A stretch of 64,000 nt of DNA, from NCBI GenBank assembly GCA_019459325.1, contig JAIBFA010000026.1, positions 1 to 64,000 on the forward strand, given 5' to 3'. Under the pieces are notes generated by a model. The model was not told the origin of the DNA. It saw nothing but the letters and a program-made list of their open reading frames with translations, and did no database searches. This document shows positions 1 through 64,000 of this stretch, piece by piece. This stretch comes from Thiobacillus sp. (GTDB lineage Bacteria > Pseudomonadota > Gammaproteobacteria > Burkholderiales > Thiobacillaceae). Numbering within the stretch: the stretch's first letter is position 1; the number at the start of each line of letters is the position of its first letter. The position numbers were made by a program, and so were the translations under genes.

Positions 1-1368
1 GGTGGCGTAGGTCGAGAACTTGTAGCCACGACGGTATTCGAATTTCTCCACTGCCTTCATCAGGCCGATGTTGCCTTCCTGGATCAGGTCGAGGAACTGC
101 AGGCCGCGGTTGGTGTATTTCTTGGCGATCGAGATCACCAGACGCAGGTTGGCCTCGATCATCTCGCGTTTGGCGCGGCGGGCCTTGGCTTCGCCGGTGG
201 ACATCTGCTTGTTGACGTCCTTCAGGTTCTTGATCGGCAGGCCGACGCGTTCCTGCATCGCGATGAGCGCTTCCTGGTGCGCCTTGACTTCGTACTGCAC
301 CTTGGCAAGCGTCGAGCAATACGCCTTCTTGGCGGCGATTTCCTTGTCCAGCCAACCGAGGTTGGTTTCGTTGCCGGGGAAGGCCTTGATGAAGTGCGGG
401 CGCGGCATGCCCGAGCGGGTGACGCAGAACTCCATGATCTTGCGTTCGTGCGAGCGCACCTCTTCCACCGCGTTGCGGATTTGTTCGCACAGGCGGTCGA
501 CCTGGCGCACCGAGAAGCGGAATGCCATCAACAGTTCGGTGACTTCGGCCTGGGCTTTCATGTGCTGCGGACTGCCGAGGCTGTATTTGGCGTGGGCAGA
601 CTGCGCCTTCTTGTAGGCCTTGCGGATGAAGTCGAACTGCGTCAGTGCTTCGGCTTTCAGTTGCGCCAGGTTGGCGGCAGCGACCGCAGCAGTGGCGTCT
701 TCATCGTCTTCGTCGGCTTCCTCGTCTTCGTCGCTCGTCTCTTCCTCGGCGGTCGTGGCCGCGGTTTCGGTCTCGACCTCGACAAAGCCGTCGATCAGCT
801 CGTCGATGCGCAGCTCATCCTTTTCGACCTGGGTTGCCATATCCAGAATCTGCTGGATGGTCAGCGGGCAGGACGAGATCGCCTGCACCATGTGGCGCAG
901 GCCTTCCTCGATGCGCTTGGCGATCTCGATTTCGCCTTCGCGGGTGAGCAGGTCGACCGAACCCATTTCGCGCATGTACATGCGCACCGGGTCGGTGGTG
1001 CGGCCGAATTCGGAATCGACCGTGGTCAGGGCCTGTTCGGCCTCGGCCACCACGTCCTCGTCGGCGACAGCAGGAGTAGCGTCCTGCATCAGCAGGGTTT
1101 CGGCATCCGGCGCTTCGTCATAGACCTGGATGCCCATATCGTTGATCATGCTGATCACGCCTTCGATCTGGTCGGCGTCCAGCACCTCGTCGGGCAGGTG
1201 GTCGTTGATTTCGGCGTAGGTCAGGAAGCCACGTTCCTTGCCCAGGATGATCAGGTTCTTCAGCTGGGTGCGGCGCGCCTCCGCTTCCACCGGCGTCAGC
1301 TCTTTCAGGGGGAGCAGCGCTTCGGTTTTTTTGGCGCCACCGCCTGGTTTTCTTCCACGTACAGCCAC
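1..1368 (-). CDS. rpoD: RNA polymerase primary sigma factor RpoD (sigma-70), 3' part beyond window
   Basis: Primary sigma factor that directs RNA polymerase to housekeeping promoters. The reverse strand is open from 1368 to the first base of the window, giving 456 codons. It shows region 1.2 ([21 protein letters not shown]), an Asp/Glu-rich non-conserved segment around residues 200-225, and the start of region 2 ending in [15 protein letters not shown] (region 2.3, used in promoter melting). Regions 2.4-4 lie outside the window. I chose the GTG at 1368 because GGAGA sits seven bases before it; the frame stays open upstream but has no ATG, and the sequence further up contains T-tracts typical of a leader. 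It follows dnaG in the rpsU-yqeY-dnaG-rpoD order, the macromolecular-synthesis operon. Identity is certain; the start is likely but not proven. Confidence 0.95.
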
Positions 1369-1482
1369 AGGCTTTTCTCCGCTCAGGTTCTGCCCGACGC
1401 AAACCGCGTGGCCAGAAAAAAATCGTTCAAAAACCGGCAATTATACCGCAAACCGGGGCTTTGTCTTGCCGTTTTTGACAAG

Positions 1483-3183
1483 CTAGGACCGTGCCAGTTC
1501 GGCCAGTTCCTGACGCTCGCTGGTGCTTAGGCTGCTTAACGGCCGCGCGGCCAGTTCCTGCCAGCGGCGGCGCTGCCAGTCGTCACGCAGTTGTTTGACG
1601 GCGCCGTCGAATTCCGCGTTCCAGTCCCAGCTATCGTCTTTGTCGAGCAAATCTGTCATCAGTTCATCGACCAGGGGCTCCAGCGTGCTGCCACGCGCCG
1701 CTTCAGCAATGGCGGGCAGACTGAGCTGCTCGACATCGCGCAGCCAGGCCATCAGTTCGCCCATGTGGCCGCTCAAGGGGTCGTTCACGTCCAGCCAGCA
1801 GGGGTCGACTTCGGCGGCGCGCTGAGGATTCATCAGTAGCGTGCGGGCCAGGCTGCGCACGCGCGAGGGGGCCGGCCGGCGCTGCGGGCGCGGCGCGCGG
1901 CGGGTGGTTTGGGGCCTTTTTTCGCCCACAAGCCCGAGTTCATCGGCCTGCAAGTGCGCCAAGTCGGCGATTTGACGCCGAATCAGGCTGGCCAGCAGCG
2001 GCGCGCCAATCTTGTCCAGCAGCGGCTTGGCATCCTTGATCATCGCGGCCCGGCCTTCCTGGCTGTCAAGCTTGCGATCACGCGACAGTTCGCGCACCAG
2101 AAAGGCCGAGAGCGGCATGGTGCCGGTGTCGAGCAGTTGCAGAAAAGCCGTCTGGCCGTGAGTACGGATATAGCTGTCGGGGTCTTCGCCTTCGGGCAGA
2201 AACAGGAAACTGACTTCCTTGCCATCCTGCAGCGCTTCCAGCGAGTTCTCCAAGGCGCGCCAGGCGGCCTTGCGCCCGGCGTTGTCGCCGTCGAAGGCGA
2301 AGATCAGACGGTCAGTGTGTCGCAGCAGGGTGCGCGCATGAATCGGCGTGGTGGCAGTGCCAAGTGCGGCTACTGCGAACTCCACCCCGTGTTGCGCCAG
2401 CGCTACCACGTCCATGTAGCCTTCGACCACGATGGCGCGTCCGGCCGCCTTGATCGCGGCGCGCGCCTCGAACAGTCCGTACAGCTCGGAGCCTTTGTGA
2501 AACAACGGGGTTTCCGGCGAGTTGAGGTATTTGGGTTCGCCCTGGTCGAGGACCCGGCCGCCGAAACCGACGATCTGGCCCTTGATGTTCCTGATGGGAA
2601 ACATGATGCGGTCGCGGAAGCGGTCGTAGCGCCTATTGTTGTCGCCGTCGATGACCAGGCCCGATGCGGCAAGGGCGTCGGCCGCGTAATCAGAAAAGAC
2701 CTGCCTCAGTGGCGACCATCCGTCCGGGGCGTAGCCGATGCCGTAGCGGGCGGCAATGGCCCCGGTCAGCCCGCGTTGCTTCAAATAGTCGATCGCGCGC
2801 GGCGTCTGCTTCAGTTGTTTTTTGTAGAACTGCGCGGCCTGCTCCAGCGCGTCCCAAAGCGCGGGCGGCGGTTTGGGGCGGTCGGGTTCGCCGGATTCCG
2901 GTACCGGCAGGCCGACGTCCTGCGCCAGCGCGGCTACCGCGTCGGGAAAGCCCATGTGCTCGTATTCCATCAGGAAACCGAGCGCGGTGCCGTGCGCGCC
3001 GCAGCCGAAGCAGTGATAGAACTGCTTGGTCGGGCTGACCGTGAAGGAGGGTGTTTTTTCGCTGTGGAAGGGACAGCAGGCCTGGTAGTTCTGTCCGGCT
3101 TTCTTCAGCGGCACGCGCCGATCGATGACGTCGACGATGTCGACGCGGGCGAGCAGGGTGTCGATGAAATCGCGCGGGATCAT
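1483..3183 (-). CDS. dnaG: DNA primase DnaG
   Basis: Synthesises the RNA primers for replication with the replicative helicase. The N-terminal CHC2 zinc finger is complete: Cys37-x2-His40 and Cys58-x2-Cys61. The catalytic core follows, with the TOPRIM glutamate in VVEGYMDV near residue 255 and the acidic DGDNAGR motif near residue 300. The C-terminal third (after about residue 420) is the poorly conserved helicase-binding domain; at 566 residues the protein is slightly short for the family but ends in helical sequence as expected. It is preceded by yqeY (53 bases upstream) and followed by rpoD. The start is an ATG with the usual IPxxFI N-terminus. Confidence 0.97.
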   Translation of the reverse strand: MIPRDFIDTLLARVDIVDVIDRRVPLKKAGQNYQACCPFHSEKTPSFTVSPTKQFYHCFGCGAHGTALGFLMEYEHMGFPDAVAALAQDVGLPVPESGEPDRPKPPPALWDALEQAAQFYKKQLKQTPRAIDYLKQRGLTGAIAARYGIGYAPDGWSPLRQVFSDYAADALAASGLVIDGDNNRRYDRFRDRIMFPIRNIKGQIVGFGGRVLDQGEPKYLNSPETPLFHKGSELYGLFEARAAIKAAGRAIVVEGYMDVVALAQHGVEFAVAALGTATTPIHARTLLRHTDRLIFAFDGDNAGRKAAWRALENSLEALQDGKEVSFLFLPEGEDPDSYIRTHGQTAFLQLLDTGTMPLSAFLVRELSRDRKLDSQEGRAAMIKDAKPLLDKIGAPLLASLIRRQIADLAHLQADELGLVGEKRPQTTRRAPRPQRRPAPSRVRSLARTLLMNPQRAAEVDPCWLDVNDPLSGHMGELMAWLRDVEQLSLPAIAEAARGSTLEPLVDELMTDLLDKDDSWDWNAEFDGAVKQLRDDWQRRRWQELAARPLSSLSTSERQELAELARS

Positions 3184-3232
3184 GGTTGCAGCATGATAAA
3201 CCCGGGCAAGCTTGCCGGGCAGTTGGAGCGAA

Positions 3233-3679
3233 TCAGCCTGCCAGGCGGATTTTGATCAGCGCAGAGACCTGCCCCATGTCGGCACGGCCGGCGAGGCGGG
3301 TCTTCAAAAGGCCCATCACCCTGCCCATATCCTTTGCACTCGATGCGCCGGATTCGGCAATTGCCGCTGCGACCGCGGCTTCGACCTCGGCTGCGGAAAG
3401 CTGCTCGGGGAGATAGGCCTGCAGCACGACGAGTTCGGCTTGTTCCGCCGCCACCAGGTCGTCCCGGCCGGCAGCCTGGAACTGGCTGATCGAATCCTTG
3501 CGCTGCTTGATGAGTTTTTCGACGATGCTGCTGACGGTCGCATCATCCAGTTCGATGCGATCGTCGACTTCTTTCTGCTTGACCGCAGCCAGCAGCAGGC
3601 GAATCGTGCCGAGGCGCGCCGCATCCTTGGCGCGCATGGCGGTTTTCATGTCGTCAGTGATGCGTGCCTTGAGCGACAT
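3233..3679 (-). CDS. GatB/YqeY domain protein
   Basis: A 148-residue YqeY-family protein. The family shares the C-terminal tail domain of the GatB subunit of the tRNA-dependent amidotransferase, but free-standing YqeY has no established reaction. The whole length matches the family: an N-terminal helical half starting MSLKARITDDMKTAMRAKD, the typical RxGTIRLLLAAVKQKEVD segment, and a C-terminal half with GxxSAKDMGRVMGLLK. It sits between rpsU and dnaG, its usual place in beta- and gammaproteobacteria, and is probably cotranscribed with both. Confidence 0.93.
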   Translation of the reverse strand: MSLKARITDDMKTAMRAKDAARLGTIRLLLAAVKQKEVDDRIELDDATVSSIVEKLIKQRKDSISQFQAAGRDDLVAAEQAELVVLQAYLPEQLSAAEVEAAVAAAIAESGASSAKDMGRVMGLLKTRLAGRADMGQVSALIKIRLAG

Positions 3680-3706
3680 GCTGAGAAATTCTGCGTAGGC
3701 GCAGAA

Positions 3707-3919
3707 TCAATACATCTTGGGGGGCAGTTGCTGACCGCGCAGGCGCTTGCTCTGGCGCTTGACCGCGGCGGCGAGCTTGCGCTTGCGCTCGGCGGTGGGC
3801 TTCTCGTAGAACTCGCGGGCGCGCAGTTCGGTCAACAGACCCACTTTTTCGATGGAACGCTTGAAGCGGCGCAGGGCGACATCGAACGGCTCGTTTTCTT
3901 TGACTTTGACGTGAGGCAT
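3707..3919 (-). CDS. rpsU: 30S ribosomal protein S21
   Basis: A 70-residue basic protein of the small ribosomal subunit. It starts [20 protein letters not shown] and ends in a Lys/Arg-rich helix ([19 protein letters not shown]), the standard S21 layout and length. The frame is open further upstream, but the ATG at 3919 is chosen because it gives the family N-terminus and has GGAAG about ten bases before it. First gene of the rpsU-yqeY-dnaG-rpoD operon; tsaD is divergent 82 bases away, so the shared intergenic region must hold both promoters. Confidence 0.96.
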
Positions 3920-4001
3920 ATGAAGATGGCTTCCGGGAAACGGGAAAAACGAGAATAATAACAAGCCCACAAGGATTTTTCCAGTCCCGCGTTTATCCCC
4001 C

Positions 4002-5006
4002 ATGTTGGTGCTTGGCGTCGAATCCTCCTGCGATGAAACCGGTGTCGCGCTGTATGACAGCGTGCACGGCCTGTTGTCGCATGCGCTCTATTCGCAGATC
4101 GCGATGCATAACGCGTATGGCGGGGTGGTGCCGGAACTGGCATCGCGCGACCATATCCGGCGGATATTGCCGTTGACCCGCCAAGTGTTGAGCGAGAGTG
4201 GCCGCACACTTGCCGATCTTGATGGCATTGCCTACACGCAGGGGCCGGGGCTGGCCGGCGCCTTGCTGGTAGGCGCCGGCATGGCCCGTGCGCTGGCCTA
4301 TGCGCTGGGTATCCCGGCTGTCGGCGTGCACCATCTGGAAGGCCACATGCTGTCGCCGCTGATTTCCGACACGCCGCCGGAATTCCCGTTCGTCGCCTTG
4401 CTGGTGTCGGGCGGCCACACGCAGCTGATGCTGGTGTCGGGTGTCGGCCGCTACACTCTGCTGGGCGAAACGCTGGACGACGCGGCAGGCGAGGCCTTCG
4501 ACAAGACGGCCCAGTTGCTGGGGCTCGGCTATCCGGGTGGCCCGGCGCTGTCGAAGCTGGCGGCAACAGGGGACGCCAGCCGCTTCAAGCTGCCGCGCCC
4601 GATGCTCAATTCAGGCGACTTCGATTTCAGTTTTTCCGGGCTGAAAACGGCAGTGCTGACGCTGGTGCGCAAGGCTGGCCTCTCGCAGGCGGCGGACATC
4701 GCGGCGGCGTTCCAGGCTGCCGCTGTGGCGGTGCTGGTGAGCAAGAGCCTCGCGGCCTGTGCGCACAGCGGTGCAAACCGGCTGGTGGTTGCGGGCGGAG
4801 TGGGCGCCAACACCCATTTGCGCGAGCGGCTCACGCGCGAAGCGGCCGCACGCGGCATCAGCGTGTTCTACCCGCGGCTTGAGTTCTGCACCGACAATGG
4901 CGCGATGATCGCCTACGCTGGGGCGCAGCGGCTGGCGTATGCGCATAATGACCTGACGTTTGCGGTCAAACCGCGCTGGGAACTGGCGACACTCGACGCT
5001 GTGTAA
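4002..5006 (+). CDS. tsaD: tRNA N6-adenosine threonylcarbamoyltransferase TsaD
   Basis: Transfers the threonylcarbamoyl group onto A37 of ANN-decoding tRNAs (the t6A modification), working with TsaB and TsaE. The 334-residue protein has the ASKHA fold signatures: [16 protein letters not shown] at the N-terminus, the metal-binding HHLEGHM near residue 110, [10 protein letters not shown], and a late [10 protein letters not shown] nucleotide-binding loop. Length is normal for the family. The gene is divergent from rpsU, a common arrangement, and is followed by a convergent membrane-protein gene. Confidence 0.97.
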
Positions 5007-5037
5007 ATAGCACAAGGGACTAAGTGAGGGCGGCGAG

Positions 5038-5838
5038 TCACTGCCGCAGCATCGGATAGGCCTCGCGCAAGGCCTTGAGCCATTTTTCGCTGCCGGTGAG
5101 TTGCGCGATCTGTTCGGGGAACAGTAGAAAACCTACCAGCACCGCCATCAGGCACACCAGAATCACCGTGCCGAAAATGCTTTCCGGGCGCAGCACGCCC
5201 CAGTAGCGGCTGACCAGGAACAGCGTGTCCTTCTTGTGTTCCGACATCGACAGCCAGCGGCGCAGCAGCTTGACCGCGAGATAGGCTGCATAACCTCCCA
5301 TCAGTGAAGCAAACACGATGCGGAAGATGGCGAACACGTCGAGTCCGCCACCGAGATACTGGTGATACAGCCAGGACACGAAGCCCAGTGACAGCGAGGC
5401 CAGAATCGCGATGGCGACGTTGATGAACAGGCGCCGCCGCTCGCGCGCGAGGTCGCGCTGCCGCTCGATGAAGAAGCTGTCGATCTCGCGTTTGAAGTAC
5501 TCGACCTTTTCCTGCACCAGCGACGAGAATTCAGACTTGGCGTGGACGATGCGCTCATCCATCAGCGTGCCAAGTTTTTCCCCCGCGTAATCGACCAGTT
5601 CGCGCACATCGTCCTTGGTGAACTGCCGTTGTTCGTGCAATTCGTCGGAAATCTTGTCGAGCTTGGTGTCGATTTCCTGGCTGGCCTTCCAGATGACGTC
5701 CTTCAGTTCGGTGCCGGCCTGCGACACGCCGACTTTCACCACATCGGCCAGACGTTCTCCGGCGTGGTCGATTGCCTCTCGCGAGACCTCGGCGAGGCTC
5801 TCTTTTGCGTGGTCGATGGTTTTGTCGAACAGGGCCAT
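5038..5838 (-). CDS. Coiled-coil membrane protein of unknown function
   Basis: A 266-residue protein I do not recognise. Residues 1-130 are helical, charged and heptad-like (repeated DxAxExL/DEL patterns with IDHAGERL and LVDYAGEKL echoing each other), suggesting a long cytoplasmic coiled coil. Three hydrophobic helices follow, roughly at 137-160, 168-190 and 220-242, with a short basic linker RRWLSMSEHKKD between the second and third. There is no signal peptide and no catalytic motif. It lies 15 bases downstream of plsY on the same strand, so the two are probably cotranscribed, which would tie it loosely to envelope or phospholipid metabolism; that is inference from context only. Confidence 0.75.
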   Translation of the reverse strand: MALFDKTIDHAKESLAEVSREAIDHAGERLADVVKVGVSQAGTELKDVIWKASQEIDTKLDKISDELHEQRQFTKDDVRELVDYAGEKLGTLMDERIVHAKSEFSSLVQEKVEYFKREIDSFFIERQRDLARERRRLFINVAIAILASLSLGFVSWLYHQYLGGGLDVFAIFRIVFASLMGGYAAYLAVKLLRRWLSMSEHKKDTLFLVSRYWGVLRPESIFGTVILVCLMAVLVGFLLFPEQIAQLTGSEKWLKALREAYPMLRQ

Positions 5839-5853
5839 ATCAGGTGGGTGGGG

Positions 5854-6456
5854 TCAGGAGCGGGCGCCGATGCGGCCTTCCTCGCCGTTGATCAGTTTGA
5901 TGAGGTTGCGCTTGTGACGATAGACCAGCAACAGCGAGATCACCAGCACGGTAATGGCTGTATTGCCCCAGCCCATCAGCAGTCCGGTATAAACCGGGGC
6001 GAGCACGGCGGTGGTCAGTGCGGCGAGCGAGGAAATACGAAATACTCCCGCCATGAACAGCCAGGTGGCCAGGCATGCCAGCCCGAGCCAGGGGTTGAGT
6101 CCGACCAGCACGCCGAGTGCCGTGGCCACGCCTTTGCCGCCCTGGAAGCGGAAGAAAACCGGGAACAGATGGCCGATGAACACCGCCAGCGCGCACAGCA
6201 GGGCGATATCTTCGGTCAGGCCGAATTGGGGCGCCAGCATGCGCCCGAGCGCCACGGCCACCCAGCCCTTCAGCGCGTCACCGAGCAGTGTCAGCGCGGC
6301 AGCCGTCTTGCGTCCGGTACGCAGCACGTTGGTGGCGCCCGGATTGCCCGAGCCGAAGCTGCGCGGGTCGGGCAGGCGCATGGCGCGGCTGACGATCACG
6401 GCAAACGACAATGAACCGATCAGGTAGGCGACAGTAATAAACAACAGCGTGGTCAT
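5854..6456 (-). CDS. plsY: Acyl-phosphate:glycerol-3-phosphate acyltransferase PlsY
   Basis: Integral membrane enzyme that acylates glycerol-3-phosphate from acyl-phosphate, the first step of phosphatidic acid synthesis with PlsX. The three conserved cytoplasmic loops are visible: [16 protein letters not shown] (motif 1), [18 protein letters not shown] (motif 2) and a C-terminal [14 protein letters not shown]-like stretch (here [13 protein letters not shown]). About five membrane helices. The frame opens at 6495, but I place the start at the ATG at 6456 because [19 protein letters not shown] is the normal family N-terminus; no clear ribosome-binding site distinguishes them. Divergent from folB. 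Confidence 0.95.
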
Positions 6457-6522
6457 AAACAAGTCAGTAAAATGGCGGGTTTGGGTTAAGTCCATCGGGC
6501 CACGCCGTGGATAATTAAAGCG

Positions 6523-6885
6523 ATGGATATTTTATTTTTGCGGGACTTCCGTCTCGAACTGATTATCGGCATATACGAGTGGGAACGCAAAGTACCACAG
6601 CTGGTGCGGCTCGATCTGGAGATCGGCCTGCCAGACAGCAAAGCCGGCGGCACCGACGATGTGGCCGACACCATCGACTACGGCGCGGTGGCCATGCGGG
6701 TGAAGGACTACCTGCACAACGCGCCGCAGCCGATCACTCTGGTCGAGTCGGTCGCCGAGCATGTGGCGGCCATCGTGCGCGATGAATTCGGCGCGCCCTG
6801 GGTGAAGGTGTCGGTGACCAAGTTCGCCATCGTGCCGGGCATCAAGGAGCTCGGCATCACCATCGAGCGCGGCACGCGTCTGTGA
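6523..6885 (+). CDS. folB: Dihydroneopterin aldolase FolB
   Basis: Converts 7,8-dihydroneopterin to 6-hydroxymethyl-dihydropterin and glycolaldehyde in folate synthesis. The 120-residue length and family features are normal: an N-terminal beta strand with IGIYEWER, the substrate-binding [12 protein letters not shown] with the catalytic-site Glu, and a late lysine in [10 protein letters not shown]. Divergent from plsY, a pairing seen in many proteobacteria. Its stop codon overlaps the GTG start of the next gene by four bases (GTGA), so the two are translationally coupled. Confidence 0.95.
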
Positions 6886-7634
6886 TCCTGGAGCAGATCG
6901 CCGCAGGCCATATAGCAAGCGCGGCAGCCATCCTGCTGGCGGCGTATTTCATCCGCGGCATCACCGGCTTTGGCTCGGGTCTGATTTCAGTGCCCTTGCT
7001 GGCGCTGTTTCTGCCGCTGAAATTCGTTGTGCCTTTGATTCTGCTGCTGGACTTCACCGCGTCGATCGTGATCGGCGGCTTCAATTTCAAGCGCGTGAAG
7101 TGGGACGAAGTCGCGGTGCTGATTCCGTTCGGGATCGTGGGCGTGGTGCTGGGCACCAGCCTGCTGGTCAGTCTGCCGCCCGAACCCATGCTGATGGCAC
7201 TGGCCGGATTCGTTTTCGTGTTTGCGGTGCGCAGCATCCTCAATATCCGCGGCGACAAGCCGATCTCGCGCGCTTGGGCGGTGCCGGCCTCGCTCACTGG
7301 CGGCACCGTGGGCGCGCTGTTCGGCACCGGCGGGCCGCCGTATGTGATTTACTTGACCCATCGCATCCATGACAAGAGCGATTTGCGCGCGACGTTTTCG
7401 GCGCTGTTCTTTACCGAGGGCATCACGCGCATCGCCAGTTTTCTGGTGGCAGGCCTGCTGATGACGGCCCAGGTGTGGATCACCTATCTGGTCGCGTTGC
7501 CGGTCATGCTGGGCGCGCTCTATCTGGGCGGGCGCGTGCATATTGGCCTGACCCAGTCGCAGATGGCGAGACTGGTCGGCCTGTTGCTGCTGGTGTCGAG
7601 CGTGTCGTTGCTGTTCAAGGCCATCAGCGTATGA
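6882..7634 (+). CDS. TauE/SafE family sulfite/organosulfur exporter-like membrane protein
   Basis: A 250-residue polytopic membrane protein of the TauE/SafE (formerly DUF81) family, whose characterised members move sulfite, sulfoacetate or related anions. It has about eight hydrophobic helices and the family glycine motifs ITGFGSGLISVPLLALFLP near residue 25 and GGTVGALFGTGGPPYVIYL near residue 145, which come from the internal duplication. Starts at a GTG overlapping the folB stop and ends in an ATGA overlap with the next gene. Substrate cannot be read from sequence; the coupling to an aminoacylase-like hydrolase hints at export or uptake of a small acidic metabolite. Confidence 0.9.
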   Translation: MILEQIAAGHIASAAAILLAAYFIRGITGFGSGLISVPLLALFLPLKFVVPLILLLDFTASIVIGGFNFKRVKWDEVAVLIPFGIVGVVLGTSLLVSLPPEPMLMALAGFVFVFAVRSILNIRGDKPISRAWAVPASLTGGTVGALFGTGGPPYVIYLTHRIHDKSDLRATFSALFFTEGITRIASFLVAGLLMTAQVWITYLVALPVMLGALYLGGRVHIGLTQSQMARLVGLLLLVSSVSLLFKAISV

Positions 7635-8587
7635 GTGATCTGGAGTCGCTGCACTTTCAATCCGTGTCGTTCACCGGCTTGACGCCGGGCGCGCACCTCA
7701 TCGTGCTGGGTGCCGTGCACGGCAACGAAACCTGCGGCACCCAGGCGATTCGCCGCGTGATCGGCGAGATCGAGTCCGCTCAACTGAACATCGTCGCGGG
7801 CCGCGTTTCTTTCATCCCGGTCACCAATCCGCTGGCCTATGCGCGCCACCAGCGCATGGGCGACCGCAACCTCAACCGCAACCTGGTACCCACCGAGTCG
7901 CCTGCCGAGTTCGAAGACCGCATCGCCAATTGGCTGTGCCCATTGCTGGCGCAGCACGACGCGCTGCTCGACCTGCATTCCTTCCACACCGCGGGTCAAC
8001 CCTTCGTCATGCTGGGGCCGGAAGACAACAACGGCACGCTGGAGCCGTTTGCGCGCGCGGCGGAGGAAACCGCCCTGGCGCTGAGTTTAGGCGTGCACCG
8101 ATTCGTCGACGGCTGGCTCGACACCTATGCGGGTGGTGTCGCGCGCCGCCTGGCCGCAGGTGCATCGCCACGCGTGGCCGACGTGCATTACGGCGTGGGC
8201 ACGACCGAATACATGCGTGCGCAGGGCGGCATCGCGCTCACCCTCGAATGCGGCCAGCACGACGATACGGCCGCGCCCGAAGTCGCCTGGCGCGCCATCC
8301 ACAACGCGTTGGCGCATCTGCGGCTGACTGCGGTGTCCGTGCCGGCTGCCGTGGCCGACACCGAAGCGCTGCGCCTGTACCAGGTCATCGACCGCGACCA
8401 CGCGGACGATACATTTACGCGTGCCTGGTCCAGTTTCGACCCCCTGCACGCGGGCGACGTGATCGGCACACGTCACGACCGCACGCCGGTACTGGCGGAT
8501 AGCGAGGGCTACATCGTCTTCCCCAATCCCAATGCGCTGCCAGGGCAGGAGTGGTTTTACCTTGCCAGACGCAGCACGCGGGTGTGA
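7631..8587 (+). CDS. Succinylglutamate desuccinylase/aspartoacylase family hydrolase
   Basis: A 318-residue zinc hydrolase of the AstE/AspA branch of the M14-like fold, which cleaves N-acyl amino acids. The zinc ligands are visible in GAVHGNETCG (His and Glu of HxxE, residues 32-41) and a later DLHSFHT (third ligand His, near residue 118); the catalytic Glu is likely the one in LTLECGQH near residue 205. The frame is open upstream inside the exporter gene, but the ATG at 7631 forms a clean ATGA overlap and gives a family-like N-terminus. The C-terminal 80 residues form a beta-rich domain as in this family. Substrate unknown. Another M14-type gene lies two genes downstream with the same HGNE and ECG signatures. 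Confidence 0.88.
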   Translation: MSDLESLHFQSVSFTGLTPGAHLIVLGAVHGNETCGTQAIRRVIGEIESAQLNIVAGRVSFIPVTNPLAYARHQRMGDRNLNRNLVPTESPAEFEDRIANWLCPLLAQHDALLDLHSFHTAGQPFVMLGPEDNNGTLEPFARAAEETALALSLGVHRFVDGWLDTYAGGVARRLAAGASPRVADVHYGVGTTEYMRAQGGIALTLECGQHDDTAAPEVAWRAIHNALAHLRLTAVSVPAAVADTEALRLYQVIDRDHADDTFTRAWSSFDPLHAGDVIGTRHDRTPVLADSEGYIVFPNPNALPGQEWFYLARRSTRV

Positions 8588-8686
8588 CCGCCCACAGCTT
8601 CGGCCGGCCTCGTGTGACGAAAAGGACGGCCGACTATGATGGTAGAAGCTGATCCACAATTGATGGGGTGAGCATCGGACACGCGC

Positions 8687-10120
8687 ATGGGACAGGAAAT
8701 CAATCGCACCTGCTTTTCCGAAGCGGACCTTCAGCAGTTCTCCCTCCGACTGGCGGAGGAGACGGCGGCGTTGCGTTCGTTTGCCAAATCCGGCGGGTTC
8801 AAGGATGCGCGCTATGTCGCCGGGTTCGAGCTCGAAGCCTGGCTGTTAGACCACGGTGGGCGGCCCAGCCCGGTCAATGAAGCTTATCTGCGCGCGCTGA
8901 ACGATCCGCTGGTGGTGCCCGAGCTGTCCCGCTTCAACGTCGAACTGAACGCGCCGCCGGTGGAAATGGGCGCGGGCGTGCTGGCGGCGATGGAGGAATC
9001 CCTGCTGACCACCTGGGATAACTGCCAGCGAGTGGCGCACGGCATGGACGCGGTGCTGGCGATGATCGGCATTCTGCCGACCATCCGCGACGAGGACCTG
9101 TGCCTCGCCAACATGTCAGCTATGAACCGCTTCGACGTTCTCAATGCGCAGGTGCTCCAGCAGCGCAACGGCGCCCCCATCCGCATCGACATCGAGGGCG
9201 CGGACCCCCTGCACCTGATCCGGCCCGACGTCATGCTGGAGGCTGCGACCACCTCGTTCCAGCTGCATCTGCAGGTGCCCTTCGATCGGGCGGGCCGCTA
9301 CTACAACGCCTCGCTGATCTGTTGCGCGCCGTTGCTGGCGGCGGCGGTCAATTCGCCGCTGCTGTTCGGCCATCGCCTGTGGCAGGAAACCCGCGTGCCG
9401 CTGTTCGAGCAGTCGGTGGAATTGGGCGGTTACAACGGGCTGGCCGAATCCACCGTGCGGCGCGTGACCTTCGGGCGCGACTACGTGGCGAACAGTCCGC
9501 TGGAATTGTTCGAGGAAAACCTCGAACACTACCCCGTGTTGCTGCCGATGCCGCAGGCCGAGCCGTCGAACCGGTTTCCGCATCTGCGCCTGCACAACGG
9601 CGCCATCTGGCGCTGGGTGCGGCCGCTGATCGGCTTCGACGCGGCTGGGCAGGGGCACGTGCGGCTGGAGCAGCGTGTGCTGCCGAGCGGCCCGACCGTG
9701 CTGGACATGGTGGCCAATGCGGCGCTGTATTTCGGTCTGGTGCATGCGCTGGCGCGGCAACCGCAGGCGGTCGAGTCCGATTTGCCGTTTGCCACCGCGC
9801 GCGCCAATTTTTATGCCGCCGCGCGCCATGGGCTGCAGGCCGAACTGAGCTGGCTGGATGGTCGGCGCCATTCTGCGCACGAACTTCTCCTCGAAACGGG
9901 CTTGCCGCTGGCGCACCAGGGACTGCGCGACTTCGGCCTGCCGGACGCCGAGATCGAGCATTACCTGGGAGTCGTCGAAGCCCGGGTGCGCAGCGGCCAG
10001 ACCGGGTCGGCGTGGCAGCTGCAGCGGCTCGCACAGGTGGGGGGCGATGTGCACCGCATGATGGACGATTACCTCGACAACCAGCGTTCCGGCGCGCCGG
10101 TGCACCAGTGGGGCCTGTGA
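8687..10120 (+). CDS. GCS2-type glutamate-cysteine ligase family protein
   Basis: A 477-residue member of the glutamine-synthetase-fold carboxylate-amine ligase group (GCS2). The N-terminal ATP/Mg site is seen in VAGFELEAWLLD (acidic residues of the first strand, near residue 45) and RFNVELNAPP (near residue 85); SFQLHLQVP and LRLHNGAIWRWVRP match later active-site strands. Known relatives form gamma-glutamyl or similar amide bonds with ATP, including glutathione precursors. The sequence is not close enough to classical GshA for me to name the substrate. Follows a 99-base gap with no obvious strong ribosome-binding site, and its stop shares one base with the start of the M14-like gene, so ligase and hydrolase are coupled. 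Confidence 0.85.
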   Translation: MGQEINRTCFSEADLQQFSLRLAEETAALRSFAKSGGFKDARYVAGFELEAWLLDHGGRPSPVNEAYLRALNDPLVVPELSRFNVELNAPPVEMGAGVLAAMEESLLTTWDNCQRVAHGMDAVLAMIGILPTIRDEDLCLANMSAMNRFDVLNAQVLQQRNGAPIRIDIEGADPLHLIRPDVMLEAATTSFQLHLQVPFDRAGRYYNASLICCAPLLAAAVNSPLLFGHRLWQETRVPLFEQSVELGGYNGLAESTVRRVTFGRDYVANSPLELFEENLEHYPVLLPMPQAEPSNRFPHLRLHNGAIWRWVRPLIGFDAAGQGHVRLEQRVLPSGPTVLDMVANAALYFGLVHALARQPQAVESDLPFATARANFYAAARHGLQAELSWLDGRRHSAHELLLETGLPLAHQGLRDFGLPDAEIEHYLGVVEARVRSGQTGSAWQLQRLAQVGGDVHRMMDDYLDNQRSGAPVHQWGL

Positions 10121-11130
10121 TGCTGACGCAATACGACGCCTTGCCCCCCGGCCTGCTGGACCTGCCTGCCTCGCGGCTGGGCGAGGTGCTACCCGGCCCG
10201 GCGCTGATTCATCTGCCGGGTCGGCGTACGCCGTCGCTCTTTGTGTCGGTGCTGCTGCATGGCAACGAGGACACCGGCTGGCAGGCGGCGCAATCGGTGC
10301 TCAAGAAATACGCTACGACCGAGCTGCCGCGCGCGCTGTCGCTGTTTATCGGCAACGTTGAAGCGGCACGGACAGGACAGCGCCGTCTCGATGGCCAGCC
10401 AGATTACAACCGCGTGTGGCCGGGCAGCGAGGAAACGCATCCGGCCGAGTTGGCGATGATGCAGCAGGTGGTCGACATCATGCGCGCGCGCGGCGTGTTC
10501 GCCAGCATCGACATCCACAACAACACCGGCCTGAATCCGCATTACGCCTGCGTCAACCGGCTTGAGCCGAACTTTCTGCATCTCGCCACGCTGTTTTCGC
10601 GCATCGTGGTCTATTTCATCCGCCCCCGCGGCGTGCAGTCGGCTGCTTTCGCCCAGTTGTGCCCGGCCGTCACCGTCGAATGCGGCAAGCCGGGAACGCC
10701 GGGCAGCGTAGAGCATGCCGCCGCCTTCATGGAGGCCTGCCTGCATGTGTCGGAATTCCCTGCGCATCCGGTGGCGCCGCATGACGTCGACCTGTTTCAC
10801 ACCGTGGCCACGGTCAAGGTCCCGGACCAGGTCAGCTTTGGCTTTGACGCGCCGGACGCGGATCTCGATTTTGTGCCCGAACTGGATCACTACAATTTCC
10901 GTGAACTGGCGCGTGGCGACCTGCTGGGCCGGGTGCGGCCGGGCAGCCCGGCCCGGCTGCAGGCCTTGGACGAAAGTGGCGAGGACATTGGCGACCGCCT
11001 GTTCGATTACCGTCAGGGCGGGATCACGCTCAAAAAATCGCTGATGCCGGCGATGCTGACGCGCGACGAGCGGGTGATCCGTCAGGACTGCCTGTGCTAC
11101 CTGCTGGAGCGGATCGGGATGCCGGACTGA
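10120..11130 (+). CDS. M14 family (carboxypeptidase-like) metallohydrolase
   Basis: A 336-residue zinc hydrolase. VLLHGNEDTG (residues 42-51) gives the HxxE zinc ligands, IDIHNNTGLNPHYACV (near 130) supplies the third ligand, and TVECGKPG (near 185) the likely catalytic Glu. The C-terminal 100 residues carry a beta domain including DFVPELDHYNFREL. It starts at the ATG that shares its A with the TGA of the GCS2-type ligase (the frame runs on upstream only as an alternate frame of that gene). Paired synthetic ligase and amide hydrolase with tight coupling suggest they act on the same conjugate. Converges on xerD with one base between the stops. Confidence 0.85.
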   Translation: MLTQYDALPPGLLDLPASRLGEVLPGPALIHLPGRRTPSLFVSVLLHGNEDTGWQAAQSVLKKYATTELPRALSLFIGNVEAARTGQRRLDGQPDYNRVWPGSEETHPAELAMMQQVVDIMRARGVFASIDIHNNTGLNPHYACVNRLEPNFLHLATLFSRIVVYFIRPRGVQSAAFAQLCPAVTVECGKPGTPGSVEHAAAFMEACLHVSEFPAHPVAPHDVDLFHTVATVKVPDQVSFGFDAPDADLDFVPELDHYNFRELARGDLLGRVRPGSPARLQALDESGEDIGDRLFDYRQGGITLKKSLMPAMLTRDERVIRQDCLCYLLERIGMPD

Positions 11131-11131
11131 C

Positions 11132-12022
11132 TCAGCCGCGCGGATGATGCTCCGCGTGCAATTGCTTCATCCGTTCGCGCGCCACGTGGGTGTAGATCTG
11201 GGTGGTGGAAATGTCGCTGTGGCCGAGCAGCATCTGCACCACGCGCAGATCGGCGCCGTGGTTCAGCAGGTGGGTGGCAAAGGCGTGGCGCAGTGTGTGT
11301 GGCGACAACGGGCGCGTGATGCTGGCCGCCTGCGCGCGCCGCTTGATGAGGTACCAGAATGCCTGCCGCGTCATGCCGTCGCCGCGAGCGGTCACGAACA
11401 CCGCATCGGAAAGCTGCTTATCGAGCAGCAGCGGTCGCGACTCCGCCAGATAGCGCTTGAGCCACTGCACCGCTTCCTCGCCCAGCGGCACCAGCCGGTC
11501 CTTGTTGCCCTTTCCGGTTACCCGCAGCACGCCGTCGTTGAGGTTCACCGCGGTCAGCTTGAGCCCCACCAGTTCCGATACCCTGAGGCCAGTGGCGTAC
11601 AGCGTTTCCAGCATTGCGCGGTCGCGTAGCCCCAGCGGGGTATGGATGTCGGCGCTCTCGAGCAGACGTTCCACGTCGGCCTCGGTCAGCGTCTTGGGCA
11701 GCGCACGCGGCAGTTTGGGGCTGTCGAGGTTGAGCGTGGGGTCGGCGGCGATCAGGTTTTCGCGCAGCAGGTAGCGATAAAAGCGCTTCAACGCCGAAGT
11801 GTAGCGCGCCGCGCTGCGCGGCTGCGCGCGGCGGGCGAAACGCCATGCCAGGTAGGCTTCGATGTCACCCGCGACGGCAGCATCCAGGCCATGTGCGCGT
11901 TCCTTTTCCAGCCAGGTGCCGAAGGTCTTGAGGTCGCGCCGGTACGCCGCCAGCGTCAGGTCGGCCAGCCCGTCTTCCAGCCACAGGTGATCGCAGAAAC
12001 GGTCAATTAGCGGGTCGTTCAT
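11132..12022 (-). CDS. xerD: Tyrosine recombinase XerD
   Basis: Site-specific recombinase that with XerC resolves chromosome dimers at dif under FtsK control. The 296-residue protein has the SAM-like N-terminal DNA-binding domain (residues 1-100) and the catalytic domain with the first Arg in ATGLRVSEL (about residue 147), Lys in GKGNKDR, HTLRHAFATH (His and second Arg, near 245), LGHSDISTTQIYTHV with the Tyr nucleophile near 278. The N-terminus (DRFCDHLWLEDGLADLTLAAYRRDL) is XerD rather than XerC type. Its start lies 20 bases inside the end of ogt. Confidence 0.95.
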   Translation of the reverse strand: MNDPLIDRFCDHLWLEDGLADLTLAAYRRDLKTFGTWLEKERAHGLDAAVAGDIEAYLAWRFARRAQPRSAARYTSALKRFYRYLLRENLIAADPTLNLDSPKLPRALPKTLTEADVERLLESADIHTPLGLRDRAMLETLYATGLRVSELVGLKLTAVNLNDGVLRVTGKGNKDRLVPLGEEAVQWLKRYLAESRPLLLDKQLSDAVFVTARGDGMTRQAFWYLIKRRAQAASITRPLSPHTLRHAFATHLLNHGADLRVVQMLLGHSDISTTQIYTHVARERMKQLHAEHHPRG

Positions 12023-12473
12023 GCGCCAGCAGCCAGGTTTTCACGTCCAGCGGCGCGCCGCTGGACGCATGCATGAAGCCGCCCAGCCCGTTGGCTGCCA
12101 GAACGCGGTGACAGGGGATGAGGATGGGCAGGGGGTTTCCCCCGCACGCCTGGCCCACCGCACGCGCTGCGGTGCCGAGCCGCTTTGCCAGCGCGCCATA
12201 GGTGGTCGGCTGCCCGGCTGGGATCGCCATCAGCGCCCGCCACACGTGCAGCTGGAACGGCGTGCCCGCTGGCACGTAGAGCAGATCGAATTCATGCGCG
12301 GGATTACGCCAGTAGGCGTCGAGTTCCTCTGCCAGATGGCGAACGCGGATATCGTGTTTTCCGGAGGCAGGCGTGTTGGCCGGCAGAAAGTCCAGCCGGA
12401 TCAGCGCGTCGCCGGTGAAGACCGCGCCGAGGCGGCAGGGCGGTGCGTCAAGAATGGCATCGTAGATGAGCAT
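12003..12473 (-). CDS. ogt: Methylated-DNA-protein-cysteine S-methyltransferase (Ogt type)
   Basis: Suicide repair protein that takes alkyl groups from O6-alkylguanine onto its own cysteine. At 156 residues it is the short Ogt form without the Ada N-terminal domain. The active site IPCHRV is present with Cys121, preceded by the Asn of GGNP, and the helix-turn-helix GQPTTYGALAKRLG with the AR finger TAARAVGQA around residue 102-108. Overlaps the xerD start by 20 bases, so the two are coupled. A strong intrinsic terminator separates it from rplS upstream. Confidence 0.93.
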   Translation of the reverse strand: MLIYDAILDAPPCRLGAVFTGDALIRLDFLPANTPASGKHDIRVRHLAEELDAYWRNPAHEFDLLYVPAGTPFQLHVWRALMAIPAGQPTTYGALAKRLGTAARAVGQACGGNPLPILIPCHRVLAANGLGGFMHASSGAPLDVKTWLLAHERPAN

Positions 12474-12501
12474 GCTGGCATTTTAGCGCCTGGAAAAAAC
12501 A

Positions 12502-12528
12502 AAAACGCCCGCATGAAGCGGGCGTTTT
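12502..12528 (-). terminator. Rho-independent terminator after rplS
   Basis: Perfect 11-bp inverted repeat AAAACGCCCGC / GCGGGCGTTTT with a 5-base loop. Read on the minus strand it is followed by TGTTTTTT, a classic intrinsic terminator 22 bases after the rplS stop. The leading A-run makes it usable in the opposite direction too, although no gene enters from that side. Confidence 0.9.
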
Positions 12529-12549
12529 GCGTTGCGGCAGGAAGGCTGC

Positions 12550-12933
12550 TTATTCGGCAGCTTTCGCTGCGGCCTTGCGGGCGGGCAGCTTTTCCTTGAT
12601 GCGGGCGGACTTGCCGGAACGTTCGCGCAGGTAGTACAACTTGGCGCGGCGGACGTCGCCGCGACGCTTGACTTCGACGCTGGCGACCAGCGGCGAATAA
12701 GTCTGAAAGGTGCGCTCGACGCCTTCGCCGGCCGAGATCTTGCGCACGGTGAAAGCGGAGTTGAGGCCGCGGTTGCGCTTGGCGATGACGACGCCTTCGT
12801 AGGCCTGCAGACGCTCGCGGTTGCCTTCCTTCACTTTTACCTGGACGACGATGGTGTCGCCGGGGGCGAAGTCCGGGAGGGTTTTGCCCAAGCGGGCGAT
12901 TTCTTCCTGTTCGAGTTGCTCGATGATGTTCAT
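12550..12933 (-). CDS. rplS: 50S ribosomal protein L19
   Basis: Large-subunit protein at the 30S/50S interface. The 127-residue protein begins [20 protein letters not shown] and has the conserved [20 protein letters not shown] and [17 protein letters not shown] segments; the C-terminus has a short Ala/Lys extension ([10 protein letters not shown]). An ATG 15 bases further upstream is in frame, but the one at 12933 has AAGGAAAC just before it and gives the family start. Last gene of the rpsP-rimM-trmD-rplS operon. Confidence 0.97.
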
Positions 12934-13062
12934 GATGTTTCCTTGCATCTGGCGGGAGAGGTAAACCCAAAAGGGTGGACGTCACGCCGTTTCACGTTGG
13001 CCCCGGGGTTTGTTCTAACCCCAGCGCCGCTCATTTCCGGTTTGCCTGACAAGGCAAGCCGG

Positions 13063-13770
13063 TCAATCCTTTTGCTGCCGCGCCTGCGCCAGCAGATCGG
13101 GCCGCAGCGCGGCAGTCAGCCGCAAACTTTCTTCGTGCCGCCACTTGGCAATCGCCGCGTGGTTGCCGCTTTTCAGCACCTCCGGCACCGCCATTCCCTG
13201 CCACACGTCGGGGCGGGTGTAGTGCGGGCAGTCGAGCAGCCCGTGGCTGAACGAATCCTGCACCGCAGATTCGGCGTCGTTCAGCGCCCCCGGCAACTGG
13301 CGGATGATCGCGTCCATCAGCGCCAGCGCAGGGAGTTCACCGCCCGACAGCACGAAGTCGCCCAGCGAGATTTCCTCGTCGACGCGGCGCTGCAACAGCC
13401 GCTCGTCGATCCCTTCGTAGCGCCCGCACAGCAGAATCAGCGCGGGCGTGTCTTTCAGTTCCATCACCCGCTGCTGCGTCAGCGGACGGCCGCGGGGGGA
13501 GAAATGCACCACCCACGGCGTCAAATTCTCGCTCGCCAGATCCTGCTGCACCGCATTCAGCGTGCGGTCCAGCGGTTCCGCCAGCATCAGCATCCCGGGG
13601 CCGCCGCCGTAAGGCCGGTCGTCCACCGTGCGATGCGGATCGTCTGTGAAATCGCGCGGGTTCCACGTCTTGAACCGGTATAGCCCGCGATCCAGCGCCC
13701 GCCGGGAGATACCGTAATCCAGTACCGCATCGAACATCTCGGGGAAGAGCGTGACCGCATCGAAGCGCAT
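13063..13770 (-). CDS. trmD: tRNA (guanine-37-N1)-methyltransferase TrmD
   Basis: SPOUT-class methyltransferase that makes m1G37 in tRNAs reading CNN and GGN-type codons and prevents frameshifting. [38 protein letters not shown] and [17 protein letters not shown] (the trefoil-knot SAM site) are all present; 235 residues is typical. The catalytic Asp is in the [17 protein letters not shown] region, near residue 50. Its start shares one base with the rimM stop. Confidence 0.97.
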
Positions 13771-14276
13771 CAGTAGTCTTCGCCCCAGTCCACCTCGATC
13801 GTTCCGCCTGCCACATCCACCTTGCCGACGAAAGCCGCGACGAACGGAATCAGGTGCTCGCGTGTGCCTTTGACAACCAGCAAATCGTTTGCGCCGCTTT
13901 CCATCAGGCTCTCGACCTTGCCCAGTTCGACGCCCTCGCGGTTGACGACTTTCAGACCGATCAGGTCGGACCAGTAAAACTCGTTTTCTTCCGGAGGCGG
14001 CAGGTCGCTTTTCGCCACCGAGATTTCCTGCCCGCGTAGCGCATACGCGGCGTCGCGGTCGTCGATGCCCACCAGTTTGGCGACCAGGGTGTTGCTGTGA
14101 TCCTGGATGGCTTCGACGGTGTATTGCGTCTGTTGCTCGCCGCGCCCGACGCGCCAGGATTCGAAATCCATTAGCGTGCCCGGGTCTTCGCTGAAGGACT
14201 GGACCTTGACCCAGCCCTTGATGCCGAACGGGGCGGCAATGCGCCCCATCACGACCCAGGCTTCTTTTTCAGCCAA
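13770..14276 (-). CDS. rimM: Ribosome maturation factor RimM
   Basis: Assists late assembly of the 30S head by binding S19. The 168-residue protein has the N-terminal RimM domain ([20 protein letters not shown] at residues 9-28, then [16 protein letters not shown]) and the C-terminal PRC-barrel domain ([28 protein letters not shown]). Lies one base after rpsP and overlaps trmD by one base, as expected for this conserved operon. Confidence 0.96.
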
Positions 14277-14277
14277 A

Positions 14278-14532
14278 TCAGGCAGCGGCAGCGGGCTTGT
14301 TCTGCTTGACCAGACGGGCGACCGTGTCGGACAACTGCGCCCCGTTGCTCACCCAGTAACCGATGCGATCCTGATCCAGGCGTACTGCTTCGGCGCCTTC
14401 AGCGGCCACCGGGTTGTAGAAACCGACGCGCTCGATGAAGCGGCCATCACGACGGCAGCGCGAATCGGCCACCACCACGTTGTAGAAGGGACGGTTTTTG
14501 GCGCCGCCGCGCGAAAGACGAATAACGACCAT
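14278..14532 (-). CDS. rpsP: 30S ribosomal protein S16
   Basis: Small-subunit assembly protein, 84 residues. [20 protein letters not shown] and [14 protein letters not shown] are diagnostic. The tail is short with KPAAAA. First gene of the rpsP-rimM-trmD-rplS operon, with its own sigma-70-type promoter 36 bases or so upstream, between it and ffh. Confidence 0.97.
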
Positions 14533-14567
14533 GATTTAACCCACCGGGTAAACGGAGAAAACCGCGA

Positions 14568-14596
14568 ATTATACTCAAAAACCCCCGGTTTGCCAG
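14568..14596 (-). promoter_or_regulatory. Sigma-70-type promoter for the rpsP operon
   Basis: On the minus strand CTGGCA (14596-14591) is followed after 17 bases by a perfect TATAAT (14573-14568), 36 bases before the rpsP start. The spacer contains AAACC-GGG-GGTTTTT, a small hairpin plus T-run that could end ffh transcription just before the new start. Seen directly; activity is inferred. Confidence 0.75.
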
Positions 14597-14606
14597 TGGC
14601 GCCGGA

Positions 14607-15950
14607 TCAGCGCATTCCGGGCAGCATCCCTTTCATGCCGCGCATCATCTTGCCGAGCCCGCCCTTGCCCATCATTTTCATCATCTTCTGGGCCTGCTCG
14701 AACTGGTTCAGGAGCTTGTTGACGTCCTGCACCTGCACCCCCGCGCCGGCGGCGATGCGGCGCTTGCGGCTGGCCTTGATGATGTCGGGCTTGCGACGTT
14801 CCAGCGGAGTCATGCTGTTGATGATGCCTTCCACCCGGTTGACCGCCTTGTCGTCGGCGCCCGCAGGGATCTGCATCTGCCCGGCGCCGGGCAGCTTGTC
14901 CATCAGCGCGGAGAGCCCACCCATTTTCCGCATCTGCTGGATTTGCGCCTTGAAATCCTCGAGGTCGAAATCCTTGCCCTTCTTGACCTTGTCGGCGAGT
15001 TTTTTGGCCTCGGCCATGTCGACCGAGCCTTGTGCCTGCTCGATCAGGGAGAGCACGTCGCCCATGCCGAGGATGCGCTGCGCCATGCGCTCGGGGTGGA
15101 AGGCTTCCAGCCCGGTGGGCTTTTCGCCGACGCCGATGAACTTGAGCGGCTTGCCGGTGATGTGGCGCACCGAAAGGGCTGCGCCGCCGCGGGCATCGCC
15201 GTCGAGCTTGGTCAGCACCACGCCGGTGAGCGGCAGCGCCTCATTAAATGCCTTGGCGACGTTGATCGCGTCCTGGCCCTGCATGGCGTCGACCACGAAC
15301 AGGGTTTCGACGGGCTTGACCGCGGCGTGCAGCGCCTTGATCTCGTTCATCATCGCCTCGTCGATCGCCAGGCGGCCGGCGGTGTCGACGATCAGCACGT
15401 CATAGAACTGCTTGCGTGCGTGATCCTGTGCGGTTTGTGCGATCTTCAGCGGATCGCGCTCGTCGCCCGCCTCGAAGAAACTGACGTCGAGCTGGGTGGC
15501 GAGTTGCCGCAGCTGGTCGATGGCGGCGGGGCGGTAGACGTCGGCCGATGCGAGCAGGACCTTTTTCTTGCGGTTTTTCAGCAAGAGCGCGAGCTTGCCG
15601 CTGGTGGTGGTTTTGCCTGAACCCTGCAGGCCGGCCATCAGGATCACGGCGGGCGGCGTGGCGGCCAGGTTGAGGTCGGCGTTCTCGCCGCCCATCAGCC
15701 GAGTGAGTTCATCATGGACGATGCCGATCAGCGCCTGCCCGGGCGACAGGCTGGTGAGCACTTCCTGGCCTAGCGCGCGGGCTTTGACTGCTTCGATGAA
15801 GTCCTTGACCACCGGCAGCGCAACGTCGGCTTCGAGCAGGGCCAGGCGCACCTGGCGCAACGTGTCCTGCACGTTCGCTTCGGTGATGCGCGCCTGTCCT
15901 CGAAGGTTTTTGACGACACCGGCGAGGCGTCCGCTGAGATTTTCTAACAT
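14607..15950 (-). CDS. ffh: Signal recognition particle protein Ffh
   Basis: GTPase of the bacterial SRP that binds signal sequences of nascent membrane proteins and 4.5S RNA. The 447-residue protein has the N domain, the G domain with GLQGSGKTTTSGKLA near residue 108, DTAGRLAIDE, and TKLDGDARGGAALS, and the methionine-rich M domain ending MMKMMGKGGLGKMMRGMKG. Upstream of rpsP in the same direction, as in E. coli, and divergent from the cytochrome c assembly-like gene. Confidence 0.97.
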   Translation of the reverse strand: MLENLSGRLAGVVKNLRGQARITEANVQDTLRQVRLALLEADVALPVVKDFIEAVKARALGQEVLTSLSPGQALIGIVHDELTRLMGGENADLNLAATPPAVILMAGLQGSGKTTTSGKLALLLKNRKKKVLLASADVYRPAAIDQLRQLATQLDVSFFEAGDERDPLKIAQTAQDHARKQFYDVLIVDTAGRLAIDEAMMNEIKALHAAVKPVETLFVVDAMQGQDAINVAKAFNEALPLTGVVLTKLDGDARGGAALSVRHITGKPLKFIGVGEKPTGLEAFHPERMAQRILGMGDVLSLIEQAQGSVDMAEAKKLADKVKKGKDFDLEDFKAQIQQMRKMGGLSALMDKLPGAGQMQIPAGADDKAVNRVEGIINSMTPLERRKPDIIKASRKRRIAAGAGVQVQDVNKLLNQFEQAQKMMKMMGKGGLGKMMRGMKGMLPGMR

Positions 15951-16019
15951 GGCTTCCTTGTTGCCGCTGTGGGCGGCATGGATAATGGGGCTGGCTGAAT
16001 CAGATTTCCATTTTAACGA

Positions 16020-16805
16020 ATGTCTCCGCTATTGCTGCTTACTTTGTGTGTGAGCGCCCTGTATGGCTGGGTGGCCTGGCGCCTTCAGCGCACGCCGCCC
16101 GCCGCATCAGTGCGCTGGTTGCTGCCGCTGGCCCTGCTTGCGCACGGCGCGCTGATTTATTACTCGGTACTGGGTCAGGGCGACATCCGGCTGGGGTTCG
16201 GCAATTCCCTGTCGACGATTTTTTGGCTGACCGCGCTGGTCTACTGGCTGGCGAGCCAGGGTGCCCCGCTGGCGCGTCTGCAATCGTGGGTGAGTGGGCT
16301 GGCGGCGCTGTCCGTGCTGGCGATGGCATTTTTCACCACCACCCACGCCATTCCCAACTCACAGGCGCTGGCCCTGCGCGCGCATCTGGTCGTGTCTTTC
16401 CTGGCCTATGGCTTGCTGGCGGTGGCGGCGCTGCACGCGGTTTTGATGACGATGCTGGAAAAGCAGCTGCATCGCGGCTTCTCGCTGCAAAACGGCGCCC
16501 CCCCCTTGCTGACGCTGGAAGCCATGTTGTTCAGAACGATAGGCCTCGGATTTGCACTGTTGACCCTGGCGGTATTCAGCGGTGTGTTCTTCTCGGAAGA
16601 ACTGTTCGGCGCGCCGCTGCAGTTTTCCCACAAGGTCGTATTGGCCATCCTGTCCTGGCTGGTGTTCGGCGGCCTGCTGGTGGGGCGGCATTTTCGCGGC
16701 TGGCGCGGGCGTACGGCGCTGGTCTGGACGATCACCGGCTTTACGCTGCTGCTGCTTGCCTATCTGGGTACCCAGTTCGTGCTGGAAGTGCTGCTTGGGC
16801 GCTGA
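16020..16805 (+). CDS. CcsA/YpjD-type cytochrome c assembly family membrane protein
   Basis: A 261-residue protein with about eight transmembrane helices and almost no soluble domain. It matches the short CcsA/HemX-like (YpjD) group found next to ffh in many beta- and gammaproteobacteria. Conserved features include the SLSTIFWLTALVYWL helix, the periplasmic HAIPNSQALALRAHL with candidate haem-interacting histidines (near residues 105-115), and FSHKVVLAILSWLVF. Whether this branch takes part in haem handling is not established. Starts at an ATG, divergent from ffh across 69 bases. Confidence 0.88.
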   Translation: MSPLLLLTLCVSALYGWVAWRLQRTPPAASVRWLLPLALLAHGALIYYSVLGQGDIRLGFGNSLSTIFWLTALVYWLASQGAPLARLQSWVSGLAALSVLAMAFFTTTHAIPNSQALALRAHLVVSFLAYGLLAVAALHAVLMTMLEKQLHRGFSLQNGAPPLLTLEAMLFRTIGLGFALLTLAVFSGVFFSEELFGAPLQFSHKVVLAILSWLVFGGLLVGRHFRGWRGRTALVWTITGFTLLLLAYLGTQFVLEVLLGR

Positions 16806-16848
16806 ATCGTCTGCCAGGCAGCTGAACTGCCCTTTTCAGGAATAGTCT

Positions 16849-18147
16849 TTGGAAACCCTGTCTATCAGCACCTTGTTCAGTCTGCTCGCAGGCTTGCTGT
16901 TTCTATCGGCCTGCTTTTCGGCTTCCGAAACTGCCATGATGGCGATCAACCGCTACCGGCTGCGGCACGCCGCCGAAACCGGCCATCGCGGAGCAATCCT
17001 CACGCTGTCGCTGCTGAATCAGACCGACAAGCTGCTGGGCGTGATCCTGCTCGGCAACAACCTGGTCAATATCGCGGCGGCGACGCTGGCGACGATCATT
17101 TCCATTCGCCTGTTCGGGGATTCGGACGTCGCGCTGTCGCTGGCGACCCTGCTGCTGACCTTTCTGATTCTGGTATTCAGCGAGGTCACGCCCAAGGTGC
17201 TCGGTGCATCCTACCCCGAGCGGGTCGCCTATCCGGCCGCGTACGTGCTGATGCCGATGCTCAAGCTGGCGTACCCGGTGGTCTGGTTCGTCAACCTGTT
17301 CGTGCAGGGCATTCTGCGGCTGTTGCGGATCAAGCCGCCCGAACCGGGGCACGGCAGCCGTCTGGGTCTGGAGGAACTGCGGACTATCGTGCTGGAATCG
17401 TCCGGCGTGTTTCCGCACGAACACCACAAGATTTTGGTGAATCTGCTGGAACTGGAGGACATCACCGTCGACGACGTGATGACGCCGCGCAGCCAGATCG
17501 AGGCGATCGACATCGAGGATGACCCCGAGCGCCTGCGCCAGCAGATTTCCACCAGCCACCACACCCGGCTGGTGGTGCATGCGGGCTCGTCCGACAATCT
17601 GCTCGGCGTGCTGCATGTGCGGCGGGTGCTGCACGCGCTGACCGGCGAGGAGCTCGATCCTGAAACGCTGAAGGACAATCTCGAAGAACCGTATTTTGTT
17701 CCGGCAGGCACGCCGCTGTTCACCCAGCTGCGCAACTTTCAGAACAGCCGTCGGCGGCTGGCGCTGGTGGTCGACGAATACGGCGAACTGCAAGGCCTGG
17801 TGACGCTGGAAGACCTGCTGGAAGAAATGGTCGGAGAATTCACGACCCAGGCGCCCTCGGATACGGGGTATTTGCGTCGCGAAGAAGACGGCAGTTGGCT
17901 GGCCGAGGGCAGCGTGCTGCTGCGTCATCTGAACCGCAAGCTGGGCCTGTCCCTGCCGCTGGACGGGCCGAAGACGCTGAACGGTCTCTTGCTTGAGCAG
18001 TTCGAGGATATTCCCGAGGCGGGGGTGAGCCTCAAGCTGGGCGACGTCCCGGTGGAAATCGTGCAGACGCAGGATCGTGCCGTGAAGATGGCGCGCATCT
18101 ATCCGCCGGCATTGGATGCCGTCTCATCTGATATCGCCTCAATTTAG
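16849..18147 (+). CDS. HlyC/CorC family transporter (DUF21-CBS-CorC_HlyC)
   Basis: A 432-residue membrane protein of the CNNM/CorB-like group implicated in Mg2+/Co2+ homeostasis. Domains in order: DUF21 with four helices and the conserved ACFSASETAMMAINRYRL motif (residues 20-40), VFSEVTPKVLGASYPERVA, then a CBS pair (about 195-320; DVMTPRSQIEAIDIED and ALVVDEYGELQGLVTLEDLLEEMVGEF) and a C-terminal CorC_HlyC domain (350-420). The only reasonable start is a TTG at 16849. Separated from the previous gene by 43 bases holding a weak hairpin. Confidence 0.9.
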   Translation: METLSISTLFSLLAGLLFLSACFSASETAMMAINRYRLRHAAETGHRGAILTLSLLNQTDKLLGVILLGNNLVNIAAATLATIISIRLFGDSDVALSLATLLLTFLILVFSEVTPKVLGASYPERVAYPAAYVLMPMLKLAYPVVWFVNLFVQGILRLLRIKPPEPGHGSRLGLEELRTIVLESSGVFPHEHHKILVNLLELEDITVDDVMTPRSQIEAIDIEDDPERLRQQISTSHHTRLVVHAGSSDNLLGVLHVRRVLHALTGEELDPETLKDNLEEPYFVPAGTPLFTQLRNFQNSRRRLALVVDEYGELQGLVTLEDLLEEMVGEFTTQAPSDTGYLRREEDGSWLAEGSVLLRHLNRKLGLSLPLDGPKTLNGLLLEQFEDIPEAGVSLKLGDVPVEIVQTQDRAVKMARIYPPALDAVSSDIASI

Positions 18148-18246
18148 TCGAAAAATCGCCGTTAAGGCCTGTGATAGCCCATCCGTTGCCTTCTGACGGG
18201 GGCGTGCGGGCAATAATTTGACGCTGGACTTGTCTGGGACCGAGCA

Positions 18247-19965
<1,719 letters not shown>

Positions 19966-19977
19966 GGAATTTCCTCT

Positions 19978-21198
19978 ATGGCTACAGCAGCAAAGGCAGT
20001 CAAGGACGCCACCTTCCTGTGGGAAGGTATGGACAAGCGCGGCAAGAAGGTCAAAGGCCAGATTCAGGCTGGGGGTGAGGCCGTGGTCAATTCCCTGCTG
20101 CGCAAGCAGGGCATCACCGTCACCAAGGTCAAAAAACAGAGCGCGCTGTTCAGCAGCGCCAAGCGCATCACCGACAAGGATGTCACCCTGTTCACCCGCC
20201 AGCTGGCGACCATGATGAAAGCCGGCGTTCCCCTGCTGCAATCGTTCGAAATCGTGGCGCGCGGGCACTCCAACCCGTCGATGCAGCGCCTGTTATTGGA
20301 AATCAAGGCAGACATCGAGAAAGGCAGCAGCCTCACCCAGGCGTTCGGGCGCCATCCGCTGTATTTCGACGCACTGTTCTGCAACCTGGTGGGGGCGGGC
20401 GAATCGGCCGGTATTCTGGATGGCGTGCTCGAACGCCTGGCGATCTACAAGGAAAAAATCCTCGCCATCAAGGGCAAGATCAAGTCGGCGCTGTTCTACC
20501 CCGTTTCGATCATCGTGGTGGCGTTCGTCATCACTGCTGTCATCATGATTTTCGTGATTCCGGCGTTCAAGGATTTGTTCAGCAGTTTTGGCGCCGACCT
20601 GCCTGGGCCGACCCTGGTGGTGATGGCGATCTCGGACTTCTTCGTCGAATGGTGGTGGGCGATATTTGGCGTCGTCGGTGGCGGCATCTACGCCTTGTTG
20701 CAGGCCTGGAAGCGTTCGCGCAAGGTGCAGATGTTCATGGATCGGGTCATGCTCAAGCTGCCGATTTTCGGCGCGGTGATCGAAAAGGCCACCATCGCGC
20801 GCTGGACCCGCACGCTGGCCACCATGTTTGCTGCCGGCGTCCCGCTGGTCGAAGCGCTGGAATCGGTGGGCGGGGCGTCGGGCAACCAGGTGTTCGTCGA
20901 GGCGACCCAGAAGATTCGCGGCGAAGTCTCGACCGGCACGGCGCTGACGCAGGCCATGCAGAACTCCGGGCGTTTTCCCAATATGGTGCTGCAAATGGCG
21001 GCGATCGGCGAAGAATCCGGCGCACTCGATTCCATGCTGGGCAAGGTCGCCGATTTCTACGAGGCTGAAGTGGATGACGCGGTTGAAGCGCTGTCCAGCC
21101 TGATGGAGCCGATCATCATGGTGGTGCTGGGCACGCTCATTGGCGGCATGGTCATCGCCATGTATCTGCCGATCTTCAAGATGGGCTCGGTCGTCTGA
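19978..21198 (+). CDS. pilC: Type IV pilus inner-membrane platform protein PilC
   Basis: Inner-membrane platform of the pilus machine, partner of PilB. 406 residues with two T2SSF domains: LFTRQLATMMKAGVPLLQSFEIV (about residue 65) and WTRTLATMFAAGVPLVEALESVGG (about residue 280), and three membrane segments including SIIVVAFVITAVIMIFVIPAF and IIMVVLGTLIGGMVIAMYLPIF. Starts 12 bases after pilB; its stop shares one base with the pilD start. Confidence 0.96.
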   Translation: MATAAKAVKDATFLWEGMDKRGKKVKGQIQAGGEAVVNSLLRKQGITVTKVKKQSALFSSAKRITDKDVTLFTRQLATMMKAGVPLLQSFEIVARGHSNPSMQRLLLEIKADIEKGSSLTQAFGRHPLYFDALFCNLVGAGESAGILDGVLERLAIYKEKILAIKGKIKSALFYPVSIIVVAFVITAVIMIFVIPAFKDLFSSFGADLPGPTLVVMAISDFFVEWWWAIFGVVGGGIYALLQAWKRSRKVQMFMDRVMLKLPIFGAVIEKATIARWTRTLATMFAAGVPLVEALESVGGASGNQVFVEATQKIRGEVSTGTALTQAMQNSGRFPNMVLQMAAIGEESGALDSMLGKVADFYEAEVDDAVEALSSLMEPIIMVVLGTLIGGMVIAMYLPIFKMGSVV

Positions 21199-22049
21199 TG
21201 GAACTGCTGCACACTGAACCAGCCCTCTTCAGCGGGCTGGTTTTGTTATTCAGCCTGCTGGTCGGCAGCTTTCTCAACGTCGTCATCCATCGCCTGCCCA
21301 AGATGATGGAAGCGGAATGGCAGGCGCAGTGTGCCGAACTGCGCGGCGAGCCGATACCGGATGCCCCGCGCTACAACCTGTCGCTGCCGCGTTCGGCCTG
21401 CATCAAGTGCGGACACCAGATTACCGCACTGGAAAATATTCCGTTGCTGTCATGGCTCTGGCTGCGCGGGCGTTGCTCATCCTGCGGCACGGCGATCAGT
21501 GCGCGCTATCCCCTGGTGGAACTGCTCACCGCGCTGCTGTCGGCCGCGGCCGCCTGGAAATGGGGCCTGAGCGTGCAGACACTGGGTGCGCTGTTGCTGG
21601 TGTGGACGCTGATCGCGCTGGCGTTCATCGACCTCGACACCACCCTGTTGCCCGACAGCCTCACCCTGCCGCTGGTGTGGCTGGGGCTGCTGTTCAATCT
21701 CGGCGGGCATTTCGCCAGTCTGCCCGATGCGGTCATCGGAGCCATGGCCGGCTACGGGGTGCTATGGTCGGTCTACTGGCTGTTCAAGCTCGCCACCGGC
21801 AAGGAGGGCATGGGCTACGGCGATTTCAAACTGCTGGCGGCCATCGGCGCCTGGCTCGGCTGGCAACTGCTTCCCGTCACGCTGCTGCTGTCGTCGGTGG
21901 TTGGCGCGGCGATCGGCATCGCGATGATCGTGCTGGTGAAACATGACCGGCGCGTGCCGATTCCCTTCGGCCCCTATCTGGCGGGCGGCGGACTGGTGGC
22001 GCTGTTCTTTGGCGCCGATCTGACGCAGGCCTACCTCGCGCAATTCTGA
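21198..22049 (+). CDS. pilD: Prepilin leader peptidase/N-methyltransferase PilD
   Basis: Aspartyl protease that cleaves and N-methylates type IV prepilins and type II pseudopilins. The 283-residue protein has the N-terminal methylase domain with the zinc tetracysteine CIKCGHQ ... CSSCGTA (near residues 72-97), the two catalytic aspartates in FIDLDTTLLPDSLTLPL (near 150) and GYGDFKLLAAIGAWLG (near 210). The ATG at 21198 gives the expected N-terminus with GLVLLFSLLVGSFLNVVIHRLP. Unusually, a terminator-like hairpin lies in the first 50 bases of the coding region. Shares its final base with coaE. Confidence 0.95.
   Translation: MELLHTEPALFSGLVLLFSLLVGSFLNVVIHRLPKMMEAEWQAQCAELRGEPIPDAPRYNLSLPRSACIKCGHQITALENIPLLSWLWLRGRCSSCGTAISARYPLVELLTALLSAAAAWKWGLSVQTLGALLLVWTLIALAFIDLDTTLLPDSLTLPLVWLGLLFNLGGHFASLPDAVIGAMAGYGVLWSVYWLFKLATGKEGMGYGDFKLLAAIGAWLGWQLLPVTLLLSSVVGAAIGIAMIVLVKHDRRVPIPFGPYLAGGGLVALFFGADLTQAYLAQF
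21217..21250 (+). terminator. Intrinsic-terminator-like hairpin inside the pilD 5' coding region
   Basis: AACCAGCCC (21217-21225) pairs perfectly with GGGCTGGTT (21234-21242) around an 8-base loop and is followed by TTGTTATT. It begins 18 bases after the pilC stop. Structure is seen directly; a role in ending or attenuating pilBC transcription before pilD is inferred. Confidence 0.55.
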
Positions 22050-22657
22050 TGTTCGCAGTCGGCCTCACCGGCGGCATCGGGTCGGGCAAGTCGACCATTT
22101 CCGATCTGTTTGCCGAACTGGGCGTGCCGGTGATCGACACCGATGCCATCGCGCATCAGCTGACTGCGCCTGGCGGCGCGGCGCTGGAGGCCATTCAAGC
22201 GCTATTCGGCGATGGGGTGATGCAGGCGAACGGCACGCTGGACCGCGCCGCCCTGCGCCGCCGCGTCTTTGCGGACCCCTCCGCCCGGCGCCAGCTCGAG
22301 GCCATCCTGCACCCGCGAATCCGGCAGGCGGTGGAAGAGTTGCTCGCCACGCTGGCGGCGCCCTATGTTCTTATCGTGATTCCCCTGCTGGTGGAAACCG
22401 GCGGCTACCGGGAAGTACTGAATCGCGTGCTGGTGGTCGATTGTCCGGAAGACGTGCAGACTGCACGGGTGATGGCGCGCAGCGGACTCGCCCATGACGA
22501 AGTGGCGGCCATTCTTGCGGCGCAGGCCGGCCGGTCCAAGCGGCTGGCGGCTGCGGACGACGTGATTGTCAACACGGCTTCCCCCGAAGCGTTGCGCTCC
22601 CAGGTGGCGACACTGCACCGGCGTTACCTGGCGCTTTCTACTACGTCTTCGCCTTGA
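22049..22657 (+). CDS. coaE: Dephospho-CoA kinase CoaE
   Basis: Last enzyme of coenzyme A synthesis, phosphorylating the 3'-OH of dephospho-CoA. P-loop [12 protein letters not shown] at residues 5-16, then the [10 protein letters not shown] motif near 31-40, [10 protein letters not shown] and a lid region; 202 residues is normal. Start shares a base with the pilD stop. The pilD-coaE-zapD-yacG order is conserved in proteobacteria. Confidence 0.96.
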
Positions 22658-22709
22658 TTTTCCGCATGAATCGGCGACAATCGCCCCATTCAACCCTGCG
22701 CGTTGCGGC

Positions 22710-23465
22710 GTGATCCACTACGAATATCCCCTGAGCGAACGCATCCGCACCTTGTTGCGGCTGGAAGATTTGTTCGATCGTTTCGATGCCTATGCCGCAT
22801 CGCCCGATCCGTATGCGCATCATGCGGCCTTGCTGGCCCTGTTTGAAATGGCGGAAGTGGCCGCGCGTGCCGATCTCAAATCCGACCTGCTGCAGGAGCT
22901 GGACCGGCAGAAAGCCGTCCTGATCGCATTGCGCGGAAATCCGCATGTACAGGGCACAACGCTGGAACAGGTGCTGGCGGCGATCGAGGCCGCGCATCAT
23001 GGCATGTATCAACTGCCCGGAAAAGTGGGGCAGCACCTGCGTGAAGACGACTGGCTGATGACCGTCAAACAGCGTGCAGCCATTCCAGGCGGCATGTGCG
23101 AGTTCGATCTGCCCTCCTACCATTACTGGCTTCATCAGTCGGCCGAGGTGCGCATGAGCCAGTTGCAACGCTGGCTGGCGCCCTTTTCGTCGATTCGCGC
23201 CGCGGTCGGCATCGTGCTCGGCTTGCTGCGCGACAGCGGCCAGGCTGAATTGCAGCACGCGAAGAACGGCAGCTATCAGCGCATGCTCGAATCGCGCAAC
23301 CCGCAACTGATCCGCGTCACCCTGGCTGATGATCTGCCATGCGTGCCGGAAATTTCGGCCAATAAATACATGCTCAACATCCGCTTTGTGCATGCGGGAA
23401 CGGGGGCGGTGCGCACCTGCACCGTCCAGCCGATCGATTTTGACCTGACCTTCTGCAACCTGTGA
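22710..23465 (+). CDS. zapD: Cell division protein ZapD
   Basis: FtsZ-associated protein that bundles protofilaments and stabilises the Z-ring. 251 residues matching the family from [21 protein letters not shown] onward, with FHYWLH-type motif (here [20 protein letters not shown]) and a C-terminal beta domain. I set the start at the GTG at 22710; the frame is open back into coaE, but sequence similarity to the family begins here. No clear ribosome-binding site. Its stop overlaps the yacG start by four bases. Confidence 0.93.
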
Positions 23466-23671
23466 AATCCGCCGCCCATTCCCCTGTCGTCAGTTGCCCG
23501 ATATGCGGCGCGTCCGTGAAATGGTCGGCGGAGAATCGCTGGAAGCCGTTTTGCAGCGAACGCTGCAAGCTGATCGATCTGGGGCAGTGGGCCACCGAAA
23601 AATATCGCGTGCCCGTGGTGCCCGAGCCGGATGAGAGCGGGGCACCCGATGAAGACGGGCGCCCGCAGTAG
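23462..23671 (+). CDS. yacG: DNA gyrase inhibitor / zinc-binding protein YacG
   Basis: A 69-residue zinc protein whose E. coli homologue binds GyrB and inhibits gyrase. The four zinc ligands are in CPICGASV and [14 protein letters not shown] (Cys-x2-Cys, 15 residues, Cys-x3-Cys). The C-terminal acidic tail ([14 protein letters not shown]) is disordered-looking, as in the family. GTG start within the zapD stop (GTGA); its own stop abuts the rpiA stop on the other strand. Confidence 0.94.
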
Positions 23672-24328
23672 TTACTTCTTGTAGGTCTTGACGCCGGACT
23701 CGGTGCCCAGCAGCAGCACGTCCGCACCGCGCCTCGCAAACAATCCATTGGTGACGACGCCGACGATGTGATTGATCGCCGTTTCCAGCGACACTGGATC
23801 GACGATCGACAAACCGTGCACGTCGAGAATGAGGTTGCCGTTGTCGGTGGTGAAGCCTTCTCTCAATCGAGGTTGCCCGCCCAGCTTCACCAGTTCGCGC
23901 GCGACGTACGAGCGCGCCATCGGGATCACCTCGACCGGCAGCGGAAACGTGCCCAACACGCCGACCAGCTTGCTCGCATCGGCGATGCAGATGAACTGCT
24001 TGCTGCACGCGGCCACGATTTTCTCGCGCGTCAGCGCGCCGCCGCCGCCCTTGATCATGGCGAAGTGTTCGGTGATTTCGTCGGCACCGTCTACGTAGAT
24101 TTCCAGTTCACCCACGCTGTTGAGATCCAGCACCTGGATGCCATGGCTTTTCAGGCGGGCGGCGGTGGCTTCCGAGCTGGCCACCGCGCCGTCGATGCGG
24201 CCCTTGACCTCGGCCAGCGCGTCGATGAAATAGTTGGCGGTCGAGCCGGTGCCTACCCCGATGATGCCGCCCTTGGCATAATCCACCGCAGCACGTGCCA
24301 CGGCCTGTTTCATTTCGTCTTGAGTCAT
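23672..24328 (-). CDS. rpiA: Ribose-5-phosphate isomerase A
   Basis: Interconverts ribose-5-phosphate and ribulose-5-phosphate in the pentose phosphate and Calvin cycles. The 218-residue protein has [19 protein letters not shown] (phosphate loop, near residue 22-40), [27 protein letters not shown] with catalytic-site Asp near 82-89, and [14 protein letters not shown]. Convergent with yacG with no gap and divergent from ilvA across 80 bases, which must hold both promoters. Confidence 0.97.
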
Positions 24329-24408
24329 GATGTTTTCGTCGATTTCGATGCAGCCCGCTAAGATAGCGGCATCGCCCCCTTTTTACAAACCTCGTACCCG
24401 CCGCCGCC

Positions 24409-25926
24409 ATGAGCCCACCTGACGATTACCTCGAACGCATCCTCACCTCGCGCGTCTACGACGTGGCGGTGGAGTCGCCGCTCGATATCGCCCACAATCT
24501 GTCGCGTCGCCTCAACAACCAGATTATGCTCAAGCGCGAAGACCTGCAACCGGTGTTTTCCTTCAAGTGCCGCGGCGCCTACAACAAGATGGCCAGGCTG
24601 ACGGCGGCTCAACTTGCACGCGGCGTGGTGGCGGCGTCGGCCGGCAACCATGCACAGGGCGTGGCGCTGGCGGCGCAGAAACTCGGCGTGACGGCCATCA
24701 TCGTGATGCCGGCGACCACGCCCAAGATCAAGGTCGACGCGGTGGCGGCGCGCGGCGCGCAGGTCATCCTGCACGGCGACAACTACGACGAGGCCTGCGC
24801 CCACGCGACCCAACTCGCCAAGGAGTCAAAGGCGACCTTTGTTCACCCGTATGACGATCCCGATGTGATTGCCGGTCAGGGCACCGTGGCGATGGAACTG
24901 CTGCGCCAGCATCCCGGCCCGATCCACTCGGTCTACATCCCGGTCGGCGGCGGCGGACTGATCGCCGGGATGGCCACTTACATCAAGCGCTTGCGGCCGG
25001 ACATCCGCATCGTCGGCGTCGAACCGGAAGATGCCGATGCGATGGCGCGCTCGCTGTGCAAGGGCAAACGCATCACGCTGCCGCGCGTGGGCATTTTTGC
25101 CGACGGCGTGGCGGTCAAAACGGTCGGCAAGGAAACCTTCCGGCTGGCGCAGCTGTATGTCGATGAAATCATCCGCGTCAACAACGACGCCATCTGCGCG
25201 GCGATCAAGGACGTGTTCGAGGACACTCGGTCGATTCTGGAGCCTGCCGGCGCCTTGTCGATCGCCGGGCTGAAGGCCGCGATCGCAGGAGACAAGCTCA
25301 AGGGCAAGACGCTGGTGGCGGTGGCCTCGGGCGCCAACATGAACTTCGATCGCCTCCGCTACATCGCCGAACGCGCCGAACTGGGCGAGAAGCGCGAAGC
25401 CGTGCTGGCGGTCAGCATTCCCGAGACGCCGGGCAGCTTCAAGAACTTTTGCGGCCTCCTGGGCGCGCGCAACATCACCGAATTCAACTACCGCTATTCC
25501 GATCCCAGCGTGGCGCGGGTCTTCGTCGGCCTGTCGGTACCGGGGGCGGGCGAGAGCGCGCGCGTGGTCGAACTGCTGCAGCGCCACGGCCTGGAGGCGA
25601 TCGACCTGACCGACAACGAAATGGCCAAACTGCATGTCCGCCACCTGGTCGGTGGCCGCGCGCCCGAGGCGGTCAATGAAGTGCTGTACCGCTTCGAATT
25701 CCCCGAGCGTCCCGGCGCGCTGATGCAGTTCCTGCAGAGCATGAGCCGCGGCTGGAACATCAGCCTGTTCCACTACCGAAACCACGGTGCGGACTACGGC
25801 CGCGTGCTGGTCGGCATCCAGGTGCCGGAAAAGGAAAAGCCCAGTTTTCAGATGTTTCTGGATGGACTGGGTTACCGCTACTGGGACGAGTCGCGCAATC
25901 CGGCTTACAAGCTGTTTCTGGCCTGA
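24409..25926 (+). CDS. ilvA: Threonine dehydratase (biosynthetic) IlvA
   Basis: PLP enzyme that deaminates threonine to 2-oxobutanoate, the first step of isoleucine synthesis. PLP lysine is Lys53 in FSFKCRGAY; the phosphate-binding loop is VGGGGLIAG near residue 185. Two regulatory ACT-like domains follow from about residue 330 (REAVLAVSIPETPGSFKNF and EVLYRFEFPERPGALMQFL), which marks it as the allosterically inhibited long form; 505 residues is typical. Divergent from rpiA. Confidence 0.96.
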   Translation: MSPPDDYLERILTSRVYDVAVESPLDIAHNLSRRLNNQIMLKREDLQPVFSFKCRGAYNKMARLTAAQLARGVVAASAGNHAQGVALAAQKLGVTAIIVMPATTPKIKVDAVAARGAQVILHGDNYDEACAHATQLAKESKATFVHPYDDPDVIAGQGTVAMELLRQHPGPIHSVYIPVGGGGLIAGMATYIKRLRPDIRIVGVEPEDADAMARSLCKGKRITLPRVGIFADGVAVKTVGKETFRLAQLYVDEIIRVNNDAICAAIKDVFEDTRSILEPAGALSIAGLKAAIAGDKLKGKTLVAVASGANMNFDRLRYIAERAELGEKREAVLAVSIPETPGSFKNFCGLLGARNITEFNYRYSDPSVARVFVGLSVPGAGESARVVELLQRHGLEAIDLTDNEMAKLHVRHLVGGRAPEAVNEVLYRFEFPERPGALMQFLQSMSRGWNISLFHYRNHGADYGRVLVGIQVPEKEKPSFQMFLDGLGYRYWDESRNPAYKLFLA

Positions 25927-26085
25927 GCATGTATTCCGGATTCAGCAGGCAATGCTGTCCGTCAGGCGACAAGCAGGTCTGATTCTGTACAGCCCCGTGG
26001 GGTCCAGGCGATGCAGTGAGGTGGGCTGGCACTCTGGTGGATTTCGCTCAGGTGGCCCATGCGGGCAGCATGTTACCCTCGCACC

Positions 26086-28041
26086 ATGCTTCGAATAATC
26101 GGGTTTTTTCTATTGGGGGCGCTGTACGCAACATCCGCGTGTGCGGCGCCGGGTGATGCCGCCGTGCTGCAGGCACAGCAGGCGTTTGCCGCGCGCAAGT
26201 TGGCCAATCTGGAACAGGCTGCGCGCGCCGTTCCGGCCGACCATGTGCTGTTCCCCTACGTCGAATACTGGCGTCTGATGCTGACGAGCCGCACCGAGGA
26301 TGCGCGCATTGCCGATTTCCTTGCGCGTTATCCAGGCAGCCGCATGGCTGAAGCCCTGCGCGCCGACTGGCTGAAATCGCTCGGTGCGCGCGAAGCGTGG
26401 CCGGCCTATCTGACCGAATACCCGCGCCTTGTCAAACCCGATGCCGCGCATCGGTGCTATGCCTATCGCGCCGAATGGGCGCTGGGCAATCGCAGCCATC
26501 AGCGCGAGGCGGTTGCCTTGTGGTTCACCGGGCGCGACATGCCGAGCGCCTGTACGGCTTTGTTCGCGCAGCTGATCGATGCCGGGCTGATTCGCGAAGA
26601 GGACGTCTGGCGTCGTTTTCGGCTGGCGCTGGAAGCGGGCAGCCCCAACGTCGCCCGGGTCGTGGCCAATGCCTTGCCCGAGGCGCAGCGGCCTGCCGCT
26701 GCGCTGCTTGATCAGGCCGATCGAGACCCGGTGCGCTTGCTGAACGCTGCCAGTCTGGATCCAGGCCGGCGTGCTGACCGCGAAATCGCGCTCTATGCGC
26801 TCGACCAACTGGCCAGACGCAGTTCAGGCCAGGCCGAGCAAATGCTGCGTAAGCGCGCGCCGCTGTTCAGCGCGGAGGAACTGGATGCGGCCTGGGCACG
26901 CCTCGCCACCTGGGCAGCGCGACGCCATGAGGCCACTGCCTTGGCCTGGTTCCAGCGTGGAGCGGCAACCAACGATTTTCAGCGCGAATGGTGGGCGCGC
27001 ACTGCGCTGCGTGCCGGCGACTGGCAAGCTGTGCAGCGTGCGATCGACAGCATGGGCGATGCGAACCGCGAACAGCCCGTCTGGCGCTACTGGCGCGCGC
27101 GCGCCCTGCAGGCCGGCGGCCAGCGTGCAGCGGCCAACCCGCTGTTTCTGGCGCTGTCGCGCGAGCATCATTACTACGGCCAACTGGCGCAGGAAGAACT
27201 CGGCCCGGTGATGCAGGCGCCGGCCGTCAATATAAAAATGGGAGGCGATGACGTCGCGGCGATTGCGCGTCACCCCGGCATCGCGCGTGCGCAGGCCTTG
27301 TACGAACTGGGCTTGCGAAGTGACGCCAGCCAGGAGTGGAACTGGAGCATTCAGACGTTCTCCGACGCCCAACTGCTGGCGGCCGCTGAACTGGCAAGGC
27401 GCATGGAATGGTATGACCGCGCCATCAACACCGCCGAGCGCACCCGCGAACTGCATGATTTCGAATTGCGCTTTCTGGCACCCTATCGCGAACTGGCGCA
27501 AAAGGCCGCGCGCGAAAACGCGATCGACGAAGCCTGGGTGTTCGGTCTGATGCGGCAGGAAAGCCGCTTCATCAACGTCGCCCGCTCTAGCGTCGGCGCC
27601 GCCGGCCTGATGCAGATCATGCCGGCTACCGCACGCTGGATTGCACAGCGGCTCGGCATCAAGGGGTTTAACCCGCGCGAAATGCAGGATCCCGCTCGAA
27701 ATATCCAGTTTGGCGCGTATTACCTCAAGCACGTTCAGACCACGCTGGACGGATCTCCGGTGCTGGCCACGGCCGCCTATAATGCCGGCCCCAGCCGGGC
27801 GCAGCGCTGGCGCGATACCCGGCCGATGGAGGCCGCGGTCTACATCGAATCGATTCCGTTCGCCGAAACCCGCGATTACGTCAAGAAAGTGATGAGCAAC
27901 GCCATGTATTACGCCGCACGTTTCGGCCAGCCCTCGGTGTTGCTGAAAGACCGGCTGGGCACCGTGCCGCCGCGCAAAACGCCGATCGTCTCCTCTGCCG
28001 ATACGGAGGCCCTGCAGCAAACCGAACCGGCGGACGACTAG
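26086..28041 (+). CDS. slt: Soluble lytic murein transglycosylase
   Basis: Periplasmic enzyme that cuts the MurNAc-GlcNAc bond of peptidoglycan leaving 1,6-anhydroMurNAc. 651 residues: signal peptide (residues 1-20, ending TSACAA), a long alpha-superhelical U/L domain with Ala/Arg-rich helices, and a C-terminal SLT domain from about residue 480 with the catalytic Glu in MRQESRF (about residue 492), GLMQIMPATARWIA and AAYNAGPSRAQRW. An in-frame start 27 bases upstream exists, but the ATG at 26086 gives a proper signal peptide. Preceded by a 159-base region in which I see no gene. Confidence 0.93.
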   Translation: MLRIIGFFLLGALYATSACAAPGDAAVLQAQQAFAARKLANLEQAARAVPADHVLFPYVEYWRLMLTSRTEDARIADFLARYPGSRMAEALRADWLKSLGAREAWPAYLTEYPRLVKPDAAHRCYAYRAEWALGNRSHQREAVALWFTGRDMPSACTALFAQLIDAGLIREEDVWRRFRLALEAGSPNVARVVANALPEAQRPAAALLDQADRDPVRLLNAASLDPGRRADREIALYALDQLARRSSGQAEQMLRKRAPLFSAEELDAAWARLATWAARRHEATALAWFQRGAATNDFQREWWARTALRAGDWQAVQRAIDSMGDANREQPVWRYWRARALQAGGQRAAANPLFLALSREHHYYGQLAQEELGPVMQAPAVNIKMGGDDVAAIARHPGIARAQALYELGLRSDASQEWNWSIQTFSDAQLLAAAELARRMEWYDRAINTAERTRELHDFELRFLAPYRELAQKAARENAIDEAWVFGLMRQESRFINVARSSVGAAGLMQIMPATARWIAQRLGIKGFNPREMQDPARNIQFGAYYLKHVQTTLDGSPVLATAAYNAGPSRAQRWRDTRPMEAAVYIESIPFAETRDYVKKVMSNAMYYAARFGQPSVLLKDRLGTVPPRKTPIVSSADTEALQQTEPADD

Positions 28042-28113
28042 TCCCGCACGCGAATTTTCGCGGCATCCGGGCTAAAATCAGCAACGCCTTATATTCTGAA
28101 ACGAATTTCAACC

Positions 28114-29151
28114 ATGAAGATTGAACGCATCTGTATCCTCGGCGGGTCCGGCTTTGTCGGCACCCATCTCGTCAGCCAGCTCGCCGCGCGCGGCTTGCAG
28201 GTGCGCGTGCTCTCCCATCGCCGCGAAATGGCCAAGGAACTGATCCTGCTGCCGACGGTGGAGGTGATCGAAGCCGATGTCCACGACCAGCAGGAACTCA
28301 TCCGCCATTTCCGCGGCATGGATGCCGTCATCAACCTGGTCGGCATCCTGCACGAAAGCACGGTCGGCCGCGTCGACCTGCCGAACGCACGCCGCGGCGA
28401 CTTCCAGAAGGTTCACGTCGAACTGCCGCGCAAGGTCATCCACGCGTGCGGCGAATCGGGCGTGCCCCGCCTGCTGCACATGAGCGCGCTCGGCGCCAAC
28501 CCGAATTCACGCTCGGCCTACCAGCGCTCCAAGGGCATCGCCGAGGCGCTGGTGCGCGAAGCCGCGATGCACCACATCGAGCACGAAAACTGGTATCTCA
28601 ACGGGCCCAAGTTCATTCACGGCTACGGCCTCAACGTCACGATCTTCCGCCCCTCGGTGATCTTTGGTCGGGGCGATTCCTTCCTCTCGATGTTCGCCCG
28701 CCTGCTGAAGGTTTTTCCGGTGCTGCCGCTGGCAAACGCGAGGGCGCGCTTTGCGCCGGTGCATGTCGAGGACGTCGCACGCGTCTTTGCCGACAGTCTC
28801 GACAACCCGGCGACCTACGGCCAGACCTACGACCTGTGCGGCCCGCGGATTTACACCCTGCAGGAACTGGTGAGCTACGTCGGCGAAGTCATTGGCAAGA
28901 AGCGCAGCATCCTTCCGCTGGGAAAATGGACGTCATATTTCCAGGCCTGGGCGCTGGAATTCAAGCCAGGCAAAAAGCTGATGACGCGCGACAACTACTA
29001 CGCCATGAGCACGGACAACGTCTGTGCCGGCGGCTGGCCGCCGGTGTTCGATTTCCAGCCAGCCGCGCTCGAGGCGGTCGCCCCCGAATACCTGCGTGCC
29101 GACACGCCGCGCGCGCGGTACGAGAATTTCCGCGAGAACGCCCGCCGCTAA
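28114..29151 (+). CDS. NDUFA9-like NAD(P)-binding protein (atypical SDR)
   Basis: A 345-residue Rossmann protein related to the complex I accessory subunit NDUFA9. [17 protein letters not shown] (residues 7-23) is the dinucleotide loop; [20 protein letters not shown] contains the positions of the SDR Tyr-Lys pair, here in the S-x-Y-x3-K form (near residues 130-137); [18 protein letters not shown] follows. Betaproteobacterial genomes usually have this gene next to slt and cca, as here. Reaction unknown in bacteria. Starts 72 bases after slt with a TAAAAT-type -10 in the gap. Confidence 0.9.
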
Positions 29152-29167
29152 GCCGCACTGCGCCGCC

Positions 29168-30391
29168 ATGAAAACCTACATCGTTGGCGGCGCTGTACGT
29201 GACCGGCTGCTGGGCCTGCCGGTGGCCGATCGCGATCACGTCGTGGTGGGCGCCACGCCCGCCGAGATGGTCGCGCTGGGCTATCAGCCGGTGGGCAAGG
29301 ATTTCCCGGTTTTTCTGCATCCGCATAGCCACGAGGAATATGCGCTCGCTCGCACCGAGCGCAAATCGGGCCACGGCTACAAGGGCTTCACCGTCTATGC
29401 CGCGCCCGAGGTCACGCTGGAAGAGGATCTGCGCCGTCGCGACCTCACCATCAACGCCATGGCCGAGGACGAAGCCGGCACGCTGGTCGACCCCTATGGC
29501 GGCCAGTGCGATCTGGCCGCGCGCGTCTTTCGCCACGTGAGCGAGGCGTTTGCCGAAGACCCGGTGCGGATTTTGCGGGTCGCGCGCTTTGCCGCACGCT
29601 TCACCGAATTTTCCGTGGCAGCGGAAACCAACGCGCTGATGCGGCAGATGGTCGACAACGGCGAAGTCGACGCGCTGGTGCCCGAGCGCGTATGGCAGGA
29701 AGTCGCACGTGGCCTGATGGAGTCGCAGCCCTCGCGCCTGTTCCAGGTGCTGCGCGACTGCGGCGCGCTGGCCAGGCTGTTTCCCGAAATCGATCGCCTG
29801 TTCGGCGTGCCGCAGCCGCCCGAGCACCATCCCGAAGTCGATACCGGCGTGCACGTGATGAGGGTGATCGACTGGGCGGCGCGGCAGGGCCTGAGCCTGC
29901 CGGTGCGTTTTGCGGCCTTGACCCACGATCTGGGCAAGGGCGTCACCCCGCCCGAACTGTGGCCCAAACATCATGGCCACGAAGCCAAAAGCGTCGAACT
30001 GGTGCGTGCGCTCTGCGAACGCATCCGGGTGCCCGCCGACTGTCGCGACCTTGCTGTCGCGGTGGCGCGCGACCACGGCAACGCGCATCGCGCGCTCGAA
30101 TTGCGCCCCGGCACCCTCGTCGAGTTGCTGGAGCGTGTCGACGCCTTCCGGCGGCCGGAGCGCTTCGAGGAATTTCTGCTGGCCTGCGAATGCGATTTCC
30201 GCGGCCGCCCCGGCTATGAAAACAAATCCTTTCCCGCGCCTGACCATCTGCGGCAGGCGCTGCACGCGGCGCAGGCTATCGATGCCGCTGCCGTGGCACG
30301 CAGCGTCGAGCCGGCACGCATTCGCGACGCCATCTTCCAGGCGCGCGCGGCGGCAGTGACGGCATGGCGCGATCAGCCGCCCGCACCCTGA
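29168..30391 (+). CDS. cca: Multifunctional CCA tRNA nucleotidyltransferase
   Basis: Adds or repairs the 3'-CCA of tRNAs; the gammaproteobacterial-type form also carries phosphohydrolase activity. 407 residues: nucleotidyltransferase head with [25 protein letters not shown] (catalytic DxD near residue 21-23), [21 protein letters not shown], and a C-terminal HD domain with [18 protein letters not shown] and ALTHDLGKG. The frame is open upstream inside the previous gene; the ATG at 29168, 16 bases after it, is the family start. Confidence 0.95.
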
Positions 30392-30547
30392 GCGCTCGCC
30401 TGGTTTGACGACTCCCCTTGTCGTTGGTTGTCTCCCTGTCCTTCGCCCGGTCGGTTTCTTGAGTTCTTGTCAGGCGATGCGTGGACTTCAGTCTGCTGAT
30501 GTCTATTCTTAGTAAGTAAGCATATTTATTTGCCAAAGGGGAAAAGC

Positions 30548-30964
30548 ATGAAATCCAGCTTGCTGGTTGTATTGTTGGCCGCCGCCATGTCGCCTGTTCT
30601 GGTCGGCTGCGTGGCCAGTCCGGGTTATGGCGAGGGTGCGGTCCGCGACCCGCATTATTCGGTGAGGGTAGTGTTTACCGATCATGACCGTCACCTGATC
30701 AATGACTATTACGCGCCGCGCTACAGAAGCCTGCCTCCCGGTCTGGCCAAGAAGGACCGGCTTCCGCCCGGCCATGCATGGCGGGCGCGACCCAATCAGA
30801 CCATTCATGATGATGCACGCTGGCGCTATCTGCCTAATGAACTGGAACAACGCCTGACGCGCCTGCCTCCCGAGTATGTGCGCGTCGTCATCGGCACCGA
30901 TGTGGTGCTCATGAATGTCCGCACCCGGGTGGTGGTGGACGTTCTGGAGGACGTTACCGACTGA
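30548..30964 (+). CDS. CigR/RcnB-like lipoprotein
   Basis: A 138-residue predicted lipoprotein: signal helix MKSSLLVVLLAAAMSPVLVGC with lipobox LVGC (Cys21). The mature part has FTDHDRHLINDYYAPR, LPPGLAKKDRLPPGHAWR and a C-terminal PPEYVRVVIGTDVVLMNVRTRVVVDVL, the pattern of the RcnB/CigR family (periplasmic proteins linked to metal homeostasis in E. coli RcnB and to virulence control in Salmonella CigR). The start at 30548 is chosen over one 18 bases upstream because AAGGGG sits nine bases before it. The 156-base upstream gap ends in an AT-rich stretch. Confidence 0.8.
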   Translation: MKSSLLVVLLAAAMSPVLVGCVASPGYGEGAVRDPHYSVRVVFTDHDRHLINDYYAPRYRSLPPGLAKKDRLPPGHAWRARPNQTIHDDARWRYLPNELEQRLTRLPPEYVRVVIGTDVVLMNVRTRVVVDVLEDVTD

Positions 30965-31000
30965 GGCAAAGCGGCCGTCATCTGAAAGGGGGCGCCGACA

Positions 31001-31447
31001 GTGTCTCTAACAGCCGAGGCCGGCAAGGAGGGCGTGTACTGGACGCACTTTCCGCATCAGGCCGACATGGGGGTGCGTGGCGTCGGGCCCACCCGTGAGG
31101 CGGCCTTCGAGCAGGCCGCGCTGGCCATGACGGCCGTCATCACCGATGCGACTCGGGTTGCGCCGGACACGGCCGTGGCCATTTGCTGCGAGGCGCCGGA
31201 TGACGAGCTTCTGCTGGTCGACTGGCTCAACGCGCTGATATTGGAAATGGCGGCGCGCCACATGCTGTTCAGTCGCTTTGAGGTCAGCCTGGACGGACAG
31301 CGCCTCAGCGCCACCGCCTGGGGCGAGCCGATCGATCTCGACAGGCACCAGCCCGCGGTCGAGGTCAAGGGCGCCACCTATACCGAATTGAAAGTAGGCA
31401 GGACGGAGTCCGGAGAATGGCAGGCACAGTGCGTGGTGGACGTGTGA
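31001..31447 (+). CDS. Archease (RtcB activator)
   Basis: A 148-residue archease. The family accelerates guanylylation and turnover of the RNA ligase Rtc[17 protein letters not shown] near the N-terminus contains the conserved metal-binding Asp, and the [28 protein letters not shown] and [11 protein letters not shown] segments are diagnostic. Starts with GTG; rtcB follows after one base, the expected functional pair. Confidence 0.92.
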
Positions 31448-31448
31448 A

Positions 31449-32879
31449 ATGAATCCAGCCCAGTTCAAGCAGGTGTCGGAGGTCGAATGGCGGGTCGCAC
31501 CGTTCGGGAAAATGCGCGTGCCGGCAGTGATCTATGCCGATCAGGCCTTGATCCGCGACATGGATGACAAGGTCTTTGAGCAACTCACCAACGTCGCCAC
31601 GCTGCCGGGCATCGTCCAGGCAGCCTACGCCATGCCCGACGCGCACTGGGGTTACGGTTTCCCGATCGGCGGGGTGGCCGCGTTCGATGCCGAGGAGGGC
31701 GGGGTGGTGTCGGCCGGCGGGGTGGGATTCGACATTTCCTGCGGCGTGCGCACCCTGCACACCGGACTCACGGCCGCAGAGATTGCGCCGCTCAAGCAGC
31801 GTCTCGCCGATCGCCTGTTCGCACACGTCCCTGCCGGGCTAGGAAGCACGGGCCAACTGCGCCTGAACGTCAGCGAAATGGACGCAATGCTGCGCGGCGG
31901 CGCGCGCTGGGCGGTGGAACACGGCTACGGCAGCGAAGCCGACCTCGATCGCATCGAGGAACACGGCTGCATGGCCGGGGCCGAGCCGGGGCAGGTGTCG
32001 GACCAGGCCAAGCGGCGCCAGCGCGACGAAATCGGCACCCTCGGGTCCGGCAACCATTACCTCGAACTGCAGGAAATCGTCGAGATCTACGACAGCAAGG
32101 CAGCCGACCGTTTCCGCTTGCGGCCGGGCGAAGTTGTGGTCAGTATCCACTGTGGCTCGCGCGGGCTGGGCCACCAGATCGGCACCGAATTTCTCAGGCA
32201 GATGGTGATCGCCGCGCCCGGCTATGGCATCGAACTCCCCGACCGCGAACTCGCCTGCGCGCCCATCAAGTCTTCACTCGGCCAGTCCTATCTGGGCGCG
32301 ATGCGCGCGGCGATCAACTGTGCCCTGGCCAACCGTCAGGTCATCACCCACCTCACCCGCGAGGTGTTTGCCGACGTGTTTCCGGGTACGCACCTGAGCC
32401 TGATCTATGATGTATCGCACAACACCTGCAAGCAGGAAACGCACACGGTCGATGGCCGTTCCCGCCGCCTCTATGTTCATCGCAAGGGCGCGACGCGCGC
32501 CTTCGGACCCGGCCATCCGGCGCTGCCCGGTGACTTGCGTGACATCGGCCAGCCGGTGCTGATCGGCGGCAGCATGGGCACCGCGTCCTACATCCTAATT
32601 GGCACCGAGGCCGGCACGACGCGTGCCTTCAGCTCTGCCTGTCACGGCGCCGGTCGTTCCATGAGCCGTCACCAGGCTACCCGCCAGTGGCACGGACGGA
32701 CGCTGGTGGACGAGCTCGCCAGCCGGGGTATCCTGATCCGCAGCCCTTCGCTGCGCGGCGTGGCAGAAGAAGCGCCCGGCGCCTACAAAGACGTCAGTGC
32801 GGTGGTGGACGTGGCCGACCGTGCCGGACTGGCGCACAAGGTGGCGAAGCTGAGCCCGCTGGTCTGCATCAAAGGATGA
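31449..32879 (+). CDS. rtcB: RNA-splicing ligase RtcB
   Basis: Joins RNA 2',3'-cyclic phosphate (or 3'-phosphate) and 5'-OH ends using GTP and Mn2+. The 476-residue protein shows the Mn ligands in GGVGFDISCGVRTL (Asp95, Cys98), GTLGSGNHYLELQ, SIHCGSRGLGHQIG, and later HRKGATRAFGPGHPALP, the segment that holds the guanylylated histidine in characterised RtcB, and GSMGTASYIL. All catalytic segments look intact. Coupled to archease by a one-base gap; no RtcR-type regulator or RtcA cyclase is nearby. Confidence 0.94.
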   Translation: MNPAQFKQVSEVEWRVAPFGKMRVPAVIYADQALIRDMDDKVFEQLTNVATLPGIVQAAYAMPDAHWGYGFPIGGVAAFDAEEGGVVSAGGVGFDISCGVRTLHTGLTAAEIAPLKQRLADRLFAHVPAGLGSTGQLRLNVSEMDAMLRGGARWAVEHGYGSEADLDRIEEHGCMAGAEPGQVSDQAKRRQRDEIGTLGSGNHYLELQEIVEIYDSKAADRFRLRPGEVVVSIHCGSRGLGHQIGTEFLRQMVIAAPGYGIELPDRELACAPIKSSLGQSYLGAMRAAINCALANRQVITHLTREVFADVFPGTHLSLIYDVSHNTCKQETHTVDGRSRRLYVHRKGATRAFGPGHPALPGDLRDIGQPVLIGGSMGTASYILIGTEAGTTRAFSSACHGAGRSMSRHQATRQWHGRTLVDELASRGILIRSPSLRGVAEEAPGAYKDVSAVVDVADRAGLAHKVAKLSPLVCIKG

Positions 32880-33003
32880 CGACGTCCGTGTGCGGCCTGG
32901 GCTGGAACTGCGGTCCGCCAGTCACGTCAAATTGCTTGAGTATCTTATTGCGCCCAGCCATGGGCGCGTGGCAACTCATCGCAACCAGACAACGGAGTGA
33001 AGC

Positions 33004-33750
33004 ATGCCTTACAGCGAACAAACGGTGCAGTCGGTGCGTCCCTGGTCGGACAAAACCTTCAGTTTCACGCTCAGCCGTCCCCAGGATTTTGTGTTTGAAA
33101 ACGGCGAGTTCGTCACCATCGGGCTGAAGCGCGAAGGCAAGCTGGTGGCGCGTGCCTATTCCATCGTTTCCACGGCCGACCGCGATCATCTGGAGTTTCT
33201 CAGCATTCACGTGCCGGATGGGCCGCTGACCAGCCAGCTGGTCCACATCCGCCCCGGCGACAACGTCTGGGTCAACAGCAAGACCACCGGCACGCTCACG
33301 CTCAATCATGTGCTGCCGGGGCGCACGTTATACATGTTGGCCACCGGAACCGGGTTGGCGCCGTTCATGAGCCTGATCCGCGACCCCGAACTCTATGCAC
33401 GCTACAAAAGCGTGGTGCTGGTGCACTCGGTGCGCACGGTGGCCGAACTGGCCTACCGCGACGAGATCGAGGCGCTGGCGCAGTCTCAGCTGCATTACAT
33501 GCCCACGGTGACACGCGAGCCTTTCCCCACGCCCGAGCGCGGCGGTGACCTGTTCCGTTCAGGCGTGCTGTCGCAGCGCCTCGGCCTGCCCGCGCCCGAC
33601 CCCGAACTGGATCGCGTCATGATCTGCGGCAATCCGGCGATGACGCGGGAACTGACCCGCCATCTCAAGGACACGGGCTGGACGCTGACCAACCATCGCG
33701 GCATCGGCAATTTCACCACCGAAGTCGCGTTTGTCGTACATCACGAATGA
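33004..33750 (+). CDS. fpr: Ferredoxin--NADP+ reductase
   Basis: FAD enzyme that moves electrons between NADPH and ferredoxin or flavodoxin, used in oxidative-stress defence and Fe-S assembly. 248 residues with the FAD motif LVARAYSIVS (near residue 55), the NADP loop LATGTGLAPFMSLIRD (near 115), VLVHSVRTVAELAY and the C-terminal NFTTEVAFV. Subclass IA length. Preceded by 124 bases, which probably contain its own promoter, and followed by a hairpin. Confidence 0.93.
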   Translation: MPYSEQTVQSVRPWSDKTFSFTLSRPQDFVFENGEFVTIGLKREGKLVARAYSIVSTADRDHLEFLSIHVPDGPLTSQLVHIRPGDNVWVNSKTTGTLTLNHVLPGRTLYMLATGTGLAPFMSLIRDPELYARYKSVVLVHSVRTVAELAYRDEIEALAQSQLHYMPTVTREPFPTPERGGDLFRSGVLSQRLGLPAPDPELDRVMICGNPAMTRELTRHLKDTGWTLTNHRGIGNFTTEVAFVVHHE

Positions 33751-33789
33751 TTCCTGCCGGTGCCGTGGATGGAACGTACACCACGGAAA

Positions 33790-33815
33790 ACGGGCCCAGG
33801 AAATCCTGAGCCCGT
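33790..33815 (-). terminator. Hairpin between fpr and the small exported gene
   Basis: ACGGGC / GCCCGT with an inner CAGG / CCTG stem, one mismatch and an AAAT loop. On the minus strand it is followed by TTTTCC, so it could terminate the minus-strand gene ending at 33820; on the plus strand no T-run follows. Confidence 0.5.
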
Positions 33816-33819
33816 ATGC

Positions 33820-34182
33820 CTAGTCGCGGCCGTGGCGACGGTGGTCGCGCCGGTCGCTGCGGTGTTCACGATGATCACCGCGCCAGCCATCGCGGCGGCC
33901 ATCCCAGCCGCGCCCGTAATCCCGGTAGTGATGGATGTGCTTCACCCGGTAATGGTGCTGCGGCAGCACGATGACGTGGCCGGGGTGGTGGGGCGTGTGT
34001 GTCCAGTAACGGGTGCCGCCGGACTCGTACAGCACGCGGAAACCGTCATGGTGGCGGTTGCCGAATGAGATGCTGAAGTGCGGTTCGACCGATACCACGC
34101 GGCCGTAACCGTGATCGCTGTGGGCCAGCGCCGTGCCCGAGGCGGTCAACAGGGCGGCTGCAATCAGAAGAGTGCGTAACAT
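33820..34182 (-). CDS. Small exported His/Arg-rich protein
   Basis: A 120-residue protein I cannot name. Signal peptide at residues 1-20 ending GTALA|H. The mature part is dominated by His, Arg, Asp and Gly: HHDGFRVLYESGG, HTPHHPGHVIVLPQHHYRV and a C-terminal run of HRxxRRDH units. Such composition suits metal or polyanion binding, but this is only inference. AAGGAG six bases before the ATG supports the start. First of three consecutive small exported genes on this strand (33820, 34228, 34877), next to a two-component system. Confidence 0.8.
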   Translation of the reverse strand: MLRTLLIAAALLTASGTALAHSDHGYGRVVSVEPHFSISFGNRHHDGFRVLYESGGTRYWTHTPHHPGHVIVLPQHHYRVKHIHHYRDYGRGWDGRRDGWRGDHREHRSDRRDHRRHGRD

Positions 34183-34227
34183 GGCGTTTCTCCTTTCAGG
34201 TTCGGAACGGTTGCGCTCGAGCGAGCG

Positions 34228-34842
34228 TCAATCGTCCCAGTCGTTGCGGCTGTTGTGCCAGCGTGCGTCGCGCCGGCCCTCGGCCACGGAAAAATCCACA
34301 TCCAGGGTCAGCCACTTGCCCGGCTTGTACGGCAAGTAGGTGGTGTATTCACGACCCTGGAAGCGGTAGCGCACGTCGTAGCCGGTCACAATCTGGCGAT
34401 AGTCGTCGTGAATGCGGCAGCGCTCGATCTGCTGCGGAACCGATTCGGTGCGGGTGCCGTTCTTGTTCCAGCGGTCGCCCACCACCGCACCGGTCGCCGC
34501 ACCGGCAGCGGCGGCGGCAACCCTGCCGTCGCCCTTGCCGACGGTGGAGCCGAGCAGGCCGCCGGCGATGGCGCCGAGAATCGCGCCGCCGGTGTTGCTG
34601 CCGTCGCGGTAGCTGCGCGTTTCATAGCCGACCGTTTCGGTCCAGCATTCGCGGCGAGGTTCGTTGACCGTTTCGTAGACCGGAACGCTCGACAAGACCC
34701 TGGCGCGGGTGGTGAAACCGTCCCTGTCGCCATGGCCGGCCTGCGCTGCGCCACTAACGGCAAGCAGTGCGGCAATCAGGGAGGTGTTCAGGAGGCGGGT
34801 GCCTTGATTCCCTTCAGGGTGCTTTAGGCTGCGTGATTTCAT
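34228..34842 (-). CDS. Glycine-zipper (2TM domain) outer-envelope protein
   Basis: A 204-residue exported protein. Signal-like N-terminus (NTSLIAALLAVSGAAQA, cleavage near residue 35 after a polar n-region), then a glycine-zipper segment GGAILGAIAGGLLGSTVGKGDG ... AAAGAATGAVVGD (about residues 85-120) typical of 2TM/Rick_17kDa-type membrane-spanning zippers. The C-terminal part (RCRIHDDYRQIVTGYDVRYRFQGREYTTYLP) resembles the usual partner domain in this family. Start at 34842 is fixed by GGAGAG five bases before the ATG; the open frame upstream runs through an intergenic stretch. Confidence 0.85.
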   Translation of the reverse strand: MKSRSLKHPEGNQGTRLLNTSLIAALLAVSGAAQAGHGDRDGFTTRARVLSSVPVYETVNEPRRECWTETVGYETRSYRDGSNTGGAILGAIAGGLLGSTVGKGDGRVAAAAAGAATGAVVGDRWNKNGTRTESVPQQIERCRIHDDYRQIVTGYDVRYRFQGREYTTYLPYKPGKWLTLDVDFSVAEGRRDARWHNSRNDWDD

Positions 34843-34876
34843 CGTTACTCTCCTCGTTACTTCAAAAGCAATCAGT

Positions 34877-35155
34877 TCAGCGACGACCGCGGGTGCGGGT
34901 ATCCTCTTCCGAACGTTCCCGTTGGCGACGCTCGTAGCCGTAGCCATAACCTTGCGGCTCATCACGGGCCTCGCGCTTCGAGGCGCGGCGGTCGTCCCTG
35001 CGGACATCGCGGGGATCCTGGCGTGCCTCGTCGGCGCGATCGCGCTTGGCCACGATGAACGCGTCATCCATGAAGTCGGGGGCAGCCTGAACCGGGGCGG
35101 CCAGAGCCAGTCCCAGTGCCGCCAGTCCGAAAATCCAAGTCTTGCGTGTGTTCAT
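34877..35155 (-). CDS. Small exported charged protein
   Basis: A 92-residue protein without a recognisable family. Signal peptide MNTRKTWIFGLAALGLALA with cleavage after QA near residue 24. The mature part is almost wholly Arg/Asp/Glu/Lys with a YGYGYE patch, so it is likely disordered in the periplasm. GGAGA seven bases before the ATG at 35155 decides the start over the ATG 12 bases upstream. It is divergent from the response regulator across 153 bases containing a GTAAC direct repeat. Confidence 0.75.
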   Translation of the reverse strand: MNTRKTWIFGLAALGLALAAPVQAAPDFMDDAFIVAKRDRADEARQDPRDVRRDDRRASKREARDEPQGYGYGYERRQRERSEEDTRTRGRR

Positions 35156-35250
35156 CGTGATCTCCATTTCCGTGGTCGCCTTGTCTTGCTTCCACGCTTC
35201 GCAGTTTGGTTGAGGAAAGTAAGCGCACTGTTTCACGCAAGGGTGATTTT

Positions 35251-35265
35251 GTAACAGTGTGTAAC
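35251..35265. promoter_or_regulatory. GTAAC-N5-GTAAC direct repeat (CpxR/OmpR-type box)
   Basis: GTAAC AGTGT GTAAC lies between the divergent small exported gene and the response regulator. The 5-base-spaced direct repeat matches the layout of CpxR boxes (GTAAA-N5-GTAAA). A TATAGT sits at 35297-35302, seven bases before the response-regulator ATG, with no ribosome-binding site, so that transcript could be leaderless and the box would lie near position -51. Sequence seen; binding inferred. Confidence 0.5.
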
Positions 35266-35308
35266 GGGATAGGGAATAGGGCCCCACCCCCGCTGCTATA
35301 GTTGCCGC

Positions 35309-36022
35309 ATGGAAAAAGACACCATCTATGTCACCGACGACGACCCCGGCATCCGCGAACTGGTGGCCGAATATCTGAGCAGCCAGGGCTACGCGGTCGA
35401 GACCGCGGAGGACGCTGTCTCGCTCGATCGCCTGCTGGCCACCCGACTGCCCGACCTCCTGGTGCTCGACTGGATGATGCCGGGCGAGGATGGTCTGTCG
35501 GTGGCGCGACGATTGCGCGCGCAGCCGGGTTTTCCGCCCATCATCATGCTGTCGGCCAAGGGCGAGGACATCGACCGCATCATCGGCCTCGAGGTCGGCG
35601 CCGACGACTACCTGCCCAAGCCGTTCAACCCGCGCGAACTGCTGGCGCGCATCCGTGCAGTGATGCGGCGGCACGGCGGGATGATCGCGCCGGCAGTGGC
35701 CGACACCGCGCGGCTGATGCATTTCGGCCCGTTCGGCGTCAACCTCGACGCCCGTACGCTCACCCGCGACGGCACCGAAATCACGTTGACCAGCGGCGAA
35801 TACGAACTGCTGGAAATTTTCGTCACCCACGCCAACCGTGCGCTGTCGCGCGACTGGCTGATGGATCAGTTGCGCGGTTTCGAGCGCGACCCGTTCGACC
35901 GCAGCATCGACGTGCGGGTGAATCGCCTGCGCAAGAAAATCGAGGACGACCCGGCCAACCCCGCCTACATCCGCACCCAGCGCGGGCAGGGCTACCTGTT
36001 CGTGCCGCAGGGCAAGGGGTGA
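35309..36022 (+). CDS. OmpR/PhoB-family response regulator
   Basis: A 237-residue DNA-binding response regulator. Receiver domain residues 5-118: acidic pair DDDPG near residue 11, phospho-acceptor Asp54 in LLVLDWMMPGEDG, LSAKGEDID and the conserved Lys in YLPKPFNPREL. Winged-helix output domain residues 135-233 with LTSGEYELLEIFVTHANRALSRDWL and RSIDVRVNRLRKKIEDDP. No ribosome-binding site precedes the ATG. Four-base overlap with the kinase (GTGA), so the pair is one unit. Confidence 0.93.
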   Translation: MEKDTIYVTDDDPGIRELVAEYLSSQGYAVETAEDAVSLDRLLATRLPDLLVLDWMMPGEDGLSVARRLRAQPGFPPIIMLSAKGEDIDRIIGLEVGADDYLPKPFNPRELLARIRAVMRRHGGMIAPAVADTARLMHFGPFGVNLDARTLTRDGTEITLTSGEYELLEIFVTHANRALSRDWLMDQLRGFERDPFDRSIDVRVNRLRKKIEDDPANPAYIRTQRGQGYLFVPQGKG

Positions 36023-37305
36023 AGCACATTACGCGCTCGCTGTTCGCCCGCACCGCGCTGACGCTGGCGCTCGCCTTCATCGTGTTCCAGGTGGCGGCGT
36101 TCTGGGTGGTGACCCGCACCCTGATCGTACCGGTGGCGGAGCGCTCGGCCGACGATCTGGCCGGCCTGATCGTGTTGTCGGCGCAGACCTGGGTTGAACT
36201 GCCGCCCGAGACGCGCGCGGCGTTCGAACGCGAACTGGCGCGCCGTCACGGGCTACGCCTGACCACTCTCGACGTTGGGGCCACGGCGGATGCACCGCAT
36301 TTTGCCTTCCGCAGCCAGATCGAGGCGGCGCTGAGCCGGCGTGTGGGCGACGATATCGTTCTGCGCGGGGTGCCGGGCACCATGGCGGCGTGGCTGGATA
36401 TCCCGGTGGGCGGGCACGATCTGCATGCGGGCTTCTTTCCCGCCCGCTATGCCGTCAAGCCGCCACTGGCGGCCATCGCGGTCGTCGCGGTAGGCGCGTT
36501 TCTCAGCCTGCTGACCGCCCTTTTTCTGGTGCGACGCATCACGGTGCCGCTGGCGCGCGCGGCAGCGGCGGCCAGCCAGGTGGGCGCGGGCGAGCTGCCC
36601 GAGCCCCTGCCGGAAACCGGCCCCGCCGAGCTCGCCGAACTGGCACGCCGCTTCAATATCATGGCGGCCGAGGTGCGCGACCTGCTGGATAACCGTACCA
36701 CCCTGCTGGCGGGGATTTCGCATGACCTGCGCACCCCGATGACGCGTCTGCAGCTCAATCTGGAAATGCTGCGCGACGCGCCCAGCCCGGCACGCATCGA
36801 CCGCGCGGTGGCCGATCTGGCTGACATGAACAAGCTCATTTCAGGCTACCTGGAACTGGCGCGCACCACCCAGCCGGAGCAGAAGACGCGCTTCGATCTT
36901 GCGGGGCTACTGGAAGAGGCGGCAGCCGATGCGAATCTGCCGTGGCCGGGTGCAGCGTCCTGCGAGGTCGAGGCCGGACGCCTGGCGGTGCGGCAAATCG
37001 TTACGAACCTGATCCAGAACGCCCAGCGTTATGGCGGCGGCACGCCGGTCGAACTGGCGCTGGAATGTGCGGACAAGCAGGCGAGGGTGGTCGTGCGCGA
37101 TGCCGGTGAGGGCATTCCGGGTGATCAGCTGGAAAAGGTGTTCAGGCCGTTTTACCGGCTGGAAGCTTCGCGCTCGCAGGCTACGGGAGGAACCGGGTTG
37201 GGGCTGGCGATCGTGCGCCAGCTGGCGGAAACAAACGGCTGGAAAGTAACGCTCAGGAATCGTGCGACAGGCGGCCTGGAGGCCGTGCTGGAGATGCGTC
37301 GCTAG
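36019..37305 (+). CDS. Sensor histidine kinase
   Basis: A 428-residue EnvZ-like inner-membrane kinase partnering the preceding regulator. TM1 at about residues 10-32, a periplasmic domain of about 115 residues, TM2 near 150-172, a HAMP linker, then HisKA with the H-box ISHDLRTPMTRLQ (His235), N-box IVTNLIQNAQRYG, G1 VRDAGEGIP and G2 GGTGLGLAIVRQL. All phosphorelay motifs are intact. Starts with GTG inside the regulator's stop. It converges on a 51-codon gene whose stop is only two bases away. Confidence 0.93.
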   Translation: MKHITRSLFARTALTLALAFIVFQVAAFWVVTRTLIVPVAERSADDLAGLIVLSAQTWVELPPETRAAFERELARRHGLRLTTLDVGATADAPHFAFRSQIEAALSRRVGDDIVLRGVPGTMAAWLDIPVGGHDLHAGFFPARYAVKPPLAAIAVVAVGAFLSLLTALFLVRRITVPLARAAAAASQVGAGELPEPLPETGPAELAELARRFNIMAAEVRDLLDNRTTLLAGISHDLRTPMTRLQLNLEMLRDAPSPARIDRAVADLADMNKLISGYLELARTTQPEQKTRFDLAGLLEEAAADANLPWPGAASCEVEAGRLAVRQIVTNLIQNAQRYGGGTPVELALECADKQARVVVRDAGEGIPGDQLEKVFRPFYRLEASRSQATGGTGLGLAIVRQLAETNGWKVTLRNRATGGLEAVLEMRR

Positions 37306-37306
37306 G

Positions 37307-37462
37307 TCAGGCGCACTGCGCGGGGATGCGTCGCAATACCCGGAATTCGATGAACAGCAGCGTCAGGCTGAACATCGACATGCGGCAGGTGCTGCCGCTG
37401 AAGAAACCCAGCGGCGAGCGGGACAAGCTCAGGCTCACGCTGGTGGCTCGACCTACTTGCAT
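37307..37462 (-). CDS. Small protein, second of a tandem paralogous pair
   Basis: A 51-residue open frame starting MQVGRATSVSLSL and ending IPAQCA. Its ATG shares its A with the TGA of the preceding 50-residue gene, which implies coupled translation. Residues 10-48 align without gaps to that neighbour with 19 identities in 39, including SP, F.G.T.RMS, SL.L.F..F and R.PA, so the two arose by tandem duplication and both have stayed open. No signal peptide; a moderately hydrophobic stretch MSMFSLTLLFIEFRVL may associate with membrane. Function unknown to me. Stop codon is two bases from that of the histidine kinase on the other strand. Confidence 0.65.
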   Translation of the reverse strand: MQVGRATSVSLSLSRSPLGFFSGSTCRMSMFSLTLLFIEFRVLRRIPAQCA

Positions 37463-37614
37463 CAGGCGGCCGGCTGGCGGGCAAACAGGGAGAACTGCAC
37501 GAACATCAGCGACAGGCTGGTCAGACTCATGCGCTCGGTCTGGCCGTGAAACCAGGCAAAGGGAGACGAGCTGAGTTCGAGAACCAGTTGATTTTGGCCG
37601 AATTGAAGTTTCAT
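37462..37614 (-). CDS. Small protein, first of a tandem paralogous pair
   Basis: A 50-residue open frame, MKLQFGQNQLVLELSSSPF at the N-terminus and FSLFARQPAA at the end. A perfect AAGGAG lies seven bases before the ATG, and a sigma-54-type promoter (TGGCAC-N5-TTGCA) lies 37 bases upstream, so a real gene is likely despite its size. A hydrophobic segment RMSLTSLSLMFVQFSLF covers the C-terminal third; no signal peptide or cysteine. The paralogue follows directly in a TGATG overlap. I do not recognise the family. Confidence 0.75.
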   Translation of the reverse strand: MKLQFGQNQLVLELSSSPFAWFHGQTERMSLTSLSLMFVQFSLFARQPAA

Positions 37615-37650
37615 GATGATCTCCTTGGAGGGGTTGCTTGCCTGTTTACT

Positions 37651-37666
37651 TGCAACGCCTGTGCCA
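37651..37666 (-). promoter_or_regulatory. Sigma-54-type promoter for the tandem small genes
   Basis: On the minus strand TGGCAC AGGCG TTGCA: the -24 TGGCAC and -12 TTGC(A/T) elements of RpoN promoters with correct spacing; the only departure from the usual TGGCACG-N4-TTGCW is A for G at position seven. Predicted start is near 37640, leaving a short leader that holds AAGGAG and the ATG at 37614. Confidence 0.65.
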
Positions 37667-37889
37667 GTCGGATGCGGGTGGGGATGCTGGAAATAAGCGC
37701 CAACAAAACAACAGCTTGCTGGTACAGGCTTGAAAGGGGCGCTAGGCTTTGTTGCACGGGTTGACGGAAAACCGTCACCCCGTGTCGAAGCGGCAAACAG
37801 CCGCACCCTGAGCAGGCCGGAATGAAACAACAGGGTAGAATCCGGCTTTCGATTTGGGCGGGGCGTGTCCTGCGCGCCGCATCTTCTGC

Positions 37890-39854
<1,965 letters not shown>

Positions 39855-39975
39855 GTTTGCACCCAACATGCCTTGCCTATGAGAAACATTGCTTAGCTTG
39901 AATGGAGGCTGGTATGTCGGGTTTTTTTACAGACTGGCTTGTTTAAGGTGCATACACGGACAGGCATTCGAGTAT

Positions 39976-39998
39976 TTTCAATATTTAAGATATTGAAA
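39976..39998. promoter_or_regulatory. Palindromic operator-like site upstream of the PEP-CTERM gene
   Basis: TTTCAATAT and ATATTGAAA form a perfect 9-bp dyad around TTAAG. It lies 89 bases before the PEP-CTERM start in a markedly AT-rich 230-base gap. A regulator-binding site is the simplest reading; no U-run follows, so it is not an intrinsic terminator. Confidence 0.45.
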
Positions 39999-40086
39999 TA
40001 AATGTGGAAAATTATTCCCGCGCGACCGACGGCATGGATGGTGCTTGGTGCATTCCTGTACGCACCAATTCAGGGACTAATAAAAA

Positions 40087-40845
40087 ATGATTTTTCGCAT
40101 AGCCGCTCCTCTCCTGGTTCTGTTTGTGTATGGCCAGGCCATGGCTACGACCTTTCAGATCGACCCAACACAAAGTGAGGTTCGTGCTTATGTGCCGAGT
40201 TGGGAAAGTCAGCGCTCATATAACAATTGGTGGGAACCTGGATTAACTGACCCCGATACCGGATTGCCTATTCCAGAACCTGAACTCTATGACTGGACAT
40301 TAACCTGGCCACTCACTCCTTTCTCCATTCAAGGACAGTTTCAGTTGGACGAGCAGAAATCACCCTGGGTTCAGGATGTTAGCCGGCTCCAGCTTTCCAA
40401 TCTGAATATCATCAGCGATGTGCCGGATTACGCCGACTTCAGCTTGGATATGGCCACACTGCTTTCATACACACCATCTAGCCAACATGTCCAATGGAGT
40501 AGTGGTGTTTGCTATGACGATAATTTTTATGGAGGCAACTGGTCATGCACTGGTTTTCAGAATGGGATCGTGTGGGAAGTAGAGGGTGGTTTCGACGGGG
40601 AGACTCTGGATATTTCAGGGTACTTCTGGGGAGTGATGACGCCGGAGCCCTACGACTACAACACTTTCACTGAATTAGCCGACACGACCCCTCCCGACTA
40701 TCTGGTTAATTTCGACGGTGTAAATGGGCTTTATACATTTCATGTTGTTGCGGTGCAGAGCGTGCCTGAGCCAAAAACCTTCATTCTGATGTTTGCGGGT
40801 TTTCTGCTGATTATGGCCAGACTGCAATATACGAAGAGGGTGTAA
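40087..40845 (+). CDS. PEP-CTERM sorting domain protein
   Basis: A 252-residue exported protein with the PEP-CTERM sorting tail: VPEPKTFILMFAGFLLIMARL then a short basic end (YTKRV), at residues 226-252. Such tails are processed by exosortase (EpsH/XrtA) systems in biofilm-forming Gram-negatives. Signal peptide residues 1-20 ending AMA. The mature domain is acidic, rich in Trp, Tyr, Asp and Ser with three cysteines or fewer, and matches no domain I recognise. Base and codon use are visibly more AT-rich than in the neighbours on both sides (uup-like gene and glyQ), and no exosortase or polysaccharide gene is nearby, so it may be acquired or fast-evolving. Confidence 0.85.
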   Translation: MIFRIAAPLLVLFVYGQAMATTFQIDPTQSEVRAYVPSWESQRSYNNWWEPGLTDPDTGLPIPEPELYDWTLTWPLTPFSIQGQFQLDEQKSPWVQDVSRLQLSNLNIISDVPDYADFSLDMATLLSYTPSSQHVQWSSGVCYDDNFYGGNWSCTGFQNGIVWEVEGGFDGETLDISGYFWGVMTPEPYDYNTFTELADTTPPDYLVNFDGVNGLYTFHVVAVQSVPEPKTFILMFAGFLLIMARLQYTKRV

Positions 40846-40977
40846 TCGCTGTTTAGCATCACCCGATAAGACCCAGGCAATATCAAGGGGCGTTCTGCCC
40901 AATTCTGCGGTTTCCAACCAGGGCGATTACGTAAACCACGTTAAAATGCGGCTTTCTCCGATTGTCGCTAATCCGCC

Positions 40978-41909
<932 letters not shown>

Positions 41910-41913
<4 letters not shown>

Positions 41914-44024
41914 GCGCTCAGAATTTGCTGGTTGAATTGTTCGTCGAGGAACTGCCGCCCAAGGCGCTGAAGAAACTGGGTGAGAGCTTTGCTGCCGCGT
42001 TGGCCGAGAGCCTGGTTGCTCAGGGGCTGGCCGAGGCGGCTGCTGCCGTCACGAATTTCGCTTCACCGCGTCGACTTGGCGCACACGTCGCCGGTGTGCT
42101 GACGCGTGCCGCCGACAAGCCGGTATCGACCAAGCTGATGCCGGTCAGTGTTGGTCTCGACGCGGACGGCAAGGCCACCCCCGCGCTCATCAAGCGTCTG
42201 GCCGCCTTGGGCGCCGATGAATCCGCTGTCGGTCAGTTGCGCCGGGCGGCGGACGGCAAGAACGAGGCGCTGTTCCACGACAGCATCGCACCCGGCACGA
42301 CGCTCGCCGACGGCCTGCAGCGTGCGCTCGAAGCGGCGATGGCCAAGCTGCCTATCCCGAAAGTGATGGCCTACCAGTTGGAAGACGGCTGGAGCAGCGT
42401 CAACTTTGTGCGTCCGGTACATGGCCTGGTCGCGCTGCACGGCGCCGACGTCGTGCCGATCTCGGTGCTCGGCCTTGAGGCCGGCCGCATGACGCAGGGG
42501 CACCGTTTCGAAGCGCGGGTGAGCCCGGTCATGCTCACCAACGCGGACTGCTATGCCCTGCAAATGGAGAGCGAAGGCGCCGTGATCGCAAGCTTCGCCG
42601 AGCGCCGCGCCGAGATCGTCCGCCAGTTGCAGGCTGCCGCTGCACCGCTCGGCCTGAAGCCGATCGAGGATGACGCTTTGCTGGACGAAGTGACCGCGCT
42701 GGTCGAGCGCCCCAATGTGCTGGTCGGCAAGTTCGAGGAGGCTTTCCTCGACGTGCCGCAGGAATGCCTGATCCTCACCATGAAGGCGAACCAGAAATAT
42801 TTCCCGCTGCTGGATGCGGCGGGCAAACTGACCAACCAGTTCCTGATTGTCTCCAACATCACGCCCGACGATGCGTCGGCCGTGATCCAGGGAAACGAAC
42901 GCGTGGTGCGTCCGCGTCTGGCCGATGCCAAGTTCTTCTACGATCAGGACCGCAAGAAGACGCTGGAGTCTCGTATACCCGGGCTGGCCAAAGTGGTTTA
43001 TCACAATAAGCTTGGTACCCAGCTAGAACGGGCGGAGCGTGTGATAGGAATCGCAAGTCAGATCGGATATGGATTAACCAATCGCGGGCTAGGTGGCGAA
43101 GAGTTACACATACTCGCGGATCGTGCTGCTCTTCTGGCCAAAGCTGATTTGCTGACCGACATGGTCGGTGAGTTTCCAGAGTTGCAGGGCATCATGGGCC
43201 GCTACTATGCCCTGCACGACAGGGAAGATGTACTGGTCGCTGAGGCCATCGAAGACCACTACAAGCCACGTTTTTCTGGTGACGAACTGCCGCGTAGTGA
43301 TGTCGGCGTTTGCGTGGCGCTTGCTGACAAGCTGGAAACGCTGGTTGGCATGTTTGGAATTGGAGAAAAACCCACCGGCGATAAGGATCCGTTCGCGCTG
43401 CGCCGCCATGCTCTAGGCATTATCCGCATTCTGATTGAACGCGATCTACCATCTGAGCTAAGTGATCTGTTGATACTTGCGGCCACGAGGTGTGGGTTTT
43501 CCGAGGATGTCACGGGCCAAGTCGCAACTTTTATGTTCGAGCGCCTTTCCGGGATGCTGCGTGAACAAGGCTACTCGGCACAGGAAGTCGATGCAGTCGT
43601 TGGCCTGAGGCCTCAACGCTTGGGCGATATTCCCAAACGACTCGCCGCGGTACGAGCCTTTGCAGATTTGCCCGAAGCCTCTGCGCTTGCTGCCGCAAAC
43701 AAGCGCGTCGGCAATATCCTGAAGAAAGCTGAGGGCGAAGTGGGCGCCACGGCCGATCCGGCGCGTTTCGTCGAGTCGGCGGAGAAGGCACTGTTCGAGG
43801 CGCTCGGCGAGATTGCACCGCGTGCCGACGCCGCCTTCGAGGCCGGCGACTACACAGCGTCGCTGCAGAAGCTCGCCGCGTTGAAGGCCCCGGTCGATGC
43901 CTTCTTCGACAGCGTGATGGTCAACGCCGACGATCCCGTGCTGAAGGCCAACCGCCTGGCGCTGCTGAACCAGCTGCACCAGACCATGAACAAGGTGGCG
44001 GACTTGTCGCGTCTGGCGGCGTAA
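41910..44024 (+). CDS. glyS: Glycyl-tRNA synthetase beta subunit
   Basis: Beta subunit that recognises tRNA-Gly, 704 residues. [20 protein letters not shown] at the N-terminus, [39 protein letters not shown] and [23 protein letters not shown] are typical, with the anticodon-binding DALR-like domain at the end. The start at the ATGA overlap is preferred to an upstream frame inside glyQ. Codon use changes sharply between about 42970 and 43700: codons such as CTA, ATA, TTA and AGT become common and two 60-base lines I counted are 50% G+C, against 67% in glyQ. The protein reads normally through this segment. Confidence 0.96.
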
Positions 44025-44034
44025 TATTTCACCT

Positions 44035-44577
44035 ATGAAGCTCATCATTCTCGATCGCGACGGCGTCATCAATTTCGGCTCCGCCCAGTTCATCAAGACT
44101 CCGGAAGAATGGAAGCCCATTCCCGGCAGCCTGGAAGCGATCGCGCGGCTGACGCGCGAGGGCTGGCGCGTGGTGGTGGCCACCAATCAGTCCGGGCTGG
44201 CGCGCGGGCTGTTCGAGATGGCGACGCTGAACGCCATTCACGCCAAGATGCACAAGGCGGTGGCGCAGGCGGGCGGACGCATCGAGGCGGTGTTTTATTG
44301 CCCGCACTCTGCCGACATGGACTGCGGCTGCCGCAAGCCGAAGCCGGGGCTGTTCGACGAGATTGCCGCGCGTTACGGCCGCGACCTGCAGGACGTGCCT
44401 GCGATCGGCGATTCACTGCGCGACCTGCTGGCGGCGGCGAGCGTAGGAGCGAGCCCGTTTCTGGTCAAAACCGGCAAGGGCGAAAAAACCCTGGCGGCGG
44501 GCGGACTGCCTGAAAACACCCCGGTTTTTGCCGATTTGAGCGAGGCCGTCGAATACCTGCTCAAGGTTGCGGCATGA
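44035..44577 (+). CDS. gmhB: D-glycero-D-manno-heptose 1,7-bisphosphate phosphatase GmhB
   Basis: HAD-family phosphatase of ADP-heptose synthesis for LPS core. LDRDGVINFG gives catalytic Asp7 and Asp9; NQSGLARGLF is motif 2; the Zn loop CPHSADMDCGCRKPKPGLF and IGDSLRDL (motif 4) are present. 180 residues is typical. Its stop overlaps the acyltransferase start by four bases, so lipid and LPS genes are coupled here. Confidence 0.93.
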   Translation: MKLIILDRDGVINFGSAQFIKTPEEWKPIPGSLEAIARLTREGWRVVVATNQSGLARGLFEMATLNAIHAKMHKAVAQAGGRIEAVFYCPHSADMDCGCRKPKPGLFDEIAARYGRDLQDVPAIGDSLRDLLAAASVGASPFLVKTGKGEKTLAAGGLPENTPVFADLSEAVEYLLKVAA

Positions 44578-45296
44578 ACCTGATCCGCTCGCTGGTTTTC
44601 GCGGTGTTGCAAACCGCGCTGACGATCTTTTTCAGCGTGGTTGCGCTCTTCAGCTTCCCGTTTTCGGCGCACGCGCGCTATCGGCTGATCACCGGCTACA
44701 ACCATCTTGTGATCAAGCTGGCGAGTTGGGTGCTCGGCATCCGTTATGTCGTGGAAGGGCGGGAAAACCTGCCGAACCAACCGGCCATCATCCTCGCCAA
44801 GCATCAGTCGGCGTGGGAAACCGTCGCGTTTCTGTTCCTGTTTCCGCCCGTCTCGCCGGTCATCAAGCAGGAGTTGCTCAAGGTGCCGTTCTTTGGCTGG
44901 GCATTCCGCATGCTCTCGCCTATCGCCATCGATCGAGGCGCGGGGCGCGAGGCGCTGAAGCAGATCGTCAAACAGGGCAAGGAAAAGCTCGCACAGGGGT
45001 TCTGGGTGCTGGTGTTTCCCGAAGGCACGCGCGTTGCGCCCGGCGAAAAAGGCCGCTATGGCATCGGCGGCAGCTGGCTGGCGGCGGAAACCGGCGCGCC
45101 CATCGTGCCGGTGGCGCACAACGCCGGCGAAGTGTGGCCGAAGAACGCCTTCATCAAGTGCCCCGGCACCATCACCGTGCGCATCGGCCCGGTGATCGAC
45201 AGCACCGGCAAGAGCGCGGCCGAACTCACGCGCGCGGTGGAGGCCTGGATCGAAACCGAAATGGCGAGGCTGCCCCCTGCTGCCACACGCCAATAG
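44574..45296 (+). CDS. 1-acyl-sn-glycerol-3-phosphate acyltransferase (PlsC family)
   Basis: Membrane-bound acyltransferase of phospholipid synthesis, 240 residues. One N-terminal membrane helix (residues 5-28), the catalytic motif as KHQSAWET (H-x4-E, the variant seen in this betaproteobacterial subfamily instead of H-x4-D), and FPEGTRVAPGEKGRY (acyl-acceptor binding). Follows gmhB with an ATGA overlap. Confidence 0.92.
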   Translation: MNLIRSLVFAVLQTALTIFFSVVALFSFPFSAHARYRLITGYNHLVIKLASWVLGIRYVVEGRENLPNQPAIILAKHQSAWETVAFLFLFPPVSPVIKQELLKVPFFGWAFRMLSPIAIDRGAGREALKQIVKQGKEKLAQGFWVLVFPEGTRVAPGEKGRYGIGGSWLAAETGAPIVPVAHNAGEVWPKNAFIKCPGTITVRIGPVIDSTGKSAAELTRAVEAWIETEMARLPPAATRQ

Positions 45297-45336
45297 CGGT
45301 GTCCTGCAGATCGGCGACACCGCCGTCCCGTATCAG

Positions 45337-45984
45337 TTGCGGCGCTCGCGCCGCCGCCGCACGCTGGGCCTGACCGTCACCACCTGCGAGGTGCGCATTC
45401 ATGCGCCGAGTTGGACGCCGCGCGCCGAAATCGAATCCTATGTACGGCAGCAGCATGACTGGCTGCGCCGCGCCTGGGGCCGCATGCAGGAACGTGCGCC
45501 GCAACCCGAGAAGGCTTCCTTGGAGGAGGTGCAGTATTTGGGCCGCGCCCTCACGCTCGACATCCGGCCTTCATTATTCAGCGAGGTGCGGCGTCATGGC
45601 GACAGCCTGCGTGTGCACGCCCCGCTGGATGCCGATACCGGCGCGCTGATCCGTGACTGGTTGCTGGCCCGTGCCGAACGTCTGCTGGCCTGGCGGCTGG
45701 CACGCATCGCGCAGAAACTGGGGCGCGCGCCCAGCCGCTTCGCCCTGTCCGACGCACAGACGCAATGGGGCAGCTGCACCCTGCGGGGCCACATCCGGCT
45801 CAACTGGCGGCTGGTGCAGGCGCCGCTCACGCTGATCGACTACGTCGCTGCGCACGAACTCGCCCACCTCGTACACCTCGACCATTCGCCGCGCTTCTGG
45901 GCGCAGGTCGCCGTGCTGTGCCCCGATGCGCTTGCACGACGCGCGGAATTGCGCAAAATGAGTACCACGCTTTTTCAGGTCTGA
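45337..45984 (+). CDS. YgjP-type M48/DUF45 metallopeptidase
   Basis: A zinc peptidase-like protein of the SprT/YgjP group. The metal site is AAHELAHLVHLDHSPRFW (HExxH, with a further His) near residue 170; the segment SRFALSDAQTQWGSCTLRGHIRLNWRLV before it is diagnostic. The start is unclear: the TTG at 45337 is the first standard start codon in frame, but family-like sequence (VLQIGDTAVPYQLRRS) begins twelve codons earlier, where only CTG at 45304 is available; the frame is open back to 45196 inside the acyltransferase gene. Function in bacteria is not defined. Confidence 0.88.
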   Translation: MRRSRRRRTLGLTVTTCEVRIHAPSWTPRAEIESYVRQQHDWLRRAWGRMQERAPQPEKASLEEVQYLGRALTLDIRPSLFSEVRRHGDSLRVHAPLDADTGALIRDWLLARAERLLAWRLARIAQKLGRAPSRFALSDAQTQWGSCTLRGHIRLNWRLVQAPLTLIDYVAAHELAHLVHLDHSPRFWAQVAVLCPDALARRAELRKMSTTLFQV

Positions 45985-45988
45985 AATC

Positions 45989-46016
45989 ATGCGAATACTG
46001 CACACCATGCTGCGGG
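45989..46016 (+). repeat. Partial duplicate of the gloA 5' end
   Basis: ATGCGAATACTGCACACCAT and the next eight bases match the first 28 bases of gloA (46126-46153) at 24 positions. It is followed by a GC-rich palindromic stretch (TGCGGGC-GGC-GCCCGCA, then GGGGCCCCCGCAGGGGG) and 100 bases later by the intact gloA start, so a short insert lies between two copies of the gene's beginning. Confidence 0.7.
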
Positions 46017-46125
46017 CGGCGCCCGCAAGCGTTGGGCGAGGGGCCCCCGCAGGGGGATCGACCCGCTGGAGGGATGCCCCTGCCCGCATGTGGATGCGTC
46101 AAACGAAGCCAGAAGGGATTGCACC

Positions 46126-46539
46126 ATGAGATTACTTCACACCATGTTGCGGGTAGGCGATCTGGATCGCTCGATCGATTTCTACACGAACGTCCTCGGC
46201 ATGAAGCTGCTGCGCCGCAAGGATTACCCGGGCGGCAAGTTCACCCTCGCCTTCGTCGGGTACGACAGCGAAGACAAGGCTGCGGTGCTTGAACTGACCT
46301 ACAACTGGGGCGTGGACAGATACGAGGTCGGCAGCGGCTACGGACACATTGCCATCGAGGTCGACGACGCCTACAGCGCATGCGATGCGGTCGCGGCGAA
46401 GGGCGGCAAGGTATTGCGCCCGGCCGGGCCGATGTCGCATGGCACGACGGTCATCGCATTCATCGAGGATCCGGACGGCTACCCGATCGAATTCATCCAG
46501 AAGGGCACCGCCGGCTGGGTGAAGGAGTGGGCGGAGTGA
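46126..46539 (+). CDS. gloA: Lactoylglutathione lyase (glyoxalase I)
   Basis: Converts the methylglyoxal-glutathione hemithioacetal to S-lactoylglutathione. 137 residues, two beta-alpha-beta-beta-beta modules; metal ligands His5 ([15 protein letters not shown]), Glu in [10 protein letters not shown], His in GYGHIAIEV and Glu in YPIEFIQ. Ni2+-type bacterial length. Upstream lies a 46-codon open stretch starting with a degenerate copy of this gene's first codons and ending in a TGA overlapping the gloA ATG; I do not call that a gene. Confidence 0.94.
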
Positions 46540-46563
46540 AGACCTCCGCCCGCGCCGCAGCGA

Positions 46564-47163
46564 TCAACTGATGGCCTTGGTGATCAGCGGCACCAAGGGT
46601 TCCGGCAGCTTCACCTTGCCGGACAGGGCAAAGGCCTGGGCGTTCTTTGACATCTTCTTCCATGTCTTGCGGATGATCTCAAGCCACTTCGCTTCGTCGT
46701 ACTCGGGCTTGCTTTGCGCAAAGGCCAGCATGTAGTGCTCGATGAAGACCAGGCCGGCGATATCCTCCAGCATCTGCGTTTCCGGATTGCTCTTGATGCC
46801 GCGCTTGCCCACTGCCTTCTTGACGCGTTCGATCATCGCATCGTCATAGCCCGCCTCGCGCATCAGTTCGCCTGCGGTGTCTGCCTGGAACGAGTAAAGC
46901 CCGGTACGCCATGCGTGATAGCCTTCCTTGGTCATCGGGTAGGTGTTGCGTGGCACCTTCCAGCGCTGGATGTGCTGGGCGCGCACCGCCAGCTGTGACG
47001 CTTCGGACGCCTCCGGCGCAAAGCGGGCGATCATGTCCGACATGCGCTGGGCGTAAAGCAGTTCCTTCGGCTGGCCTTCGTCCAGATTGGGGTCTTGCGC
47101 ATTGGCGGCATCGAACAATGCCATCGTTCGACTGAAACGTTCCTGGTTCTCGATCATTTTCAA
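46564..47163 (-). CDS. DUF4202 domain protein
   Basis: A 199-residue protein of the DUF4202 family, function unknown. It has [18 protein letters not shown] at the N-terminus, [31 protein letters not shown] in the middle and [11 protein letters not shown] later; conserved His and Asp/Glu residues give it an HD-phosphohydrolase flavour, which is my inference. Its ATG overlaps the rsmA stop (ATGA), tying it to the lptD-surA-pdxA-rsmA unit. Confidence 0.85.
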
Positions 47164-47939
47164 CTCCTGGATTGCAGACTGCTCAGATGCCGGGTGATGG
47201 CCTCGTAATCGGCGACGGCAAGATTCTCCGCACGCTTGCCGGCGTCGATGCCGATCGCCGCGAAGTCTTCCGGCTTCATCAGGCTGCCCAGCGTGTTTCT
47301 CAGCGTCTTGCGGCGCTGCGAAAACGCGGCAGCGACCACGCGTGCAAACAGCGCCTCGTCGAGCGCGACGATTTCAGCCGGGGTTTTTGGAATCAGCCGC
47401 ACCACCGCCGAGTCGACCTTGGGCGGTGGGTTGAAGGCGGTGGGCGGCACGTCGAGCAGCCATTCCAGGTGAAAGCGGCGCTGCAGCATGATCGACAGCC
47501 GTCCGTAATCGCCGCTGGAGGGTTCGGCGACCATGCGTTCGACGACTTCCTTCTGTAGCATGAAGGTCATGTCGCGGATGTGCGCGGCAAACTCCATCAG
47601 ATGAAACAACAGCGGCGTCGAAATGTTGTAGGGCAGGTTGCCGATGATGCGCAGGTCGTGGCCCAGTGAACCGAAATCGAACTTCATGGCGTCGCAGCTG
47701 TGTACGGTCAGCCGCTCGGACGGCCAGGTTCTTTGCAGGCGCGCGACGATGTCGCGATCGAGTTCGACAGCATGCAGATGCGGCAGGCGTTCGAGCAGGG
47801 GGCGGGTCAGTGCGCCGAGACCGGGGCCGATTTCGACGACGGTTTCCCCGACCTGCGGATGAATGGCGTTGACGATGGCATGGATGATGCCGTCGTCGAT
47901 GAGGAAGTTCTGGCCGAAGCGCTTGCGCGGGGTATGCAT
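47160..47939 (-). CDS. rsmA: 16S rRNA dimethyladenosine transferase RsmA (KsgA)
   Basis: Dimethylates A1518 and A1519 of 16S rRNA late in 30S assembly. 259 residues: [22 protein letters not shown] loop [14 protein letters not shown] near residue 37, and the catalytic [14 protein letters not shown] (NxPY) near 112. Last conserved member of lptD-surA-pdxA-rsmA; one base separates it from pdxA. Confidence 0.96.
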
Positions 47940-47940
47940 G

Positions 47941-48945
47941 CTAGCGGCTTGCGCCGGGCCCCTGCTGTGCCACCATGTCCATCGCCACCTCGATTGCCGT
48001 CATCAGGCTGCCCACTTCCGCACGCCCCGTGCCGGCGAGGTCGAGCGCGGTGCCGTGGTCGACCGAGGTCCGGATGAAGGGCAGCCCGAGTGTGATGTTC
48101 ACGCCGGCGCCGAAGCTGGCGTACTTGAGCACCGGCAGCCCCTGGTCGTGATACATCGCCAGCACGGCGTCGCAGGGAACGTGGCGGATGCGCGAGAACA
48201 GGGTGTCGGCGGGCAGCGGACCCACCAGATGCATGCCATCGCTGCGCAGACGCTCGAGCGCGGGTTCGATCAGGTCGATTTCCTCGCGTCCCAGATGGCC
48301 GGACTCGCCGGCGTGGGGGTTGAGGCCGGCCACCATGATGCGCGGCTGGGCAATGCCGAATTTGCGTTGCAGATCGGCGTGCAGGATGCGGATGACCTCA
48401 TCGAGCAACTCGGCGGTGATGGCATCGGCCACCTCGCGCAAGGGCAGGTGGGTGGTGGCGAGCGCGACGCGCAGGCCGCCGCCGGCGAGCATCATCACGA
48501 CCCGCTTCGTGCCACTGTGGTCGGCCAGGTATTCGGTATGACCGGTGAAGGCAAAGCCGGCGTCGTTGATGACGCCCTTGTGCACCGGTGCGGTGACGAC
48601 GGCGTGGTAGGAGCCATTCAGACAGCCCTCGATCGCGGCGTCGAGCAGGGCCAACACGTGGGCGCTGTTGCCGGCGTCGAGCACGCCTGCGGTGACGGGC
48701 GCGGCGACCGGGATGTGGCGCACGTGCAGTGAACCGGCCCGATGCGCAGGGATGGCGTCGGTGGTGATGAACTCGACCGCGATGCCGAGCTGGACGGCTC
48801 GGGCCCGCAGCACCTCGATATCGCCGAGCACCGACAGGCGGCATGGCAGCGCCTGCTGCGACAGCGCGATGCAGAGGTCGGGGCCGATGCCGGCGGGCTC
48901 TCCGGCGGTGAGGGCGAGGACAGGCGTAGTCACGGCTTCACTCAC
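47941..48945 (-). CDS. pdxA: 4-hydroxythreonine-4-phosphate dehydrogenase PdxA
   Basis: NAD-dependent oxidation and decarboxylation in pyridoxal phosphate synthesis. 334 residues with [13 protein letters not shown] near the N-terminus, the metal-binding His in [50 protein letters not shown] and [23 protein letters not shown]. Standard position between surA and rsmA. Confidence 0.96.
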
Positions 48946-48954
48946 CCACGGGGA

Positions 48955-50265
48955 TCAATCGATCGGACGCAGCTCGACGTAGGCCGAATCGCGAATCTGC
49001 CGCACCCAGTCCTGGAAGGCTTCTTCTGCCTTGCGCTCGCGGATGGCCTGGCGCGCCATCAGTTTTTGCCGTTCCTGTGTGACATCCTGCTCGCGGCGTT
49101 CCAGCACCTGGATCAGGTGCAAGCCGAAGGGCGACTGGATGGGGGCGCTGACCTCGCCGGGCTGCAGGGCGTTCATCGCCTTCTCGAAGTCGGGCACGGT
49201 GTCGCCGGGGTTGATCCAGCCGAGGTCGCCGCCCTTGGAAGCGCTGGCATCCTCGGAGTGCAGGCGTGCGAGCTCGTCGAATTTCACCCCGTTGTCGATA
49301 CGCTCTTTCAGCTGCAGCAGGCGATTGCGGGCGTCGGACTCCGAGGTGAGTTCGTTGGTCTTGATAAGGATGTGACGTGCGTGCGTCTGGGTCACGCTGA
49401 GGGTGGCGTCGAGCCCGCGTTTGTCGTTGAGCTTGAGAATATGGAAGCCGTTGCTGCTTTTCAGCAAGGGGCTGACCTGGCCGGGCTGCAGCGGTTTCAA
49501 GGCCTCTGCGAACAGCGTCGGCAACTTGCCGCTCGCGCGCCAGCCGAAGGCGCCGCCCTGCATGGCGTTGGGGGCGTCGGAATGGCTGGCGGACAGTTGG
49601 GCGAAATCAGCCCCCGTTGTGAGCTGGGCGAGGATGTCCTCGGCGCGCGCGCGACGTGCCTGGATCAGCTCGGGCGAGGCGTTTTCCGGTACGGTGACGA
49701 GAATGTGGGCGAAGTTGTACTCCGTCTCCACGCCCTGCTGCACCTGCGTTTGCAGGTAACCCTCGATTTCGGCATCGCTGACGGAAATGCGGTTGTCGAC
49801 GTCGCGCTCGCGGGCGCGGGCAATCAGGAGTTCATTGCGGATGGTGATGCGCATGCTGTCCATGCTTTGACCGGTCTTCTCGAGTGCATCCGCAAGGCCG
49901 GCCATGTCGATCTTGTTTTGTGCGGCAATGCGTTGCAGCGCACGTTCGACCTGCGCCGGGTCGACCCGCACGCCGGTGGTGCGTGCATGCTGCTGCAGCG
50001 CCAGTTCGGTGATCATGCGTTCGAGCAGCTGCTTTTCCAGCACCTCGCGCGGGGGGAGCGGAGTGTTCTGTCGCGACAGGTTCTGCACCACTTCCTGATA
50101 GCGCTTGGCAAGCTCCTGGCGCGTAATGATTTCATCGTTGACGATGGCGACGATATGGTCGAGCGGCTGCACAGCGGCGTGCGCCGGCAACAGGGTCGAT
50201 GCGGCAATCAGCAGCGCCAGCATCCAATGAGGACGGCGCCATTCAGGGCGTTTGAAAAATGTCAT
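48955..50265 (-). CDS. surA: Periplasmic chaperone/peptidyl-prolyl isomerase SurA
   Basis: Chaperone delivering outer-membrane proteins to Bam. 436 residues: signal peptide ending PAHA (cleavage near residue 30), N-terminal SurA domain with DHIVAIVNDEIITRQEL, then two parvulin domains (about 175-275 and 285-390; FAQLSASHSDAPNAMQGGAFGW and FDELARLHSEDASASKGGDLGW). The start at 50265 overlaps the end of lptD by 23 bases; an in-frame start 24 bases earlier would lengthen the n-region. Confidence 0.94.
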   Translation of the reverse strand: MTFFKRPEWRRPHWMLALLIAASTLLPAHAAVQPLDHIVAIVNDEIITRQELAKRYQEVVQNLSRQNTPLPPREVLEKQLLERMITELALQQHARTTGVRVDPAQVERALQRIAAQNKIDMAGLADALEKTGQSMDSMRITIRNELLIARARERDVDNRISVSDAEIEGYLQTQVQQGVETEYNFAHILVTVPENASPELIQARRARAEDILAQLTTGADFAQLSASHSDAPNAMQGGAFGWRASGKLPTLFAEALKPLQPGQVSPLLKSSNGFHILKLNDKRGLDATLSVTQTHARHILIKTNELTSESDARNRLLQLKERIDNGVKFDELARLHSEDASASKGGDLGWINPGDTVPDFEKAMNALQPGEVSAPIQSPFGLHLIQVLERREQDVTQERQKLMARQAIRERKAEEAFQDWVRQIRDSAYVELRPID

Positions 50266-52486
50266 TGCTAGGCCTGTATCCGGGAACACTATGTTTCAAA
50301 ACGTCGAGCGGATTGGAGCCGAGGCGCCCCATTCCGTTCAACTCGAGCTGGATGAAAAACGCATCGGTAGACTGGTCCTCCTTGGTTGCGAGGCGCTGGA
50401 ACACGCCGCGCAACACCCAGCATCCGCCATTGTATTCAAGTCCCGCCAGGCCTTCGACCAGTTTGTCGTCCTGGAACGAGTAGTTGTAACGAAACATGCC
50501 GTACCAGCGCTTGCCGAGCGGCCACTGCGCGGACAGATCGATTTGTTCGGTGGTCTGGTCGATGAAACGATAGCCAAAGTTCACCACGCGGCCGGGGCCG
50601 GGGCGGTAGGATGCGCCGAGATTCTGGCGGATGGTGGTGCCGTTTTGCGTATCGAATTGCCACGCGGTATCGATGCGCCAGTCGCGCGTGATCTGTCCGC
50701 TGACGGCGGCGAGCAGATCGGTGGCGTTGCTGGTGCGCGGCGCCACGCCAGGCAGCGTGACCTGCTGCGCGCTGAAGTAATAGCGCTGGCCGAGGGTGAC
50801 CTGCAGGCGCTCCAGTCCACTTTCCGATTCGACGAAGCGGCTGGTGACCGCAACCGTCAGCTGATTGGCATCGTTGACGCGGTCGCCGCCGATGAACTGG
50901 TTCTCGGTGAACATCTGCGCGTAGCTGAAATCCAGCGGCGCGGTGTCGAATACAGGGATCGCGTCCTGGTCGCGAAACGGCGCGAATACATAGTAGACGC
51001 GAGGCTCCAGCGTTTGTTCGTAATCCTGGCCAGCGAAGCGGAAGGGGCGATCGAAGGTGACGCCGCTGTCGAGGCTGAAAATCGGCACGTTGCGCGTGAT
51101 GCGCTGCTCGGCGACGCTGTCGTCCAGCGCGTAATAGCTGCTGTGCCAGCCGATTTGCGGGGTAAGGAAGCCGAACGAGTTGGTGAGCGGCAGGCGCAGC
51201 GTGGGGTAGGCCAGCACCCGGGTGCCTTCGGTCAGGGTGGGATGGGCGAAGTGGGTGGCTTCACTTTCCATCCTGAATTCCAGGCCGTTGCCAAAGGTTT
51301 GCGCCACGCCCAGACGGGCGTGCGGCAGCCGCGCATAGGGTTCGAGAATGGGCGCGGCAGTGGAGTCCTGCAGGGTCTGGAAGCTTTGCGCACGCAACTC
51401 GGCATTCCAGTTTGCGTGCTGCGTGGCCACCCAGGCTTCGCGGTTGAGGTGGCTCAGGGACGTGATGGATATCAGGTTGGACAGGTCGCGAAAATAGTCG
51501 TCGTCGGATACGCGGTTGAACAGCATGCCGGCCTGGGTGTTCGCGTTCAGGCTGTATTCGTTTCTCAGTGCGACGCTCCAGCGCGAACGGTCGGCCTCGC
51601 TGTCGTTGGGCAGGTATTCGACTCGGTTCTCGCCGCGGACGTCGTTCAGCAGGTAGCGAAATTCGCCGCCCAGTTGAACGCCTCGCTTGGACAGCAGACG
51701 GGGGTACAGCGTGGCGTCGTAATTGGGTGCGAGGTTGAGGTAGTACGGCACCAAGATGTCGAAGCCACTGCGCTCGGTGGTGCCGATGGTCGGCGCCAGC
51801 ACGCCGGTCTTACGTTCGTTGTTGAGCGAAAAGTTCATCCACGGCGTATACAGGATGGGCACGCCGAGGAAATGCAGCGAGGCGTTGCGCGCAGTGCCGA
51901 CATTGCGGGCCTTGTCGATGTCGAGGTCGCGCACCTTGAGGAACCAGTCGTCGTTGTCGACCGGGCAGGTGGTATAGGTGGCGTCCTCAAGCTTGAAATG
52001 GTTTTCGTCGATGAAGTCGATACGCTCGGCATCGCCGCGTCCGGGCTGGGCCGTCAGCCGATAAACGGGCTGGGTGAGCTCGCCGCTGTAATCGTTGATA
52101 TTGAGCCGGAGCGAATCGCCGCTCACCAGCAAAGCGGGCTGTTCCAGCCTGACCTGGCCGCGCGCCTCCACCAGGCTTGCCGAGGTGTCGTAGCGTAGCC
52201 AGTCGGCGTAGAAGTTGTGCCCGGCCTGGCGGGCCTCCACGTGGCCGCTGGCTTCGATAATGTAGGGCGCAGTCGATTCGATGCGGTCGGCGGTCACGAA
52301 CAGCGGCCCTTCCTTGCCCGCCACGGCCGAGCCGCCCAACTCGACGTCCTTTTTCAGTGCGAACCCGTCCGCGGCCGCAGTATGGACGGTCAGCAACAGC
52401 GCAACGAGCGTAAAGCCGGGCAAGGTGGACAAGCGATGTAAAATCCGGGCCAAGGTTATTTGGAATAGCGTTATTCGGAGCCGCAC
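50243..52486 (-). CDS. lptD: LPS-assembly protein LptD
   Basis: Outer-membrane barrel that with LptE inserts LPS in the outer leaflet. Signal peptide around FTLVALLLTVHTAAA, then the OstA/LptA-like jellyroll (VTADRIESTAPYIIEASGHVEARQAG and VRLEQPALLVSGDSLRLN), then the 26-strand barrel to the C-terminus. I see only two cysteines in the mature part (TTCPVDN and YNGGCWVLRG), enough for one inter-domain disulfide. The start is uncertain: GTG at 52486 or TTG at 52453, neither with a good ribosome-binding site; the divergent amgK begins at 52491. First gene of lptD-surA-pdxA-rsmA. Confidence 0.93.
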   Translation of the reverse strand: MRLRITLFQITLARILHRLSTLPGFTLVALLLTVHTAAADGFALKKDVELGGSAVAGKEGPLFVTADRIESTAPYIIEASGHVEARQAGHNFYADWLRYDTSASLVEARGQVRLEQPALLVSGDSLRLNINDYSGELTQPVYRLTAQPGRGDAERIDFIDENHFKLEDATYTTCPVDNDDWFLKVRDLDIDKARNVGTARNASLHFLGVPILYTPWMNFSLNNERKTGVLAPTIGTTERSGFDILVPYYLNLAPNYDATLYPRLLSKRGVQLGGEFRYLLNDVRGENRVEYLPNDSEADRSRWSVALRNEYSLNANTQAGMLFNRVSDDDYFRDLSNLISITSLSHLNREAWVATQHANWNAELRAQSFQTLQDSTAAPILEPYARLPHARLGVAQTFGNGLEFRMESEATHFAHPTLTEGTRVLAYPTLRLPLTNSFGFLTPQIGWHSSYYALDDSVAEQRITRNVPIFSLDSGVTFDRPFRFAGQDYEQTLEPRVYYVFAPFRDQDAIPVFDTAPLDFSYAQMFTENQFIGGDRVNDANQLTVAVTSRFVESESGLERLQVTLGQRYYFSAQQVTLPGVAPRTSNATDLLAAVSGQITRDWRIDTAWQFDTQNGTTIRQNLGASYRPGPGRVVNFGYRFIDQTTEQIDLSAQWPLGKRWYGMFRYNYSFQDDKLVEGLAGLEYNGGCWVLRGVFQRLATKEDQSTDAFFIQLELNGMGRLGSNPLDVLKHSVPGYRPSNDIFQTP

Positions 52487-52490
52487 AGCA

Positions 52491-53498
52491 GTGGAACGTT
52501 TGCAAGCATTAAAGGACTGGGCCGCCCGACAGCTGGGGGGGGAGTCGCTGGACATCGCCCCGGCGTCGGCGGACGCCAGCTTTCGCCGTTATTTTAGCGT
52601 CACTGCCAAAGGCCGCGATTATATCGTGATGGACGCGCCGCCGGCGCATGAGGATTGCCGGCCGTTTATCGCCGTCGCCCGGCTGTTCGGCGACGCCGGC
52701 GTGCATGTGCCGAAAGTGCTGGCACAGGATATAGAGCAGGGCTTCCTGCTGCTGACCGATCTGGGCAATACCACCTATCTGTCCGCCCTCGCCGAAGCAG
52801 CGTTCAATCAAGCCGTCGCGCGCGAGCTTTATCTGGCGTCGAACGACGCCCTGATCCGCATCCAGCAGGCGAGCCGCCCCGGCGTGCTGCCGGAATACGA
52901 TCGTGCGCTGCTGACCCGCGAACTGATGCTGTTCCCCGAGTGGTATGTGGCGAAGCACCTTGGCGTGACCATGACGGATGAGCAGACAGCCATTCTCAAT
53001 ACCGTATTCGAGCGCCTGCTCGTCAACAATCTGGCCCAGCCGCAGGTCTACGTGCACCGCGACTGGCATTCTCGCAATCTGATGGTGTCCGATCCCAATC
53101 CCGGCATCCTCGACTTCCAGGACGCTGTCTACGGCCCGATTACCTATGACCTCGCCTCGATCTACCGCGATGCCTACATCCAGTGGGACGAGGAGTTGCA
53201 GCTCGACTGGGTGATCCGCTACTGGGAAAAGGCGCGCGCCGCCCGCCTGCCGGTGCCCGAGGATTTCGGCGAATTCTGGCGCGACTTCGAATGGATGGGC
53301 GCACAGCGCCACATCAAGGTGCTCGGCATTTTCGCCCGGCTGTATCACCGCGACGGCAAGGATGGCTATCTCAAGGACATGCCACTGGTGATGCATTACC
53401 TGCGCAAGGTGTGCGAGCGCTATGACGAGCTGAAGCCGCTGCTGTTTTTGCTGGATGCGCTGCAGGACAAGCAGCCGCAGGTGGGGTATACATTTTGA
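52491..53498 (+). CDS. amgK: Anomeric MurNAc/GlcNAc kinase AmgK
   Basis: Phosphorylates MurNAc and GlcNAc at C1 in the peptidoglycan-recycling bypass that avoids de novo UDP-MurNAc synthesis. 335-residue aminoglycoside-phosphotransferase fold: ASFRRYFSVTAKGRDYIVMDAPP near residue 28 (nucleotide-binding Lys region is atypical as in the family), catalytic HRDWHSRNLMV near 187 and ILDFQDAVYGP (DFG-like Asp) near 205. GTG start 4 bases from the possible lptD start, so both promoters must lie inside coding sequence. Four-base overlap with murU. Confidence 0.92.
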   Translation: MERLQALKDWAARQLGGESLDIAPASADASFRRYFSVTAKGRDYIVMDAPPAHEDCRPFIAVARLFGDAGVHVPKVLAQDIEQGFLLLTDLGNTTYLSALAEAAFNQAVARELYLASNDALIRIQQASRPGVLPEYDRALLTRELMLFPEWYVAKHLGVTMTDEQTAILNTVFERLLVNNLAQPQVYVHRDWHSRNLMVSDPNPGILDFQDAVYGPITYDLASIYRDAYIQWDEELQLDWVIRYWEKARAARLPVPEDFGEFWRDFEWMGAQRHIKVLGIFARLYHRDGKDGYLKDMPLVMHYLRKVCERYDELKPLLFLLDALQDKQPQVGYTF

Positions 53499-54208
53499 GC
53501 AGCGTCACGGCGATGATCTTGGCGGCCGGACGCGGCGAGCGCATGCGCCCGCTCACCGACCGAACGCCCAAGCCCCTGCTGGCGGTCGGCGGCAAGCCGC
53601 TGATCGTCTGGCATATCGAACGCCTGCGCGCGGCGGGATTCACCCATATCGTCATCAACCACGCCCACCTCGGCCAGCAGATCGAAGCCGCGCTGGGAGA
53701 TGGCGCCGGGCTCGGTGTGGCTATCGAGTATTCGCGTGAAGTCAGTGCGCTGGAAACCGCGGGCGGCATCGCCACCGCGCTGCCGCTGATTGAAGGCGAC
53801 GTCTTTCCCGTGGTGAACGGCGACATCTACTGCGAATACGATTTCAGCCGTCTGGCCGAACCGATGGCGCGGCTCGCTGCGGGGCACGACCAGGCGCATC
53901 TGGTGCTGGTCGACAATCCGCCGCATCATCCGCAAGGCGATTTCGTGCTCGACGGCGGGCGGGTGACGAACGCCGACATGCTCCTCACTCCGCACCCAGC
54001 ACGCTTCACCTTCTCCGGCATCGGCGTCTATCACCGCGCGCTGTTCGCCCACACCCCGGCAGGCGAAAAGGCGCCGCTGGCACCGTTGCTGCGGCTGGCG
54101 ATCAATGCCAGGCGGATCAGCGGCGAACATTTCGGTGGCCGCTGGGTCGATGTGGGTACACCCGAACGTTTGCAACAACTCGACGAAAGCCTGCGCACCC
54201 ATGTTTGA
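53495..54208 (+). CDS. murU: N-acetylmuramate alpha-1-phosphate uridylyltransferase MurU
   Basis: Makes UDP-MurNAc from MurNAc-1-phosphate, following AmgK. 237-residue nucleotidyltransferase with MILAAGRGERMRPLTDRTPKPLL at the N-terminus, the metal Asp in PVVNGDIYCEYDF near residue 108 and FSGIGVYHRALF. Starts at TTG overlapping the amgK TGA. The pair makes the organism likely less sensitive to fosfomycin, as known in Pseudomonas putida; inference by homology. Confidence 0.93.
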   Translation: MSSVTAMILAAGRGERMRPLTDRTPKPLLAVGGKPLIVWHIERLRAAGFTHIVINHAHLGQQIEAALGDGAGLGVAIEYSREVSALETAGGIATALPLIEGDVFPVVNGDIYCEYDFSRLAEPMARLAAGHDQAHLVLVDNPPHHPQGDFVLDGGRVTNADMLLTPHPARFTFSGIGVYHRALFAHTPAGEKAPLAPLLRLAINARRISGEHFGGRWVDVGTPERLQQLDESLRTHV

Positions 54209-55499
54209 TGCCTCTATTCACGCCGATCGCCGCGCGCGGCTCGCCGCCGCCCTCGGCGATGGCATCGCCATCGTCGCCACCGCCCCAGAGGTGCCGCGCA
54301 ACCGCGACACCCACTATCCCTACCGGCACGACAGCTATTTCTACTGGCTGACCGGCTTCGCCGAACCCGAGGCGGTGGTGGTGCTTGTGGGGGGCGCAGA
54401 GCCGCAATCGATCCTGTTCTGCCGCGACAAGGATGAGACGCGCGAGATATGGGACGGCTTCCGCCATGGCCCGGCGGCGGCGCAGGAACAATTCGGTTTC
54501 GACGCCGCCTATTCGGTCACTGAACTCGATGCCAGATTGCCCGAGCTGATGGGAAACCGCGCGCGGCTGGCCTACGCAGTGGGGCAGGACCCGGCGTGGG
54601 ACACACGTGTGATCGGCTGGCTCAACGCGGTGCGCACGAAGACTCGGCAGGGCATTGTCGCGCCGGGCGAGATCATCGACGTGCGGCATGCGCTCGACGA
54701 GATGCGTCTCATCAAGGATGCTCACGAACTGGCCCTGATGCGCCGCGCCGCCGAGATATCCACCGGCGCGCATCGCGCCGCCATGCGCGCCACCCGGCCG
54801 GGGCGCCACGAATACGAGATCGAGGCGGAGTTGCTGTGCGCCTTCCGCAGCGGCGGCGCCGAGGCGCCGGCCTATACCTCCATCGTCGCCAGCGGCGCCA
54901 ACGCCTGCGTGCTGCACTACGTCTTCAACAACAAGCCGCTCAAGGACGGCGACCTGCTGCTGATCGACGCCGCCGCCGAGTTCGGCAGCTATGCGGCCGA
55001 CATCACCCGCACCTTTCCGGTGAACGGCCGCTTTTCCGCGGCGCAGAAGGACGCCTACGAACTGGTGCTGGCCGCGCAGGTGGAAGCCATCGCCGCGGTG
55101 CGCCCGGGCAGCCACTGGAACGCCCCGCACGAGGCGGCGGTGCGCGTGCTGACGCAGGGCATGGTCGACCTCGGCCTGCTCCACGGCGAGGTCGACGGCC
55201 TGATCGAATCGAATGCCTACAACCGCTTCTACATGCACCGCACCGGCCACTGGCTCGGCATGGACGTGCACGACGCCGGCGAATACAAGCTCGCCGGCGA
55301 GTGGCGGCCGCTGGCGACCGGGATGACGCTGACTGTCGAACCTGGCCTGTATATCCGTCCGGCGGACGACGTGCCCGAGGCCTTCTGGAACATCGGCATC
55401 CGCATCGAGGACGATGTGGTGGTGACCGAATCCGGCTGCGAAGTTCTGACCACCCCACCCAAAACCGTGGGTGAGATCGAAGCGTGGATGAACGGGTGA
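54201..55499 (+). CDS. pepP: Xaa-Pro aminopeptidase (PepP)
   Basis: Dinuclear manganese aminopeptidase P, releasing N-terminal residues before proline. 432 residues: N-terminal creatinase-like domain with NRDTHYPYRHDSYFYWLTGF, catalytic pita-bread domain with ligands in LLIDAAAEFGSYAADITRTFP (two Asp), HRTGHWLGMDVHD (His), LTVEPGLYI (Glu) and GIRIEDDVVV (Glu). Overlaps murU by 8 bases and the next gene by 16. The pepP-ubiH-ubiI order is conserved. Confidence 0.95.
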   Translation: MFDASIHADRRARLAAALGDGIAIVATAPEVPRNRDTHYPYRHDSYFYWLTGFAEPEAVVVLVGGAEPQSILFCRDKDETREIWDGFRHGPAAAQEQFGFDAAYSVTELDARLPELMGNRARLAYAVGQDPAWDTRVIGWLNAVRTKTRQGIVAPGEIIDVRHALDEMRLIKDAHELALMRRAAEISTGAHRAAMRATRPGRHEYEIEAELLCAFRSGGAEAPAYTSIVASGANACVLHYVFNNKPLKDGDLLLIDAAAEFGSYAADITRTFPVNGRFSAAQKDAYELVLAAQVEAIAAVRPGSHWNAPHEAAVRVLTQGMVDLGLLHGEVDGLIESNAYNRFYMHRTGHWLGMDVHDAGEYKLAGEWRPLATGMTLTVEPGLYIRPADDVPEAFWNIGIRIEDDVVVTESGCEVLTTPPKTVGEIEAWMNG

Positions 55500-56752
55500 G
55501 CAGCGTGCTGATCGTCGGCGCCGGCCCGGTCGGCGCGGTGTGCGCGCTGGCAATGCAGCAGCAGGGCATCGCTGCGCCTGTGCTTGAGGCGCAGCCGGCC
55601 GACGCCGGTGCCGATACGCGCACCCTGGCGCTGTCGCACGGCTCGCGCCTGATCCTCGAACGCCTCGGCGTGTGGGACCAGCTCGACGACGTTACCCCGA
55701 TCACGCGCATCCATATTTCGCAGCGCGGCGCGCTCGGCGTGGCGCGGCTGGCGGCAGAGGACGTCGCTGTGCCGGCTTTGGGTTATGTGCTGCCTTATGC
55801 TGTGCTGACTGCGGCGCTGAAACAGGCGCTGGCTGAATCCCGCGTCGACGTCGAATACGGCGTGGCGGTGGAACGCATCGAATCCGATTCCGCCTGCGCC
55901 ACTGTGCACACGGCGGATGGCCGTGCGCTGGCCGCGCCGCTGGTGGTGGTGGCCGACGGCGGTCGCGGCGACGCGGCCCCTGCGCCCAAATTCGAGCGCG
56001 ACTACGACCAGATGGCCGTGGTGTGCGAAGTGCAGACCGAGCTTCCGCATGGCAACCAGGCGTTCGAGCGCTTCACCCCGGAAGGGCCGGCGGCGTTGCT
56101 TCCGAAAGGGGACCGCTATGCGCTGGTGTGGACCGCGAGCAGTGCGGATGCCCAGCGCATTGCCGCGCTGCCGGATGATGCATTTCTCGCGGCGCTGTAC
56201 AGACACTTTGGTGGACGTCAGGGGCTGTTCCTTCAAGCCAGCCCGCGCAAGACCTTCCCGCTGAAACTCGCCTGGACCGGCAGCGAAGCGGCCGACCGCG
56301 TGGTGCGCATCGGCAACGCCGCGCAGACCCTGCACCCGGTCGCGGGGCAGGGGTTCAACATCGGCCTGCGCGATGCCTGGGAACTGGCTGCGTTATGCGG
56401 CGAAACGCCGCATAAATTAAATGAGCGCGGCGAAACGCCGCATGAATTAAACCAGCGCGGTGAAACGCCGCAAGAATTGAATCAGCGCGGTGAAACGCCG
56501 CATGAATCAATCCAGCACCGGGATGCGCCAGCGAACGAGATCGGCAGCGTGGCCATGTTGCGTGCTTATGCGCGCGGGCGGCGCGTCGACGTGCTGGGCG
56601 GCGTCGGCTTCACTGATTTTCTGGTGCGCGTGTTCTCCAATGACATCGCGCCCTTGCGTCACGCGCGCGGGCTGGGCCTGTTGGCGCTGGAAGTGCTGCC
56701 GCCGCTGAAACGTTTTGTTGCGCGGCGCATGATTTTCGGGGCCCGTGGATGA
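55484..56752 (+). CDS. UbiH/UbiF-family FAD-dependent hydroxylase with a tandem-repeat insertion
   Basis: A 422-residue class A flavin monooxygenase of ubiquinone synthesis (likely UbiH from its place after pepP). VLIVGAGPVGAVCALAMQQ (FAD loop) near residue 5, the DG motif LVVVADGGRGD near 155, and RIGNAAQTLHPVAGQGFNIGLRDAWELAALC near 285 are intact. Directly after that, four copies of a ten-residue unit GETPxELNQR (residues 306-345) interrupt the usual loop before IGSVAMLRAYARGRRVD. The insertion is in frame, so the protein is probably functional with a solvent-exposed extra loop. Four-base overlap with the next hydroxylase. GTG start. Confidence 0.9.
   Translation: MDERVSSVLIVGAGPVGAVCALAMQQQGIAAPVLEAQPADAGADTRTLALSHGSRLILERLGVWDQLDDVTPITRIHISQRGALGVARLAAEDVAVPALGYVLPYAVLTAALKQALAESRVDVEYGVAVERIESDSACATVHTADGRALAAPLVVVADGGRGDAAPAPKFERDYDQMAVVCEVQTELPHGNQAFERFTPEGPAALLPKGDRYALVWTASSADAQRIAALPDDAFLAALYRHFGGRQGLFLQASPRKTFPLKLAWTGSEAADRVVRIGNAAQTLHPVAGQGFNIGLRDAWELAALCGETPHKLNERGETPHELNQRGETPQELNQRGETPHESIQHRDAPANEIGSVAMLRAYARGRRVDVLGGVGFTDFLVRVFSNDIAPLRHARGLGLLALEVLPPLKRFVARRMIFGARG
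56401..56520 (+). repeat. Four 30-nt in-frame tandem repeats inside the UbiH-type gene
   Basis: Units at 56401-56430, 56431-56460, 56461-56490 and 56491-56520. Each carries CGAAACGCCGCA then an AT-rich half and GCGCGG. The first two form perfect GCGGCG-AAA-CGCCGC hairpins; the last two have one change (GCGGTG). 30 is a multiple of three, so the frame is kept. Confidence 0.95.
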
Positions 56753-57906
56753 GCGCCGAACGCTATCAGGTCGTCATCGTCGGCGCCGGGCTGGTGGGGG
56801 CCGCTGCCGCACTGGCGCTCGGACGGCAGGGATTGCGGGTGGCGTTGATCGAGCGCCAGCCTCCCCATGTTCCGGACGAAATCTGGGACACCCGCATCTA
56901 CGCCATCAGCCCTGCCAGCCAGCGCTTTCTCGAACATCTCGGCGCTTGGCAGCGCATGGACGCGAGCCGCATCCAGCCGGTGTTCCGCATGGACGTGGCG
57001 GGCGACGCCCGCGGCGCGATCAGGCTCGACGCCTATGAATCAGGGGTGTCGCATCTGGCCAGCATTGTCGAAAGCGGGCGCTTGCAGCATGCACTGTGGC
57101 AGGCGCTGCAGGCGGACGGCAACGCGGCGCTGCATTGCCCGGCGTCGATCGTGTCGCTTGAATACGGCGAGCCCTTTACACAGATCGGGCTGGACGACGG
57201 ATCAGTGCTCGCGGCTGAATTGGTCGTCGGTGCCGATGGCGCCGCCTCGCGCATCCGCGAATGGGCAGGCCTCGCCTCGACGGCGACGCCCTACGGCCAG
57301 AGCGGTGTGGTCGCCAATTTCGAATGCGAGCAAGCCCATCGCGGCACCGCATTCCAGTGGTTTTTCGACAGCGACATCCTGGCGTGGTTGCCTTTAACGG
57401 GGAACCGCCTGTCGATGGTCTGGTCAACCCAGTCTGTTTATGCGGACGGACTGCTTGCGCTGGACGCCGCGGCGCTGGCGGCCAAAGTGCAGGCGGCGGG
57501 CCACGACCGGCTCGGGGCCTTGCGCCTGCTCACCCCGGCGGCGGCGTTTCCGCTGCGCCTGGTCCGGGTGGATTCGGTTGTGGCGCCCGGCGTGGCACTG
57601 GTCGGCGACGCGGCACATGGCGTGCATCCGCTGGCGGGGCAGGGCGTGAACCTCGGCTTCGGCGATGCCGAAGCGCTGGTCGGCGTGCTGGCGCAGCATC
57701 GCCAAGCGTATTGCGGTGATGTGCGTGTGTTACAACGCTACGCCCGCGCCCGCGCTGAGCCGGTTCGTCGCATGCAGGCGATGACCCACGGCCTGCATCA
57801 TCTGTTTTCCGATGAGCGCGCCGCCTGGCTGCGCAATACCGGGATGGGTCTCGTCGATCATTTGCCGCCGTTGAAGGCGGCACTGGTCCGTGGGGCCATG
57901 TCCTGA
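56749..57906 (+). CDS. UbiH/UbiF/VisC-family FAD-dependent hydroxylase (UbiI-like)
   Basis: A second flavin hydroxylase of ubiquinone synthesis, 385 residues. FAD loop VVIVGAGLVGAAAALALG near residue 9, EIWDTRIYAISPASQRFLE typical of this family, LVVGADGAASRIREW, and VALVGDAAHGVHPLAGQGVNLGFGDAEALV. No repeat insertion here, which is a useful contrast with the preceding paralogue. Starts in an ATGA overlap. Which ring position it hydroxylates cannot be read from sequence. Confidence 0.92.
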   Translation: MSAERYQVVIVGAGLVGAAAALALGRQGLRVALIERQPPHVPDEIWDTRIYAISPASQRFLEHLGAWQRMDASRIQPVFRMDVAGDARGAIRLDAYESGVSHLASIVESGRLQHALWQALQADGNAALHCPASIVSLEYGEPFTQIGLDDGSVLAAELVVGADGAASRIREWAGLASTATPYGQSGVVANFECEQAHRGTAFQWFFDSDILAWLPLTGNRLSMVWSTQSVYADGLLALDAAALAAKVQAAGHDRLGALRLLTPAAAFPLRLVRVDSVVAPGVALVGDAAHGVHPLAGQGVNLGFGDAEALVGVLAQHRQAYCGDVRVLQRYARARAEPVRRMQAMTHGLHHLFSDERAAWLRNTGMGLVDHLPPLKAALVRGAMS

Positions 57907-57943
57907 TCCTTTTTTATTTTTTATTGTTTTTTCCGGAGTCCCC

Positions 57944-58666
57944 ATGAAATTTCCACTGCGTTTTTCCGGCCTTGCGCTGGCCGCCACCCTGTTGTTCGCT
58001 GCGACTGCGCACGCCAACGAGTCTGTCATCCGCAAGGCGCTGATACAGCAGTTTCCCGGTGCGACGATCAGCTCGGTGACGAAGACCCCCTACAGCGGAC
58101 TGTTCGAGGTCTATCTCGACGGCCAGCTGGTGTACGTCGACGCCAAGGCGCAATACGTGTTCGCCGGCGACGTGATCGATCTGAAAAACCGTAACAACCT
58201 GACGCAGACGCGTTTGAATCATTTGCAGGCCATCAAGTGGGACAGCCTGCCGTTCAACAACGCGTTGAAGACGGTCAAGGGCAATGGCGCGCGCAAGCTC
58301 GTGGTGTTCTCCGACGTAGATTGCCCTTATTGCCGCAAGTTCGAGGCCGAGCTCGCCAAGGTCGACAACATCACCGTCTACACGTTTCTCTATCCGATCG
58401 AAGGCCTGCACCCCAAGGCGGTGCAGGCATCGAAGCAGATCTGGTGCGCACCTGATCGCAACAAGGCGTGGGACGAATACATCACCCGCGGCACCGTGCC
58501 GAACAACGATGGCAAGTGCGCCAACCCGGTCGACGCCACCATTGCGCTGGGCAACAAGCTGAAGGTTTCCGGAACGCCCACCCTGTTCTTCGCCAATGGC
58601 CAGCGCGTGCCCGGCATGGTGCCCGCTGCACAATTGGAGCGTCTGCTGGCCGCCAACGCCAAATAA
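57944..58666 (+). CDS. DsbC-family periplasmic disulfide isomerase
   Basis: Thiol:disulfide interchange protein of the DsbC/DsbG type, 240 residues. Signal peptide residues 1-22 ending AHA, N-terminal dimerisation domain (VIRKALIQQFPGATISSVTKTPYSGLFEVYLDGQLVYVDAK), and thioredoxin fold with active-site CPYC in VFSDVDCPYCRKFEAEL near residue 126, a second Cys pair (WCAP ... GKCANP), and cis-Pro SGTPTLFF. The ATG at 57944 is chosen over an upstream one because it starts the signal peptide and follows CCGGAG. The gap before it is T-rich. Confidence 0.94.
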   Translation: MKFPLRFSGLALAATLLFAATAHANESVIRKALIQQFPGATISSVTKTPYSGLFEVYLDGQLVYVDAKAQYVFAGDVIDLKNRNNLTQTRLNHLQAIKWDSLPFNNALKTVKGNGARKLVVFSDVDCPYCRKFEAELAKVDNITVYTFLYPIEGLHPKAVQASKQIWCAPDRNKAWDEYITRGTVPNNDGKCANPVDATIALGNKLKVSGTPTLFFANGQRVPGMVPAAQLERLLAANAK

Positions 58667-58668
58667 GC

Positions 58669-59274
58669 ATGAGTTCCGACTTCTGGGATGCGCGCTACGC
58701 GACCGACGATTACATTTTCGGCACCGCGCCGAACGTGTTTCTGGCGAGCCAGGCGGCGCTGATTCGGCCCGGCATGCGGGCCCTGGCGGTTGCCGACGGT
58801 GAGGGCCGCAACGGTGTGTGGCTGGCCGAGCAGGGCGCTTCGGTGCATGCCATCGACGTCTCGTCGGCGGCGCTGCAGAAGGCGCGCAAGCTCGCCGCCG
58901 AGCGGGGCGTGACGCTGGAGACCGAGCAGGCCGACGTGCTCGACTGGGCCTGGCCGGAGGCGGCCTACGATCTGGTCGCGGCCATCTTCATCCAGTTTGC
59001 GCCGCCGCCCGAGCGCGACCGCATCATCGCCGGCATCCGCCGTACGCTGAAGTCGGGCGGCGTGCTGATCCTGCAGGGCTACACGCCGAAGCAGATCGAA
59101 TTCGCCACCGGCGGGCCGGGCAATCCGGCCAATCTGTATTCCGCCGATCTGCTGCGCGACTGGTTCGGCGACTGGGACATCCTGCATCTGCGAGAGCACG
59201 AATCGGTCATCAGCGAGGGCAGCCATCATCACGGCATGTCGGCGCTGGTGGATATGGTGGCCAGAAAGGCCTGA
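58669..59274 (+). CDS. SAM-dependent methyltransferase (TehB/thiopurine-type)
   Basis: A 201-residue class I methyltransferase. FWDARYATDDYIFGTAPNVFL at the N-terminus, SAM loop ALAVADGEGRNGVWLAEQGASVHAIDVS near residue 40-66 (variant of GxGxG) and LVAAIFIQFAPPPERDRIIAGI. This pattern is common in tellurite-resistance TehB-like proteins, but substrate specificity cannot be assigned. Starts three bases after the DsbC-like stop. Confidence 0.86.
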   Translation: MSSDFWDARYATDDYIFGTAPNVFLASQAALIRPGMRALAVADGEGRNGVWLAEQGASVHAIDVSSAALQKARKLAAERGVTLETEQADVLDWAWPEAAYDLVAAIFIQFAPPPERDRIIAGIRRTLKSGGVLILQGYTPKQIEFATGGPGNPANLYSADLLRDWFGDWDILHLREHESVISEGSHHHGMSALVDMVARKA

Positions 59275-59278
59275 GGAC

Positions 59279-59300
59279 GGGCGCTTGAAGACAAGCGCCC
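59279..59300. terminator. Hairpin between convergent methyltransferase and hmp
   Basis: GGGCGCTTG / CAAGCGCCC, a perfect 9-bp stem with AAGA loop, in the 32-base gap between two converging genes. No T-run follows on either strand, so termination efficiency is doubtful. Confidence 0.5.
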
Positions 59301-59306
59301 TATGGC

Positions 59307-60500
59307 TTAATGCGTCAGCAAGCGGGTGCTGGGGCCGAAGACTTCGTAATGCAACTGTTCATCCCGGAAGCCCAGCTGCAGAAGCTGGGTGTTGAGCGCG
59401 GCCATGAACGGCTTGGGCCCGCAAAAATACACCTCGGCGTCCGGCTGCGTGAGCCATTGCGACAGGACCGTCTGATCGAGATAGCCCTGGTGGTCGGCGC
59501 CGCTGCCGGTTTCATAGCTGACGTAGTAGCTGAAACCATGCTGCGCGCTGAGTTGGCGCAGCTCACCCGCCATCACGTGATGCGCCGGATCGCGGCAGCA
59601 ATGGATGAACACCAGATCGGACACGTCCTCGCCGGTTTCGATGCGGTGCAGCAGCATGCTCAGCAAGGGCGTGATGCCGACCCCGCCCGCGATCAGAACC
59701 AGTTCCCGGTCGGGATGCTTGACGGTGAAGTCCCCTGTCGGCGGCTGTACCCACACCTGGTCGCCGGGCTGCGCGCCGTGCAGATGATTCGACACCTTGC
59801 CTTCGTGGCTGGGCGGCGTGCTTTCGGCCTTGACGGTGATGCGGTAGGTATCTTTTCCAGGGGCGTCCGAGAGCGAATACTGGCGGATCTCGTCGTATTC
59901 ATGGCCGGGCACCCTGACCTTGATGCCCAGATACTGGCCCGGCTCGAAGTCGGCGATGGGTTTGCCGTCCTCGGCTTGGAGATAGACTGACTTGATGCCG
60001 CTGGCTTCGTCGCGGATCTCACGGATGACAAACGGGCGAAAACCGCGCCAACCGCCGGGCTTCGTGGCATTGTGGCTGTAGATGCCTTCCTCGGTCTGGA
60101 TGAAGATGCCGGCGAGTTGAGCGTACGCCTCGGCCCAGGCGCCGAGCACGGGATGGTCTGCTTCCAGGCCCAGATGGTCCTGGATGGCCTCCAGCAGATA
60201 TTTGCCGACGATCGGATAGTGCTCGGGCGCGACCTGCAGACTGGCGTGCTTGTGGGCGATGCGGCTGACCATGGGCCCCAGGTTCTGCAGCTTGTCGATG
60301 TGGGTGGCGTACATGAACACCGACTCGGCCAGCGCGCGGGATTGCTCGCCCTGCGCCTGATTGGCCATGTTGAAGATGTGCTGCAGCTCCGGGTGCTGCG
60401 CAAACAGCTTGGAGTAGAACAGGTCGGTGATCGCCTTGCCCTGCTCGGCCAGCAGCGGCGCGGTGGATTTGATGGTTGCCAGCGTTTCGGCAGATAGCAT
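59307..60500 (-). CDS. hmp: Nitric oxide dioxygenase (flavohemoglobin Hmp)
   Basis: Oxidises NO to nitrate with O2 and NAD(P)H. 397 residues: globin domain (1-140) with the proximal His in KHASLQVAPEHYPIVGKYLLEAI, FAD domain with EIRQYSLSDAPG, and NAD domain with LIAGGVGITPLLSMLL and VYFCGPKPFMAAL. Family length and all three domains are complete. A sigma-70-type promoter and a large dyad lie in the gap to the divergent nsrR, which fits NO-responsive repression. Confidence 0.96.
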   Translation of the reverse strand: MLSAETLATIKSTAPLLAEQGKAITDLFYSKLFAQHPELQHIFNMANQAQGEQSRALAESVFMYATHIDKLQNLGPMVSRIAHKHASLQVAPEHYPIVGKYLLEAIQDHLGLEADHPVLGAWAEAYAQLAGIFIQTEEGIYSHNATKPGGWRGFRPFVIREIRDEASGIKSVYLQAEDGKPIADFEPGQYLGIKVRVPGHEYDEIRQYSLSDAPGKDTYRITVKAESTPPSHEGKVSNHLHGAQPGDQVWVQPPTGDFTVKHPDRELVLIAGGVGITPLLSMLLHRIETGEDVSDLVFIHCCRDPAHHVMAGELRQLSAQHGFSYYVSYETGSGADHQGYLDQTVLSQWLTQPDAEVYFCGPKPFMAALNTQLLQLGFRDEQLHYEVFGPSTRLLTH

Positions 60501-60526
60501 GATGTCTCCTGGGCATTCGGGGAATA

Positions 60527-60557
60527 TTCAAACATACAAACTGGATGAATGTTTGAA
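60527..60557. promoter_or_regulatory. Putative NsrR operator between hmp and nsrR
   Basis: TTCAAACAT and ATGTTTGAA form a perfect 9-bp dyad separated by 13 bases; further symmetric pairs inside (CA/TG) extend it over 31 bp. It sits just downstream of the hmp -10, where a repressor would block transcription. A second, smaller dyad ATTAG-N6-CTAAT lies at 60565-60580. Confidence 0.55.
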
Positions 60558-60562
60558 CTCGA

Positions 60563-60592
60563 ATATTAGGTGAATCTAATGATTGGGGTCAA
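60563..60592 (-). promoter_or_regulatory. Sigma-70-type promoter of hmp
   Basis: On the minus strand TTGACC (60592-60587), 18-base spacer, TAATAT (60568-60563). The predicted start falls in the large dyad at 60527-60557. Confidence 0.65.
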
Positions 60593-60628
60593 GTAAAATG
60601 CCTGCAGACGGTTGAAGGACATCGACGC

Positions 60629-61066
60629 ATGCGGCTCACCAAACATACGGACTATGCTTTTCGGGTGCTGATTTATCTGGCGTCGATGCCGGAAGATCGG
60701 CAGTCAACCGTGCAGGAGATCGCCGAGACATTCGACGTGTCGCGCAGTCATATCATGAAAATCGTGCACAAGCTGGCTGGCGCCGGCCTGATCCACGCAA
60801 GCCGGGGCCAGCACGGCGGGATCAAGCTTGGCCAGCCGAAGGAGACCATCGATTTGCGCACGGTGATCGAATTGATGGAAGCGACGCTGACCCCGGTCAA
60901 CTGCGACGACCCGAGCTGCGTCATCAAGAAAAACTGCACCCTGAAAAACATCCTGTTCGAGGGCCAGCGTCATTTCCTCGAGCATGTCGGGCACTACACG
61001 CTGGCCGATCTGGCGGAGCCGGTGGTGTCGATCATGGGCCTGTTGAACAAGGGCGGGCGCGACTGA
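60629..61066 (+). CDS. nsrR: NO-responsive Rrf2-family repressor NsrR
   Basis: A 145-residue Fe-S repressor that senses nitric oxide. N-terminal winged helix RLTKHTDYAFRVLIYLASMP and EIAETFDVSRSHIMKIVHKLAGAG; the three cluster cysteines in NCDDPSCVIKKNCTLKN (C-x4-C-x5-C near residues 92-103) are present. Divergent from hmp, its best-known target. AAGGA about ten bases before the ATG. Confidence 0.94.
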   Translation: MRLTKHTDYAFRVLIYLASMPEDRQSTVQEIAETFDVSRSHIMKIVHKLAGAGLIHASRGQHGGIKLGQPKETIDLRTVIELMEATLTPVNCDDPSCVIKKNCTLKNILFEGQRHFLEHVGHYTLADLAEPVVSIMGLLNKGGRD

Positions 61067-61076
61067 CCGGAGTTTT

Positions 61077-61937
61077 TCAGGTGCGCGCCTGCTCGTCACG
61101 GGCCAGGGTGCGCAGACCGTCGAGCGCATTTTTTAGCGTGCTGCTGTCGCTGTCGCGTGGAAACACCATCCAGGCTGGCAATTTGAACTGCGGGCTATCG
61201 GGGACGCGCCACAGCTGCCCCGCCTCGATGTAACGCCGCACCAGGCGCTGGGGAAAATAGCCGCTGCCGCCGTACGTCAGAAGCTGCTGCACGCCCAGCC
61301 AGCCGATGTTGGCAACCAGCGTGGGCGGTGGGGCATCGGGATAATGGTCGCTGAACTGGGCATGGAATTCCGGCCCCCAGTCGATGTGGATATAGCCTTC
61401 GTCCGGCCAGCCGCGTTTGAGATCGCTGGTCACCAGCAGCAGGGTCTCGTCGAACAGCGGTTCAACCACCAGGCCGGGGCGCGAGGTCGGCGTGTACATC
61501 ACGCCGATGTCCACTGTGCCCTCGATCAGGCCCTGCATGATGTCGGGTTCGAAGCCGATTTCCAGACGCAGCGACACGTCCGGCGCCGCTTCCTGCATCC
61601 ATGCCACCCAGTGCGGCAAAAAGCCTTCCCACAATGCAATCCGTCCCGACAGCGTCAGCACATCGTGAAAGCCCTGCGGCAGGCCGACGTCGTGCACCGC
61701 CTGCTCGACCGTGCGCACCAGGTGTTTGGCATGTCGCAGGAAGCGCTTGCCGGAAGGCGTCAGCTCCGCACCGTTGCGGCCGCGCTGGAACAGACGCGCG
61801 CCCAGCGTGGTTTCCAGCGTGTGGATGCGCGCGCTGACGGTCGATTGAGTCACGTGCAGCCGGCTGGCGGCCGCAACGAAGTTGCCGGTGGCAGCCACCA
61901 TCAGAAAGGTTCGGGCGAGTTCGGTGTCCATGGTCAT
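61077..61937 (-). CDS. LysR-family transcriptional regulator
   Basis: A 286-residue LysR-type regulator. Winged helix with ARTFLMVAATGNFVAAASRLHVTQSTVSARI (residues 8-40), linker helix, and a substrate-binding domain. The effector is unknown. It is divergent from the DsrC-like gene, and the 99 bases between carry an ATTA-N11-TAAT site, so it probably controls that gene. A second in-frame ATG six bases later (61931) is an equally possible start. Its stop is 10 bases from the end of nsrR on the other strand. Confidence 0.9.
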   Translation of the reverse strand: MTMDTELARTFLMVAATGNFVAAASRLHVTQSTVSARIHTLETTLGARLFQRGRNGAELTPSGKRFLRHAKHLVRTVEQAVHDVGLPQGFHDVLTLSGRIALWEGFLPHWVAWMQEAAPDVSLRLEIGFEPDIMQGLIEGTVDIGVMYTPTSRPGLVVEPLFDETLLLVTSDLKRGWPDEGYIHIDWGPEFHAQFSDHYPDAPPPTLVANIGWLGVQQLLTYGGSGYFPQRLVRRYIEAGQLWRVPDSPQFKLPAWMVFPRDSDSSTLKNALDGLRTLARDEQART

Positions 61938-61954
61938 CTATCGGGTTTTTCGAT

Positions 61955-61973
61955 ATTAGACACCAAAATTAAT
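61955..61973. promoter_or_regulatory. LysR-type T-N11-A box
   Basis: ATTA-GACACCAAAAT-TAAT, an inverted repeat with the 11-base spacing typical of LysR binding sites, placed 18 bases from the regulator start and 64 bases before the DsrC-like start. Downstream TTGGAT and TAAACT separated by 18 bases could be the DsrC-like promoter. Confidence 0.55.
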
Positions 61974-62036
61974 CGTTGGATGGATATATAAGAAATCCCT
62001 AAACTAGCCTCTCCTACAACTGACAAGGAGCCTGCC

Positions 62037-62375
62037 ATGAATCAAGTACCTGATATCGCGGCCTTGATGCCCGAACGTGATGCCGAGGGGTATCTGGTTG
62101 AGCCCGGCGACTGGAACGAGGACGTGGCCCAAGCTTTGGCGCAGGAAGAGAACATCCAGCTCAACGAAGACCACTGGGACACGATCCGGTTCATGCGCGA
62201 CTACTTTGACGAGCATCAGGTCATCGCCGATGCCCGTTTTGTCATCAAGCACCTGGCAGAACGTATGGGGAAGGATGCGCAGAAGAAGCTGTTCGAACTC
62301 TATCCCTATGGCTACGTGAAGCAGGCCTGCAAGATTGCCGGCATGCGGCGACCGCGCGCCTGGAGTACGGGTTGA
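62037..62375 (+). CDS. DsrC/TusE-family protein lacking the penultimate cysteine
   Basis: A 112-residue DsrC-like fold: RDAEGYLVEPGDWNEDVAQALAQEENI, HWDTIRFMRDYFDEHQVIADARFVIKHL and LFELYPYGYVKQACKIAG. In true DsrC two C-terminal cysteines carry persulfide or trisulfide; TusE keeps the penultimate one. Here the inner Cys is present (KQACKIAG) but the C-terminus reads RRPRAWSTG with no cysteine. Such variants have been proposed to be regulatory rather than sulfur carriers. Strong AAGGAG eight bases before the ATG. Divergent LysR regulator. Confidence 0.9.
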   Translation: MNQVPDIAALMPERDAEGYLVEPGDWNEDVAQALAQEENIQLNEDHWDTIRFMRDYFDEHQVIADARFVIKHLAERMGKDAQKKLFELYPYGYVKQACKIAGMRRPRAWSTG

Positions 62376-62428
62376 GGCCTCGCGCCCGGTAGGACTGGGC
62401 GAAAACCCCCACGCTTGATGCATGCGCT

Positions 62429-62462
62429 GCCCTGCTGGTTCAGGGCCTGTACGCCTTTTTTT
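62429..62462 (+). terminator. Possible terminator after the DsrC-like gene
   Basis: GCCCTG / CAGGGC hairpin with 6-base loop at 62429-62446; a run of seven T follows at 62456-62462 after nine further bases, so it is imperfect. Confidence 0.4.
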
Positions 62463-62497
62463 GTCTTTAACTCCGTCCCTTCAATGGATTCACGATA

Positions 62498-63205
62498 ATG
62501 GTACGCAAACTGGCTTACTCGGTTTCGGAACGCGAGCACTGGATTTCAGCCGCCGGTGGCCTCGTCGGCATCCTCGCCGTGTTGTGGTCGAGCCATTTCT
62601 GGATCGACGGGCATGGCGGCGTGCTGGCCATCGCCTCGATGGGGGCCTCCGCCGTACTGCTGTTCGCCGCGCCGCATGGGGCGCTGTCGCAGCCGTGGCC
62701 GGTTCTGGGCGGCCATCTGGTGTCGGCGCTGGTCGGCGTCACCTGTGCGCGCTGGTTCGGCGGCGAGCCGATGCTGGCGGCTTCGCTGGCGGTGGCGCTG
62801 TCGATCGCCGCCATGTACGGCCTGCGCTGCCTGCATCCGCCGGGCGGGGCGACCGCGCTGTTTGCCGTCCTCGGGGGTGATTCCGTGCATGCGCTCGGCT
62901 ATGGCTATCTGTTCAGCCCGGTGCTGCTGAATATCGTCGTGCTGGTTACCGTGGCGGTATTGTTCAACTACCCGTTCGCCTGGCGACGCTATCCGCAAAG
63001 CTGGCATCGCCGCACGCAACCGGTTGTCATGCCTGCGGAAAAAAGCATGATTCCGCACAGCAGTCTGGTCTACGCGCTGTCCCAGATCGACACCTTCGTC
63101 GACATCAGCGAAGACGACCTGCAGCGCATCTACGCATTGGCGCTCGGGGAGCAGGCGCAGCCCACTCACCAGGCTACGTCACAGCCCGCCGAGTCGCTGC
63201 GCTAA
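62498..63205 (+). CDS. HPP family membrane protein
   Basis: A 235-residue protein with four to five membrane helices and the diagnostic CLHPPGGATALFAVLGG near residue 112. Members of this family have been linked to nitrite transport in plastids and cyanobacteria, but bacterial roles are mostly untested. The C-terminal 60 residues are soluble and polar (MIPHSSLVYALSQIDTFVDISEDDLQRIYALAL), a regulatory-looking tail. No coupled partner. Confidence 0.88.
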   Translation: MVRKLAYSVSEREHWISAAGGLVGILAVLWSSHFWIDGHGGVLAIASMGASAVLLFAAPHGALSQPWPVLGGHLVSALVGVTCARWFGGEPMLAASLAVALSIAAMYGLRCLHPPGGATALFAVLGGDSVHALGYGYLFSPVLLNIVVLVTVAVLFNYPFAWRRYPQSWHRRTQPVVMPAEKSMIPHSSLVYALSQIDTFVDISEDDLQRIYALALGEQAQPTHQATSQPAESLR

Positions 63206-63257
63206 CGCCGGTCAGCGCACCGCTTCAGCCGTGCCCGGCGCTTGTCGGCTTGACGCC

Positions 63258-64000
63258 TTATCCCAGCGCGGTATCCAGCATCATCATGACGACGAAGCCG
63301 CTGATGATGCCCAGCGTGGCGGCCTGTTCGTGGCCCTTGCGATGGGTTTCCGGAATGATTTCGTGCGACACCACCCAGATCATCGCGCCGGCGGCAAAAC
63401 CCAGCCCGGCCGGGTAGAGCGGCGCGAATCCCGAGGTGAGCGCGACGCCGACGATGGCGCCGAGCGGCTCGGCCAGTCCGGTGAGTGCGGCGATGGCGAC
63501 CGCCTGCCACGGCGCATAGGCGATGGTGCGCAGCGCCACTGCGACCACCAGGCCTTCGGGGATGTCCTGGATCGCGATCGCCGCGGCAAGCGGCACGCCG
63601 ACCGAGGTGTTGCCCCCGGAAAAGCCGACGCCGATCGCCATGCCTTCGGGGAAGTTGTGCAGCGCGATGGCGAACACCATCAGCCAGACGCGGCGCAGAT
63701 GCACCCATCCGGGTCCGTGGCGGCCGGCGCCAGGATGCTCGTGTGGCACCGCCTTGTCGGCCAGCAGCAGGAACAGCGCGCCCAGCACCAGCCCGGCTGC
63801 GACCAGGGCGGCGCCGGCGGGCTTGCTGCCGAGGATCTCGGTGCCGGCAGCGACGCCGGGCAGAATCAGTGAAAAGGATGCCGCCGCTGCCATCACCCCG
63901 GCGCCGAAGCCGAGCATGATGTCTTCCCAACGCGTGGAAATCTTGCGCACAAACAGCGCCGGAAACGCGCCCAGTGCGGTGGCCAGCGCCGCCACGCCGG
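63258..64000 (-). CDS. ZIP family metal transporter, 5' end beyond window
   Basis: Divalent metal (Zn/Fe/Mn) importer of the ZIP/GufA group. At least 245 residues in window; the frame is open to the last base, so the N-terminus is probably cut. Eight membrane helices; the metal sites are HNFPEGMAIGVGF (TM4) and IQDIPEGLVVAVAL (TM5), with HEIIPETHRKGHEQ near the C-terminus. A His-rich loop HEHPGAGRHGPG sits between TM3 and TM4 as usual in ZIP. Confidence 0.92.
   Translation of the reverse strand, partial: GVAALATALGAFPALFVRKISTRWEDIMLGFGAGVMAAAASFSLILPGVAAGTEILGSKPAGAALVAAGLVLGALFLLLADKAVPHEHPGAGRHGPGWVHLRRVWLMVFAIALHNFPEGMAIGVGFSGGNTSVGVPLAAAIAIQDIPEGLVVAVALRTIAYAPWQAVAIAALTGLAEPLGAIVGVALTSGFAPLYPAGLGFAAGAMIWVVSHEIIPETHRKGHEQAATLGIISGFVVMMMLDTALG

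Follow-up and report, generated by a model that had tools for sequence, protein, structure and literature searches.

Two small genes behind a sigma-54-type promoter

Two small open reading frames lie head to tail on the minus strand of the window, the 64,000-nucleotide stretch of Thiobacillus DNA analysed here. The first gene (37614-37462) encodes a protein of 50 aa, translated as MKLQFGQNQLVLELSSSPFAWFHGQTERMSLTSLSLMFVQFSLFARQPAA, and the second (37462-37307) encodes its paralogue of 51 aa, translated as MQVGRATSVSLSLSRSPLGFFSGSTCRMSMFSLTLLFIEFRVLRRIPAQCA. Both frames were open as originally predicted, and they overlap by a single base (TGATG), the last base of the first stop codon being the first base of the second start codon. 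The 19 shared residues reported for the two proteins were reproduced over a 39-residue ungapped stretch; in 5000 shuffles of the second protein the highest count was 15, and 19 was never attained. When the window's own genome was searched with the first protein, the second was retrieved with an E-value of 8.7e-7. The perfect Shine-Dalgarno sequence AAGGAG claimed for the first gene is present on the minus strand at 37626-37621, as read in the sequence.

The pair does converge on a histidine kinase gene, as had been claimed, but the stops are not two bases apart: the kinase stop (37303-37305) and the stop of the second frame (37309-37307) have one base between them. The three small exported genes described as neighbours are likewise present (frames between 33820 and 35830, export being judged by eye from the N-termini), but they are found on the far side of the two-component genes and are oriented away from these. 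They include a glycine-zipper protein (34228-35067, minus strand; Pfam Rick_17kDa_Anti), and similar-looking genes occur on the same side of the two-component genes at loci L107 and L108.

The sigma-54 (-24/-12) promoter TGGCACAGGCGTTGCA (37651-37666, minus strand) stands 37 nt ahead of the first gene and is the sole exact match to TGGCAC-N5-TTGCA in the window. With one mismatch allowed, about two matches per window are expected by chance; the promoter motif alone is therefore weak evidence, and it is its conservation that makes the promoter strong.

Conservation and selection within Thiobacillus

We searched 56 genomes of the genus, mostly records named Thiobacillus, to which the window's genome belongs. 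With the first protein as query, the first gene was found in 48/56 genomes, with a second copy behind it in all 48. A profile search matched 49/56, the extra match being a fragment at a contig edge, and detected no copy in the remaining seven, two of which are 94 and 99% complete (8 and 6% contaminated). The loci, 61 in all, were reduced by identity over the first 330 bases to 44 distinct Thiobacillus loci; counts over these 44 are counts over related sequences and not over independent events. GGAG was present within 15 nt of the first-gene start in 43/44 loci. The second gene started at the overlap in 40 of the 44, and the other four departed by -9, +3, +3 and +39 bases. For all loci, if several starts were possible the script took the one nearest to the overlap.

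TGGCA and TTGC, six bases apart, were invariant in all 44 loci, and the first spacer base was C in 43. Thus GG at -24 and GC at -12, with 10 bp between them, were found in 44/44 loci. The promoter core lies 35-39 nt ahead of the start codon, inside a longer well-kept block. RpoN was encoded, with a strong match of the DNA-binding domain, in all 16 genomes tested. In a complete Thiobacillus genome TGGCAYNNNNNTTGC occurred 22 times as against 2 for the reversed control. Seventeen of the 22 occurrences, the small-gene promoter included, fell inside some frame of at least 300 codons, so that not every occurrence need be a promoter.

The third-codon-position statistics of both frames are those of coding DNA. 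Substitutions were concentrated at the third positions of both, and pairwise pN/pS was 0.158 for the first frame (43 loci) and 0.318 for the second (44 loci). Where both neighbours allowed comparison (37 loci), the small genes gave 0.193 and 0.355, the 5' part of the ABC-F gene 0.179 and the 3' part of the kinase gene 0.263. Synonymous divergence in the same loci was 0.335 and 0.416 for the small genes and 0.347 and 0.449 for the neighbours. Low values (0.262 and 0.436) were also obtained in one further frame, an antisense one whose third positions coincide with those of the real frame. Judged from these sequence comparisons, namely the pN/pS values and a synonymous divergence like that of the neighbouring genes, selection acts at the protein level in both frames.

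Relatives outside the genus

Homologues were found not only in the source strain but across the genus, in the family and in the order, and the two genes are members of a real protein family that has no curated name. Two further genera of the family yielded divergent tandem pairs, five of their genomes having two copies each. These pairs also converge on a kinase gene (Pfam-confirmed in L107), and those at L106-L108 are directly divergent from glyQ (Pfam-confirmed in L106); in the window the pair is separated from glyQ by an ABC-F gene and a PEP-CTERM-like gene. More distant relatives, all single, come from three genera in three other families of the order: one genus contributed eight genomes and the other two contributed one each. 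Since these distant homologues gave one match each, pairing is not required everywhere. The relative at L122 also adjoins glycyl-tRNA synthetase genes, a point in favour of common descent. Among 29 aligned members, Phe22 and Thr26 were invariant and Arg28 nearly so. No copy was found in the near-complete genome G518 of a positive genus; because of this absence and that from 7/56 genomes of Thiobacillus, the pair may be dispensable.

Class-wide searches of 369 genomes, made once with the first profile and once with a broader one, brought up no credible member beyond the order. A match in G202 (5.8e-5, broader profile) was rejected, having a stop inside the frame and no matching small gene, and a match in G267 (8e-4, first profile) was not recovered at E <= 0.001 with the broader profile. 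Two order-level matches, in G757 and G580 (E about 1e-3), were also rejected; they covered only 28-30 residues, and neither had a -24/-12 match (0/2).

The homologues outside the genus were located by protein alone, and the promoter was recognised afterwards. A -24/-12 match occurred at the corresponding place in all 15 of these loci, 10 reading TGGCAY-N5-TTGC and 5 with one departure, the relaxed pattern having been fixed after some of the loci had been seen. The original question of whether pair and promoter are conserved can thus be answered: they are kept together across the loci examined.

The end of the kinase gene was found in 38/44 Thiobacillus loci. In g363, a related genus, the convergent neighbour is a glycerate-kinase gene, confirmed by Pfam in L118 and recognised from its resemblance in L119, L121 and L123; in L124 of this genus a 2-hydroxyacid dehydrogenase gene takes that place. 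The kinase adjacency is probably not functional, since it is kept in Thiobacillus and in two further genera of the family and is absent from the distant loci whose neighbours were listed.

Predicted proteins

Neither protein of the window had a match in Pfam, NCBIfam or PHROGs, and no relative had one in Pfam (eight tested) or NCBIfam (five tested). Neither carried a PEP-CTERM motif by Pfam or NCBIfam, and no signal peptide was seen by eye, the only means used. No transmembrane helix was indicated, the 19-residue hydropathy maxima being 0.95 and 1.26 and the models all-beta.

AlphaFold modelled both proteins as antiparallel sheets, with a mean pLDDT of 84.9 for the first (two of its five models only being confident) and 86.5 for the second. 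The strands were predicted at residues 8-14, 19-25, 29-36 and 39-46, with a short extra strand at 2-5, in the first protein, and at residues 7-13, 18-24, 28-35 and 38-45 in the second. Foldseek gave no match at E <= 0.001 for either model, and the fold therefore suggests no function. The top PDB match of the second protein was the alternative fold of lymphotactin (E 0.15), which is a dimeric all-beta form. Alternating residues give each predicted sheet one hydrophobic face. Because an isolated sheet that exposes a hydrophobic face usually forms dimers, the modelled proteins probably pair, as a heterodimer or as two homodimers.

Upstream elements and candidate activators

All counts of upstream elements given here were taken over related sequences. 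Between the promoter and the upstream sites lies an A+T-rich stretch with an IHF-like sequence (37691-37726, approximate limits). Its mean GC content was 36% in Thiobacillus, as against 64-67% on either side, and 32% in the loci outside the genus. The best match to the IHF consensus was 8 or 9 of 9 in 42/59 loci, about 5 being expected from shuffles. Further upstream, the palindrome TGACGGTTTTCCGTCA (37762-37777), a candidate activator site, starts 111 bases before -24. TGACGG-N4-CCGTCA was found in 37 of 44 Thiobacillus upstream regions and in none of 15 others, and is thus confined to Thiobacillus among the loci examined; in 7/8 Thiobacillus genomes it occurs once per genome, only at the small-gene locus, and in the eighth it is missing. 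A TGT-N11-ACA element, TGTCGAAGCGGCAAACA (37783-37799, plus strand), recurs in position and is a second candidate activator site. It stands at -132/-133 in 27/44 Thiobacillus upstream regions, and within 180 nt it was found in 29/44 of these and in 4/15 others (shuffles 0.9 and 0.4), while control spacings of 6-10 and 12-16 gave at most 5/44. On sequence grounds, the IHF-like stretch and the conserved elements would be as expected of an enhancer-dependent promoter.

The window's genome encodes eight strong enhancer-binding proteins, two of which NCBIfam names above cut-off, as NtrC and PrsR. These two, a protein that we take to be PilR-like and the regulator RR090 had clear orthologues in all four other lineages tested; the remaining four were missing or weak in at least one. 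The latter were rejected as activators: GlrR, whose site starts TGTC, and a NifA-like protein each lacked an orthologue in two of the four lineages, a PAS-type protein was missing in one and weak (43%) in another, and the best match of RR089 in G760 was only 42%. RR090 was 70-89% identical across the four lineages, and its best NCBIfam score was with the PrsR model, below its cut-off. Its neighbours encode a secretin, an AAA/SPOR protein and a TPR protein, and in G520 also an MshEN/T2SSE ATPase.

Promoters were also seen near other genes of these genomes. At L066 and L091 (window's genome, contig 90) the sigma-54-type promoter TGGCACGCCTGTTGCA is divergent from a PAS-type enhancer-binding protein and precedes a gene resembling, by eye, sulfide:quinone oxidoreductase; this may be a FisR-type sulfide-response unit. 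At L065 and L176, in two Thiobacillus genomes, a gene that looks pilin-like by eye stands behind a sigma-54-type promoter.

PrsR is tied to surface structures through the PEP-CTERM/exopolysaccharide system, and the spacer of its published box averages 62.8 nt (Haft et al. 2006, PMC1569441); PilR is tied to surface structures in PMC6058289. We rebuilt the PrsR box from promoters with TTTACA 46-76 nt before the -24/-12 site. This search gave 21 matches in 12/13 genomes and none in the reversed control. The matrix was made from 20 of the 21 loci and the box in the window, comprising 17 distinct boxes, of which two (scores 6.2 and 8.7) may be false; since TTTACA is fixed by the search pattern, the matrix penalises diverged right halves. 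No canonical PrsR box (17 nt, ending TTTACA, about 63 nt before the promoter) was found in the upstream regions scored, namely 15 of the 44 from Thiobacillus and all 15 others. The best scores were 11.3 (L121) and 10.0 (L118), as against 20-25 for 15/17 source boxes, and the best among the 15 Thiobacillus upstream regions was 9.4 (L060), at a different place. In one related genus a TGT-N11-ACA sequence, such as TGTCGACGATTCGAACA, starts 80-82 nt before -24 in 4/8 loci, so that the spacer is 63-65 nt long; the PrsR box and this upstream site also have the left half TGTCGA in common.

Within the window, the gene at 40087-40845 encodes a C-terminus that weakly resembles the PEP-CTERM type, scoring under the cut-offs of Pfam and NCBIfam. 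As a PrsR-like box, TGTCGGGTTTTTTTACA, lies upstream of it at 39915-39931 with GG-N10-GC further down, it may be a PrsR target.

Alternative explanations

It is possible, if on the whole doubtful, that PrsR binds a diverged upstream box and co-activates the pair with PEP-CTERM genes. The orthologues of PrsR in all four lineages tested, the left half-site and spacer in half of the eight loci of the related genus (close to the published mean given in PMC1569441), and the PrsR-like box of the PEP-CTERM-like gene about 2.4 kb away are consistent with this, but the matrix scores of at most 11.3 at the small genes argue against it. Rather unlikely, in our estimate, is control by another enhancer-binding protein, either RR090 of the pilus-like cluster or PilR, with the pair serving a type IV pilus-like machinery. 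The strong identity of RR090 in four lineages and its place beside secretin, AAA/SPOR and TPR genes would suit such control, as would the TGT-N11-AGA with nearby GTCT elements that PMC6058289 calls a hallmark of PilR sites. However, GTCT elements are irregular at the small genes, the upstream regions of the sigma-54-preceded pilin-like genes of two Thiobacillus genomes have neither the palindrome nor TGT-N11-ACA, and by co-occurrence RR090 and PilR are indistinguishable from NtrC and PrsR.

The other alternatives concern the nature of the unit itself. A role of the proteins as modulators of the neighbouring OmpR/EnvZ-like two-component system (35309-37305), like that of MgrB, is suggested by the convergent kinase gene in 38/44 Thiobacillus loci and in two further genera of the family; we consider it very unlikely, as relatives elsewhere adjoin glycerate kinase, 2-hydroxyacid dehydrogenase, glycyl-tRNA synthetase or other genes, and the proteins show no transmembrane helix, whereas MgrB has one. 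Two small overlapping genes might also form a toxin-antitoxin module or be a phage remnant, yet the two genes are paralogous and occupy the same place throughout the genus, and sigma-54 control is unusual for toxin-antitoxin modules. PHROGs had no family for either protein, and the first had no relative in viral contigs and matched phages only at E 9-10. This reading is highly improbable. Some sigma-54 promoters drive small RNAs, and the conserved unit might have been such an RNA with incidental frames; the third-position substitution bias in both frames and a synonymous divergence like that of the ABC-F and kinase genes largely refute this, and the lone Rfam match in 36800-38200 was far below cut-off, leaving the small RNA with hardly any probability.

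Proposed role of the pair

The explanation that we favour, with a confidence slightly short of even, is a translationally coupled sigma-54 operon of two cytosolic sheet proteins that act as an on-demand adaptor in an envelope or surface-structure programme. RNA polymerase with sigma-54 (RpoN) would transcribe the two genes together, activated by an enhancer-binding protein, probably with the aid of IHF, from sites about 95-135 bp upstream of -24. The one-base overlap would couple translation of the second gene to that of the first. The products, two small antiparallel-sheet proteins by predicted fold, would probably pair through their hydrophobic faces, giving the heterodimer or the two homodimers. 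They may serve as an adaptor or modulator made on demand, rather than as an enzyme, a toxin or an exported structural protein, and the likely setting would be exopolysaccharide/PEP-CTERM or pili.

A broader proposal is more speculative, and we hold it to be possible though improbable: an undescribed family of cytosolic sheet proteins of about 50 residues, tied to sigma-54 control in part of one betaproteobacterial order, would have begun as a single gene. In Thiobacillaceae it would have been duplicated and become fixed as a coupled pair forming a heterodimer, which would be a dedicated effector of a regulon for surface structures and work as a protein-protein adaptor of a new kind.

Annotation tends to pass over genes of this length, and it is from annotated genes that sigma-54 regulons are mostly compiled. 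The present family, for which no curated model exists, goes with a sigma-54 promoter that has an invariant core throughout a genus, and the same type of promoter precedes relatives found by protein sequence alone. This gives a testable entry to a regulon member in sulfur-oxidising bacteria, and the single gene and the duplicated pair offer a comparison for the divergence of small coupled paralogues.

Comparison with known systems

MgrB, SafA and MzrA are small-protein modulators of sensor kinases. The pair resembles them in its length of about 50 residues and in the kinase gene adjacent in the family, but differs in being all-beta and soluble by prediction and in that the kinase adjacency is lost elsewhere. 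With PilR-activated promoters it shares the type of TGT-N11 spacing, and a PilR-like protein is encoded in all lineages tested; in contrast, its products are not pilins and GTCT elements are irregular. The likeness to the PEP-CTERM/PrsR regulon (PMC1569441) lies in a sigma-54 promoter with an upstream site, in PrsR being encoded, and in a similar left half-site and spacing in one related genus, whereas no canonical box ending TTTACA was found in the upstream regions scored and the products show neither PEP-CTERM tag nor signal peptide. From sigma-54 promoters with known enhancers the locus differs in that its upstream elements are candidate sites that could be matched to no known activator. 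It is nevertheless like sigma-54 promoters with an enhancer and an IHF site in its TGGCAC-N5-TTGCA promoter, its A+T-rich IHF-like stretch, its upstream elements at about -95 to -135 from -24 and the RpoN encoded alongside.
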